The translations under genes and the position numbers were made by a program. Below, in pieces: positions 1-42,149 of a DNA stretch of 42,149 bases. The number at the start of each line of letters is the position of its first letter. Position 1 is the first letter of the stretch. The notes under the pieces are model-generated. The model saw only the letters and a list, made by a program, of their open reading frames with translations. It was not told the origin of the DNA and made no database searches. The DNA comes from Longimicrobium sp. (lineage in GTDB: Bacteria; Gemmatimonadota; Gemmatimonadetes; Longimicrobiales; Longimicrobiaceae): NCBI GenBank assembly GCA_036377595.1, contig DASUYB010000005.1, positions 1 through 42,149 of the forward strand. Direction: 5' to 3'.

Positions 1-894
1 GTTCTCCTCGAGGACGACGATGCGCGCGCCGGGGAAGTGGCGCTCGAAGTCCAGGATGTTGCGCACGTCGGCGCCGCGCCAGGCGTAGATCGACTGGTCG
101 TCGTCGCCCACCACGCACAGGTTCTTGCGCGGGCCGGCCAGCAGCCGCGCCATCTCGAGCTGGGCGCCGTTGGTGTCCTGGTACTCGTCGATCATCATGT
201 AATGCCAGCGCTTCCAGTACGCCTCGCGCACCTCGGCGTGGTCGCGCAGCAGGGCGACGGGAAGGAGCAGCAGGTCGTCGAAGTCGCACGCCCCCGCCGC
301 CCGCAGCGCCTGCTCGTAGCGGGGATAGACGTCGGCGGCGAGGACCGCGTAGTCGTCCGACCGGTTCCCCTTCACCGGCCCGACGGCGACCTCCGCGCGC
401 GCCTGTTCGGGCGTCACCAGCCGGTTCTTCCAGTCGGAGATCTGGTAGAGGACGCGCTTGGGATCGAACGAGTCGTCGCCCGCGGTGGCGGAGACGTGCA
501 CCTCCTCCATGGCGATCTTCTTCACCGCCGCCAGCTGGTCGCCGGTGGCGTAGATGGAGAAGGACTTCGGCAGCCCGATCTTCTCGCCGTGCTCGCGGAG
601 GATGCGCGCGCCGAGCGAGTGGAAGGTGGAGAGGAGGACGCCCTTCGCGTCTTTCCCCACCACGCGGGCCACGCGCTCGCGCATCTCCGCGGCCGCCTTG
701 TTGGTGAAGGTGACGGCCAGCACGCGCCGCGGGTCGACGCCGCGGTCGCGCACCAGGTAGGCGATGCGGTAGACGATGGTGCGCGTCTTTCCCGAGCCGG
801 CGCCGGCCAGGATGAGCACCGGCCCCTCGGTGGCCAGCACCGCCTCGCGCTGTTCGGGGTTGAGCTCGCGGAGGTATTGCGGGATGAACGACAA
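1..894 (-). CDS. uvrD: UvrD/PcrA-family DNA helicase, N-terminal part (cut by window edge)
   Basis: This is the ATP-dependent 3'-5' DNA helicase of superfamily 1A used in nucleotide-excision and mismatch repair and in clearing stalled forks. The reading frame shows the family's ordered motifs: Walker A AGAGSGKT near residue 28, motif Ia VTFTNKAAAEM, the STFHSLGARILR stretch, FDDLL, motif II DEYQDTN and motif III VVGDDDQSIYAWRGA. About 298 residues are present, against roughly 650-750 in the family. The gene continues past base 1, so motifs IV-VI are not visible. The best start is a TTG at 894 (MSFIPQYLREL), because the conserved LNPEQREAV segment follows at once; no strong ribosome site is seen. 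An upstream CTG in the same frame cannot be excluded. It is transcribed away from the acyl-CoA synthetase gene. PcrA and UvrD cannot be told apart from this fragment. Confidence 0.92.
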   Translation of the reverse strand, partial: MSFIPQYLRELNPEQREAVLATEGPVLILAGAGSGKTRTIVYRIAYLVRDRGVDPRRVLAVTFTNKAAAEMRERVARVVGKDAKGVLLSTFHSLGARILREHGEKIGLPKSFSIYATGDQLAAVKKIAMEEVHVSATAGDDSFDPKRVLYQISDWKNRLVTPEQARAEVAVGPVKGNRSDDYAVLAADVYPRYEQALRAAGACDFDDLLLLPVALLRDHAEVREAYWKRWHYMMIDEYQDTNGAQLEMARLLAGPRKNLCVVGDDDQSIYAWRGADVRNILDFERHFPGARIVVLEEN

Positions 895-929
895 GGATTC
901 GCTGCGGAAATGCGTGGACGACAGTGAGT

Positions 930-1138
930 AAGTGCCCAGTGCCCAGTGCCCAGTGCGCGGGAACGGCGTCGCGGCGCGGGGTGATGCCGCGGCTGCGCTG
1001 AGGTCTCCCTTTCCCCTGCGGAGCGGGGGAGAGGGCCGGGGAGAGGGGGCCCGCCGGCGGCCGCGCGGATGCCCGTCGCAGCGGACCGAAAATCGCCCCC
1101 GCGACGACTGGGCACTGGGCACTTGGCACTGGGCACTT
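930..1138. repeat. Composite intergenic repeat with GTGCCCA inverted arms
   Basis: Tandem GTGCCCA units at 931-955 are matched by complementary TGGGCAC units at 1108-1136, giving a long-range inverted repeat. Between the arms, 1001-1050 is a purine/pyrimidine-biased GGGGGAGAGGGCCGGGGAGA-type segment. Similar elements recur at 2909-2979 and 22535-22575. No gene is supported here. The arms lie just upstream of both divergent genes. Confidence 0.7.
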
Positions 1139-1179
1139 TCGGGTCCGAAGATACCCGGAAATCGGCCCCCGGTCAAAGT

Positions 1180-1208
1180 TTGACGGGGTTCGGCCGGGCC
1201 GCTATGTT
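1180..1208 (+). promoter_or_regulatory. Sigma-70-like promoter of the acyl-CoA synthetase gene
   Basis: A TTGACG -35 box at 1180-1185 and a TATGTT -10 box at 1203-1208 are separated by 17 bases, 48 bases before the start codon. The palindrome GTCAAA-G-TTTGAC (1172-1184) overlaps the -35 box and could be an operator. Confidence 0.55.
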
Positions 1209-1255
1209 TCTGCCGCCCGAACCCCGATCTGCCGGCCACCCAAGACGGAGGATAC

Positions 1256-2854
1256 ATGACGCTACGAGACCGCTTCAAGGGGCTCTCGGTGGCGGAGGCT
1301 TTGCAGCTTCGCGCCTCGGAAGACCCCCGGCGGCCCTTCGTGGCGTTCGGGGACCGGCGGTGCACCTACGCGCAGATCGACCACCAGAGCAGCGCGCTGG
1401 CGGCCGCCCTGCACGAGCTGGGGATCGAGGCCGGCGACCGCATGGCGCTGACCCTCCCCAACTGGCCCGAGTTCGTCACCGCGGTGTTCGCCGCGGCCAA
1501 GCTCGGCGCCGTCATCGTGCCGCTCAACCCGCGCTACACCACCCCCGAACTGCAGTACATGCTGCGGCACTCGGAGACCGCGGTCGTGGTCACCGCCGAG
1601 AACTGGGAGGGGGTCGACTACCTGGCGCGCTACGAGGGCTTCCTCACCTCGCTTCCCGACCTGCAGTACGTGGTGAGCGTGGGCGAGGAGGAGCTGTGGT
1701 ACGACGACCGCATCCACCAGTTCGAGGACCTGGTGTCGAGCGGCGAGGGGCGGCCGTTCCCGCGCCACCAGGCGGGGCCGGACGAGCTCTTCGCCATCCT
1801 CTACACCAGCGGCACCATGGGAAAGCCGAAGGGCGTCGCGCTCTCCCACGCCAACGTCCTCACCACCGCGGGGGGAACGGCCGACGCGCTGGGGCTGGCG
1901 GCCGACGACGTGGTGTTCGGCCTGAACTCGCTGTTCAACGTGTTCGGGCTGGGCACGGGGGTGCTGGGGACGATGATGGCCGGGGCCTCGTTCGTGCTGC
2001 AGGACCACGACGACACCGCGGCCGCGCTGGAGCTGATCGAGCGCGAGCGCGTGACCGTGTTCCACGGCGTGCCGACCAACTACGTCCTCGCGCTGAAGGA
2101 GATGGAGAGCGGATCGTACGACCTGTCCTCCGTGCGCTCGGGGATCGTGGCCGGCGCGCCCGCCTCCGAGGAGCTGGTGATGCGCATCCGGCGCGACCTG
2201 GTACCGGACCTGCGCATCGGCTACGGGCTGACCGAGACGAGCGAGACCGTCGCCCTGACGCGCGAGGACGATCCCCCCGGGAAGAAGGTGTCGACCGTGG
2301 GCCGGCCGCTTCCCGAGGTGGAGATCCGCATCCACGACGTGGACGGGTCGGTGCTGCCGGTGGAGAGCGTGGGCGAGATCGCCGTGCGCGGCCCCTGCGT
2401 GATGCAGGGGTACTACCGCCAGCCCGGCGAGACGGCGCTGGTGTTCACGGGCGACCGGTACTTCATGACCGGCGACCTGGGGATGGTGGACGAGGAGGGG
2501 TATCTCCACGTCCTGGGCCGGCGCAAGGAGATGATCATCCGCGGCGGGTTCAACGTGTACCCGCGCGAGGTGGAAGACCGGCTGCACGCCCACCCCGCCG
2601 TTCTCGACGTGGCCGTCGTAGGCCTGCCCGACGAGATCCTGGGCGAGGTGAGCTGCGCCTGCATCGTTCCCGTCGAGGGGGCGATCGTCACGGGCGAGGA
2701 GATCAAGGACTTCTGCCGTGAGGTGCTGGCGGACTACAAGGTTCCCGACCTGGTCCGCTTCCTCGACAGCTTTCCCATGACGGGGAGCGGCAAGGTGCGC
2801 CGCGTGGAGCTCGCGCGCATGATCAGCGCCGAGGAGAGCAGCCGCCGGCCGTGA
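1256..2854 (+). CDS. Long-chain acyl-CoA synthetase / AMP-dependent ligase
   Basis: This class I adenylate-forming enzyme activates a carboxylic acid, probably a fatty acid, to an acyl-AMP and then an acyl-CoA. The 532-residue protein has the usual family length and motifs: the phosphate-binding loop LYTSGTMGKPKG near residue 182, GYGLTETSE near 321, the GDLGMVDEEGYLHVLGRRKE hinge region near 405, and the C-terminal catalytic lysine in MTGSGKVRR near 508. No signal peptide or membrane segment is seen, so it is probably cytosolic or membrane-associated. ATG 1256 is supported by a GACGGAGG ribosome site and by the N-terminal family match MTLRDRFKGLSVAEALQLRA. It stands alone, flanked by repeats on both sides. 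Chain-length specificity cannot be read from the sequence; an aryl or short-chain acid substrate remains possible. Confidence 0.9.
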   Translation: MTLRDRFKGLSVAEALQLRASEDPRRPFVAFGDRRCTYAQIDHQSSALAAALHELGIEAGDRMALTLPNWPEFVTAVFAAAKLGAVIVPLNPRYTTPELQYMLRHSETAVVVTAENWEGVDYLARYEGFLTSLPDLQYVVSVGEEELWYDDRIHQFEDLVSSGEGRPFPRHQAGPDELFAILYTSGTMGKPKGVALSHANVLTTAGGTADALGLAADDVVFGLNSLFNVFGLGTGVLGTMMAGASFVLQDHDDTAAALELIERERVTVFHGVPTNYVLALKEMESGSYDLSSVRSGIVAGAPASEELVMRIRRDLVPDLRIGYGLTETSETVALTREDDPPGKKVSTVGRPLPEVEIRIHDVDGSVLPVESVGEIAVRGPCVMQGYYRQPGETALVFTGDRYFMTGDLGMVDEEGYLHVLGRRKEMIIRGGFNVYPREVEDRLHAHPAVLDVAVVGLPDEILGEVSCACIVPVEGAIVTGEEIKDFCREVLADYKVPDLVRFLDSFPMTGSGKVRRVELARMISAEESSRRP

Positions 2855-2908
2855 CCTCCGTCTGGACTCTTGAAATTGCGGAAGGGCTTCTCCGGCTGTC
2901 GCCTGGAG

Positions 2909-2979
2909 AGTGCCCAGTGCCCAGTGCCAAGTGCCCAGTGAGTAGTTTCCTGGGCACTGGGCACTCGGCACTGGGCACT
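2909..2979. repeat. Hairpin of GTGCCCA repeats
   Basis: Thirty-base arms at 2909-2938 and 2950-2979 are complementary with a few mismatches and enclose a short AT-richer loop. It lies 55 bases after the acyl-CoA synthetase stop and about 50 bases before the next start, where it could terminate or attenuate transcription. Same family as 930-1138. Confidence 0.75.
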
Positions 2980-3031
2980 TTTCCCCGCGAAGCGGAGAGG
3001 CTCGCCGCGTGAACCTGTACGTGGACGAGCA

Positions 3032-6000
3032 ATGACCAACTTCGTGCCGCGGAGCCCGCACCTTCCCGGTGTGGCGCCCGCCTCCCCCGCCGCCCGCAAC
3101 GCGGCGCTCCTGATCGACTTCGACAACATCACCCTCGGCGTGCGCAGCGACCTGGGCAAGGAGCTCAAGACGCTGCTGAACAGCGAGATCTTCTCCGGCA
3201 AGGTGGCGGTGCGCCGCGCCTACGCCGACTGGCGGCGCTACCCCAACTACGTGGTGCCGCTCACCGAGGCCTCCATCGACCTCATCTTCGCCCCCGCCTA
3301 CGGCACCTCCAAGAAGAACGCCACCGATCTCCGCATGGCCGTGGACGCCATCGAGCTGGCGTTCATGCGCCCCGAGATCGGCACCTTCATCCTCCTCACC
3401 GGCGACAGCGACTTCTCGAGCTGCGTGATCAAGCTCAAGGAGTACGGCAAGTACGTCATCGGCGTGGGGATGCGCGACTCGTCGAGCGACCTCCTGATCC
3501 AGAACTGCGACGAGTACTACTCGTACCACGCCCTGAGCGGCCTGGTGCGCGAGGGCGACCAGGCCACGCCGCGGCGCGACCCCTGGCTGCTGGTGCGCGA
3601 GGCGGCGCAGAAGATGGCGGCCACCGGCGACTCGATGCGCACCGACCGCCTCAAGCAGGTGATGATCGACCTGGACCCCAACTTCGACGAGAAGGACGAG
3701 GGGTACAGCAAGTTCAGCAAGTTCGCGCAGGTGGCGGCCGAGAAGGGGCTGATCCGCCTGCACAAGGTGGAGAACGGGCAGTACGAGGTGGCGCCGATCG
3801 CCGAGGACGATTTCGGCGCGCCGCCCGCGCCCACGCCGCGCTACGAGCGCGAGGAGCGCTACGGCCGCGACCGCGACCGAGGCCGCCGCGAGCGTGGACG
3901 GGGGCGCGACCGGGACCGCGGGCGCGACTACGGCCGCGAGCGCGAGCGTGACTTCGACCGCGAGCGCGAGCCGCGCGGCGAGCCCGCGCCGCTGCGCCTG
4001 CACCGCGACGAGGAGCCGGCCGCCGCGGCGTCCGCCGCCGAGGGCGAGTCGGAGACCATCGCCGCCGCCTTCCCCGTGGGCGAGGCGGAGGTCGCGCCGC
4101 CGGCCGAGCGGGCGCCCGCGACGGCCGAGGAGCGCGACGCCATGCAGCAGGCGTACTCGCTGCTGCAGGCCGCGGTGCGCGCGCTGGTCAGCCGCCACGG
4201 CCAGACCGCGCGCGACGGCGACGTGAAGCGCCGCATGCTGGAGATGGACGGCGGCTTCGACGAGCACGCGCTGGGGTTCAGCAAGTTCAGCCGCTTCCTG
4301 CGCCAGGCGCACGAAGACCAGGTGGTGGACATCCGCCAGCTGGGGGAAGGCCGCTTCGAGGTGGCGCTCCCCTCCGCCGGCACCAAGCTGCCGCCGCCCG
4401 CGCTCACCGGCACCCGTCCCGAGCCGATCCAGCTGGAGCGCGAGCGCGAGGAGCCGCGCGTGGCCGCCGACACCTCCGCCGCGGAGCCGGCGGAGACCGA
4501 GCCGCGCGGCGGGCGCGGCCGGGGGCGCGGCCGCTGGGGCCGCGGACGCGGCGAAGGGCCGCCGCCGGTGCTCCCCGGCCAGGCGCCGGGCGAGGAGCGC
4601 CCCGCCGCCGCGGCCGAGCCGCAGCCCGAGCCGCGCGCCGAGGAGCCTCGCCGCGAGGAACCGCGGCGTGAAGAACCTCGCCGCGAGGAGCCCCGTCGTG
4701 AAGAGCCCCGGCGCGAGGAGCGTCCCGCTGCCGCCGCGCAGCCGCCGGCCGAGTCCGCGCCGCCGTCCTCCGCCTCGCGCGAGGGTGCGGCCGACGCGCA
4801 CCGCGGGCTGCGCCACCGCCACGGCGGACGCCGCGGGTGGACGTCGCCCGCCGGCCCGCCGCCGCTCCTTCCCGGGCAGGTGATCCACATCCCCGGCCAG
4901 CGCCCCGCGCGCGCCGAGGAGCCGGCGCCGCAGCAGCCCGCGGCCGAGACGCCGTCCGCGCAGCCCCAGCCGCGGCAGCCAGCCGCGTTCGATCCCGAGT
5001 CGCTCGGCCTGCCGGCGGACCGCGCGGGCGTGGCGGCGCACCTCGCCGGCTACCGCGGCGTGGGTGCGGCGACCGTTCGCTCGCTGGTGGACGCGTTCGG
5101 CGAGCGCGTGTTCGAGACGCTGGAGAACGATCCCGACGCCGTCCGCTCGCTCCTCGGCCGCCGCGCTGGTCCGCTGCTCGAGCAGTGGGCGGCGGATCGT
5201 GACGCGCGCCAGGCCGAGCGTGCCGCGGCGCAGCCAGAGCCCGCCGCGGCGGAGGAAGCCGCGCCGCAGGCCGCCGCCGAGGAGCCGACGGAGGACGCGC
5301 GTACGTTCGCCGAGGCCGCGGCCGCCGTCGCGCCGGAGCCGGCGCAGGACGAGGCGGGGGAAGGCGATGCCGTCGCAGGCGAGACGGCGGAGGAAGCCGC
5401 GCATCGCCGGCGGCGGGGACGGCGTGGTGGTCGCGGCCGCAACCGCCATCGCGCGGCGGGTGAGGGGGAGACGGCTGCCGCGCCGGAGTCGGAGCTTCGC
5501 CCCGGCGGCGAGGCGGCGGCCGCCGAGGAAGCCATCGCCGCGGAGCAGGTCGATACCGATCCCACGCTGACGTCCCAGGCCGCGCGTCCCGGTGAGACGC
5601 CCGAGCAGCCGGCGGCGACTGGTGGACGCGGACGCGGCCGGGGTCGCGGTCGCGGAGCCGCCCCCGCCGCGGAGACGCCGGCCGCGGAGGCGCCGCCCGC
5701 GGAGACGATCTCCATCGAAGGCGTCGAGCTTCCCGTCGGTGACCGCGGCGAGACGGATCCCACGCTGATGGAGCAGGCCGCCGTCCCCGCAGGCGAGGCG
5801 CGGCCGCGTGGCCGTTCGCGCGGCCGTGGCGGCCGGGGACGCGGCGGCGGTGATCGCCAGGCCGCGGCTCCCGCGCCGCAGCCGGAGGCGCCCGCGCCGG
5901 CGCCGGAGCAACCCGCCGCCGAGCGCGGTGGTCGTCGCGGCCGCGGTGGTCGTGGCAGTGGCGCGCAGCAGGCGACGGAGACGGCGCTTCCCGAGACGCC

Positions 6001-6451
6001 GGCAAGCACGGGCGGCGGTCGGCGCGGCCGGGGCGGTCGCGGCGGCGGTCAGCCCGCGGCCGAAGCGGCGCAGCAGCCCGCGGCCGAGTCGCCGGCGAAG
6101 ACCGGTGGCGGCCGACGTGACCGCGGCCGTGGTGGCGGCCAGCCCGCGGCGAAGGCCGCGCCGCAGCCCGCGCCCGAGGCGACGCAGGGTGGCGGCGGGC
6201 GTCGCGGCCGCGGCGGACGTGGCGGTGGCGCGCAGCCCGAGGCGGCGCCCGCGCCCGCACCCGCACCCGAGGCGAGCGCCGGCCGTGGACGCGGCGGTCG
6301 CGGCCGTGGCGGCGGCAATCGTCCCGCCGCGGAGGCGCCGCAGCCCGAGACGCCCGCGCAGGGCGGGGAAGGGCAGGGTGGCGGCAACCGCTCGCGCCGC
6401 GGACGCGGGCGGGGCGGACGGGGCCGCGGCGGCGCGCCGCCGGTCACGTGA
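3032..6451 (+). CDS. NYN nuclease-like / double LOTUS (OST-HTH) protein with long RGG-rich tail
   Basis: Predicted RNA-binding or RNA-cleaving protein of 1139 residues. Residues about 23-165 form an NYN (PIN-like) domain with its acidic residues in LLIDFDNI, NATDLRMAVDAIEL and LLTGDSDFSS. Two LOTUS/OST-HTH domains follow at about 181-254 and 367-447, each with the KFSKFAQ / KFSRFLRQ signature. After that come low-complexity regions: a charged RE/RD segment between the LOTUS domains, RREEP repeats near 540-563, a helix-hairpin-helix-like island at about 657-728 (LAGYRGVGAATVRSLVDAFG), and dozens of RGRGG-type boxes from 780 to the end. LOTUS domains bind RNA (G-quadruplexes in some cases) and RGG tails promote RNA binding and condensation; joining these roles here is inference. 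ATG 3032 has only a weak ribosome site. The stop overlaps the next gene (GTGA), implying coupled translation. Confidence 0.88.
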   Translation: MTNFVPRSPHLPGVAPASPAARNAALLIDFDNITLGVRSDLGKELKTLLNSEIFSGKVAVRRAYADWRRYPNYVVPLTEASIDLIFAPAYGTSKKNATDLRMAVDAIELAFMRPEIGTFILLTGDSDFSSCVIKLKEYGKYVIGVGMRDSSSDLLIQNCDEYYSYHALSGLVREGDQATPRRDPWLLVREAAQKMAATGDSMRTDRLKQVMIDLDPNFDEKDEGYSKFSKFAQVAAEKGLIRLHKVENGQYEVAPIAEDDFGAPPAPTPRYEREERYGRDRDRGRRERGRGRDRDRGRDYGRERERDFDREREPRGEPAPLRLHRDEEPAAAASAAEGESETIAAAFPVGEAEVAPPAERAPATAEERDAMQQAYSLLQAAVRALVSRHGQTARDGDVKRRMLEMDGGFDEHALGFSKFSRFLRQAHEDQVVDIRQLGEGRFEVALPSAGTKLPPPALTGTRPEPIQLEREREEPRVAADTSAAEPAETEPRGGRGRGRGRWGRGRGEGPPPVLPGQAPGEERPAAAAEPQPEPRAEEPRREEPRREEPRREEPRREEPRREERPAAAAQPPAESAPPSSASREGAADAHRGLRHRHGGRRGWTSPAGPPPLLPGQVIHIPGQRPARAEEPAPQQPAAETPSAQPQPRQPAAFDPESLGLPADRAGVAAHLAGYRGVGAATVRSLVDAFGERVFETLENDPDAVRSLLGRRAGPLLEQWAADRDARQAERAAAQPEPAAAEEAAPQAAAEEPTEDARTFAEAAAAVAPEPAQDEAGEGDAVAGETAEEAAHRRRRGRRGGRGRNRHRAAGEGETAAAPESELRPGGEAAAAEEAIAAEQVDTDPTLTSQAARPGETPEQPAATGGRGRGRGRGRGAAPAAETPAAEAPPAETISIEGVELPVGDRGETDPTLMEQAAVPAGEARPRGRSRGRGGRGRGGGDRQAAAPAPQPEAPAPAPEQPAAERGGRRGRGGRGSGAQQATETALPETPASTGGGRRGRGGRGGGQPAAEAAQQPAAESPAKTGGGRRDRGRGGGQPAAKAAPQPAPEATQGGGGRRGRGGRGGGAQPEAAPAPAPAPEASAGRGRGGRGRGGGNRPAAEAPQPETPAQGGEGQGGGNRSRRGRGRGGRGRGGAPPVT

Positions 6452-7110
6452 GCCGAATCTCCACCACGAGCGCCGCGTCCGGTGAAAGCCGGGCGCGGCG
6501 CTCGCGCGTTGTCGATCCCCCGCCGCTGCCGCCGGAGTTCTACGCGCGGCCGGCCGAGGTCGTCGCGCGGGCGCTGCTCGGCACGCGCCTCGTCAGCGAC
6601 GCCGGCGGCGCGCGTGTGGTCGGCGAGATCGTGGAGACGGAAGCCTACGTCGGCCCGCACGACGCCGCGTCGCACGCGTGGGAGAAGTTCGGCCGCACCG
6701 CGCGCAACGACGTGATGTTCGGGCCGCCGGGGATCACCTACGTCTACCTGATCTACGGCCGCAACTGGTGCATCAACGTGGTGACGGACACGGAAGATTT
6801 CCCCGCCGCCGTGCTCGTCCGCGCCGCCAGGCCGCTGGAGGGGATCGAGACGGCGCGCGAGCGGCGCCCCGGCCGGCCCGACCGCGAGCTGATGCGCGGG
6901 CCCGGCAACCTGGCGCGCGCGCTTGGCGTCACCGGCGCGCAGAACCGGCACCCGCTCGACCGGCCGCCGCTCTGGCTGGCCGCCGGGCGCGACGTCCCCG
7001 ACGCGGAGGTGTCGGTCGGGCCGCGCATCGGCATCCACGCGGACCGGGCGGCGGAGTGGCCGCTGCGCTTCTGGATCGCCAAGTCGCCCTGGGTCTCCCG
7101 CCACTCCTGA
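6448..7110 (+). CDS. mpg: DNA-3-methyladenine glycosylase (AAG/MPG family)
   Basis: Base-excision repair enzyme that removes 3-methyladenine, hypoxanthine and other alkylated purines. The 220-residue protein matches the AAG fold closely. ETEAYVGPHDAASHA carries the catalytic glutamate, followed by NDVMFGPPGITYVYLIYG (the substrate-pocket strand), the LVRAARPLEG segment and RGPGNLARALGV. The GTG start at 6448 overlaps the upstream stop, so translation is probably coupled to the RNA-binding protein. The first 25 residues are Arg/Ser-rich and outside the family domain, so the mature start could lie slightly downstream, although no better start with a ribosome site is visible. It is cytosolic and probably co-transcribed with the genes downstream. 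Confidence 0.93.
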   Translation: MSRISTTSAASGESRARRSRVVDPPPLPPEFYARPAEVVARALLGTRLVSDAGGARVVGEIVETEAYVGPHDAASHAWEKFGRTARNDVMFGPPGITYVYLIYGRNWCINVVTDTEDFPAAVLVRAARPLEGIETARERRPGRPDRELMRGPGNLARALGVTGAQNRHPLDRPPLWLAAGRDVPDAEVSVGPRIGIHADRAAEWPLRFWIAKSPWVSRHS

Positions 7111-7148
7111 TCTCCATCTCCCGCTTCCGTTCATCTCCGGATGGTTCC

Positions 7149-7754
7149 ATGCGAGCCGCGGCCTGCCTCCTGAGTCTCTTCCTCACCGCCGCCTGCGGAC
7201 GTGGCGGTGCGCGGCCGGAAACGCCCGCGCGGAGTGATTCGGCGGCGGTCCGGCCGGACTCCGCGGCCGCGGACAGCGAGGTGGTGACGGAGCGGCTGGC
7301 GCCGTACGGCGACACCATCGTGCTGACGATGCGCGGCGAGCCCCGCTTCGGGTCGCGTCGCGCGCTGGTGAACGGCCGCGAGGTGTGGGCGGAGGCCGTG
7401 CAGAGCGTGGAGGTCTACGCGCTGCTCCACCCGGAAGACGGAGCGACGCTGGTCGTGCTGGCGGTCACGCCCGGCGGCACCGCGTGCGACCGGCTGTTCC
7501 GCGTGCTGGAGCTCGGACGTGAGGGTCCGCGCGTGACCGAAGAGTTCGGAACGTGCGACGGCGCGCCGCGCGTGCGCTTTGCCGGGAGACGGCTGCGGAT
7601 GTGGTTCGCGGGATGGCTTCCCATGCGGGTGGCGATCGTGGACACGCTCCCGGACCAGGTCGCCTGGCCGGCAAACGAGCTGCTCGAGTACCGCGACGGG
7701 AGGATGGTCCTCGTCGCCAGCGGCCGGCGCGCGGACCGGCTCGTGGGACCGTGA
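7149..7754 (+). CDS. Putative lipoprotein of unknown function
   Basis: A 201-residue protein that I do not recognise. The N-terminus MRAAACLLSLFLTAACGRGG is a short signal peptide ending in a lipobox-like LTAAC, so Cys16 would be the lipidated residue and the protein would sit in the periplasm or outer membrane. A Ser/Ala/Asp-rich linker follows. The remaining domain, from about residue 45, looks beta-rich (TIVLTMRGEPRFGSRRALV, DGATLVVLAVTPGG) with two Cys that could form a disulfide. The start is chosen for the signal peptide. The gene lies 38 bases after mpg and 13 bases before the phosphatase gene, so it probably shares their transcript. No enzymatic motif is visible. Confidence 0.65.
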   Translation: MRAAACLLSLFLTAACGRGGARPETPARSDSAAVRPDSAAADSEVVTERLAPYGDTIVLTMRGEPRFGSRRALVNGREVWAEAVQSVEVYALLHPEDGATLVVLAVTPGGTACDRLFRVLELGREGPRVTEEFGTCDGAPRVRFAGRRLRMWFAGWLPMRVAIVDTLPDQVAWPANELLEYRDGRMVLVASGRRADRLVGP

Positions 7755-7767
7755 CCGGGGGACGGAG

Positions 7768-8547
7768 ATGAACGATCGCGACGATTTGATGGACTTCGCC
7801 GCGCGCACGATGCGGGCGGCGGGCGAGCTGACGCTGCGGCACTTCGGGCGCGCGGCGGTCGACTGGAAGGCGAACCAGACCGAGGTGACCGCCGCCGACC
7901 TGGCCGCCGAGGCGCACATCCGCGCCGCCATCGCCGAGGCCTTCCCCGACGACGGGATCCTGGGCGAAGAGCATGGAGACGTGGCGTCCCGAAGCGGCCG
8001 CCGCTGGGTGGTGGACCCGATCGACGGCACGCGCTCGTTCGCGGTCGGCGTGCCGATCTACTCGATGCTGCTGGCGCTGGAAGAGGACGGGATCCCGGTT
8101 CTCGGCTGTATCCATCTTCCCGTCCTGCAGCAGACGCTCGTCGCCGCACCCGGCGCGGGTGCGTGGATGAACGGCGACCGCGCCCACGTCTCCGACTGCG
8201 CCGACCTGCGCGAGGCGCGGCTGGTTACGAGCGGCCTGGAGTACTGGCGCGACGAGTCGACAGACGAGCACCGCGCCGGCTTCGAGCGCTTGGTGAAGGC
8301 CACGCGCTTCGCCCGCACCTGGGGCGACGGCTACGGCTACTTCCTCGTCGCCACCGGGCGTGTGGAGCTCTTCTGCGACCCCTTCTGCGGCCAGCACTGG
8401 GACATCGCGCCGATGCCGCTGATCATCTCCGAGGCCGGCGGCACCATCACCCAGATCGACGGCTCGCCCGTGCGCGAAATGGCGTCCGTGCTGGCGTCGA
8501 ACGGGCGGCTGCATGAGGCTGCGAGACGGATCATGGTGGGGCGCTGA
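7768..8547 (+). CDS. hisN: Histidinol-phosphatase, inositol-monophosphatase superfamily
   Basis: Mg-dependent phosphatase of the IMPase fold, 259 residues, the usual length. Metal-binding motifs are present: GEEHG near residue 70, DPIDGTRSFAVGVPIY near 84, and HWDIAPMPLIISEAGG near 209. The segment RTWGDGYGYFLVATGRVE is typical of the HisN-type histidinol-phosphate phosphatases of the last-but-one histidine step, more than of inositol-1-phosphatases. The ATG at 7768 has a GACGGAG ribosome site and begins the family's N-terminal helix. No other histidine gene is in view, so the pathway assignment rests only on the family signature; inositol-phosphate or another sugar-phosphate substrate is the alternative. 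Confidence 0.85.
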   Translation: MNDRDDLMDFAARTMRAAGELTLRHFGRAAVDWKANQTEVTAADLAAEAHIRAAIAEAFPDDGILGEEHGDVASRSGRRWVVDPIDGTRSFAVGVPIYSMLLALEEDGIPVLGCIHLPVLQQTLVAAPGAGAWMNGDRAHVSDCADLREARLVTSGLEYWRDESTDEHRAGFERLVKATRFARTWGDGYGYFLVATGRVELFCDPFCGQHWDIAPMPLIISEAGGTITQIDGSPVREMASVLASNGRLHEAARRIMVGR

Positions 8548-8597
8548 CAGAAGTCGTCTCTAACTTGATGGAGATGAAGAAGCGAACCGATGTGACG

Positions 8598-8780
8598 ATG
8601 CGGGACGAGTACGACTTCTCCGGCGCCATTCGCGCGAAGTACGCCGAACGCTACGCCCAGGGCCCGATTATCTTCGCGCCCGATCAGCCCCTTGCCCGAC
8701 GTCCCCCGCGTGGAACACCGCTTGCCGCGCCTCTCCTCCGTCAGCGCAGGACGGATGACCACACGGGCGGAGGGAGCGTG
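8598..8780 (+). pseudogene. Truncated DEYDFS-type small protein, in frame with dodecin
   Basis: The frame upstream of dodecin stays open from TTG 8565. It encodes MRDEYDFSGAIRAKYAERYA followed by QGPIIFAPD, which resembles the start of a widespread small conserved family of about 80-90 residues, often found beside toxin-like genes. Here the similarity stops after about 30 residues, and a Pro/Arg-rich stretch then runs into the dodecin start. It is either a decayed gene or a genuine N-terminal extension. The family memory is mine and was not searched. Confidence 0.35.
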
Positions 8781-9002
8781 ATGGGCGGCGCGTACAAGGC
8801 GATCGAGCTGGTGGGCACGTCGGAGCAGAGCTTCGACGACGCGGTGCGGCAGGCAGTGCGGCGGGCGGGCGAGACGATCCGCAACCTGGAGTGGCTGGAG
8901 GTCTGCGAGCAGCGCGCGTACATCGCCGGCGGCGAGATCCGCGAGTTCCAGGCGAAGGTGCAGATCTGGTTCAAGCTCGAGGAAGGCCAGCAGCCGAGCT
9001 GA
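8781..9002 (+). CDS. Dodecin-family flavin-binding protein
   Basis: Dodecins are about 70-residue proteins that form hollow dodecamers and store or buffer flavins or related cofactors. This 73-residue frame (MGGAYKAIELVGTSEQSFDD) shows the family pattern: a beta strand, the VGTS turn, one helix (AVRQAVRRAGETI), then NLEWLEV carrying the tryptophan that stacks on flavin, and two closing strands ending in VQIWFKLEE. The ATG at 8781 (or GTG 8778) has a GCGGAGGGA ribosome site. The frame is also open 216 bases further upstream, so an automatic caller would predict a 145-residue fusion. I favour the short form because dodecins begin here. Confidence 0.85.
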   Translation: MGGAYKAIELVGTSEQSFDDAVRQAVRRAGETIRNLEWLEVCEQRAYIAGGEIREFQAKVQIWFKLEEGQQPS

Positions 9003-9023
9003 TCGGCGATCCGATGCAAAACA

Positions 9024-9062
9024 CGACGGCGGCGCTCCCCTTTCGCGGGGGCGCCGCCGTCG
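9024..9062. terminator. Bidirectional hairpin terminator
   Basis: A 12-bp G+C stem (CGACGGCGGCGC with its complement) extended by CCCC/GGGG closes a TTTCGC loop. It lies between the convergent dodecin and 9089-9670 genes, with only a short T-run on either side. Confidence 0.75.
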
Positions 9063-9088
9063 CGTTTGGATCTGTATCGGCCGAGCGG

Positions 9089-9670
9089 TCAGCCGGGCAC
9101 GACGTCGTCCTCCGCGGGCGCGGGGCGGGTCCACGCGTCGGGCGCCACCTCGACGAGGAGGTCGATGATCTCCGCGAACGTGGGATGGCGCGCGAGCTCG
9201 GTCAGCGACTCGTCGTCGAGCTTCTCCACGATGGCGATCGCGCCGTCGTCCACGTCTCCGCCCTCCAGCAGCCGCGCGAGCATCCCGCGCGGGTCGGAGC
9301 GCGCCGCCCATGCCGCCCGGTCGGAGATCTCCCGCCCCAGCGCCCGCTGGAAGCCGTCGCGGTCCGCGAACAGGAGCCGCTCGGCGCGCGGCACCGCCAT
9401 CACCACGCGGAACGGGGTGGCGCCGGCCGCGCCGCGCAGCTCGTCCTCCACCTCCTCGCGCTGCGCTTCGGCCGAGGCGTCGTCCGCGGTGCCTGCGTCG
9501 AGCACCAGCGCGGCCGGCTCGCCGCGGGCCAGCACGGTGCGCGCGAGCTCGACCGCGTCGGCCGGGTCGCCGCCCTCCACCACGTCGAACGCGCCGCGGC
9601 CGGCGGAGCGGAGGACGCGCTCCACCAGGCGTCTGCCGGGGGCGCCGCTGATCACGATGTGCGGAGTCAC
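9089..9670 (-). CDS. Hypothetical protein, acidic alpha/beta
   Basis: Unrecognised 193-residue soluble protein without a signal peptide. It opens with a hydrophobic strand, MTPHIVISGAPGRRLVERVL, followed by alternating strands and helices (AALVLDAG, FRVVMAVPRAERLLFADRDG), which suggests an alpha/beta fold somewhat like a receiver or TOPRIM-type domain. No catalytic signature is complete. The C-terminal third is mainly helical and acidic. It is a single-gene unit convergent with dodecin across a hairpin terminator. Codon bias (G/C at third positions) supports this frame over the overlapping plus-strand frames. Confidence 0.65.
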   Translation of the reverse strand: MTPHIVISGAPGRRLVERVLRSAGRGAFDVVEGGDPADAVELARTVLARGEPAALVLDAGTADDASAEAQREEVEDELRGAAGATPFRVVMAVPRAERLLFADRDGFQRALGREISDRAAWAARSDPRGMLARLLEGGDVDDGAIAIVEKLDDESLTELARHPTFAEIIDLLVEVAPDAWTRPAPAEDDVVPG

Positions 9671-9843
9671 GCGCGGGCTGAAAGAAGCGGGTGGATCGGG
9701 AGACTAACGACGGAGACAAGATATTCGCGATTCATCGACGGCGCACCGATCACGTTCCGCGCGCCTAATGCGGACGCTCGGCACGCGTCTCGCGGTCGGG
9801 AGACGGCGTTCTCGTCCGACCTGGAACCGGGGCAGGCGCAGCC

Positions 9844-10800
9844 ATGAAGCCGATCCTCCGCATCTCGATCTCCATCGCCCTCCCGTCCCTCGTCATCGCC
9901 GCCGCGTGCGGGCGCAGCGCCGGGCCGGCGCCGGCCGACGGCCAGCCGCGCGCGAAGTTCGTCAAGGCGATCGACGGCTTCTACGGCCCCGAGTCGGCGA
10001 AGTACGATTCCGCGCAGGACGTGTGGTTCGTCAGCAACATGCTCGGCTACGGGTCGGCGCACGACGGCGCGGGGTACATCGTGCGCATCCCCGCGGGGAC
10101 GCTGGGGCCGCCGCGGATCTTCATCGAGAGCGGCAGGAACGGCGCGACCCTCGACGCGCCGAAGGGGATGGCGATCCACGGCGACACGCTGTGGGTGGCC
10201 GACATCGACGTGCTGCGCGGCTTCGACCGGCGCACCGGCGCGCCGCTGGCGACGATCGATTTCCGCCCGCAGAGGGCGGTGCTGCTGAACGACGTCGCCA
10301 TCGGCAACGACGGGCGCATCTACGTGACCGACACGGGGATAGGGATGACGCCCGCCGGCGTGACGCACCCCGGCGGCGACCGCGTCTTCGCCGTCGGCGC
10401 GAACCACGCGGTCTCGGTCGTCGCGGCAGGCGCGACGCTGGGGCGGCCGAACGGCATCACCCCCACGCCGCGCGGACGCGGGCCGGGGGTGACGGTGGTC
10501 TCGTTCGACCCGTTCCGCAGCATCGTCTACACGCTCGATCCCGCCGACCCGGCCGCGAAGCTCGGCGTGGTGGCGACGGGGAAGGGGAAGTTCGACGGGG
10601 TCGAGGGGCTGCCGGACGGGCGGCTGCTGGTGGCGTGCTGGAACGACTCCAGCATCCACCTGATCGGCGGCGGGCGCGACACGAAGATCATCGGCGGCCT
10701 CTCACAGCCCGCGGACATCGGCCTGGACACGCGCCGCAACCGCATCGCCATCCCCCAGTCCGTCCGCGACCGCGTCGAGTTCTACGAGCTGCCGCGGTAG
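9844..10800 (+). CDS. SMP-30/NHL-like beta-propeller lipoprotein
   Basis: A 318-residue exported protein with signal sequence MKPILRISISIALPSLVIAA ending at a lipobox-like AAAC (Cys22). The rest consists of repeated beta-propeller blades. Examples are DVWFVSNMLGYGS, GMAIHGDTLWVADIDVLRGF, LLNDVAIGNDGRIYVTDTG, EGLPDGRLLVACWNDSSIH and QPADIGLDTRRNRIAIP, as in SMP-30/gluconolactonase/LRE-like proteins. In that family the propeller binds a divalent metal and hydrolyses lactones, but many lipoprotein members have no known substrate. The ATG at 9844 is chosen for the signal peptide. It is probably monocistronic and faces a hairpin terminator. Confidence 0.75.
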   Translation: MKPILRISISIALPSLVIAAACGRSAGPAPADGQPRAKFVKAIDGFYGPESAKYDSAQDVWFVSNMLGYGSAHDGAGYIVRIPAGTLGPPRIFIESGRNGATLDAPKGMAIHGDTLWVADIDVLRGFDRRTGAPLATIDFRPQRAVLLNDVAIGNDGRIYVTDTGIGMTPAGVTHPGGDRVFAVGANHAVSVVAAGATLGRPNGITPTPRGRGPGVTVVSFDPFRSIVYTLDPADPAAKLGVVATGKGKFDGVEGLPDGRLLVACWNDSSIHLIGGGRDTKIIGGLSQPADIGLDTRRNRIAIPQSVRDRVEFYELPR

Positions 10801-10816
10801 GCGGGAGGACGAAAAC

Positions 10817-10844
10817 CCGGCCGGACGCACACGCGCCCGGCCGG
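10817..10844 (-). terminator. Intrinsic terminator after the pentapeptide gene
   Basis: CCGGCCGG arms at 10817-10824 and 10837-10844 are followed on the minus strand by GGGTTTTC. The site lies 26 bases after the minus-strand stop and can also serve the convergent beta-propeller gene. Confidence 0.65.
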
Positions 10845-10869
10845 CTCTCGTGCCATCTCCCTGGGTTTC

Positions 10870-12969
10870 CTACGGCGTGGAGATCGGCTCCGCCGCCACG
10901 CAGTGATTCCGAGCCTTGGTCGTAATCCGCTCGAAGACTTCCGCCAGCGGCTCCTGGATGTCGGCCAGCCGTACGCGGCCTCCCACCGTGTGGTCGAAGA
11001 TTGCCTGTTCCAGCCTCATCTCCTCCCGCTCGATCCGCTGGCCCATCGACACGTCGAGCCGGCGGAGCTCGCGCATAAGCGGTTCGCGTGGAACCGTCCC
11101 GGCGGGATCTCTCGAATCGCGCAGCATCGTGGAAAGCGCAGCGGCCCGACGGTGCGCCTCGGCCCAGCGCCGCAGTTCCGCGCGCTCCAGAATCGTGAGT
11201 TGCTCGACGCCGGGGCTCGGCGCGTCCCAGCGCGGGTCACCTCCGCTGGCCAGGAAGCGCAGGCCGATCGCCTGCGCCCGCTGTTGCGCGGTGATCACCG
11301 CCCGTCCCCGCTTGCCTGCCAGCTCCGCGCCGCATAGCACGGCCCCGGTCAGGTCGGCGCCGAGCAGGTTCGCGCCGGAGAGATCGACCCCCTGCATCCG
11401 TGCGCCCCTGAGGTCCGCCCCGCGGAGGTCGGCACCCTCGAGATCGGCCTCCTTCAGGTTTGCGCCGACCGCGGACGCCTCCCACAGCACGGCATCGTCC
11501 AATTCGGCGTCTTTCAGGATGGCGCCCTGCAGATCCGCCTCGGTGAGGTTGGCGGCATCTAGGTGGGCACGCTCCAGGTCGGCGTTGCGCAGAACGGCCT
11601 GCCGCAGCCAGGCCCGGCGCAGGTTCTCGGCGTCCAGCTCGAGCCCCGTGAGGTCGGCGTCGTCGAGGTTGGCGGCGAACCGGTAGCAGATCCCTCGATC
11701 CTCGTCGCGCCGGCCGATCTGGTCGGTGCAGGCGCCCCGGGTGAGCGCGAGGTGCGAGGCGCCGCCCGCGATGCCGCCCACCACTCCCATGATCACTACG
11801 AAGGGCCATATCCGGAGCCAGCCGGGCTCATTGTCGACCACGTTCCTGACCTTCATCGGGCGGGGGCGCACCAGGGACAGGTCCAGCCGGTCGGCACCCA
11901 CCACCGATATCCCGCGCAGCAGCAGCGTGCCTGCGCCACCGCCGGAGAACTGCGCCGCGTCCAGCCACCGCACGCGTCCGCCGGGCCCCTGCAGCCACTG
12001 AAGACCGCTGCCTAGGTGCACGCGCATCATTCCATACGACCGGAGGCTGAGCCCCGCCGCCAGCACTACCGCCACCACCTGCACGATGGTTCCGATGCGG
12101 TCGTGGCGCGGCAGGTAGCGGAGCCACAGGACGGCGATCGTCACCGGCACCATGAACCAGACGAGGAGAGCGACCGTGAACCGGTCCCAGCGCGTGGTGC
12201 GCCTCCACTCCCTGGCAGTGTCGACGTTGCGGCCGCCGCGCTTGGTGTGGTTCGGCCACAGCGTGCCGAACGGCATCACGCACAGATTGGGAAACGAGTT
12301 GACCTCGCGGAACACGGCCCGCCGGTTGGGGAAGATCGCGGGCAGGTCGCGCAGCGTGCTCCACACCTGCTCCGCCGTCGACAGCAGGTAGACGTACAGC
12401 GCAAGCAGCAGCCAGGGGAGCAGGTAGAAGAAGGCACGGATCGGCACCGGCAGTCCCACCACCGGCAGCTGGAGCACCGCCGAGGGGAGGAACAGCTTGT
12501 CGTCACCCATCGTGAACGCCACGGTCATGATCGTGGCGCAGATGGCCAGCAGCGCGACCGCGATCCGCTCGGCGCGGGTGGAGAGCTCGCGGAGCGTCGC
12601 CAGCCCGTCGAAGGTGAAGCCGTCGGGAAGCCTCGCGTACTGGAGGTTGGATGCGCCGAGCCGTTGCTCGGACAGGTTCTCGACCTCGCGGAGGTCGGCA
12701 CCCGTCAAGTCGGCCCCACTGAAGTCGGTCTCGTTGAGGTCCAATCCCTCCTCGAAAGTGCAACCGACGAGGGTGGCTCCATGGAACTGCGCCTGCTCCA
12801 GGCTCTTGCCCTTCACGAACCGCGCGCCGCTCAGGTTTCGTCCCAGGAAGCAGGCGCGCAGACGCTCGGAGTGGCCACGGCGTTTCAGGTAGATCTGGTG
12901 CCCGTCCAGGATGCGGGCGATTGCATCGTCGGGGATTCTCGGCTTGGGGGGTACTGCGGTCGTCGACAC
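10870..12969 (-). CDS. Membrane protein with two pentapeptide-repeat domains
   Basis: A 699-residue protein. Residues about 40-115 and 430-546 carry A(D/N)LXX pentapeptide repeats (for example DLTGADL, DLRGADLRGARM, NLLGADLTGAVL), which build a right-handed square beta-helix. Between them lie about five hydrophobic helices: AVALLAICATIMTVAFTMG, AFFYLLPWLLLALYVYLLS, FTVALLVWFMVPVTIAVLWL, IVQVVAVVLAAGLSL and FVVIMGVVGGIAGGASHLAL. A helical, charged C-terminal tail follows. The start is GTG 12969, with a GGAGG ribosome site six bases upstream; longer versions of the frame lack one. The role is unknown. Membrane pentapeptide proteins of this general build occur in cyanobacteria and proteobacteria. 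It is divergent from the DUF4019-like gene, with a shared 248-base promoter region. Confidence 0.85.
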   Translation of the reverse strand: MSTTAVPPKPRIPDDAIARILDGHQIYLKRRGHSERLRACFLGRNLSGARFVKGKSLEQAQFHGATLVGCTFEEGLDLNETDFSGADLTGADLREVENLSEQRLGASNLQYARLPDGFTFDGLATLRELSTRAERIAVALLAICATIMTVAFTMGDDKLFLPSAVLQLPVVGLPVPIRAFFYLLPWLLLALYVYLLSTAEQVWSTLRDLPAIFPNRRAVFREVNSFPNLCVMPFGTLWPNHTKRGGRNVDTAREWRRTTRWDRFTVALLVWFMVPVTIAVLWLRYLPRHDRIGTIVQVVAVVLAAGLSLRSYGMMRVHLGSGLQWLQGPGGRVRWLDAAQFSGGGAGTLLLRGISVVGADRLDLSLVRPRPMKVRNVVDNEPGWLRIWPFVVIMGVVGGIAGGASHLALTRGACTDQIGRRDEDRGICYRFAANLDDADLTGLELDAENLRRAWLRQAVLRNADLERAHLDAANLTEADLQGAILKDAELDDAVLWEASAVGANLKEADLEGADLRGADLRGARMQGVDLSGANLLGADLTGAVLCGAELAGKRGRAVITAQQRAQAIGLRFLASGGDPRWDAPSPGVEQLTILERAELRRWAEAHRRAAALSTMLRDSRDPAGTVPREPLMRELRRLDVSMGQRIEREEMRLEQAIFDHTVGGRVRLADIQEPLAEVFERITTKARNHCVAAEPISTP

Positions 12970-13217
12970 TTGAGCCTCCGCCAGGTGAAGGGAGATGCGA
13001 TGGGAAGGGATGTTCTGGAAAGCGCCCTGCGGCACTGCAAGGAGATTCGGGGAGAGAAAACGGGCTCGACGCGTAGGCGCTTCGATTGCTGCGGATGCTG
13101 TAGAGTGTAGCTTGTGGTGCGGTGCGCAGGAAGCCTTTCGTTTCCTGCGCCGCCGTTTGCCCGCAAGACGAGAACGGCGCGGCGAGCACGGATCTGCAAC
13201 GGAGTGCGATCGGAAAC

Positions 13218-13577
13218 ATGGACGAGACACAGATGATCGGCGACGCGTCGGCCGCGGCGGACGCGTGGCTGGAGCGGCTCGACGCAGGCGACGTGGAGGC
13301 CACCTGGGAGCGCACGTCGTCGCTCTTCCGCCAGCTCGTCGACCTGTCCAAGTGGACGCAGTCGTTCGAGCAGGTGACCGCGCTGTTCGGGCGCCCGCTC
13401 GAGCGCGAGCTGGCCACGAGCGAGTACCTGGAGTCGGTGCCGGGCGCGCCCGACGGCAACTACGTGGTGCTCACCTACACCACCGCGTTCGAGCGGAAGA
13501 AGGAGGCCATCGAAACCGTCGTCGCCGCGCTGGACGACGACGGCGAGTGGCGCGTGGGCGGGTACTTCGTCCGGTAG
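13218..13577 (+). CDS. DUF4019-like small protein
   Basis: A 119-residue protein resembling DUF4019. It begins with an amphipathic helix and the pattern ADAWLERLDAGDVEATWERT, then a Trp-containing helix, and ends in strands NYVVLTYTTAFERKKEAIET and DGEWRVGGYFVR. Such proteins often have a signal peptide; this one, starting at ATG 13218, does not. A longer in-frame version from 13122 adds an unconvincing Cys-rich N-terminus. The fold is probably SnoaL/NTF2-like, so it may bind a small ligand or act as a scaffold. No function can be assigned. Confidence 0.7.
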   Translation: MDETQMIGDASAAADAWLERLDAGDVEATWERTSSLFRQLVDLSKWTQSFEQVTALFGRPLERELATSEYLESVPGAPDGNYVVLTYTTAFERKKEAIETVVAALDDDGEWRVGGYFVR

Positions 13578-13664
13578 ATGCGGCGATGCTCTCCATCTCC
13601 TGCTTCCGCAGCGACGACGTGTAGGCTGGTAATCCGGACGGATAACAGGCCGCACACCAAAGCA

Positions 13665-13738
13665 TGTCATTCCGAGGGCGCCGCTGGATCTCTGGAGGTG
13701 ACGTAAATCCAGGCGCCCGAGGAATCTATAGCCGCATC
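13665..13738. repeat. CATTCCGAGG...CCCGAGGAATCT palindromic repeat, copy 1
   Basis: A left half (ATTCCGAGGGCGCCGC) and a right half (GGCGCCCGAGGAAT) pair as an imperfect hairpin around a variable centre. It is a direct repeat of 14142-14215, and together they bracket the GIY-YIG gene. It belongs to the family of environmental intergenic repeats with CATTCCGAG / GAGGAATCT ends. Confidence 0.8.
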
Positions 13739-13779
13739 ACGAGCGACAGCCCGCCTATCCGCACGGGCCGTGACTGGGT

Positions 13780-14094
13780 CTACGCTGCCGGCCGTCCGAG
13801 CGGATCGAAGAACCCTTCGTCCTCGGAAAGGTCCCGCCACGTTGGGTTCGCCGCAGCGATCAGCTCCACCTTCTTCGACCTCCGCCAGCTCTTGATCTCC
13901 TTCTCCCGCTCGATCGCCGCGAGGACGTTGATCGTCGCTTCGTAATAGACGAGCTGCGTCACGTTGTACTTCGTCGTGAACCCCGGCGTCTTCTTCTCCT
14001 TGTGCTCCCACACGCGGCGCGCGAGGTCGTTCGTCACGCCCACGTAGAGCGTCCTGCTCGCATTCGACAGGATGTAGACGTAGTACGTTCGCAT
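13780..14094 (-). CDS. GIY-YIG single-domain endonuclease-like protein
   Basis: A small protein (about 104 residues from ATG 14094) that is nearly all GIY-YIG nuclease domain. YYVYILSNASRTLYVGVTND supplies the two YVYIL / YVGVT strands, LARRVWEHKEKKTPGFTTKYN the conserved Arg and His, and LVYYEATINVLAAIEREKEIK the helix with the metal-binding Glu. Stand-alone members (YhbQ-like) are common in bacteria with uncertain roles in DNA repair or processing; other GIY-YIG proteins are homing nucleases. ATG 14121 or 14145 would extend it by up to 17 residues. The gene lies inside a field of palindromic repeats and is bracketed by direct copies of one of them, which may reflect mobility or processing of those repeats. 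Confidence 0.85.
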   Translation of the reverse strand: MRTYYVYILSNASRTLYVGVTNDLARRVWEHKEKKTPGFTTKYNVTQLVYYEATINVLAAIEREKEIKSWRRSKKVELIAAANPTWRDLSEDEGFFDPLGRPAA

Positions 14095-14141
14095 GGGTCC
14101 CGGTGCGTTGAGGGTGATCATCAACGCCCGACCTCGATCTG

Positions 14142-14321
14142 TCATTCCGAGGGCGCCGCGCCGCTCTGTCGGAATCGACGAAGTCTGGCGCCCGAGGAAT
14201 CTGTAGCCGGCTTGCGCGCGGAACTCCGCCTATCGCGCGAAAGCCGGCCACAGATTCCTCAGGAGCCGCCAGATGTCAGTGCTGACGCAGTTTCGGCGCG
14301 GCGGCTCCTTCGGAATGACAG
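14142..14321. repeat. Full two-hairpin palindromic repeat unit
   Basis: Left hairpin ATTCCGAGGGCGCC...GGCGCCCGAGGAAT is followed by a central spacer with GCCGGC arms and a right hairpin ATTCCTCAGGAGCCGCC...GGCGGCTCCTTCGGAAT. The whole unit has approximate dyad symmetry. The same architecture, with different stem sequences, is at 25868-26051. Confidence 0.75.
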
Positions 14322-14667
14322 CCCGCTTTGGACGCGACAGGTAAACGACCGTGCGGACGCTGGCCAAAGATTCCTCAGGAGCCGCCAGATGTCGGTGCTG
14401 ACGCAGTTTCGGCGCGGCGGCTCCTTCGGAATGACAGCCCGCTTTGGGACGCGACAGATAAACGACTGTGCGGACGCTGGCCAAAGATTCCTCAGGAGCC
14501 GCCAAGTGTCGGTGCGGATGCTGGTTTCGGCGCAGCGGCTCCTTCGGAATGACAGTCGAAGCGCGACAGGCAACCTATGGTGCGAACACGGGCCAAAGAT
14601 TCCTCAGGAGCCGCCAGGTGTCGGTGCTGACGCAGGTTCGGCGCGGCGGCTCCTTCGGAATGACAGA
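14252..14667. repeat. Tandem array of four right-hairpin units
   Basis: AGATTCCTCAGGAGCCGCCA begins at 14252, 14368, 14485 and 14597 (last with small changes), a period of 116, 117 and 112 bases. Each unit folds AGGAGCCGCC with GGCGGCTCCT around a loop of about 30 bases, followed by a less conserved spacer. No protein is convincingly encoded. The array ends about 30 bases after the permease gene's stop (minus strand) and may terminate its transcript. Confidence 0.85.
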
Positions 14668-14698
14668 TTGTGGGGCTGTTGACGTCTCCCTTGTCTGC

Positions 14699-16060
14699 TC
14701 AATGCCCGGCGGCGGCCTCCGCGTCGCGGGGGACGGAGACGGCGGCGTCGGCGCTCGCGGGGTCGCTGCGGGGGTGGACGCCGCTCAACAGCTGGTAGAG
14801 GAGGATGGCGCCGAACGTGGCAGTGCCGATCCCGCCGATGGAGAAGTTGCCGAACTTCAGCTCCAGGTTCCCCGCGCCCAGCGTCAGCGTCACCGCGGCC
14901 ACCACCAGGTTGCGGCTGTCGGAGAAGTCGACGCGGTTCTGCACCCAGATCCGCCCGCCCGTGGCCGCGATCAGCCCGAACAGCACGATCGACAGCCCGC
15001 CCAGCACCGGCACCGGGATCGTGCCGATCAGCGCGCCGAACTTCGGGCTGAAGCCCATCAGGATCGCCACCACCGACGCCACCACGAAGATCAGCGTGGA
15101 GTAGATCCGCGTCACCGCCATCACCCCGATGTTCTCGGCGTACGTGGTGACGCCGGTGCCGCCGCCGCTGGCCGCCAGCATCGTCGCCACGGCGTCGCCC
15201 AGGAAGGCACGGCCGAGCCAGCGGTCCAGGCTGCGCCCCGTCATCGCCCCCACCGCCTTCACGTGCCCCAGGTTCTCGGCCACGAGGATCACGGCGACGG
15301 GTGCGAACAGCGTCATCACGTCCGCGCGGAACACCGGGGTGGAGAAGTGCGGCAGCCCGATCCACGCCGCCTGTCCCAGCGGCGCGAAGTCGATCGGCTT
15401 CCCCATCCCCATCCCGTTGGCCAGCACCGCGTACAGCGCGTAGCCGATCACCCCGCCCAGCAGGATCGGCAGCCGCTTCAGCATCCCCGGCGCGTACACG
15501 GCCACGGCGGCCGCCGCCAGCGCCGTCGCCAGCCCGATCCCCGTGTTGAACGAGCTCCCGCCCACGTCGCGGATCGCGATGGGCGCGAGATTGAGCCCGA
15601 TCACCGCCACCACGGCGCCGGTGACCACGGGGGGCATCAGCCGCTCCACCCAGCGGTAGCCGGCGAACATCACGATCACGCCGATCAGCGCGTAGACCGC
15701 CCCCGCCGCGATGATCCCGCCCAGCGCCACGCCGATGTTGGCGTTCGGCCCCGGCGGGCGGTATCCCGTCGACGCCAGCACCACGGCCACGTAGGCGAAG
15801 CTGGAGCCCAGGTAGCTCGGCACCCGTCCACCGACCACCAGGAAGAAGGCCAGCGTGCCGATGCCGGAGAAGAAGATGGCGGTGTTGGGGTCGAAGCCCA
15901 TCAGGATCGGCACCAGCACGGTGGCGCCGAACATGGCGAAGACGTGCTGGATGCCGACCACCATGGTCTGCCCCCACGGCAGCCGTTCGTCGGGGGCGAT
16001 GACGCCTTCCTCCTTCAGCGTCCAGCGCGGCAGGAAACCACCGTTGTCGTGGTCGGGCAT
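14699..16060 (-). CDS. NCS2-family uracil/xanthine permease
   Basis: Inner-membrane proton-coupled nucleobase importer of 453 residues with about 14 hydrophobic segments. UraA-like family marks include GIQHVFAMFGATVLVPILMG near residue 36, SSFAYVAVVLAS near 86, the LVAENLGHVKAVGAM segment and GGTGVTTYAENIGVMAVTRI near 295, which contributes the substrate-site glutamate. The closest pattern is the uracil branch (UraA/PyrP/RutG) rather than purine permeases, but substrate choice needs phylogeny. ATG 16060 has a GAGGAAC ribosome site. The extreme N-terminus is soluble and ends with PWGQT, a family hallmark. There are no pyrimidine-metabolism neighbours; the gene appears monocistronic, between hairpin repeats. 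Confidence 0.9.
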   Translation of the reverse strand: MPDHDNGGFLPRWTLKEEGVIAPDERLPWGQTMVVGIQHVFAMFGATVLVPILMGFDPNTAIFFSGIGTLAFFLVVGGRVPSYLGSSFAYVAVVLASTGYRPPGPNANIGVALGGIIAAGAVYALIGVIVMFAGYRWVERLMPPVVTGAVVAVIGLNLAPIAIRDVGGSSFNTGIGLATALAAAAVAVYAPGMLKRLPILLGGVIGYALYAVLANGMGMGKPIDFAPLGQAAWIGLPHFSTPVFRADVMTLFAPVAVILVAENLGHVKAVGAMTGRSLDRWLGRAFLGDAVATMLAASGGGTGVTTYAENIGVMAVTRIYSTLIFVVASVVAILMGFSPKFGALIGTIPVPVLGGLSIVLFGLIAATGGRIWVQNRVDFSDSRNLVVAAVTLTLGAGNLELKFGNFSIGGIGTATFGAILLYQLLSGVHPRSDPASADAAVSVPRDAEAAAGH

Positions 16061-16183
16061 GCGCGTTCCTCGGGGATTGGAGATGGGGGATGGGACGGGA
16101 GATATACGGCAGGATGCGGAGGAAGTGTGTGCCCCGGCGGGATTTCCGCAAGAGATACGTTGTCTCGGGGATAAAAGACCTAG

Positions 16184-16260
16184 GTCTCACGCAGAGTCAG
16201 CAGAGTCAGCAGTTGAACAGCTGCAGCTCAACTGCTGACTCTGCTGACTCTGCGTGAGAC
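16184..16260. repeat. Perfect 33-bp inverted repeat (CACGCAGAG family)
   Basis: Arms at 16184-16216 and 16228-16260 are exactly complementary over 33 bases and built from GCAGAGTCA-like units, with an 11-base loop. It begins 28 bases after the stop of the minus-strand gene 16289-17143. Relatives are at 37865-37923 and 38891-38957. Confidence 0.95.
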
Positions 16261-16288
16261 TTGCTGTTTCTTTCTGATTCTCGGAGAT

Positions 16289-17143
16289 CTACGGCCGCGG
16301 GCGCAGCGTCTCCGCGGCCCGGCAGACGGCGATCAGCCCGCGCTCGTGGTGCCCGCCCGGCGTGGGCGCTTCCCACGCAGGCGCGGCCCGGCTGTCGCTC
16401 TGTTTGAGGCGCGCGCGGAGGAAGAGCGAGCGGTTGACGAGCCGCGTCCGCCGCGCCGCGCAGTCGAACTCCATCTGGTACTCGGCGGCGTCGAGCAGGT
16501 CGGCCTCCGGCCCCACGGGGCGCGTGTAGTCGATGCGGAAGCGGCCGCGCACCACGCCGTCGGTGCCGCGCGTCAGCCGCGCGCTGTCCACCGCCACGCG
16601 CGAGATGAAGTTCACGTCCACGATGGTGTATCCCGGCGGCAGCGGCGCGAACTCGGGAAGCATGCCGCGGCGGCCCATCTCGTCGTACCAGCCGGGGCCG
16701 CGCCAGACGAGTTGCACGTGGTGCACGCCGTCGCGGTAGTACGACTCGACGCCCATCTCCGACAGCCCCGCCCGCCACACCAGCAGGTCCTCGCGCAGCG
16801 TGTCGGGCCGGCCGAGCGACCCCTGCAGCGAGTCCACCAGCGCGTGGAACCGCGCGTCCACGCTCCGTCCGCGCACCGTGTCGACGAGGAGGAATCCGAC
16901 CGCGCGGCCGTCCTGCAATTCCAGTTTCACCAGCGCGCCATCGCCGCGCTGGAACACGAGGTCCCCGCGGTCCACCGTGCCGGAGAAGGCGAATCCCCGC
17001 GCCTCCAGCCGCGCCCGCGCGCTGTCCGCCGCCGCGTGCCACGGTACGCCCGCGAACGTGAACTCCCGCTGCGCGATCGTCTGCGATGCCGTCGCGACGA
17101 CGACGAGCGGCAGCAGGAGCAAAGACTTCGGCGTGGTGATCAT
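16289..17143 (-). CDS. Secreted protein of unknown function
   Basis: A 284-residue protein with a clear signal peptide (MITTPKSLLLLPLVVVATAS, cleavage near QTIAQ-RE) and no lipobox. The mature part begins FTFAGVPWHAAADSARARLE, a pattern in which a short domain measures a precursor or binds a small ligand, and continues with beta strands (GRAVGFLLVDTVRGRSVDAR, YTIVDVNFISRVAVDSARL) and the Cys pair CAARR...AVCRAAE near the end. I do not recognise a family. ATG 17143 fits the signal peptide; the ribosome site is weak (CCCGGTCC region). It is separated from the upstream DUF885 gene by a hairpin terminator, so it is probably its own unit. Confidence 0.7.
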   Translation of the reverse strand: MITTPKSLLLLPLVVVATASQTIAQREFTFAGVPWHAAADSARARLEARGFAFSGTVDRGDLVFQRGDGALVKLELQDGRAVGFLLVDTVRGRSVDARFHALVDSLQGSLGRPDTLREDLLVWRAGLSEMGVESYYRDGVHHVQLVWRGPGWYDEMGRRGMLPEFAPLPPGYTIVDVNFISRVAVDSARLTRGTDGVVRGRFRIDYTRPVGPEADLLDAAEYQMEFDCAARRTRLVNRSLFLRARLKQSDSRAAPAWEAPTPGGHHERGLIAVCRAAETLRPRP

Positions 17144-17233
17144 GATGGACCGGGGGGCGAAAGGGACGCATCTCCAAACTAGGCGCGCATTTCCATCCCT
17201 CCAAGCCCTTATGATCCATGGCCATGAGAAGAA

Positions 17234-17262
17234 TCGGCCGGAGCCACGTGGACTCCGGCCGA
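17234..17262 (-). terminator. Intrinsic terminator of the DUF885 gene
   Basis: TCGGCCGGAG (17234-17243) pairs with CTCCGGCCGA (17253-17262) around a nine-base loop. On the minus strand it is followed by TTCTTCTC, 30 bases after the stop at 17292. Confidence 0.8.
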
Positions 17263-17291
17263 TCGCGATTCATCCTGCTGTCCCCTGTCCC

Positions 17292-19241
17292 CTACCGCGT
17301 CGCCGTGGCCAGGAACCAGTCGCGGAAGTAGGGCGCGGGGATGGTTCCCATGCGCATCAGGCGCTCGTGGAACTCCTTGGCGCTGTAGGCGCTCCCCTTC
17401 GCCTGGCGGTAGGCGTCGCGGAGCGACTGGATCGCCGTCTTGCCCAGGTTGTAGGTGATGGCCTGCGTGGGCCACTTGCTGTAGCGGTAGATGGCCCGCT
17501 GCGCGCCCTCCGCCACCGCCTTGGCCGCCGGGTCGCTCGCCGCCTTCTCGCGCGCGCCGGGGAAGAAGTTCACGTTGGCGTTGAAGTAGTCCACCGCCTG
17601 GTCGAAGGTCATCCGCCCCGTGTGCATTCCCACGTCCACCACGATGCGCACGGCGCGCAGCAGCTGGCCCTGCAGCTCGTACATGTACTCGCCCGGCGTG
17701 TAGAAGCCGTACGGGCGGCCCTGCGTGGGCTCGCTCATCAGCTCCTCGGCGTACAGCGCCCACCCCTCGGCCGCCATCGAGTCCTCCCACATCGAGCTGC
17801 TGTCCTCCACCGCGCCCGGCGTCAGCCAGCGGATGGTGGAGATCTCGGACGCGTGCTGCGTCATGTACTTGTAGTGCCAGTCGTGCCCCGGGAAGCCCTC
17901 GTGGATGGCGGTGTCGGCCACCGATGAGCGGTTGTTCTCACGCAGCGCGGCCGGGTCGTTCCCCGTGGGCGTCAGGTAGAAGCGGCCCACGCCCGTCTTC
18001 TTGAACGGCGGCGCCGCGTAGTACGCCGCGTCGATGGTGCTGCGCAGCACCGGCGGCGTGGGATACACGTCCAGACGGTAGTCGGCGGGGATGTCGAACA
18101 GCTGCCGCTCGCGCCCGTAGGCCACGGCGCGGCGGCCGGCGTCGACGTACCACTGCAGCAGCTCGTCGTCGTCCTTCGGCGAGTCCTTGCCGAGCGACTC
18201 CATCACCGCGCGGACGCTGGCGTTCTTCTGCTCGCGCGTGCCGAACTGCAGGCCGAGGTTGTTCTGCCGGCTGATGGCCTCGGCCACCTCGTAGATGCGG
18301 TTCTGGTAGACGTCCACCTGCCGCTGCCCGTAGTCGAACAGCTGGGCCGTCGTCCGCGTCTCGCGGAGGTTGTTGCGGAGACGCCATTCGTACTCCTGCG
18401 TCCCCACCGCGTAGCGGTCCGTCCGGTCGCCCGCGTAGGTCTGCTGCAGGAAGCCGGCGAACGCCGTCCACCCGTCCGCCGCCGCCGTGGACGCCTGGCG
18501 GATGCGCGCCAGCATCGCCGTGCCGAAGGGGCGGCCGCCGATGTACTTCTGCGCCTGCTCGAGCAGCGTGGTGCGGAAGTAGTCGGCGTTCGAGCGGCTC
18601 CCGGCGATCCCGTCGCGCTCCACCATCCGCCAGTCGGGGATGTTGCCGCGCTGCTTCCCCGCGAGGAGGTTGGTCTTCGCGGCCTCGAGGTACGCGGGGA
18701 TGGAGGCCACGCGCTTGGCCACCATCTCCCACTCGTCCTCGGTTCCCAGCAGCCCGCTGCCCGCGTCGGTCATCTGCTGGATCTGCCAGTCGACGCCGCG
18801 GAAGGGCTCGGCCACGTAGGTGTCGACCGAGCGCTCGTAGTAGCGCAGGTCGCCGACCTGGTGGAGGATGAAGTCGAGCTGCGCGCCCAGCACCTCCCAG
18901 TCGATCCGCTCCTCGGGCGAGAGCGTGGCGGGGCGGATGGCGTCGCGCGCCGCCTTGATCTGGCGGTAGAAGGCCAGCTCCTGCTGCAGCGCGGCGGGGC
19001 GCCAGTCGCGGTAGCGCGTGTTGATGTCGCGCAGCTGCGGGCTGTACGCGTCGCCACCCAGGTAGGTGGCGGTGACGGGGTTCAGCTCCAGCACGCGCAC
19101 GAAGTAGCGGTCGCGCAGCCGCGCGAACTCGCTCTGCTCGCCCATCGCCTGGGCCAGCAGTCCACCGCGCTCCAGCTGCGGGAGGATGCCGAATGCGAGC
19201 GCGGCCTGCGCGCCCTGCTGGAAGAACGAGCGTCGGTCCAA
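17292..19241 (-). CDS. DUF885 family exported peptidase-like protein
   Basis: A 649-residue member of DUF885, proteins with a metallopeptidase-like HEGxPGH motif and mainly helical fold. The motif HEGFPGHDWHYKY is at about residue 444, followed by EDSMAAEGWALYAEELM, which carries the second conserved acidic group. The N-terminus MDRRSFFQQGAQAALAFGIL has twin arginines and a hydrophobic stretch, so export by Tat is plausible. No ATG or GTG is in frame near this signal; TTG 19241 is therefore the likely start, and the frame upstream looks non-coding. The substrate is unknown; peptide or ester hydrolysis is the usual guess for the family. It is followed by an intrinsic terminator and is probably transcribed alone. 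Confidence 0.85.
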   Translation of the reverse strand: MDRRSFFQQGAQAALAFGILPQLERGGLLAQAMGEQSEFARLRDRYFVRVLELNPVTATYLGGDAYSPQLRDINTRYRDWRPAALQQELAFYRQIKAARDAIRPATLSPEERIDWEVLGAQLDFILHQVGDLRYYERSVDTYVAEPFRGVDWQIQQMTDAGSGLLGTEDEWEMVAKRVASIPAYLEAAKTNLLAGKQRGNIPDWRMVERDGIAGSRSNADYFRTTLLEQAQKYIGGRPFGTAMLARIRQASTAAADGWTAFAGFLQQTYAGDRTDRYAVGTQEYEWRLRNNLRETRTTAQLFDYGQRQVDVYQNRIYEVAEAISRQNNLGLQFGTREQKNASVRAVMESLGKDSPKDDDELLQWYVDAGRRAVAYGRERQLFDIPADYRLDVYPTPPVLRSTIDAAYYAAPPFKKTGVGRFYLTPTGNDPAALRENNRSSVADTAIHEGFPGHDWHYKYMTQHASEISTIRWLTPGAVEDSSSMWEDSMAAEGWALYAEELMSEPTQGRPYGFYTPGEYMYELQGQLLRAVRIVVDVGMHTGRMTFDQAVDYFNANVNFFPGAREKAASDPAAKAVAEGAQRAIYRYSKWPTQAITYNLGKTAIQSLRDAYRQAKGSAYSAKEFHERLMRMGTIPAPYFRDWFLATATR

Positions 19242-19488
19242 GGGTGCCCCGTGGGTGCATGTCGTTCGGTGGACGGCGGAGATACAGATCGCCTCCGCGC
19301 CGTCGGGATCGTGCCCGGGCCGAATCCTGCGGCCCCGCGCACCCGAGCACAAGTAGGCGCGCCGCGGGTGCGGGGGATCGGAAACATGTGATTCGGCGGA
19401 TGATGGAATTCCGAAGGAAGGATGATGTTCCGTCGCGCGTGATCCGGCGAGCAACACGTGGCGATGTGCTCGGGAGCCGGGACGGATC

Positions 19489-19540
19489 GAAGTCCGCGAA
19501 GGCGGACTGTGTGTCGTTGTAGCCGCGACTTCAGTCGCAT
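19489..19540. repeat. Dispersed two-hairpin repeat (AGTCCGC / GCGACTTCAGTCGC)
   Basis: AGTCCGC-GAAG-GCGGACT at 19491-19508 is followed by GTAGCCGCGACTTCAGTCGC, whose GCGAC/GTCGC arms form a second small hairpin. It resembles an intergenic repeat common in soil bacterial genomes. It lies in the 850-base gene-free stretch 19242-20091; apart from this and the sites at 19894-19983 I see nothing else there. Confidence 0.5.
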
Positions 19541-19893
19541 CCCCACCGGGTCCGTCGCGATTCTGCATCTCTTGTCCCGAACACCGGCCGCAGGGTAGCC
19601 GGGGCGGGGTGGGCGAGATACATTCGGCGCCCTGCCCTGGCTGCTGTGGCGTGAGGTGTGGATGGGTGCGGTGGACCGGAGCAGCCAGGGCACCCTCCTG
19701 CCCGTTCCCGGCCCGCGTGGGCCGCCGATCGATATGCCGCGAGGCCGGCCTGCCGCAGGGTGGGCCGGCCTCTCGTGTGTTCCCGGAAATGCGCCGCTGG
19801 GCCGGCTATCTTAACCGATTCGATCGAGGAAGATCGCCGCAGGGCCGCCGCACGCGCGAGGGTGCGGCCCCTCATCCCTCCCAGCTAGGACGT

Positions 19894-19983
19894 GATACTT
19901 AAGCGGATGCTTAACTATCGCTGCTGCCGTGATCATCCTGTCCCAAGGATGGGTCCGATACTTAAGTGGATGCTTAACTATCG
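19894..19983. promoter_or_regulatory. Pair of TTAAG-N6-CTTAA operator-like sites
   Basis: Two 27-base direct copies (19894-19920 and 19957-19983, one base different) each contain the dyad TTAAG-N6-CTTAA flanked by GATA and ACTATCG. Spacing is 63 bases, six helical turns. They stand 109 bases upstream of the lipoprotein gene at 20092. The dyad resembles sites bound by ArsR/SmtB-type dimeric repressors; no such regulator gene is in the window. Confidence 0.5.
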
Positions 19984-20091
19984 ATCTTTTCTTCGACTGA
20001 CGTGCGACTTTCGCGCGGCGGCGCGTTGTACGAAATTGATCTCGCGCCCTGTTCGCGCTCCCGCTCCCACCATCCATCCCGCCGACGACCC

Positions 20092-20652
20092 ATGAAGCGC
20101 ATCGTTCCGCTCGCCGCACTCGCCCTGGCCGCCGCCTGCGCCGGGGGGCCGCCCCCCGAGGGGACGTCGACCCGGACCATCTACACCAACACGCACAACA
20201 CCAACTCGGTTCCGGTCAGCGGCGCGTCCGACGTGATGACGACCTCCGCCACGGGGCTCACGGCCACGACGACGATGAGCGTGGACTCCACCATGCGCGC
20301 GCTGGCGGCGGCGTACGGGATCATGCACATCCCCGTGACGCTGGTGGACCCGGCCACCCGCCGCGTGGGCAACCAGCGCCTCCCGCTGCGCTACAACCTG
20401 AACGGCGAGCCGCTCAGCCGCTTTGTGAACTGCGGCGAGACGATGACCGCCGTGCGCGCGGACCGCGAGCAGATCTTCCTCTCCATCATCTCCGTGATCA
20501 AGCCGCAGGCCACGGGCGGGAACGTGGTGGAGACGACGGTGCAGGCCATCGCGGTGGACCGCACCTCCGGCAACAGCAACGGGATGATCCCCTGCTCGAC
20601 CACCGGCACCCTCGAGGGCCGCGTCCATCGCATGGCGCTCAACGCGCGCTGA
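20092..20652 (+). CDS. Putative lipoprotein of unknown function
   Basis: A 186-residue exported protein whose N-terminus, MKRIVPLAALALAAACAGGP, ends in the lipobox LAAAC (Cys16). After a Thr/Ser-rich linker of about 50 residues (NTHNTNSVPVSGASDVMTT) comes a compact domain with two cysteines (FVNCGETM, MIPCSTTG) that could form a disulfide. Strands such as IHIPVTLVDPATRRVGNQRL, QIFLSIISVIKP and VVETTVQAIAVDR suggest a beta-rich fold. I do not recognise the family. ATG 20092 is chosen for the signal sequence; the ribosome site is weak. Upstream are two operator-like palindromes, and downstream is a strong hairpin, so it is probably a single regulated gene. Confidence 0.7.
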   Translation: MKRIVPLAALALAAACAGGPPPEGTSTRTIYTNTHNTNSVPVSGASDVMTTSATGLTATTTMSVDSTMRALAAAYGIMHIPVTLVDPATRRVGNQRLPLRYNLNGEPLSRFVNCGETMTAVRADREQIFLSIISVIKPQATGGNVVETTVQAIAVDRTSGNSNGMIPCSTTGTLEGRVHRMALNAR

Positions 20653-20675
20653 CGGGGCAGAACTCGCACGGAGAC

Positions 20676-20718
20676 GAGGAGCCGCGGAGGAGATCTCAGT
20701 CTCCTCCGCGGCTTCCTC
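20676..20718 (+). terminator. Hairpin terminator after the 20092 lipoprotein gene
   Basis: AGGAGCCGCGGAGGAGA pairs with TCTCCTCCGCGGCTTCCT around TCTCAG, with a single bulged base. It starts 24 bases after the stop; a T-run is lacking. Confidence 0.7.
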
Positions 20719-20719
20719 C

Positions 20720-20811
20720 TTTCACACGGAGGCACGGAGAAAACGAAGGGGCACAGAGGCTCGCCGCGAGTCCTCTGTGCCTCTCGTTCCCTCTGTGTCC
20801 TCTGTGTGAAA
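20720..20811. repeat. Long imperfect hairpin, CACAGAGGACACAGAGG family
   Basis: Arms 20721-20759 and 20772-20810 (TTCACAC...GGCACAGAGG and its complement) pair with several mismatches. It lies between the convergent genes 20092-20652 and 20823-22253, 12 bases from the latter's stop. A relative lies at 29757-29837. Confidence 0.8.
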
Positions 20812-20822
20812 TTCTTTTGATG

Positions 20823-22253
20823 TTATTGCGCCCGCGCCACGATCTCGCCGAAGCGCGGCTCGGAGCGGAGCGGGTCGAGCAGCCGGTCGCCGTCGAGCGT
20901 GGCGCGGCGCACGGCCTTGCCGTCGACCGCGCAGGCGAGGGCGTCGAGCGCGGCGGCGGTCTCGCGGTTCTGCGCCAGCGCACGGGCCAGGGGATAGCAG
21001 ACGTAGGCGTTCTCCGGCCGGATCTGCCGCGCGACCTGCAGCGCCGCCGCCGCCTTCTGCCACTGCTGCGACTGCATGAGCCCGCCGGCGCGGTCGCTCG
21101 CGGCCACCAGCGCGGTCGTCAGCATCCGCGTGGCGGTGTGCGCCGCGTCGCGGTCGGCCACGCTGTCCTGCTCCTGCCGCCGCAGCTCCGCCAGCCGCAG
21201 CGTGGCCGCCGCGCGGGGGACGCTCGTGGCCGGGTCGCCGTCCAGCGTGTTGAGGAAAGCGTCGATCGAGGCGCGGTACTGCGCGTACTGCTGCGCCAGT
21301 GCGCGCCGCCGCGCCCGCTCGCGCGCCACCGCCGGGTCGCGCCCCAGCGCCACGATGCGCGCCTCCGCCGCGGAGACGTCGTGCAGGCCGTTCATGTCCG
21401 CGCGCAGCAAGGTGTACTCGCGCAGCGCGTCGGCCTGGCGGCCGGCCTGCTCCAGCGCCTGCGCGCGCGCCATTCCCGCGCGGAAGAGCGAGTCGGCGAA
21501 GGCGCTGTCGCGCGGGGCCGCGCCGGTGTGCATCGCCTGCAGCTGCAGCCAGTCCAGCGCCTGCGCCACGACCTCCTCGGGCGGCCACTGGTGCGGCCCC
21601 TCGAAACGCGCGAGGCGATGCGGGAAGGTGGTGGCGTCGAGCATCGAGTCCACCGCCGCCACCTCGTCGAGGTTGAAGTCCGTCGACCCCACGGTGGCGA
21701 AGAAGGCGAACGGGTGCACGCTGCGCAGCGCCGCCATCCACAGCACCGGCTGCTGCGGGAACCCCGCGCCCGCGCCGATCACCCCCGCCACGTTGGGGTC
21801 GAGCGCGCGCGCGGCCAGCCACGAGTAGCGCGCCATCCCCGAGAACCCGGCCAGGTAGAGGCGACGCGGGTCCATCGCCAGGTGCTGCTGCGCGTCGGCC
21901 AGCATGGCGTCGACGGAGACGTCGTTGCGCGCCATGGCCGCGGCGTCGCCGTTGCCCACCTCGTAGCCGCTCATCAGGATCCAGCCGCGGCGCTCGGCGG
22001 CGGCCCTGAAGCGCTCCATCGGCACCAGCGCGCGCCCGGCCGGGTCGATCAGCAGCAGCAGCGGCCACTTCCTCTCCGGCGTCCACGCCGACGGGAGATA
22101 CAGCGCGTAGGTGCGCGAGGTGTCGGACGCGGAGCGCACGCGCTCGACCACCTGGCCGCGCGGCAGGGCGTCGATGAGCGCCTGCTGCGCCGCCGCCGGA
22201 TGGGCGGCGAGGGCCGGCAGCAGGGCGAGTGCGGCGGCGGTTGCGGTCTTCAT
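20823..22253 (-). CDS. Secreted alpha/beta-hydrolase with helical C-terminal domain
   Basis: A 476-residue exported protein: signal peptide MKTATAAALALLPALAAHPA cleaved near AAQQ, then an alpha/beta-hydrolase domain of the poly(3-hydroxybutyrate) depolymerase / esterase-D type. Visible elements are TYALYLPSAWTPERKWPLLL, LLIDPAGRA, the nucleophile elbow LYLAGFSGMARYSW near residue 137 and FEGPHQWPPEEV with the catalytic His. The elbow reads GFSGM instead of the usual GXSXG, so the fifth glycine is missing. From about residue 260 it becomes helical (QALEQAGRQADALREYTLLR, TPR-like). The start ATG 22253 is set by the signal peptide. It appears to stand alone. Family function is uncertain: esterase, or an inactive peptide-binding relative. 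Confidence 0.75.
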   Translation of the reverse strand: MKTATAAALALLPALAAHPAAAQQALIDALPRGQVVERVRSASDTSRTYALYLPSAWTPERKWPLLLLIDPAGRALVPMERFRAAAERRGWILMSGYEVGNGDAAAMARNDVSVDAMLADAQQHLAMDPRRLYLAGFSGMARYSWLAARALDPNVAGVIGAGAGFPQQPVLWMAALRSVHPFAFFATVGSTDFNLDEVAAVDSMLDATTFPHRLARFEGPHQWPPEEVVAQALDWLQLQAMHTGAAPRDSAFADSLFRAGMARAQALEQAGRQADALREYTLLRADMNGLHDVSAAEARIVALGRDPAVARERARRRALAQQYAQYRASIDAFLNTLDGDPATSVPRAAATLRLAELRRQEQDSVADRDAAHTATRMLTTALVAASDRAGGLMQSQQWQKAAAALQVARQIRPENAYVCYPLARALAQNRETAAALDALACAVDGKAVRRATLDGDRLLDPLRSEPRFGEIVARAQ

Positions 22254-22404
22254 GGCAGAGGCTCGCGCGCGGAGCGGGAGGTCATGTGAATGATGATGCG
22301 GCGCCGCCCGATCGCCAAGACCGCCGTGGCGAACCGCGCGCCGCGGCGTGCGAGCCGCTCGCCCCGCGCGGCGAAACGCGCGGGTGGGGGCGGAGTTCTG
22401 ACGC

Positions 22405-22450
22405 CCTCCCCGGCTCGCCCTCCCCGGCTCGCCCTCCCCGGCTCGCCTGG
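22405..22450. repeat. Three 14-base CTCCCCGGCTCGCC units
   Basis: CTCCCCGGCTCGCC is repeated three times and then decays. It lies in the 420-base gene-free stretch 22254-22674. The neighbouring stretch 22535-22575 is a C-rich segment matching the repeat at 1001-1050. Confidence 0.75.
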
Positions 22451-22616
22451 GCTCGCCACCCCTCCCGTACCGGGAGGGGTAGAGGTGAGGATGCCTGCGC
22501 GGGTGGCCGGGCATCCGTGCCGCCCCTGGCTGGCCCCCTCCCCCGGCCCCTCCCCCGCTTTGCAGGGGCGGGGAGAACTCAGCGCAAATGCGCCGGATCC
22601 GCGGCGGACCCGACGC

Positions 22617-22670
22617 ACTCACGCACTCACGCACTTTCGCACTTTCGCACTTTCGCACTTTCGCACTCAG
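22617..22670. repeat. CACTCACG / CACTTTCG octamer tandem repeat
   Basis: Two CACTCACG-type and four CACTTTCG-type octamers in a row, immediately downstream (5 bases) of the stop of 22675-22950. A simple-sequence tract that may vary in copy number. Confidence 0.85.
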
Positions 22671-22674
22671 CACT

Positions 22675-22950
22675 TCATCGTACCGTCGCCCGGCGCAGGT
22701 TCGGTACCGCGGCCAGCGCGGCGGCGTCGCGGCGGTCGACCGCCACCACGGCGCCCGGCGCGGCGAAGCGGTATCTCCGCCCCGTGAACGGGCCCACGGC
22801 GGAGAGCGCCGATCCGCCCGTGTACTCGAACGCCACGCTCTCCGGCGCCGCGGCGACGATCCGCACCGCCTCGGGCGCGGCGCCGCCCTCACGCGTCGTC
22901 GCGCGGGGCGGGCTCGCCGCCGCCCGCCGGTTCCCTCCGCAGCAGCTCAT
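22675..22950 (-). CDS. Small hypothetical protein (MSCCGG...), third gene of operon
   Basis: A 91-residue protein starting MSCCGGNRRAAASPP. Its C-terminal half (VAFEYTGGSALSAVGPFTGR, RYRFAAPGAVVAVDRRDAA, LAAVPNLRRATVR) has the look of a compact beta-barrel domain ending in a conserved VPNLR segment; I have seen this pattern in small proteins of unknown role, including phage-linked ones, but cannot name it. The ATG at 22950 overlaps the upstream DUF1360-like gene by 62 bases in another frame, so coding by both relies on codon bias and family memory. It ends the operon started at 25481. Confidence 0.6.
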   Translation of the reverse strand: MSCCGGNRRAAASPPRATTREGGAAPEAVRIVAAAPESVAFEYTGGSALSAVGPFTGRRYRFAAPGAVVAVDRRDAAALAAVPNLRRATVR

Positions 22951-23269
22951 CGGGTTCCTCCGGTTCGTCTTCGTGATAGAGCGCGGGGGCCGCCGCGCCG
23001 GTGGCGCGCTCCAGCAGGATGGCGCCGCCCGAGAGCGCCAGCCACAGCGGCACCCCCGCGCGCCACCCGTCCGCCAGCAGCGCCGCCACCGGCGCGGCCA
23101 CCCACAGGCTCAGGCAGTAGAAGCAGTCCATCAGCCGGCCCAGCATGCCGTGGCCCGCCGCGCGCCGCAGCCGGGCGACGGCGTCCCACGGGCCGTCCTC
23201 CGCGGCCAGCAGGTGCGTGACCCGCCAGACGCAGAGGACGCCCACGGCCACCTCGGCCAGGGTCACCAT
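22889..23269 (-). CDS. DUF1360-like small membrane protein
   Basis: A 126-residue protein with an N-terminal helix MVTLAEVAVGVLCVWRVTHL and the hallmark MDCFYCLSLWVAAPVAALLA near residue 47, with the CxxC pair in the first turn of a membrane helix. A third hydrophobic segment, VPLWLALSGGAILLERATG, follows. The acidic tail (EDEPEEPDELLRREPAG) is probably cytosolic. The family has no known function; the CxxC could bind metal or undergo redox change. It starts 7 bases after the stop of 23277-25481 and overlaps the 91-residue gene downstream, so the three look co-translated. Confidence 0.75.
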   Translation of the reverse strand: MVTLAEVAVGVLCVWRVTHLLAAEDGPWDAVARLRRAAGHGMLGRLMDCFYCLSLWVAAPVAALLADGWRAGVPLWLALSGGAILLERATGAAAPALYHEDEPEEPDELLRREPAGGGEPAPRDDA

Positions 23270-23276
23270 CGCCGCC

Positions 23277-25481
23277 CTACGACTGCGCCTGGATCCCCAG
23301 CAGGTACTCGGTGGGCCCGTACGAGGCGCCCGTGCTGTACCCGTCGGTGATCCGCGTGCTGCAGCCGACCTTCACCGCGAAGGTGCAGAACGGCTGCCCC
23401 GGCAGCAGCCACCCGCCGCTGGCCGGCGCCACCTCCGACACCACGTACGCGTCGGCGTCGGCGCCCGTCTCGTCCGACGTGCCGTGGAAGAGCGAGCACA
23501 TCAGGTCGTCGGCGTGCACGTAGGCGCCCGCGATCGGGCCGCTCACCGCGCTGATGGTCATGTCGCCCACGTTCCCCTTGCGCACCGAGAGCCCCCAGCT
23601 CGCCAGCTGGCCCTCCACGTCGTCGGCGCGGAAGCGCACGCGCAGCGGCTGCGCGGGGTTGCTGTCGGGCACGGTGAACAGCGCGCAGTCGCCGCCGAGC
23701 TGCGGGTTCCCCACCGCGTCGTCCATCTCCACGCTGGGGATGTCGAGCCGCGGCCCGTGGTTGTCCACGTACAGCGTCACCGAGTCCTCGGCGCCCGGCA
23801 CCTGGTTCCCCGACGCGTTGTATCCCTCGATCCAGAACTGCACCGAGCCGGCCACCGGCACGAACAGCCAGGTGGGGATCTGCGCCTTGCGGTCGCGGTG
23901 CGTCAGCACCCAGGTGTTGTCGGACTCGATGTTGAGATATGCCGGGGTGCTCACCAGCGCGCCGCCGTCCACGTGCAGCGGGGTGGGGAAGGGGCCCACC
24001 GGGTCGCCCATGTAGCCGGGGAGCCCCAGCTTGGCCACCTGCGGGTGGATGTAGCCCTGCTGGTAGAAGCTCCACGACGACGCGCCCAGCAGCCGCCAGC
24101 GGATGGTGTAGTGGGTGACCTGGGGATGGTCGATGAAGCAGGCGAACAGGTCCACCGTGCCCGCCCACGCCGCGCAGCGCGTCTGCGGCCCCATCAGGTT
24201 GCGCGCGGTGATGCGCCCCTCGTACGTCAGCGTGTTCGACGCGCCGATGCGCACGCCGAAGCCCTGCGGCTCTCCCGGAGGCGGCGGGCCCGCCTGCGGC
24301 GGACCGATGAAGATGTTGCCCAGCGCCTGGATGGCGCTGCCGCCCTGGCACGCGTGCGTGGGCCGGTAGCCGGGAACGCAGATGTCGATGCGCTTGAGGT
24401 TGGGCACGTTCCAGTACGGCGCGCTCTCCCAGCGCACCCCGCCCGGCGCCATGGGGTCCAGCACCTGCGCGATCACGTCGGGCGCGCTCTCCACCACCTC
24501 GTCGGCGCCCACCGGCGTGTCCACGTCGGCCTCGGCGAAGCGCTGGGCCAGCGAGCGGGCGAAGCGGAACACGTAGTTGCCGTTCCGGTCGGTGGCGCAC
24601 ACACCCAGGTCCTCGCGCGCGCCGTCGCCGGTGTACGCCCCGCCCGCCAGCTCGGCGCCGGTGCGGTCGTACTCCTGGAAGCGCAGCACCACCCCCGCCA
24701 GCGGGCCGCTCTGGCAGAGCGGGCGCAGCTTGTCCGTCAGCCTGGCGATGGAGACCTTGTCCAGCCCCACCGTCCGCGCGGTGGAAAGCGAGCTGGCGAT
24801 GGAGCTGGTCTGCAGCATCCGCGTGGACATCACCTCTCGCTGCGCGTCCTCGCCCTGCGACGCGGCGAGCTTGGTGGCGATCAGCTGGCGCTGCGGGAGC
24901 GCGCCGCCCGGCTCGTCCGACAGCACCAGCGGCACGAACGGCTCCGGCGGGTCGGGGATGGGGCCGCGCGGCGGGATCCGCTCGATCAGCCGCTCGGGGT
25001 ACACGCGCTCGATGATGTCGCGGAGGTAGCGGTACTTGAGCGCCTCGGACAGGGCCACGGCGTGGTCGATCACCAGTGGCCAGCGCCGCCGGCACGGGTT
25101 GAAGATGCAGCGCGGCTCGTAGTGGCTCACGTGCCCGTAGACGACGAAGTCGCTCTCCGTCCGCGGCGTGCTGCAGGTGAGCACCAGGTCGTCGAAGTCC
25201 TGGTCGCTCCCGGCGTCGTTGGACTGGATGTCGAACTGCACCTGCCCCAGGTTCACGGTGGGAAACTTGATCTGCTCGTCCGAGTTCACCCACCCGTCGC
25301 CGGGGTTGTTCTGCACCTGCACGCTCCACGCGGCGCCGGAGACGTAGACCGCCGGCGCGCCGGGGTTCCCCGGGTGCGCGCCGTTGCCCACGGCCGCGCC
25401 CGTCACCACGAAGCGCTGCGGGAAGTCGGCGTTCTTCGCCTTGACCGAGATGCTCCACGCGCCCTGCATGTTGATGGCCAT
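23277..25481 (-). CDS. Large beta-rich hypothetical protein, first gene of operon
   Basis: An unrecognised 734-residue protein. ATG 25481 (MAINMQGAWSISVKAKNADF) has a strong AGGAGG ribosome site, and no signal peptide or membrane helix is visible. The N-terminal 120 residues look like a beta-sandwich (WSVQVQNNPGDGWVNSDEQI, LGQVQFDIQSNDAGSDQDFD). A helical stretch follows (IDHAVALSEALKYRYLRDII), then beta-sandwich modules resembling carboxypeptidase-regulatory or transthyretin-like domains (GVVLRFQEYDRTG, DRNGNYVFRFARSLAQRF), and many Cys and Trp residues. The modular build suggests a surface, structural or injection-particle protein, but this is inference. It is followed, 7 bases on, by the DUF1360-like membrane gene and then the 91-residue gene, so a three-part system is likely. 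Confidence 0.7.
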   Translation of the reverse strand: MAINMQGAWSISVKAKNADFPQRFVVTGAAVGNGAHPGNPGAPAVYVSGAAWSVQVQNNPGDGWVNSDEQIKFPTVNLGQVQFDIQSNDAGSDQDFDDLVLTCSTPRTESDFVVYGHVSHYEPRCIFNPCRRRWPLVIDHAVALSEALKYRYLRDIIERVYPERLIERIPPRGPIPDPPEPFVPLVLSDEPGGALPQRQLIATKLAASQGEDAQREVMSTRMLQTSSIASSLSTARTVGLDKVSIARLTDKLRPLCQSGPLAGVVLRFQEYDRTGAELAGGAYTGDGAREDLGVCATDRNGNYVFRFARSLAQRFAEADVDTPVGADEVVESAPDVIAQVLDPMAPGGVRWESAPYWNVPNLKRIDICVPGYRPTHACQGGSAIQALGNIFIGPPQAGPPPPGEPQGFGVRIGASNTLTYEGRITARNLMGPQTRCAAWAGTVDLFACFIDHPQVTHYTIRWRLLGASSWSFYQQGYIHPQVAKLGLPGYMGDPVGPFPTPLHVDGGALVSTPAYLNIESDNTWVLTHRDRKAQIPTWLFVPVAGSVQFWIEGYNASGNQVPGAEDSVTLYVDNHGPRLDIPSVEMDDAVGNPQLGGDCALFTVPDSNPAQPLRVRFRADDVEGQLASWGLSVRKGNVGDMTISAVSGPIAGAYVHADDLMCSLFHGTSDETGADADAYVVSEVAPASGGWLLPGQPFCTFAVKVGCSTRITDGYSTGASYGPTEYLLGIQAQS

Positions 25482-25867
25482 GATGAACCTCCTGAGGGGA
25501 TGTGCGGCGGGTCCCGCGCGAGCGGCGCCATGGCTCGATGACCGTGTCGCGCGGAAGTCCTGCGAAGGCCTCGCCCGGTGGGAGGGATGGGCGAGGGTGC
25601 CCGGGAAATGTCCGGGCGGTCCCGTGGAGGTGGCATCACCCATACCCGGCCCGCCCCGGCGAGGAGCGTTTCAACCGCAAGTCGTTGGGGTGATGGAGAT
25701 TAGGAGCGGTGAGAGCGGATGCGTGGGAGGCGGGATGCAGAAGGTATGCAGGGACTTTCATGTCTCAGGTGTGACCACATCTCCACAACTGCTACATACG
25801 GACGGTGGGAGATGAAACGAATGGACTCGTGCCAATTTTCGATATTGACTGTGCATTCCCGGGATGA

Positions 25868-26051
25868 TGTCATTCCGAGGGCGGCCAGACCGACCTTGCG
25901 TTCCGCTCCATCGGCCGCAGCCCGAGGAATCTATCGCCGGCGTCCGAGCGACAGGCCGCTTATCGCTCGTAGGCGGAGTACAGATTCCTCACGGAGCCGC
26001 CCACCATCGGTGCGGTAGAAAGGATGGTGCAGCGGCTCCGCTCGGAATGAC
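25868..26051. repeat. Full two-hairpin palindromic repeat unit, second locus
   Basis: It has the same order as 14142-14321: ATTCCGAGGGCGGCC...CCCGAGGAATCTAT, GCCGGC spacer, then AGATTCCTCACGGAGCCGCC...GCGGCTCCGCTCGGAAT. Stem bases differ from the other locus but keep pairing, as expected if structure is selected. It lies in the gap 25482-26167; the remainder of that gap holds no gene. Confidence 0.8.
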
Positions 26052-26104
26052 ATTCTCTCCGAATGCACATCCATATCAATCGCCCCCAACGGTGTGAGAT
26101 GCGA

Positions 26105-26138
26105 AGAGCGCCGGCCCCAGAATCGGGACCGGCGCTCT
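26105..26138 (-). terminator. Hairpin terminator of 26168-27142
   Basis: AGAGCGCCGG (26105-26114) pairs with CCGGCGCTCT (26129-26138), extended by CCCC/GGGA. It lies 30 bases after the minus-strand stop, with a weak T-run. Confidence 0.7.
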
Positions 26139-26167
26139 CTTTCATCATTCTGATCTCGAGATGGAGA

Positions 26168-27142
26168 TCAGTGATCCTGGTACGGGCGGCCGGACTGGAT
26201 CAGGCGCTGGCGGGCGGTGTTGCCCGGCACCGCGATGTGCGTGGCCGGATCGTACTCCTTGCCCACCGCCGGGCTCCCCTGCGGCACCCAGATCTGCACC
26301 ACCGTGTTGGTGTAGCTGTACGGCAGGTAGCGCACGTAGTAGCCGTCGGGGTGCAGGCTCCAGCGGCCCGAGGGAACCGCGCGGCTCCCCTCGCCCAGCG
26401 GCGCCATCCCGGCCAGCACCGCCACCCGCTCCAGCTGCTCGTACGAGGTGCCGGGGTTGGTCAGCATCTGGCGCAGCTGCGCTTCGGCCTGGAACACCTG
26501 CTTCACCAGCGGCGGCAGGCTGTTCGTCGCCGCGTCGAGCGCGGGGCCGGGAACCAGGTCCAGCGCGGTGCGGTTCAGCGCGGCCAGCTGGCGCGGGGCC
26601 AGCAGCTGCGCGGCGGTGGCCTTCAGGCGCGAATCCAGGTCCTCGAACTTGGTGCGGGCGATGATGGCCCACAGCAGCACCTGGATGTCGTGCTGCGGGA
26701 TCTGCGGCTTGTTCACCGAGCCGCGCACGATGGTCATCACCGCGTCTTCGGCCGGGCCCTTGGGCGGCGCGTAGATGTAGCCGTCGCCGCCGCCGGGGCC
26801 GTGCGTGCCGGCCTTCAGGCAGTAGCTCTGGTCGTGGAACTCGTAGTAGCCCGGCTGCAGCACGAACCCGCCGTTGGGGGTGCGCTGCAGCGTCATCAGC
26901 GAGCGCTTGGCCTCGCGCGGGGTGAAGTTGTCGAGCGAATCCACCGCCCAGCGCGCGTCGGTCAGGCTGGTGGTGATGGGCGGGTCGCCCCGCAGCACGG
27001 CGTCGACGTTCATGCGGCCGGCCACGCGGCCCACGGCGCGGCCGATGCCGCCGATCTGCGCGTCGGCGGGGGTGACGAGCGCGGCCAGCAGGGCGCCCGC
27101 GCCGAGCACGGCGAAGCTCCGTCGGGTCATCAGGTTGGACAT
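26168..27142 (-). CDS. Exported protein of unknown function with Tat-like signal
   Basis: A 324-residue protein. MTRRSFAVLGAGALLAALVT followed by PADAQ looks like a Tat-type signal peptide with cleavage after ADA. The mature part begins with a Gly/Arg-rich stretch, then a conserved-looking block (PGYYEFHDQSYCLKAGTHGP and GGGDGYIYAPPKGP) and a helical segment (IQVLLWAIIARTKFEDLDSR). It ends YYVRYLPYSYTNTVVQIWVP. I have seen this pattern in unnamed secreted proteins of several phyla but cannot assign a role. ATG 27142 has a GAGGAA ribosome site. It follows 112 bases after the divergently placed gap with the AIG2-like gene and is probably a single gene. Confidence 0.7.
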   Translation of the reverse strand: MSNLMTRRSFAVLGAGALLAALVTPADAQIGGIGRAVGRVAGRMNVDAVLRGDPPITTSLTDARWAVDSLDNFTPREAKRSLMTLQRTPNGGFVLQPGYYEFHDQSYCLKAGTHGPGGGDGYIYAPPKGPAEDAVMTIVRGSVNKPQIPQHDIQVLLWAIIARTKFEDLDSRLKATAAQLLAPRQLAALNRTALDLVPGPALDAATNSLPPLVKQVFQAEAQLRQMLTNPGTSYEQLERVAVLAGMAPLGEGSRAVPSGRWSLHPDGYYVRYLPYSYTNTVVQIWVPQGSPAVGKEYDPATHIAVPGNTARQRLIQSGRPYQDH

Positions 27143-27254
27143 CTCGGGGTTCCTCACGGTGGAGGGGACAGCGGCGGGACCATCGGCAAACCACCGACGG
27201 AGTAACAAGTTATCCGGGTTCCGGCGGGCGCGCCAGTCCTCTCGCCCCATCCGT

Positions 27255-27704
27255 TTACCCGGATTCGTGTTCCTGCCGCACCTGGCGCGGCCAGTCGCCG
27301 TGGGCGATCCACGACCGCCCGGCCACGCTCGCGGCGTACAGATACGCGTCCGCCGCCACGCGAGTTTCGTCCGCCATGATCACTTCTACCGACAGGCGCT
27401 CGAAATCCGCGCCCTCGTACTCGTCGAGCGCCGCGAGTACGTCGCCGGCCGTCGCCGGCTCGAGCTCGAACACGTCGCCGAGCACCGCGTCGGCCGGATC
27501 GTCGCTCATCACGGCGCCGGCGTACCAGGAGATGCCGTAGAGCCGCGCCCGGATCGTCCCCCGGCCCAGGTAGCGCGCGTGGCCGTGGAGGAAGCTGGCC
27601 ATCGCGCTCTCCTCGCCCTTGCGCAGGCTGCCGTACACGAACAGGCGGGGCGGGAGATCTCCCCGATCTCCCGCCCCGCCCGGGGTCTCGCCATCGCTCG
27701 ACAC
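27255..27704 (-). CDS. Gamma-glutamylcyclotransferase-like (AIG2/GGCT) protein
   Basis: A 149-residue protein with the AIG2-like fold. LFVYGSLRKGEESAMASFLH near residue 20 is the YGSLR glutamyl-binding loop, then ARLYGISWYAGAV, VLGDVFELE and LDEYEGADFERL with the catalytic-type Glu, and a final VAADAYLYAASVAGRSWIAH. Such enzymes release 5-oxoproline from gamma-glutamyl peptides or amines. GTG 27704 has a GAGG ribosome site and sits 11 bases after the cupredoxin gene, so the pair is co-transcribed. The true substrate is not evident; a role in gamma-glutamyl-amine or glutathione turnover is the family default. Confidence 0.85.
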   Translation of the reverse strand: MSSDGETPGGAGDRGDLPPRLFVYGSLRKGEESAMASFLHGHARYLGRGTIRARLYGISWYAGAVMSDDPADAVLGDVFELEPATAGDVLAALDEYEGADFERLSVEVIMADETRVAADAYLYAASVAGRSWIAHGDWPRQVRQEHESG

Positions 27705-27715
27705 CGTGCCGCGCC

Positions 27716-28330
27716 TCAGTGGAGCGCGCCGCGCTTGTACACCAGCATCGGGCCGATCAGCCCCGCCTCGCCGCCGGTGGGCTGCCCGGTGCGCGAGTGG
27801 TAGAGCCAGAGCACCGAGCCGTGGTCGTCGGGCCCGGGGCCGGCCTGCCGCGGCACCGCCCAGCTGTACACGCGCGTCGCGCCCGGCGCCACCGGCTCGA
27901 GATCGCTGTCGGCGCCCAGCCCGGCCGCCCCGGCGGTGGCGGCGGAGAGCGCGTCCTGCTCGTCGCCGCTGGCGTGGTGGAGCACGGCGTCGGGGTGCAC
28001 GTTGGCGGGGAAGGCCAGGCGGTTGCGGAAGACCACGCGCACGGTGTCGCCCACGTCGGCGCGGATCAGCGGGCCCAGGAAGGCCAGGTGCTTCCACTCC
28101 GCCGGCCGCGGCTTCACCTGGGTGAAGGTGCCGTCGGTGTACTCCTGGTACACGGCGGTGCGGTACGCCTGCGCGTCGCCCTGGCCCGCCGGGCCGTACG
28201 TCACCTCGTCGGCGGCGATGTAGTAGGTGCGGGTCTGGCCCTCCACGGGCCGCGAGAAGCTGTACACGGCGATGCCGCCGCCGACCACGAGCACCGGCAC
28301 TGCGAGCGAGAGCGCGACGGGGACGCGCAT
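27716..28330 (-). CDS. Single-domain cupredoxin (ceruloplasmin-like), exported
   Basis: A 204-residue protein with an N-terminal signal/anchor helix (MRVPVALSLAVPVLVVGGGI) and one cupredoxin domain of the multicopper-oxidase type. RTYYIAADEVTYGPAG and EWKHLAFLGPLIRADVGDTV are close to the first domain of ceruloplasmin-type oxidases, and GSVLWLYHSRTGQPTGGEAG aligns with the WLYHSH region. Full-length oxidases need at least two more domains and paired HxH ligands. Here the first site reads VHPDAVLHH and the second HSR, so a complete trinuclear centre is unlikely. It may be a copper-binding or carrier protein, or a partner of another oxidase. ATG 28330 has a GAGGA ribosome site. It is operonic with the AIG2-like gene. 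Confidence 0.8.
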   Translation of the reverse strand: MRVPVALSLAVPVLVVGGGIAVYSFSRPVEGQTRTYYIAADEVTYGPAGQGDAQAYRTAVYQEYTDGTFTQVKPRPAEWKHLAFLGPLIRADVGDTVRVVFRNRLAFPANVHPDAVLHHASGDEQDALSAATAGAAGLGADSDLEPVAPGATRVYSWAVPRQAGPGPDDHGSVLWLYHSRTGQPTGGEAGLIGPMLVYKRGALH

Positions 28331-28465
28331 GGGAGTCCTCCTGGGCACTGCTTGGCGGGATTTTCTCGGGCGCGGAACACGCGGCTCCGAGGCGGGGATC
28401 GGGAATCTAACCCGTTGCGGCGAAAAGCGGCAGGTGTTTGCGCATCCCGTCGCGGTGAACGAAAA

Positions 28466-28488
28466 GGACCGCGCAGCGGGCGCGGTCC
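28466..28488 (-). terminator. Intrinsic terminator of the sdh operon
   Basis: GGACCGCGC (28466-28474) pairs perfectly with GCGCGGTCC (28480-28488) around AGCGG, and on the minus strand TTTTC follows directly. It is 31 bases after the last stop of the operon. Confidence 0.9.
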
Positions 28489-28518
28489 TCTGGCGTGACG
28501 CGACGGCGATCCGGCGGG

Positions 28519-28878
28519 CTATTCGTCCATCTCGTGCCGCCGCCAGCCCTCGACGTAGCGGAGGACGGTGTGGTTCTCGATGGAGCTGAACCAGCGGTCG
28601 TGGATCTCGCGGCCTTCCACCGTCTTCAGCAGCCACTCGCGGAACTTGCGCGGGCCCTCCAGGTCGCTCCAGTAGGCCTCGTTCACGTACTCGGGGCGGT
28701 CGCGGACCTCGTGCGGCATCAGGTAGCTGCCGGTGAAGCCCTCCAGCAGCTTCCACGTCCGCCGCTCGTCGCAGCCGAACTGCCGCGCCGCCACGTCGAG
28801 CTTGGCGTCGAGCCACTCGATGAAGCTCCGCTCGTCGACGCCGCGCTTGACGTCGAACAGGTGCACCACTCGGATCAT
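28519..28878 (-). CDS. Small hypothetical protein coupled to sdhB
   Basis: A 119-residue soluble protein of unknown function, MIRVVHLFDVKRGVDERSFI. Strand-helix-helix-strand order and WLDAKLDVAARQFGCDERRT suggest a dimeric alpha/beta-barrel (EthD- or Dabb-like) fold; VHLF and EYVNEAYWSD are typical edges of such domains. The ATG overlaps the sdhB stop (ATGA) and has a strong GAGGAGG ribosome site, so it is translated with sdhB. It may be an assembly factor or accessory subunit of the succinate dehydrogenase, but only position supports that. Confidence 0.75.
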   Translation of the reverse strand: MIRVVHLFDVKRGVDERSFIEWLDAKLDVAARQFGCDERRTWKLLEGFTGSYLMPHEVRDRPEYVNEAYWSDLEGPRKFREWLLKTVEGREIHDRWFSSIENHTVLRYVEGWRRHEMDE

Positions 28879-29720
28879 CCGTTCCTCCTCCCGAACACCA
28901 GTTGTACGAGCTTCTTCACCGGGTCGTAGTGCCGGTCCACCACCCGCTCCTTGAGGGGGATGATGGCGTTGTCGGTGATGCGGATCCCCTCGGGGCAGAC
29001 GTCGCTGCAGCACTTGGTGATGTTGCAGTAGCCGATCCCGCCCTCGTCCTTGAGATAGCGCGTGCGCTCCGCCGTGTCGAGCGGGTGCATCTCGTACACG
29101 GCCGCGCGGGTCAGGAAGGCCGGCCCCATGAAGCGGTCGTGCTTGCCGTGGCTGCGCAGGACGTGGCACACGTCCTGGCAGAGGAAGCACTCGATGCACT
29201 TGCGGAACTCCTGCGGCCGGTCGACCTCGTGCTGGTACATCCGCCAGGTCCCGTCGTCCGCGTCGGGCTTCCTCGGCTGGAACGGGGGGATGGTCTTGTG
29301 CACCTCATAGTTCCACGAAACGTCGGTCACCAGGTCGCGGATCACCGGAAAGGCCTTCATCGGCGTGACGGTGACGGGCGCGTCGTCGGGGAGCTGGTTC
29401 AGGCGCGTCATGCACATCAGCCGCGGCTTGCCGTTGATCTCCGCGCTGCACGAGCCGCACTTCCCCGCCTTGCAGTTCCAGCGCACCGCGAGATCCGGCG
29501 CCGACTCGGCCTGGATGCGGTGCACGGCGTCGAGCACCACCATCCCCTCGCTGACCTCCGTCTCGTAGTCGCGGAAGTCGCCGCCCGACGCGTCGCCGCG
29601 CCAGATGCGGAAGGTGCGCGTGCTCTTCGCCGCCTTCGCGTCCTGCGCCGCCTGCACGGCCGCGAACGCGTCACCCGATGCGGGCGCCGCCGGACGTGTC
29701 GTGGTCTCGGTGCTGCTCAT
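28875..29720 (-). CDS. sdhB: Succinate dehydrogenase iron-sulfur subunit
   Basis: Electron-transfer subunit of complex II, 281 residues. It carries the three cluster motifs: [2Fe-2S] WNCKAGKCGSCSAEINGK plus the later LMCMTRL cysteine, [4Fe-4S] CIECFLCQDVC, and the [3Fe-4S] set GYCNITKCCSDVCPEG. It passes electrons from FAD in SdhA to the membrane anchor and quinone. The N-terminal 35 residues are an Ala/Thr-rich extension without domain similarity. ATG 29720 has a GGGAGGCGGG ribosome site. The gene follows sdhA after 130 bases that include a hairpin repeat, and is itself overlapped by a small gene. A fumarate reductase is the alternative, but the five-helix anchor gene upstream favours succinate oxidation. 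Confidence 0.95.
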   Translation of the reverse strand: MSSTETTTRPAAPASGDAFAAVQAAQDAKAAKSTRTFRIWRGDASGGDFRDYETEVSEGMVVLDAVHRIQAESAPDLAVRWNCKAGKCGSCSAEINGKPRLMCMTRLNQLPDDAPVTVTPMKAFPVIRDLVTDVSWNYEVHKTIPPFQPRKPDADDGTWRMYQHEVDRPQEFRKCIECFLCQDVCHVLRSHGKHDRFMGPAFLTRAAVYEMHPLDTAERTRYLKDEGGIGYCNITKCCSDVCPEGIRITDNAIIPLKERVVDRHYDPVKKLVQLVFGRRNG

Positions 29721-29756
29721 CCCGCCTCCCGTTGGAGGTCCAGAACTGCCTTCGGG

Positions 29757-29837
29757 CTCTCACAGAGGACACGGAGGTCACGGAGGAAAACAGATCAGTC
29801 CATCAGTTCTCTGTGTCCTCTGCGCCCTCTGTGAGAG
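29757..29837. repeat. Imperfect long hairpin between sdhA and sdhB
   Basis: CTCTCACAGAGGACACGGAG (29757-29776) onwards pairs with the CTCTGCGCCCTCTGTGAGAG side ending at 29837. It is the CACAGAGG family as at 20720-20811, but inside an operon, 14 bases after the sdhA stop. Confidence 0.75.
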
Positions 29838-29850
29838 ACTCTATCTGTTT

Positions 29851-31665
29851 TCACCCCATCTCCTCGATCACCGCCTGCAGCTCGTCGGGGAGCTCGCGGA
29901 CGGGGACGCGCTCCAGCTCCATCGACCCGTCCGCGGCGCGGCGCGTGGCGATGTTGTACTTCCCCGCGGCCGGGTCCTTGTCGGGAAAGTCCTCGCGGAA
30001 GTGGCCGCCGCGGCTTTCCTTGCGGTCCAGCGCCGAGCGGATCACCGCCTCGCTCACCGTCAGCAGGTTGCGCAGGTCCAGCGCGGTGTGCCACCCCGGG
30101 TTGTACTCGCGGTTGCCGGCGACGCCGACCGTCTCCGCGCGCTCGCGCAGCTCCTCGACCCTGCCCAGAGCGGCGCGCAGGTCGCCCTCGTTGCGGACGA
30201 TGCCGGCCAGGTCCTGCATGGTCTCCTGCAGCGCGTGCTGCACCTGGTACGCCCCCTCGCCGCTCCCGGGGCGGTCGAACGGCGCCAGCGCGCGCCGCGC
30301 CGCCTCGTCCACCTGCCCCGCGTCGACCGCCGTCGCCCCGCTGGACGCGGCGAAGGCGGCGGCGTGCTCGCCCGCCCGCTGGCCGAAGACGAGGAGGTCG
30401 GAGAGCGAGTTACCACCCAGGCGGTTGGCGCCGTGCAGTCCCGCCGCGCACTCGCCGCAGGCGAACAGCCCGGGGACGGTGGACATCTGCGTGTCGCCGT
30501 CCACCCGGATGCCGCCCATGATGTAGTGCGTGGTGGGCCCGATCTCCATCGGCTCCCGGGTGATGTCGATGTCGGCCAGCTGCTTGAACTGGTGATACAT
30601 CGACGGGAGCTTCTTCTTGATACGGTCCTCGGCGTCGGACACCCTGGCCTTGATCCAGGAGATGTCGAGGAAGACGCCGCCGTGCGGGCTCCCGCGCCCC
30701 TCGCGCACCTCGCGCACGATGCAGCGGGCCACGTGGTCGCGCGTCAGCAGCTCGGGCGGGCGCCGGGCGCTCTTGTCGCCCTGCGTGTAGCGCCACCCCT
30801 CTTCCTCGCTGTCGGCCGTCTGCGCGCGGTAGTTCTCGGGGATGTCGTCGAACATGAAGCGCCGCCCCTCGCGGTTCTTCAGCACCCCGCCCTCGCCGCG
30901 CACCCCCTCGGTCACCAGGATGCCGCGCACGCTGGGCGGCCACACCATCCCCGTGGGGTGGAACTGCACGAACTCCATGTCGATGAGATCGGCCCCGGCG
31001 TGGTACGCCAGCGCGTGCCCGTCGCCCGTGTACTCCCACGAGTTGCTGGTGATCTTGTACGCGCGGCCGATCCCCCCCGTCGCGAGGACCACCGCCTTCG
31101 CGCGGAAGACGCGGAAGCGCCCGCGCTCGCGGTCGTACGCGAAGGCGCCCGCCACCCGCCCGCCGTCCATCAGCAGCGTGGTGACGTTGGTCTCCATGTA
31201 CACGGCGATCCCCTGGTGCACCCCGCGGTCCTGCAGCACGCGGATCATCTCCAGCCCCGTTCGATCCCCCACGTGGGCCAGGCGGGGATAGCGGTGCCCG
31301 CCGAAGTTGCGCTGCAGGATGCGCCCGTCGTCCGTCCGGTCGAAGAGCGCGCCCCACGCCTCCAGCTCGCGCACGCGTTCGGGCGCCTCCTTCGCGTGCA
31401 GCTCGGCCATCCGCCAGTTGTTGACGTACTGCCCGCCGCGCATGGTGTCGGCGAAGTGCACGCGCCAGCTGTCGCGGTCGTCGACGTTCGCCAGCGCCGC
31501 GGCCACGCCGCCCTCGGCCATCACCGTGTGCGCCTTGCCGAGGAGAGACTTGCAGACCAGCCCGACGTCGGCGCCGCGCGCGCTGGCCTCGATGGCCGCG
31601 CGCAGCCCCGCCCCGCCCGCGCCGATCACCAGCACGTCGTGCTCGTGTTCCAGGTGGCTCGACAT
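29851..31665 (-). CDS. sdhA: Succinate dehydrogenase flavoprotein subunit
   Basis: Catalytic subunit of complex II with covalent FAD, 604 residues. It has the dinucleotide-binding motif VIGAGGAGLRAAIEASARGA at residue 14, the FAD-attachment segment KAHTVMAEGGVAAAL near residue 46, and the active-site region with HPTGMVWPPSVRGILVTEG near 220 and RGEGGVL. Near the C-terminus are HGANRLGGNSLSDLLVFGQR and the capping helices. It oxidises succinate to fumarate and passes electrons to SdhB. The ATG at 31665 is only one base from the sdhC stop (TGACATG), indicating coupling. The gene order sdhC-sdhA-sdhB is as in the Actinobacteria-like type with a single anchor. Confidence 0.97.
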   Translation of the reverse strand: MSSHLEHEHDVLVIGAGGAGLRAAIEASARGADVGLVCKSLLGKAHTVMAEGGVAAALANVDDRDSWRVHFADTMRGGQYVNNWRMAELHAKEAPERVRELEAWGALFDRTDDGRILQRNFGGHRYPRLAHVGDRTGLEMIRVLQDRGVHQGIAVYMETNVTTLLMDGGRVAGAFAYDRERGRFRVFRAKAVVLATGGIGRAYKITSNSWEYTGDGHALAYHAGADLIDMEFVQFHPTGMVWPPSVRGILVTEGVRGEGGVLKNREGRRFMFDDIPENYRAQTADSEEEGWRYTQGDKSARRPPELLTRDHVARCIVREVREGRGSPHGGVFLDISWIKARVSDAEDRIKKKLPSMYHQFKQLADIDITREPMEIGPTTHYIMGGIRVDGDTQMSTVPGLFACGECAAGLHGANRLGGNSLSDLLVFGQRAGEHAAAFAASSGATAVDAGQVDEAARRALAPFDRPGSGEGAYQVQHALQETMQDLAGIVRNEGDLRAALGRVEELRERAETVGVAGNREYNPGWHTALDLRNLLTVSEAVIRSALDRKESRGGHFREDFPDKDPAAGKYNIATRRAADGSMELERVPVRELPDELQAVIEEMG

Positions 31666-31666
31666 G

Positions 31667-32464
31667 TCAGAAGATGATGTGCGGGTCGGTGATCACGCCC
31701 CTGGAGCACAGGCGCACGTACGCGTCGGCGAAGCAGACGAACACCAGCGAGGCCCAGGCCCAATTGCCGTGGAAGGCGTTGAACCAGCTCGACCGCTTCC
31801 ACGCGGCGTGGCGCGCCTGGCCGAAGCGCGAGCAGCTGGCGCAGTCCATCCCCCCTCCCACGAGATGGCGGAAGGAGTGGCATCCCAACAGGTAGCCGCT
31901 CAGCAGCGCGGCGTTGACGACCAGGATGATGGAGCCGAGCCCGATCCCGAACCGCCCCCCGAAGTCGAACGCCTTGGCCGTGTCGTACCACAGGAAGGCG
32001 AGGACCAGGATGGCGAGGTAGAGGAAGTAGCGGTGGAAGTTCTGCAGGACGAGCGGAAAGAAGGTCTCGCCGCGGTACCCCTTCCCCCACGGCTCGCCCA
32101 CGGCGCAGGCGGGCGGGTCGAAGAAGAGCGAGCGGTAGTAGGCCTTGCGGTAGTAGTAGCAGGTGGTGCGGAAGCCGAACACCACGATCATCACCAGGAT
32201 GGCCGGGGAAAGGCCGAAGGTGGGGATCGAGGCGATGCGGAACTCGTCGGGGCAGTTCGCCCCCAGGCAGGGCGAGTAGAAGGGGGAGAGGTACGGGCCC
32301 CAGTAGTTGTGCACGCCGAAGACGATGGCCCAGGTGGCGTACAGCCCGGCGCCCAGCAGGACGAATGCGGTCAGCAACGGCGACGTCCACCACGCGTCGC
32401 GCCGCAGCGTGCGGCCGAAGCCTTCGGGCGCGGGTGCCTGGACCACGGGAAGGGACGACGCCAT
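31667..32464 (-). CDS. sdhC: Succinate dehydrogenase membrane anchor (five-helix, Cys/His-rich)
   Basis: Single quinone-reactive anchor subunit of 265 residues with five predicted membrane helices: residues about 30-52, 86-108, 146-168, 176-198 and 230-252. Conserved-looking blocks are LSPFYSPCLGANCPDEF, TCYYYRKAYYRSLFFDPPAC, QNFHRYFLYLAILVLAFLWY and GCHSFRHLVGGGMDCASC. The last contains C195, H196, H200, C208 and C211. Mycobacterial Sdh1 anchors of this build are reported to hold a membrane-embedded Rieske-type [2Fe-2S] cluster in place of haem; the Cys/His group here may be that site (inference). There is no sdhD. ATG 32464 starts the operon, with a GGAGACC ribosome site at moderate distance. 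The upstream 330 bases are a divergent promoter region. Confidence 0.88.
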   Translation of the reverse strand: MASSLPVVQAPAPEGFGRTLRRDAWWTSPLLTAFVLLGAGLYATWAIVFGVHNYWGPYLSPFYSPCLGANCPDEFRIASIPTFGLSPAILVMIVVFGFRTTCYYYRKAYYRSLFFDPPACAVGEPWGKGYRGETFFPLVLQNFHRYFLYLAILVLAFLWYDTAKAFDFGGRFGIGLGSIILVVNAALLSGYLLGCHSFRHLVGGGMDCASCSRFGQARHAAWKRSSWFNAFHGNWAWASLVFVCFADAYVRLCSRGVITDPHIIF

Positions 32465-32798
32465 CGCTGCCGGTCTCCGGTGTTCGCGGGACGGGATGGC
32501 GGCCGCCGGGGCTCGTGCCGGGCGCGGCCGCGCGCGTGCGTACGGCTGATCAGCGCGCGCGAGCGGCGGGGAAGGGAACCGCACCTTCGCCGGTGCAGGT
32601 GCTCGCGCGTCCTCCTGGGGTGAAGCGACAGGAAAGGATGATTCCCGGCCGTCCGCACGGCAAGGGCCTCGTGCCCGTCTTCGAGGGGAGAAGCATAGGG
32701 ACGGGTCCGAAAAGGTTGTTTTTCGGACGATGGCGATGCAACATGGCGGGGCCGCCTTCTGTTTCCCCCCTCCCCTTGAATCCCGAGACGACCGAACA
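32465..32798. other. Divergent promoter region between sdhC and a secreted-protein gene
   Basis: No gene is supported. The stretch 32690-32740 (GGTCCGAAAAGGTTGTTTTT) is locally AT-rich and contains a small GTCCGAAAA/TTTTTCGGAC-like dyad, a candidate for promoter or operator; no clear -35/-10 pair could be set. Confidence 0.35.
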
Positions 32799-33398
32799 AT
32801 GCGATTCGCCGTTCTCCTCCTTCCCCTCGTCATGGCGCTGTCCGCACCCGCTGGCGCCCGGGCCCAGGGCGCGCCGACGGACCGCGAGTACGCCGTCTGG
32901 TCCGACCTGCTCGAGGCGTACATCGGTGGCATGGCCGTGGACCGCATCGTGGTGGCGGACACCACCGTGCAGGGCGATCCCCGGCGCGGCGAGGGGCCGT
33001 TCGAGCAGCGGGCGCGGCCACGGCGCCGCGTGGACCCGCTCCCGGCGGAGTTGCTGCAATCGTTCGCCGAGGCCAACGCCACGCGGTGGCCGCTGGAGCC
33101 CGGCCGCCTGAAGACGTTCACCCCGCTCCAGCGGGTGAGCGAGGCCGGGCCGCGGAACCTGCCGGCGGACGACGACCGCCGCGCGTGGGCGAACCTGCGC
33201 AACGCGGGATATCCCGGCTCGGCCGGCATCGCGTCGCTGTCGCGGGTGGGCTTCAGCGCCGACGGCCGCACGGCCCTGGTGTACCTGGAGCTGTATGCCG
33301 GCCCCCGGTACGGGATGGAGATCTACTTCCTGATGAGGCAGCTCGACAACGGCCGGTGGCTGATGAACGGCCTCTACATCACACGCAACCAGTCGTAA
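32799..33398 (+). CDS. Secreted protein of unknown function
   Basis: A 199-residue protein with a clear signal peptide, MRFAVLLLPLVMALSAPAGA ending RAQG. The mature part starts TDREYAVWSDLLEAYIGGMA, then DRIVVADTTVQGD, and ends with beta strands that look complete: VGFSADGRTALVYLELYAG, PRYGMEIYFLMRQLDNGRWL and MNGLYITRNQS. The C-terminal strand pattern (serine-rich linker, then a Tyr-rich sheet with a terminal Trp) resembles uncharacterised secreted proteins of Gemmatimonadota and Bacteroidota, but I cannot name a family. ATG 32799 is fixed by the signal peptide. It is followed by a 15-bp hairpin, so it is a single gene. Confidence 0.75.
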   Translation: MRFAVLLLPLVMALSAPAGARAQGAPTDREYAVWSDLLEAYIGGMAVDRIVVADTTVQGDPRRGEGPFEQRARPRRRVDPLPAELLQSFAEANATRWPLEPGRLKTFTPLQRVSEAGPRNLPADDDRRAWANLRNAGYPGSAGIASLSRVGFSADGRTALVYLELYAGPRYGMEIYFLMRQLDNGRWLMNGLYITRNQS

Positions 33399-33455
33399 CG
33401 GCCGGCCGCACGGCCCTCCACGCGGGGCGGGGGATCACCGCGCCGGGAGCGAAAA

Positions 33456-33491
33456 CGCGAGAGGAGAGCCGGGTTCGGCTCTCCTCTCGCG
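33456..33491 (+). terminator. Perfect 15-bp hairpin terminator
   Basis: CGCGAGAGGAGAGCC pairs exactly with GGCTCTCCTCTCGCG around GGGTTC, 58 bases after the stop of 32799-33398. There is no T-run on the plus strand; one (TTTTC) exists on the minus strand. Confidence 0.75.
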
Positions 33492-33798
33492 CGTCACCGC
33501 CGGTGGCGTCGTCCGTCGATCGCGGCTGCCGCCGCGATCACCACGAGCGCCGCCGTGGTGATGGCCCTGCCAGCGTGTTCCCGCGACCCGGCTGGGGGGA
33601 GGTCGTGCGAACCGCGGAGGCGGTTCCTGTCGTCGCCGGAGGGGGGAGCGGTGCGGGTTCGTCGTGGGACCGCGTCCGGGAACACCAATCAATATGCATC
33701 AGCCGAAGCGATTTTTGAAGAGGGGTTCAATCGAGATTTCGAGGAATCGAATTTATTGGCCTGCAACGGTAGGGCGAGGGGTGCGAATCACATGAATG

Positions 33799-33827
33799 TT
33801 GACACCCCCGGAACCCACTGCTAGAAT
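33799..33827 (+). promoter_or_regulatory. Consensus promoter of the blaI-M56-HEAT operon
   Basis: A perfect TTGACA -35 box (33799-33804), a 17-base spacer and a TAGAAT -10 box (33822-33827) precede the BlaI-like gene by 82 bases. The 33500-33798 gap upstream carries no gene. Confidence 0.8.
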
Positions 33828-33854
33828 TCCAGCACGGTGCTGGAAATCCAGCAG
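33827..33854. promoter_or_regulatory. Palindromic operator at the start site (probable BlaI-type binding site)
   Basis: TTCCAGCAC-G-GTGCTGGAA (33827-33845) is a perfect 9-bp dyad starting within the -10 box and covering the expected start point; a further CCAGCA half-site follows at 33848-33854. Its position suits a dimeric repressor that autoregulates this operon. Confidence 0.65.
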
Positions 33855-33909
33855 CATCTCCGTCGCCCTACCCGAAGCAGTCCCACCTCGCACCCGCAGG
33901 AGACCCCGC

Positions 33910-34299
33910 ATGGGTCCCGAGCTCACCGCCGGCCTGAGCCGCAGGGAACGCCAGATCATGGACGTTCTCTACGCGCTGGGGCAGGCCACCGTCGGCGAGG
34001 TCCTGGAGCGCATCCCCGATCCCCCCAGCTACTCCGCCGTGCGCGCGACGATGCGCGTGCTGGAGGAGAAGGGCGAGATCGTGCACCTCCAGGACGGCCC
34101 CCGCTACCTGTACAAGCCCGTGACGCCGCAGGAGAGCGCGCGCACGGCGGCGCTGCGCCACCTGGTGCGCACCTTCTTCGGCGGCAGCGCCGAGGCCGCC
34201 GCCGCCGCGCTCCTGCGGATGAACGAGACCCGCCTGCCCGAGAGCGACCTGGAGCGCCTTGCCGCCCGGGTCGAATCCGCCCGCGACGAGGGGAGATGA
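33910..34299 (+). CDS. BlaI/MecI-family transcriptional repressor
   Basis: A 129-residue repressor of the BlaI/MecI family. The N-terminal winged helix begins ELTAGLSRRERQIMDVLYAL and contains YSAVRATMRVLEEKGEIVHL as the recognition helix and wing; the C-terminal half (ARTAALRHLVRTFFGGSAEA) is the dimerisation region, which in the family contains the bond cut by the partner protease. ATG 33910 has a GGAG ribosome site. It heads an operon: its stop overlaps the start of the M56 fusion gene. Repression of its own promoter through the palindrome at 33827 is inferred. The family controls beta-lactam resistance in staphylococci but is used for other signals in most genomes. Confidence 0.93.
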   Translation: MGPELTAGLSRRERQIMDVLYALGQATVGEVLERIPDPPSYSAVRATMRVLEEKGEIVHLQDGPRYLYKPVTPQESARTAALRHLVRTFFGGSAEAAAAALLRMNETRLPESDLERLAARVESARDEGR

Positions 34300-37010
34300 C
34301 GATGCCCGCTGCGCTTGCGCACTTCGTAGAGGCGGTCGTCCGCCTCCTTCCCGAGCTCTTCCTGAAGGCCACGCTGGTCCTGGCCGCCGCCGGCGCCCTG
34401 GCGCTGTCGCTGCGCCGCGCCCCCGCGGCCGCGCGGCACCTGGTGTGGGCGGCCGCGGTCGCGGGCGTGCTGATGCTTCCCTTCACGCCGCTGCTCTTCC
34501 CGTTCCGCCTCGGCGTCCTCCCGTCGTTCCTCCGCTCCGCTCCCGCGCCGCGCACGTGGACGGTCGAGCCCGCCGTCGCCGCGCCGCCCGCGCCGGCCGC
34601 CGCCGCGGAGGCTGCGTCGGGCGAGGCGACGACCGTGGCGCCCGTCGTCGCGGACGTCGCTCCGCCGGCGCCGGCGGCGATCGCATCGCCCGCCCCGGCA
34701 GTGGTGGCGCAGCCGGGCGAGCCCGCGCCGGCGCCGGAGGCCGTGGCCGTCGCGCCGACCGTCGAGGCCATGGGGACGCCGGCCGCCCTGGCGCCCCCGG
34801 CCGAAGCGCCGCGCGCGTGGCGGCTGGCCGACGTGCCGTGGCAGCAGCTGCTGATCGGCGTCTGGCTGCTGGGCGCGGCCGTCCTCGCCGTCCGCCTGCT
34901 GGTCGGGATGGCGACGATCTGGTGGCTGGCGCGCACGGGCGAGACGGTGACGGACGAGGGATGGACGTCGCTGGCCGCGCGGCTGTCGCGCGAGGTGTGG
35001 CTGAAGGGCGGCGTGCGCCTGATCCGCAGCCGCTGGACGGAGATGCCGATGACGTGGGGCGTCTTCAACCCCGTCGTCCTCCTCCCCGCCGGCGCCGACG
35101 AGTGGCCGCTGGAGCGCCGCGAGGTGGTGCTGATGCACGAGCTGGCGCACGTGGTCCGGCGCGACGTGCTCACGCTGGCCATCGCCCAGCTCGCCGTGGC
35201 GCTGCACTGGTTCAACCCGCTGAGCTGGATCGCCCTGCGCGAACTGCGCGCCGAGGCGGAGAAGTGCGCCGACGACTGGGTCCTCCGCTACGGCACCCGC
35301 GCGTCGACCTACGCCGACCACCTGCTCGACATGGTGCGCGTGGTGGGCCGGGCGCGCGTTCCCGAGGCGCTGGCGCTCCCGATGGCGCAGCGGTCGACCT
35401 TCGAGGGCCGCCTGCTGGCCATCCTGGAGCCGGGCGTGGACCGCGGCATCCTGCGCCGCGGACAGGCCGCGCTCACCGTCCTCGGTCTCGCCGGTCTCGT
35501 CGTCCTCCTCGGCGCCATGCGTCCGGCCGAGGCCCGGACCGCCGAGGCGGGTGGGGAATGGACGCCCGCGCCGGAGCTCCTCGCCGGCCGCGCGCCCGCC
35601 GCCACGCCGCCCGTGGTCGACTACGCGAAGGAGATGGCGCCCGCCGGCGAGACGGAGACGGCCGCCGCGCCGTCCGCCGTCGCCGCCGGGACGCCGGCCG
35701 AGCTTTCGCCCGAGGCGGCCGCCGCGGTGTCCGCGCTGACTGCCGCAGCCGCGACGCCGCCGGCGGCCGCTTCGGGCTCGACGGCGCCCGCGCCGCAGGA
35801 AGGGCGCGGGACGGCGCTCGCGCGGCTCGTGGCCACGCTGCGCGATCCGGTGGCGCAGGTGCGCGTGAGCGCCGTGCAGGCGCTGGGAAGCATGTCGGGT
35901 CTCGATCCCCGTTCCGTGGCCGCGCTGATCGAGGCGCTGCGCACTGACCAGGACGAGACCGTGCGCACCACCGCCGCGTGGGCGCTGGGGCAGATCGAGA
36001 ACCGCACGGCCACCCCCGCGCTGGTGTCCGCGATGACGGGCGACCGCTCGGTGAGTGTCCGCCGCACCGCCGCCTGGGCGCTGGGGCAGATGGAGGATCC
36101 CGCCGCGGTGGACGGCCTCGCCCGGGCCATGCGCGACGCTGACGCCGAGGTGCGGGTGACCGCCATCTGGGCGCTGGGGCAGATCGAGGACCGGCGCGCC
36201 GTCCCCGCGCTGACCGCGGCGCTGCGCGACGGCGACGCGTCGATCCGCCAGAAGTCGGCGTGGGCGCTGGGGCAGATCGAGGACCGGTCCGCCGTCCCCG
36301 GGCTCGCCGCGGCGCTGCGCGACAGCGATCGCGAGGTGCGCGCGACGGCGGTGTGGGCGCTCGGCCAGATCGAGTCACCCGAGGCCGTTCCCGCGCTCGG
36401 CGGCCTGCTGCGCGACGCCGACGCCAACGTGCGCAACCAGGCGGCTTGGGCGCTGGGGCAGATCGAGGCCGAGTCCGCCGTGCAGCCTCTCGCCGGCGTG
36501 GTGCAGAACGACGCCAGCGCCGAGGTGCGCAAGACCGCGGTGTGGGCGCTGGGGCAGATCGAGGCGCAGTCCTCCATCCCCGCGCTGTCGGCGGCGCTGC
36601 GCGACCGCGACGCCGGCGTGCGCGCGCAGGCGGCCTGGGCGATCGGCCAGGTGGAGCCCGCGCAGGCGCCCGCCGCGCTGGTGGCCGCGCTGCGGGACGA
36701 CGACCGCAACGTGCGCCGCCAGGCCGCGTGGGCGCTGTCGCAGGTCAGGGGCGACCCGTCCATCGTCGCCCCGCTCCGCGCGGCGCTGCGCGACTCCGAC
36801 CCGGAGGTGAAGCACCTCGCCCTGCGCGCGCTCGCCCGCACCGGCGACGAGTCGGCGGCCCAGGCCGTCGCGGAGATGCTGCGCGATCCCGATCCGCAGG
36901 TCCGCGCCATGGCGGCGGCCATCATGGGCGGCCACGGCGGGTTCGCCGATCCGCGCCCCGAGCCACGGCCCCGGCCGCGCCCGGAGCCGCGTCCCCGCCC
37001 CATGAACTGA
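34296..37010 (+). CDS. M56 (BlaR1-like) membrane protease fused to HEAT repeats
   Basis: A 904-residue fusion. Residues 1-410 match the BlaR1/MecR1 membrane part: helices near 10-35 and 45-70, one near 185-205, the zinc-protease segment VVLMHELAHVVRRDVLTLAI with HELAH at about 281-285, LHWFNPLSWIALRELRAEAE with the third ligand, and a last helix TVLGLAGLVVLLGAM near 390-405. An Ala/Pro/Glu-rich linker of about 100 residues follows. Residues 510-890 are about 12 HEAT repeats of 31 residues, each with AWALGQIE, followed by a Pro/Arg tail. BlaR1 proteins end with a penicillin-binding sensor; here HEAT repeats replace it, presumably outside the cytoplasm. ATG 34296 overlaps blaI's stop, and ATG 34302 is better spaced from the GAGGGGAG ribosome site. 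It should cleave the BlaI-like repressor when signalled. Confidence 0.9.
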   Translation: MTMPAALAHFVEAVVRLLPELFLKATLVLAAAGALALSLRRAPAAARHLVWAAAVAGVLMLPFTPLLFPFRLGVLPSFLRSAPAPRTWTVEPAVAAPPAPAAAAEAASGEATTVAPVVADVAPPAPAAIASPAPAVVAQPGEPAPAPEAVAVAPTVEAMGTPAALAPPAEAPRAWRLADVPWQQLLIGVWLLGAAVLAVRLLVGMATIWWLARTGETVTDEGWTSLAARLSREVWLKGGVRLIRSRWTEMPMTWGVFNPVVLLPAGADEWPLERREVVLMHELAHVVRRDVLTLAIAQLAVALHWFNPLSWIALRELRAEAEKCADDWVLRYGTRASTYADHLLDMVRVVGRARVPEALALPMAQRSTFEGRLLAILEPGVDRGILRRGQAALTVLGLAGLVVLLGAMRPAEARTAEAGGEWTPAPELLAGRAPAATPPVVDYAKEMAPAGETETAAAPSAVAAGTPAELSPEAAAAVSALTAAAATPPAAASGSTAPAPQEGRGTALARLVATLRDPVAQVRVSAVQALGSMSGLDPRSVAALIEALRTDQDETVRTTAAWALGQIENRTATPALVSAMTGDRSVSVRRTAAWALGQMEDPAAVDGLARAMRDADAEVRVTAIWALGQIEDRRAVPALTAALRDGDASIRQKSAWALGQIEDRSAVPGLAAALRDSDREVRATAVWALGQIESPEAVPALGGLLRDADANVRNQAAWALGQIEAESAVQPLAGVVQNDASAEVRKTAVWALGQIEAQSSIPALSAALRDRDAGVRAQAAWAIGQVEPAQAPAALVAALRDDDRNVRRQAAWALSQVRGDPSIVAPLRAALRDSDPEVKHLALRALARTGDESAAQAVAEMLRDPDPQVRAMAAAIMGGHGGFADPRPEPRPRPRPEPRPRPMN

Positions 37011-37024
37011 CGGCGGAGGAAGCG

Positions 37025-37849
37025 ATGACCAGAATCGAACGCTTCGCGCGGCGCCACCCTGCGGGGACCGCCGCGATGGCCGGGCTCGCCCTGCTGGCGC
37101 TTCCCGCCACCCTCCTCTCGCGCACCTCGCGCCATGCGGAGGGAGATGGAGACGGGCCGCGGCTGGCGGTGGAGATCACCCGTGCGCAGCAGGAGGGCGG
37201 CGCCCGGTCGCTGCTGGCCGCGGTGCGCGGCGCCAACCCCACGCTCTGCGAGCTGGCGACGGCCGCGGTGGGCAACGGCTGGCCATGGGGATCGGGGGAT
37301 GCCGACGACGCCCCCGCCCTGGGCCAGCGCACCGACGAGACGCGGCGCGCGCTCGACTGGCTCGCCGCGCACGTCGGCTCGCCCGCGGAGGTGGCGGTGC
37401 TGCGCGACGGGCTGGCGGACCCGGACGCCTGCGTGCGCCGCGTCTCCGCGCGGCTGCTGGGCCGCGGGCGGACGCAGGCCGGCGTCGACGCGCTGCTCGA
37501 GGCGCTGCGCTCGAACGAGCCGGCGCGGCGCGACGCCGCCATCCTCGGCATCGGCTACACCGACGATCCGCGCGCCGTGGCACCGCTCACGTCGCTGCTG
37601 GGGGATCGCGATCCGGAGGTTCGCGGCGGCGCCGCGTGGGCGCTGGGTCACGTCGGCAGCCGGGACGCCACCCCCGCGCTCACCCGCCTGGTCGGCGACG
37701 GCGAGCCGCGGGTGCGCCGCTCCGCCGCCCGCGCGCTGGGCCGGCTGGAGGACGCGAACGCCATCCCCGCGCTCGCCCAGCTCCTCTCGCGCGACCCCGA
37801 CCCCACCGTCCGCCGCGCCGCCGCCTGGGCGCTCGGCAAGATCGAATAA
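37025..37849 (+). CDS. Membrane-anchored HEAT-repeat protein
   Basis: A 274-residue protein. It has an N-terminal anchor helix (MAGLALLALPATLLSRTSRH after a positively charged MTRIERFARRHP) and, from about residue 90, five to six HEAT repeats with the same AWALG signature as the preceding gene (EVRGGAAWALGHVGSRDATP, VRRAAAWALGKIE at the end). The orientation (positive N-terminus inside) puts the repeats in the periplasm, where the M56 fusion's HEAT region should also lie; the two could bind one another or a common ligand (inference). ATG 37025 has a GGAGG ribosome site and follows 14 bases after the fusion gene. The stop is 15 bases before a long hairpin. The function is unknown. Confidence 0.85.
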   Translation: MTRIERFARRHPAGTAAMAGLALLALPATLLSRTSRHAEGDGDGPRLAVEITRAQQEGGARSLLAAVRGANPTLCELATAAVGNGWPWGSGDADDAPALGQRTDETRRALDWLAAHVGSPAEVAVLRDGLADPDACVRRVSARLLGRGRTQAGVDALLEALRSNEPARRDAAILGIGYTDDPRAVAPLTSLLGDRDPEVRGGAAWALGHVGSRDATPALTRLVGDGEPRVRRSAARALGRLEDANAIPALAQLLSRDPDPTVRRAAAWALGKIE

Positions 37850-37864
37850 ACAAGGGTCTCATAT

Positions 37865-37923
37865 CACGCAGAGCAGCAGAGGCAGCAGAGAACTCACCTC
37901 TGCTGCCTCTGCTGCTCTGCGTG
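37865..37923. repeat. Perfect 26-bp inverted repeat (CACGCAGAG family)
   Basis: CACGCAGAGCAGCAGAGGCA onward (37865-37890) pairs exactly with 37898-37923, loop AACTCAC. It lies between convergent genes, 15 bases after one stop and 26 bases before the other, so it is well placed as a two-way terminator. Confidence 0.95.
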
Positions 37924-37949
37924 AGGCTATTCTAAAGCAGGGCGCGCAG

Positions 37950-38753
37950 TCAGCTCGTCGCCTCGCGCGGGAGGAACTTGATGATGTAGAACATCGCCCC
38001 CTGCGGGTCGCGGATCAGCGCGAAGCGGCCCACGGTGGGGATGTCGTCGGGGCCGACGATCACCGTCGCGCCGAGCGAGCGGGCCTTCTCGGCGGCCGCG
38101 TCGGCGTCGTCGACCACGAAGTAGGGCATCCAGCTGGGCGGCATCCCCTCCATCTCCGCCGTGACGCCGTACATCCCGCCCACCATCCCCGTGGACCCGT
38201 TGAACACGGTGTAGTCCATTCCCCCCACGTTCTGCGTGTCGCCCTGCCAGCCGAACAGGCCCGAGTAGAACTCCTTCGCCCGACCCGTGTCGGTGGTGGC
38301 CAGCTCGTTCCATCCCAGCGAGTTGGTCTCGCCCTTGACGCCCACGCCGGCGTGCTGCTTCGCCTGCCAGATGGAGAACACGGCGCCGGTGGGGTCCTGC
38401 ACGACGGCCATCCGCCCGAGCTCCATCACGTCGAACGGCTCCACCATCAGCGTGGCGCCCAGCTCCCTGGCCCGCGCGGCCGTCTCGTCCGCGTTCTCCA
38501 CGGCGATGTACGACATCCAGTTAGTGGGGATGCCGCCGTCGCGCTGGTCCTGCATCATCGCGTACGACGCGCCCACGTCCTCCCCGCCGAGCCGGTAGAT
38601 CGTGTAGACGTCGTTGTCGCCCGGGCCGATCTTGTTGTCGCTGGCCGTCCAGCCGAAAAGCTCGGTGTAGAACCGCTTCGCGGCGGCCGCGTCGTCCGCC
38701 GAAAGCTCGATCCAGGAGAACGTTCCGGGCGCGTGCGTGGTGAGCGTTGGCAT
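37950..38753 (-). CDS. Two-domain VOC (glyoxalase-like) protein
   Basis: A 267-residue protein with two vicinal-oxygen-chelate domains in tandem. The first runs from GTFSWIELSADDAAAAKRFY to DPTGAVFSIWQAKQH (residues about 10-132), the second from NSLGWNELATTDTGRAKEFY to DPQGAMFYIIKFL (about 144-262). Each has the EL or EF phrase at the start and the DPxGAxF phrase at the end. Such proteins act as dioxygenases, isomerases or fosfomycin/bleomycin-binding resistance proteins; this two-domain form with an EY(S)GLFGW motif is common in actinobacteria and Gemmatimonadota and has no assigned substrate. The ATG at 38753 has a GAGGACGAG ribosome site. It is a single gene with hairpin repeats on both flanks. 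Confidence 0.9.
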   Translation of the reverse strand: MPTLTTHAPGTFSWIELSADDAAAAKRFYTELFGWTASDNKIGPGDNDVYTIYRLGGEDVGASYAMMQDQRDGGIPTNWMSYIAVENADETAARARELGATLMVEPFDVMELGRMAVVQDPTGAVFSIWQAKQHAGVGVKGETNSLGWNELATTDTGRAKEFYSGLFGWQGDTQNVGGMDYTVFNGSTGMVGGMYGVTAEMEGMPPSWMPYFVVDDADAAAEKARSLGATVIVGPDDIPTVGRFALIRDPQGAMFYIIKFLPREATS

Positions 38754-38890
38754 CTCGTCCTCGGGATGGAGGTGAACAGGAGATACAGGGAGATACCAAC
38801 CTAAACGCAGCCGCCCGGACCGTCCAGATGAAACATCCGGCGCTCTTCAACTTGTTACAAGTAGACGCTCGTCAGATTAGAAGAAAAGAA

Positions 38891-38957
38891 GGTCTCACGC
38901 AGAGGAGCAGAGGCAGCAGAGGTGAGTTCTCCGCTGCCTCTGCTTCTCTGCGTGAGA
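38891..38957. repeat. Long inverted repeat (CACGCAGAG family), third copy
   Basis: GTCTCACGCAGAGGAGCAGA onward pairs with 38932-38957 over 26 bases with one G-U-type mismatch. It starts 25 bases after the stop of the kinase-like gene 38982-39983, in a terminator position. Confidence 0.9.
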
Positions 38958-38981
38958 CAAATCTCTTTTGTGACCGGCGGA

Positions 38982-39983
38982 TCAGGAATCGTAGAGAGAA
39001 CGCAGCACCTCGAGCAGGCGCGCAGTGTCGCGGTAGGTGTCCAGCCCCAGCCTGAGCGCGTACGCCGGCCGCTCGCACGCCGCGCGCAGGAAGCCGAGCA
39101 CCTCCGCCGCGACGGCGCGGTCCGCCAGCAGCCAGGGCGACTGCCGCATCAGCCCGCCCAGCGCCTCGGACCCGGTGATCGGCGACAGCCGGGTCGGGAG
39201 ATGGGCATCCACGCGCGGGAAGAGGAACCCGGCGAGCGGGGCCGTGCGCTGCCAGCGTCCTGGCCAGCGCTGGTGCGGGTCGACCTCGCCGCGGCGGTGC
39301 AGGGGAGACCCGTCCTCCCACCCCTCGTCCAGGTGGAATCGCCGCGGCCACCCTTCGGCGCAGATCCGCCCGTCCCCGTCGCGGAACAGCACCACGTTGT
39401 CGTCGGAGACGAAGCGCCACCCCGACTCGATCAGGTTCACCGACGTGGTCGACTTCCCCGCGTGCGAGTCGCCCGGCAGCAGCCATGCGCCGCCGCCGGG
39501 GGCCACCACCGCGGCCGAGTGCACCAGCGCCCGGTGCATCCGCCCGAGCAGGAGCGCGCTGGCCAGGGTGCACATCCCGTAGACGTCCCACGCCACCGCC
39601 TCGCGCGTCTCCTCGCCGAACGCCACGGGGACGAGCGTGGCCACGCCCTGCGCCAGGTCCGCCTCGCCCGCGGAGCCGCTGGCGCAGCGGAAGACGGCGC
39701 GCGCGGCGGACGCATCCACCCACGCGTCCGTGCCGCCCAGCCGCAGCACCGGCGCGCCGGGGAGGGTGGAGACGCGCGACGGATCGCCGGACGCCAGGCG
39801 GATCACCGCGCCGTCCCCCTGTCCCCCGTCCCCTGTCCCCTGTCCCCTGTCGTAGGGAAGGAGCGGCAGCCAGCGCCGGAGGAGCGGAAGCAGCGACGGC
39901 TCGGACTCCAGGCGGAGCGAGCCGTCGGCGAGCAGGGGGAGCACGGCCGGCGGGGCGCCGGCCGCGGCGTCCGTGGCGCTCAA
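38982..39983 (-). CDS. HPr kinase-like protein of a lasso-type cassette
   Basis: A 333-residue protein with an HprK-like kinase domain. Walker A is GDSHAGKST at residues 171-179; NLIESGWRFVSDDNVVLF contains the metal-binding acidic pair (D194, D195). In paeninodin-type lasso pathways an HprK homologue phosphorylates the precursor's C-terminal residue; here the substrate is unknown. The N-terminal 165 residues have no firm similarity. TTG 39983 overlaps the B2 stop (TTGA), which supports coupling, and no ATG or GTG is better placed. A simple-sequence tract (GGGACA repeats) encodes residues 44-58, RGQGTGDGGQGD, a probable repeat insertion in the linker. It is the last gene of the operon and is followed by a hairpin repeat. 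Confidence 0.75.
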   Translation of the reverse strand: MSATDAAAGAPPAVLPLLADGSLRLESEPSLLPLLRRWLPLLPYDRGQGTGDGGQGDGAVIRLASGDPSRVSTLPGAPVLRLGGTDAWVDASAARAVFRCASGSAGEADLAQGVATLVPVAFGEETREAVAWDVYGMCTLASALLLGRMHRALVHSAAVVAPGGGAWLLPGDSHAGKSTTSVNLIESGWRFVSDDNVVLFRDGDGRICAEGWPRRFHLDEGWEDGSPLHRRGEVDPHQRWPGRWQRTAPLAGFLFPRVDAHLPTRLSPITGSEALGGLMRQSPWLLADRAVAAEVLGFLRAACERPAYALRLGLDTYRDTARLLEVLRSLYDS

Positions 39984-40366
39984 GCGCGCAGCACCAGCGG
40001 CTCGTGGCCGCCGCCGCTGTCCTGCGCCTCGCGGTCGGCGCGCACCACCCAGGCGTGCGCCTCGATGTCGCCCTCGCCGCTCTTCACCCCGATCTTGAGC
40101 ACCGCGGGAACGCCGTAGCGCCGCAGCACCAGGCACTCGGCCACGCTGCGGTACAGGCAGGTGTTCCGCCAGGGCGACGCGGGAAGGTGCGCGAGCACCC
40201 GGAGCAGCCGCAGGGCCGACCCGGTGGCGCCGCGGGGGACGCGCGTTTCCGCGCGAGAATGCGCGGGGGGCCGCAGCAGCTCGGTCAGCCGCGGCCCCTC
40301 GATCCATCGCGGCGCGGCCAGCGCGGCCCGCGCGCCCGCCAGCACCGCCCCTGCCGTGCGGATCAC
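39980..40366 (-). CDS. Lasso-type B2 protein (transglutaminase-like cysteine protease)
   Basis: A 128-residue protein of the lasso peptide B2 family, which cleaves the leader from a precursor held by the B1 protein. SPWRNTCLYRSVAECLVLRR holds the catalytic Cys (C70), GVPAVLKIGVKSGEGDIEAH ends with the catalytic His (H104) in the HAWV box, and an acidic residue follows (D111 region). The length matches the family (about 120-150). GTG 40366 overlaps the PqqD-like stop (GTGA). The gene sits between the PqqD-like and HprK-like genes, as in known B1-B2-kinase sets. A non-lasso peptide-processing role is possible because no cyclase is visible. Confidence 0.85.
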   Translation of the reverse strand: MIRTAGAVLAGARAALAAPRWIEGPRLTELLRPPAHSRAETRVPRGATGSALRLLRVLAHLPASPWRNTCLYRSVAECLVLRRYGVPAVLKIGVKSGEGDIEAHAWVVRADREAQDSGGGHEPLVLRA

Positions 40367-40635
40367 GCCGCCGCCACGATCAGCTTGCGCTGCCGGAGCT
40401 CGCCCAGCAGCCGGTCCAGCTCCGTGCCGGCCTCGTCGGGCTCCACCTCGAAGTTCGCGCACAGCTCGTCCACCAGCCCCTGCCGGTCCAGCCCCCGCTC
40501 CAGCCCCTTCCACACGCACGCCGCGGTGGCGTTCAGCCGGAAGTAGTCCTTGGTGTCCATGTTCAGCAGCACCGCCTCGCCCTCCAGGTGCGCCGCCAGC
40601 ACGTCGGCGGGCACCGAGTACGTCGTCTCGCTCAT
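40363..40635 (-). CDS. PqqD-like peptide recognition protein (RRE, B1-type)
   Basis: A 90-residue PqqD-family protein, the small domain that binds the leader of ribosomally made peptides and hands it to modifying enzymes. The pattern is SVPADVLAAHLEGEAVLLNM, then DTKDYFRLNATAACVWKGLE, a helical end and VEPDEAGTELDRLLGELRQR. ATG 40635 is the family start; the ribosome site is weak (GCAGAGACG). The stop overlaps the B2 GTG. It starts 17 bases after the lipoprotein gene, so the operon runs lipoprotein, RRE, B2, kinase. It could work with a precursor encoded outside the window. Confidence 0.88.
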   Translation of the reverse strand: MSETTYSVPADVLAAHLEGEAVLLNMDTKDYFRLNATAACVWKGLERGLDRQGLVDELCANFEVEPDEAGTELDRLLGELRQRKLIVAAA

Positions 40636-40652
40636 CGTCTCTGCGTGAATGG

Positions 40653-41789
40653 TCACGGCGCGGTGGTCGCGGGGTGCCCCACGGCGCCGGTGCCGGTGTC
40701 GATCAGGTTCGTGGTGCCGGGCTGCTGCGGGTCCAGCCAGCGCAAGCGCGTCGTCCCGCTCACCGTCTCCACGTACACCAGCCGCCCGTCCGGCGTCCAC
40801 GCCGGCTGCGACTTGGAGCCCGTGCCCGAGGTCAGCTGCGTCACCTGGCCGCCGGAGATGCGCAGGAGGAAGATCTCCACCGAGCCGGTGCGGTTCGACA
40901 CGAAGGCCAGCGTCTGCCCGTCGGGGCTCCACGCCGGCTCCACCTCGGCGGTGTTGCCGCCCGCCAGCAGCGACGGCAGCGCACTCCCCTGCAGCTCGAA
41001 GATGTCGGCCGTGCCGTTGTTGGTCGACACGAACGCCAGCATGCTCGACGACGCCCAACTGGGCCAGGTCTCGATGGAGCCGTCGTAGCCGAAGGTGGGC
41101 GCCGGGCGCTGCGGGTTGGCCGCGTTGGCGCCGGCCACGTACAGCTTGGTGACGTCGCTCTCCAGGAACGCATAGGCCAGCTTCGTCCCGTCGGGCGAGA
41201 GCGCGGGGGTCGTCTCGTCGCGCAGGGTCGTCGTCAGCCGCGTGTTGGCCCCGCCGGAAAGTGGCACCGACCACAGGTCGCCGTTGCCGCTGCGGTAGCT
41301 CACGAACACCACCGTCCCCTTGGCCACCGTGGGGTCCTGGTCCTCGCCCACGTCGGTGGTGAGCTGCGCCAGGTTCTGCCCGTCGAGGTCAATCTTCCAG
41401 ATGTCGCGGTTGCCGTTCACCGCGCGGTCGAACACCACGATGGGCGGCGCGGCCACCGTCAGCTCCGCCGTGCCCACCTTCCTCGAGCCGGTGGCGGTGA
41501 TGGAGACGGAGCCCGCGCGCAGGAGCTTCACCGTGGTGTTGTCCACCACCTGCGCCGCGTCGGCCGGGCGCACGCTCAGCGAGTACTCGCCCGGCGCCAG
41601 CGGCTGGCCGGAGGAGGTGACACTCAGGGTGATGGTGGAGCCGCGCTCGAGCCGGCCGGTGGTGCTCACGGTCAGCGGCGTGCCGATGCCGGTGGTTCCG
41701 CCGCCGTCGCAGGCGGACAGCGGCATTCCCACGGCGGCGAGGGAGAGCGCCGCGGCCAGCGATCGGGGTCGGAAGGCTGGAATGGACAC
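40653..41789 (-). CDS. TolB/WD40-like beta-propeller lipoprotein
   Basis: A 378-residue lipoprotein with signal VSIPAFRPRSLAAALSLAAV and lipobox LSAC (Cys26). A short beta-rich N-terminal domain of about 90 residues (bacterial Ig-like, TLTVSTTGRLERGSTITLSV region) is followed by about five to six PD40/TolB-type blades, such as NRDIWKIDLDGQNLAQLTTD, DLWSVPLSGGANTRLTTTLR, ALSPDGTKLAYAFLES and AWSPDGQTLAFVSNRTGSVE. GTG 41789 is the only start in this frame that gives the signal sequence; the ribosome site is poor. It leads the operon with the RRE, B2 and HprK-like genes, but the link to peptide processing rests on position alone. A role in sensing or anchoring at the outer membrane is possible. 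Confidence 0.8.
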   Translation of the reverse strand: MSIPAFRPRSLAAALSLAAVGMPLSACDGGGTTGIGTPLTVSTTGRLERGSTITLSVTSSGQPLAPGEYSLSVRPADAAQVVDNTTVKLLRAGSVSITATGSRKVGTAELTVAAPPIVVFDRAVNGNRDIWKIDLDGQNLAQLTTDVGEDQDPTVAKGTVVFVSYRSGNGDLWSVPLSGGANTRLTTTLRDETTPALSPDGTKLAYAFLESDVTKLYVAGANAANPQRPAPTFGYDGSIETWPSWASSSMLAFVSTNNGTADIFELQGSALPSLLAGGNTAEVEPAWSPDGQTLAFVSNRTGSVEIFLLRISGGQVTQLTSGTGSKSQPAWTPDGRLVYVETVSGTTRLRWLDPQQPGTTNLIDTGTGAVGHPATTAP

Positions 41790-41979
41790 GGCAGGATCGG
41801 GGGAGAAGGGGGGTACCGGAAACCGCGCGGAGATGGGTCCGCGCAAGCCTGAAAGTTGGGGAATCGGACCGGGTTGCACCAGTCCCTCGTAGCAGAACGC
41901 GCGACATGCCTTCCGCGGGACGGTTCTGGTTGATGCACCCACGCCGGCTAACACGTTGACGTCATCCCGAGGCCCAGAC

Positions 41980-42149
41980 TGTGTAAAAACCTCCTGGAGC
42001 GGTTTCTCCCGGGCGACATGGAGGCCGGCTCTTCGCACCTGCCTGGGCGGTTGTGGGGACTACCTGCAGTGCCCCCTATAGCTTCGGGGATGCCTCCTTG
42101 TTCGCCCGGGGCCGTGCAGCCCGAAAACGGCCCCCCAAAGCCGCTCACG
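41980..42149 (-). ncRNA. Possible structured RNA at the right edge (strand uncertain)
   Basis: Nested complementary segments span 41997-42146. GAGCGG (41997-42002) pairs with CCGCTC (42141-42146), CCCGGGCGA (42008-42016) with TCGCCCGGG (42102-42110), and GGAGGC (42020-42025) with GCCTCC (42092-42097). An inner GGGG/CCCC hairpin (42055-42058/42072-42075) and a side hairpin GGGGCCG/CGGCCCC complete the picture. On the minus strand the fold ends in a short hairpin followed by TTTTTACA near 41986, a terminator-like end. No tRNA, tmRNA, SRP or RNase P core motif is seen. The bases outside the fold (41950-41980) include a GTCATCCCGAGG repeat half and GACTGTGTAAAAAC, which resembles insertion-sequence ends. 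Confidence 0.4.

Follow-up and report, generated by a model that had tools for sequence, protein, structure and literature searches.

A conserved BlaI/M56-protease operon with HEAT repeats in the sensor position and in an adjacent partner protein

BlaR1 is known almost entirely through antibiotic resistance. It has an Nout-Cout topology with an extracellular sensor, and the loop between its transmembrane helices TM2 and TM3 occupies the sensor site until displaced by the ligand (PMC9834060). In the staphylococcal system, the exported enzyme that is induced clears the signal (PMC9834060, PMC7593790). A related pair is represented in Synechocystis by PetR/PetP, composed of a BlaI-like repressor and a BlaR1-like copper-dependent protease (PMC7896320). 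The operon described here was detected in a DNA stretch of 42,149 nucleotides from Longimicrobium sp. (the window), whose source genome is a 7.2-Mb draft of high GC.

Positions 33799-37849 of the forward strand contain, in this order, a promoter, a tandem operator and the genes of a BlaI-family repressor, of an M56 protease fused to HEAT repeats (the receptor) and of a second HEAT protein, HEAT2 (the partner). The gene calls and coordinates of the first-pass annotation, which had named this operon from the sequence alone, are borne out by the Pfam matches and the reading frames. The repressor (33910..34299, 129 aa) matches the Pfam family Penicillinase_R with 79 bits (E 4e-22) and adjoins the M56 gene, as in systems of the BlaI/BlaR1 type. 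The receptor (34296..37010, 904 aa) matches Peptidase_M56 with 92 bits and HEAT_2 with 268 bits, and the partner (37025..37849, 274 aa) matches HEAT_2 with 118 bits; all three genes are on the forward strand. The last 4 bp of the BlaI frame are shared with the M56 frame, and the gap between the receptor gene and the second HEAT gene is 14 bp. The Pfam scan of the receptor revealed no penicillin-binding sensor domain, HEAT repeats being found in its place, and the scan of the operon revealed no beta-lactamase or PBP effector, the effector position being held by the HEAT protein. Scanning of the operon and of neighbouring genes identified neither petE nor petJ. Compared with the genus relative L039, each of the three genes has a dN/dS below 1 (BlaI 0.11; protease core 0.28 and HEAT 0.53 in the receptor; partner 0.43).

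The sigma70-type promoter (33799..33827, forward strand) consists of a -35 element TTGACA (33799-33804), a 17-bp spacer and a -10 element TAGAAT (33822-33827). A palindrome overlapping a consensus promoter had been proposed earlier, and it can now be refined to two tandem dyads of 16 bp: TGCTAGAATTCCAGCA (33819-33834), which encloses the -10 element, and TGCTGGAAATCCAGCA (33838-33853), which follows after 3 bp (CGG). Together they form a putative tandem operator (33819..33853, forward strand) spanning the -10 element and the expected transcription start. The -35 element, spacer and -10 element are identical upstream of BlaI in L039 and L041. The same tandem dyads lie ahead of the gene in these two genus orthologues and in L042, which displays a third, degenerate copy. 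Tandem dyads with the 19-bp period of the window are also present in some distant modules, among them L230, L236, L234 and L111, and the motif TGCTN8AGCA was found upstream of BlaI in 13 of 31 HEAT modules, against 16 of 620 random stretches. The predicted site, conserved and placed on the -10 element, thus has the position of a BlaI/BlaR1-type operator over the promoter of its operon. The tandem motif, searched in one form, occurs a single time in the 7.2-Mb genome, so that in the simplest reading the module would appear to regulate itself, with its own HEAT proteins as output. A regulon search of the genome with a single dyad gave mostly background matches and did not support further targets. 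Other groups of M56 paralogues bear different dyads (TGCTGAATATTCAGCA and TGCTAGTGTACTGACA), which suggests that these groups are insulated circuits working in parallel.

From its N-terminus, the receptor is predicted to contain TM1 and TM2, a Pro/Ala-rich outer loop, TM3, a cytoplasmic zinc protease, TM4, a disordered linker, the HEAT array and a Pro-rich tail. Hydropathy places the four transmembrane segments at residues 21-39, 49-67, 185-203 and 390-408. The protease site is represented by H281ELAH and E322xxxD326, with H281, H285 and E322 as predicted zinc ligands; H281 and E322 are 41 residues apart, exactly as H201 and E242 of BlaR1, and none of the aligned receptors deviates in the HEXXH and ExxxD residues. 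In the profile search with the M56 part, Staphylococcus aureus BlaR1 (8EXS/8EXP) is the only relative of solved structure (E 7e-11). Hydropathy, charge pattern and this profile match together predict four helices with the protease inside and the sensor outside. Two features of the partners agree with an outer location of both arrays: every partner checked starts with a hydrophobic stretch, a signal or an anchor, and each contains two or three cysteines. The topology prediction, chosen beforehand as the test of the outward arrays claimed in the first-pass annotation, places them outside the cytoplasm. Many known HEAT proteins are cytoplasmic, and arrays acting on BlaI or on the protease from inside could be imagined by comparison with them; the position of the array after TM4 in a BlaR1-like topology, the hydrophobic N-termini of the partners and their few, partly conserved cysteines make such a placement very improbable. 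The outer loop EL1 (34497..34835, forward strand; residues 68-180) is a Pro/Ala-rich stretch of about 110 residues that is predicted to be disordered. Its sequence is not conserved. By position it corresponds to the loop that fills the sensor site in BlaR1; that it acts in the same way is a guess by analogy.

The HEAT array of the receptor (35811..36935, forward strand; residues 506-880) is composed of 12 helix pairs, found at residues 502-877 in the AlphaFold2 model, mostly with high confidence, which agrees with the "about 12" repeats counted before. The HEAT_2 scores of both proteins (268 and 118 bits), the models and the Foldseek matches all indicate tandem helix-pair solenoids of the HEAT superfamily. 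The structures nearest to the predicted fold of the receptor array are designed alphaReps, followed by importin-alpha and others (Foldseek), and the repeat sequence matches an alphaRep fusion with an E value of 2.6e-69; the partner model matches alphaReps and designed Arm proteins. Folds of this kind are known to bind peptides in extended form. Tryptophans occur in the receptor array at residues 562, 594, 625, 656, 687, 718, 750, 781 and 812. In receptors and partners alike, and across phyla, a tryptophan is found at one shared position in nearly every repeat, which in the alignment corresponds to a site that varies between alphaRep repeats. Tryptophans in these arrays are placed as in peptide-binding Arm solenoids. 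Among the other HEAT proteins of the genome, the handful caught by the scan lack this residue, which makes a weak control. A surface repeated so uniformly suggests a ligand that is itself extended or periodic.

The partner carries a hydrophobic signal or anchor at residues 13-31, consistent with the membrane anchoring proposed earlier, and then Cys75, Cys136 and a conserved Cys/Trp module ahead of its HEAT repeats. The Cys/Trp module has a cysteine that can be aligned between phyla; the second cysteine is aligned less strictly, and the two may form a disulphide. The receptor ends in the tail DPRPEPRPRPRPEPRPRPMN (36948..37007, forward strand), and comparable (XP)n tails are found in relatives. 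In a large clade of Gemmatimonadota, receptors and partners alike carry C-terminal PWPWPWPRPRPFP-like tails of the (XP)n type that resemble each other. When the DNA of 11 genomes was searched, the PW form of the tail proved confined to these modules and to one orphan partner gene, a distribution that does not support a role as a general sorting signal. Tails shared by both proteins and restricted in this way would fit a rival reading, in which the partner is a titratable inhibitor or co-receptor that docks on the receptor array, either array to array or with a Pro-rich tail in the groove, and holds the protease off until envelope damage draws it away, induction then restoring silence. Two systems of the Acidobacteriota type (L080, L097) have no tails and have kept the tryptophan ladder, and the partners possess a Cys/Trp module of their own, two points that argue against such a docking partner. 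The homology of the two domains and their joint exchange, described below, would fit a homotypic complex as well as a shared ligand. We regard the inhibitor as possible but rather unlikely; it is the chief rival to a ligand-binding partner, and the evidence does not separate the two.

The complete triad was found in the genus relatives L039, L041 and L042, and in L043 up to the end of the contig. The enlarged sample, which was partly chosen by likeness to the window protein, so that its share of the HEAT type is no population estimate, contains 32 strong M56-HEAT fusions (above 75 bits), nearly all of which adjoin BlaI. About 28 of the 32 have an adjacent HEAT gene on the same strand when the partner list and the pairing test are combined (the window, L039, L066, L226, L232 and L237 were counted by the pairing test, their ORF starts lying too far upstream in the partner list). 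This pairing is observed despite the scarcity of HEAT genes in the genome, where 34 HEAT_2 matches were detected in 7.2 Mb. The M56-HEAT members belong to many genera of Gemmatimonadota, Acidobacteriota and Rhodothermia; co-occurrence of BlaI, M56-HEAT and HEAT genes in relatives, proposed earlier as a check, therefore extends to at least three phyla. The M56 cores of L088, from a Gemmatimonadetes MAG, and of L240, from genome G069 of the same class as the window, are nearly identical to that of the window, which indicates Gemmatimonadota as its phylum. A viral origin of the module was rejected, no relative having been found in viral contigs. The association with BlaI also bears on whether the fusion signals to the repressor at all. 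The arrays might only scaffold or anchor envelope proteins while BlaI regulates itself by another cue, and PetRP does show that M56 activity may answer to metal (PMC7896320). BlaI lies beside nearly all receptors, with overlapping frames in the window, and the protease motifs HEXXH and ExxxD show no variation among the receptors aligned, which makes this reading improbable. The module is real and conserved, and it is most probably a signalling system.

The pairing of sensor and partner was also sought outside the HEAT type. With the M56 part alone, 80 named loci were found, 77 of which entered a pairing test where a homologue of the post-protease region was sought at up to 5 kb from it, the gene itself excluded. 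Such a homologue is present in 21 of the 77 loci, against 7 of 462 with swapped neighbourhoods, and the strongest swapped matches join loci of the same type. L094 and L128 are among the few of the 21 whose homologue is a second M56 gene. The pairs of the enlarged sample are all on the same strand (54/54), and the homologue is located downstream in 50 of 54. The pairing types comprise HEAT, a "GVTP" repeat, a "TERR" helical repeat and others represented by single or few cases; the GVTP and TERR repeats had no Pfam match in the proteins scanned. The test showed no homologous neighbour for part of the HEAT receptors and for the majority of the remaining M56 types. In this sample, the outer domain of M56 proteases is often homologous to an exported neighbour protein, in several unrelated domain types. 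The HEAT operon of the first-pass annotation is confirmed, and its description proved too narrow: HEAT represents one of the types found within a general M56-X/X arrangement.

The locus L044 is informative in this respect. Here the GVTP repeat is found in receptor and partner alike, and the two are 59% identical over 242 residues, whereas in the tree built on protease cores the protease of L044 is nested in the M56-HEAT clade of the genus (bootstrap/SH-aLRT 100/99). The operator region of L044 is also built like that of the HEAT modules of the genus. The protease part is 62% identical to that of the window receptor, and a direct BLAST between the two receptors recovered only an N-terminal piece. 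A single clade of all GVTP receptors was rejected (p 1e-64), as was a clade of the genus HEAT rows without L044 (p 0.007); the latter value is to be read cautiously, since the groups were named after the first tree was seen. Sensor and partner therefore changed together in L044, which would be hard to explain unless they were functionally matched.

On these grounds, we propose with slightly better than even confidence a self-contained BlaR1-like module, in which the HEAT array reads a ligand that is also bound by the induced partner. BlaI would bind the tandem operator over the -10 element and keep expression of the operon low. The M56 protein, predicted to span the inner membrane so that the zinc protease faces the cytoplasm and the HEAT array the outside, would read through the tryptophan ladder an extended, periodic envelope ligand, perhaps a peptide or polymer. 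Binding would switch the protease on, BlaI would be cleaved and the operon derepressed. The main product would be the exported HEAT partner, whose similar surface would bind the same ligand and neutralise or handle it, turning the signal off; by analogy with the beta-lactamase precedent, the partner would bind the ligand and remove or handle it. We give an even chance to the broader proposal that M56 receptors constitute a large modular family where the sensor, of any fold, is a fused relative of the adjacent exported effector and is exchanged with it as a set, the HEAT type then being an alphaRep-like receptor of natural origin that recognises a periodic ligand in the envelope. If M56 sensors are generally relatives of their effectors, each soluble partner could serve as bait for its ligand, and the beta-lactam case would be a single instance of a widespread outside-to-inside signalling design among soil and aquatic phyla that have been little studied; natural HEAT receptors with sequences near those of designed alphaRep binders would be a further gain. 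The general rule behind the module merits a proper test. Searches of the open-access literature turned up no account of M56-HEAT receptors or of the sensor-partner rule, and within that literature this modular signalling family appears undescribed so far.

Compared with known systems, the operon resembles BlaI/BlaR1/BlaZ and MecI/MecR1/PBP2a of Staphylococcus in pairing a BlaI-family repressor with an adjacent M56 membrane protease that carries HEXXH...ExxxD, in the predicted outer sensor after the last transmembrane helix, in a predicted exported effector within the regulon and in the operator-controlled operon. It differs in its sensor, a HEAT array instead of a penicillin-binding domain, in its effector, a HEAT protein instead of a beta-lactamase or PBP, and in its outer loop, a long Pro/Ala stretch. 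With PetR/PetP it shares the BlaI/M56 pair, an input that is probably no beta-lactam and an apparently small regulon (PMC7896320), whereas for PetR/PetP copper sensing is proposed, the targets are petE/petJ, and neither a HEAT array nor a mirrored partner is mentioned in that paper. Of the earlier claim of a new non-beta-lactam BlaI/M56 sensor, the HEAT variant stands, with HEAT_2 in the sensor position and no penicillin-binding domain, while a non-beta-lactam BlaI/M56 system as such was already known from PetRP (PMC7896320). The arrays themselves resemble alphaReps, importin-alpha and designed ArmRPs in predicted fold and, for alphaReps, in repeat sequence; alphaReps are artificial and soluble and importin-alpha is eukaryotic, whereas the array of the window is the domain of a receptor.

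The locus L044 contains a BlaI gene, an M56 receptor gene and a gene for a stand-alone protein (L044:2081-5513), and the receptor and the stand-alone protein have in common the uncharacterised repeat GVTPxYxRxLRxLG, for which no Pfam match was obtained. In the loci L045-L055, the M56 paralogues carry helical repeats of the type SDTERRLVL and a small second domain, and both elements recur, in a changed order, in the neighbouring exported protein. In L047, the example scanned from these loci, the receptor C-terminus and the partner displayed no Pfam match. The next gene in several of these loci encodes about 880 amino acids; that of L047, the only such gene scanned, is of the DUF5916/CBM9 type.

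An orphan HEAT partner carrying the PWPWPWPRPRPFP tail is encoded in L258 (G122:C4, genome and contig; ORF from 5281), and neither M56 nor BlaI was found near it within the 10-kb stretch.

The genome of the window contains further M56 genes (L064:2474-3967, L063:5363-6799 and L060:2440-5280). Their protease is followed by an SLT transglycosylase domain, a PDZ domain, or DUF4097 with weak HEAT repeats, which hints at varied envelope inputs. Finally, PqqD-like, Transglut_core3 and HPr-kinase-like genes are localized on the minus strand of the window (38982-40635), a gene set reminiscent of lasso peptide processing.
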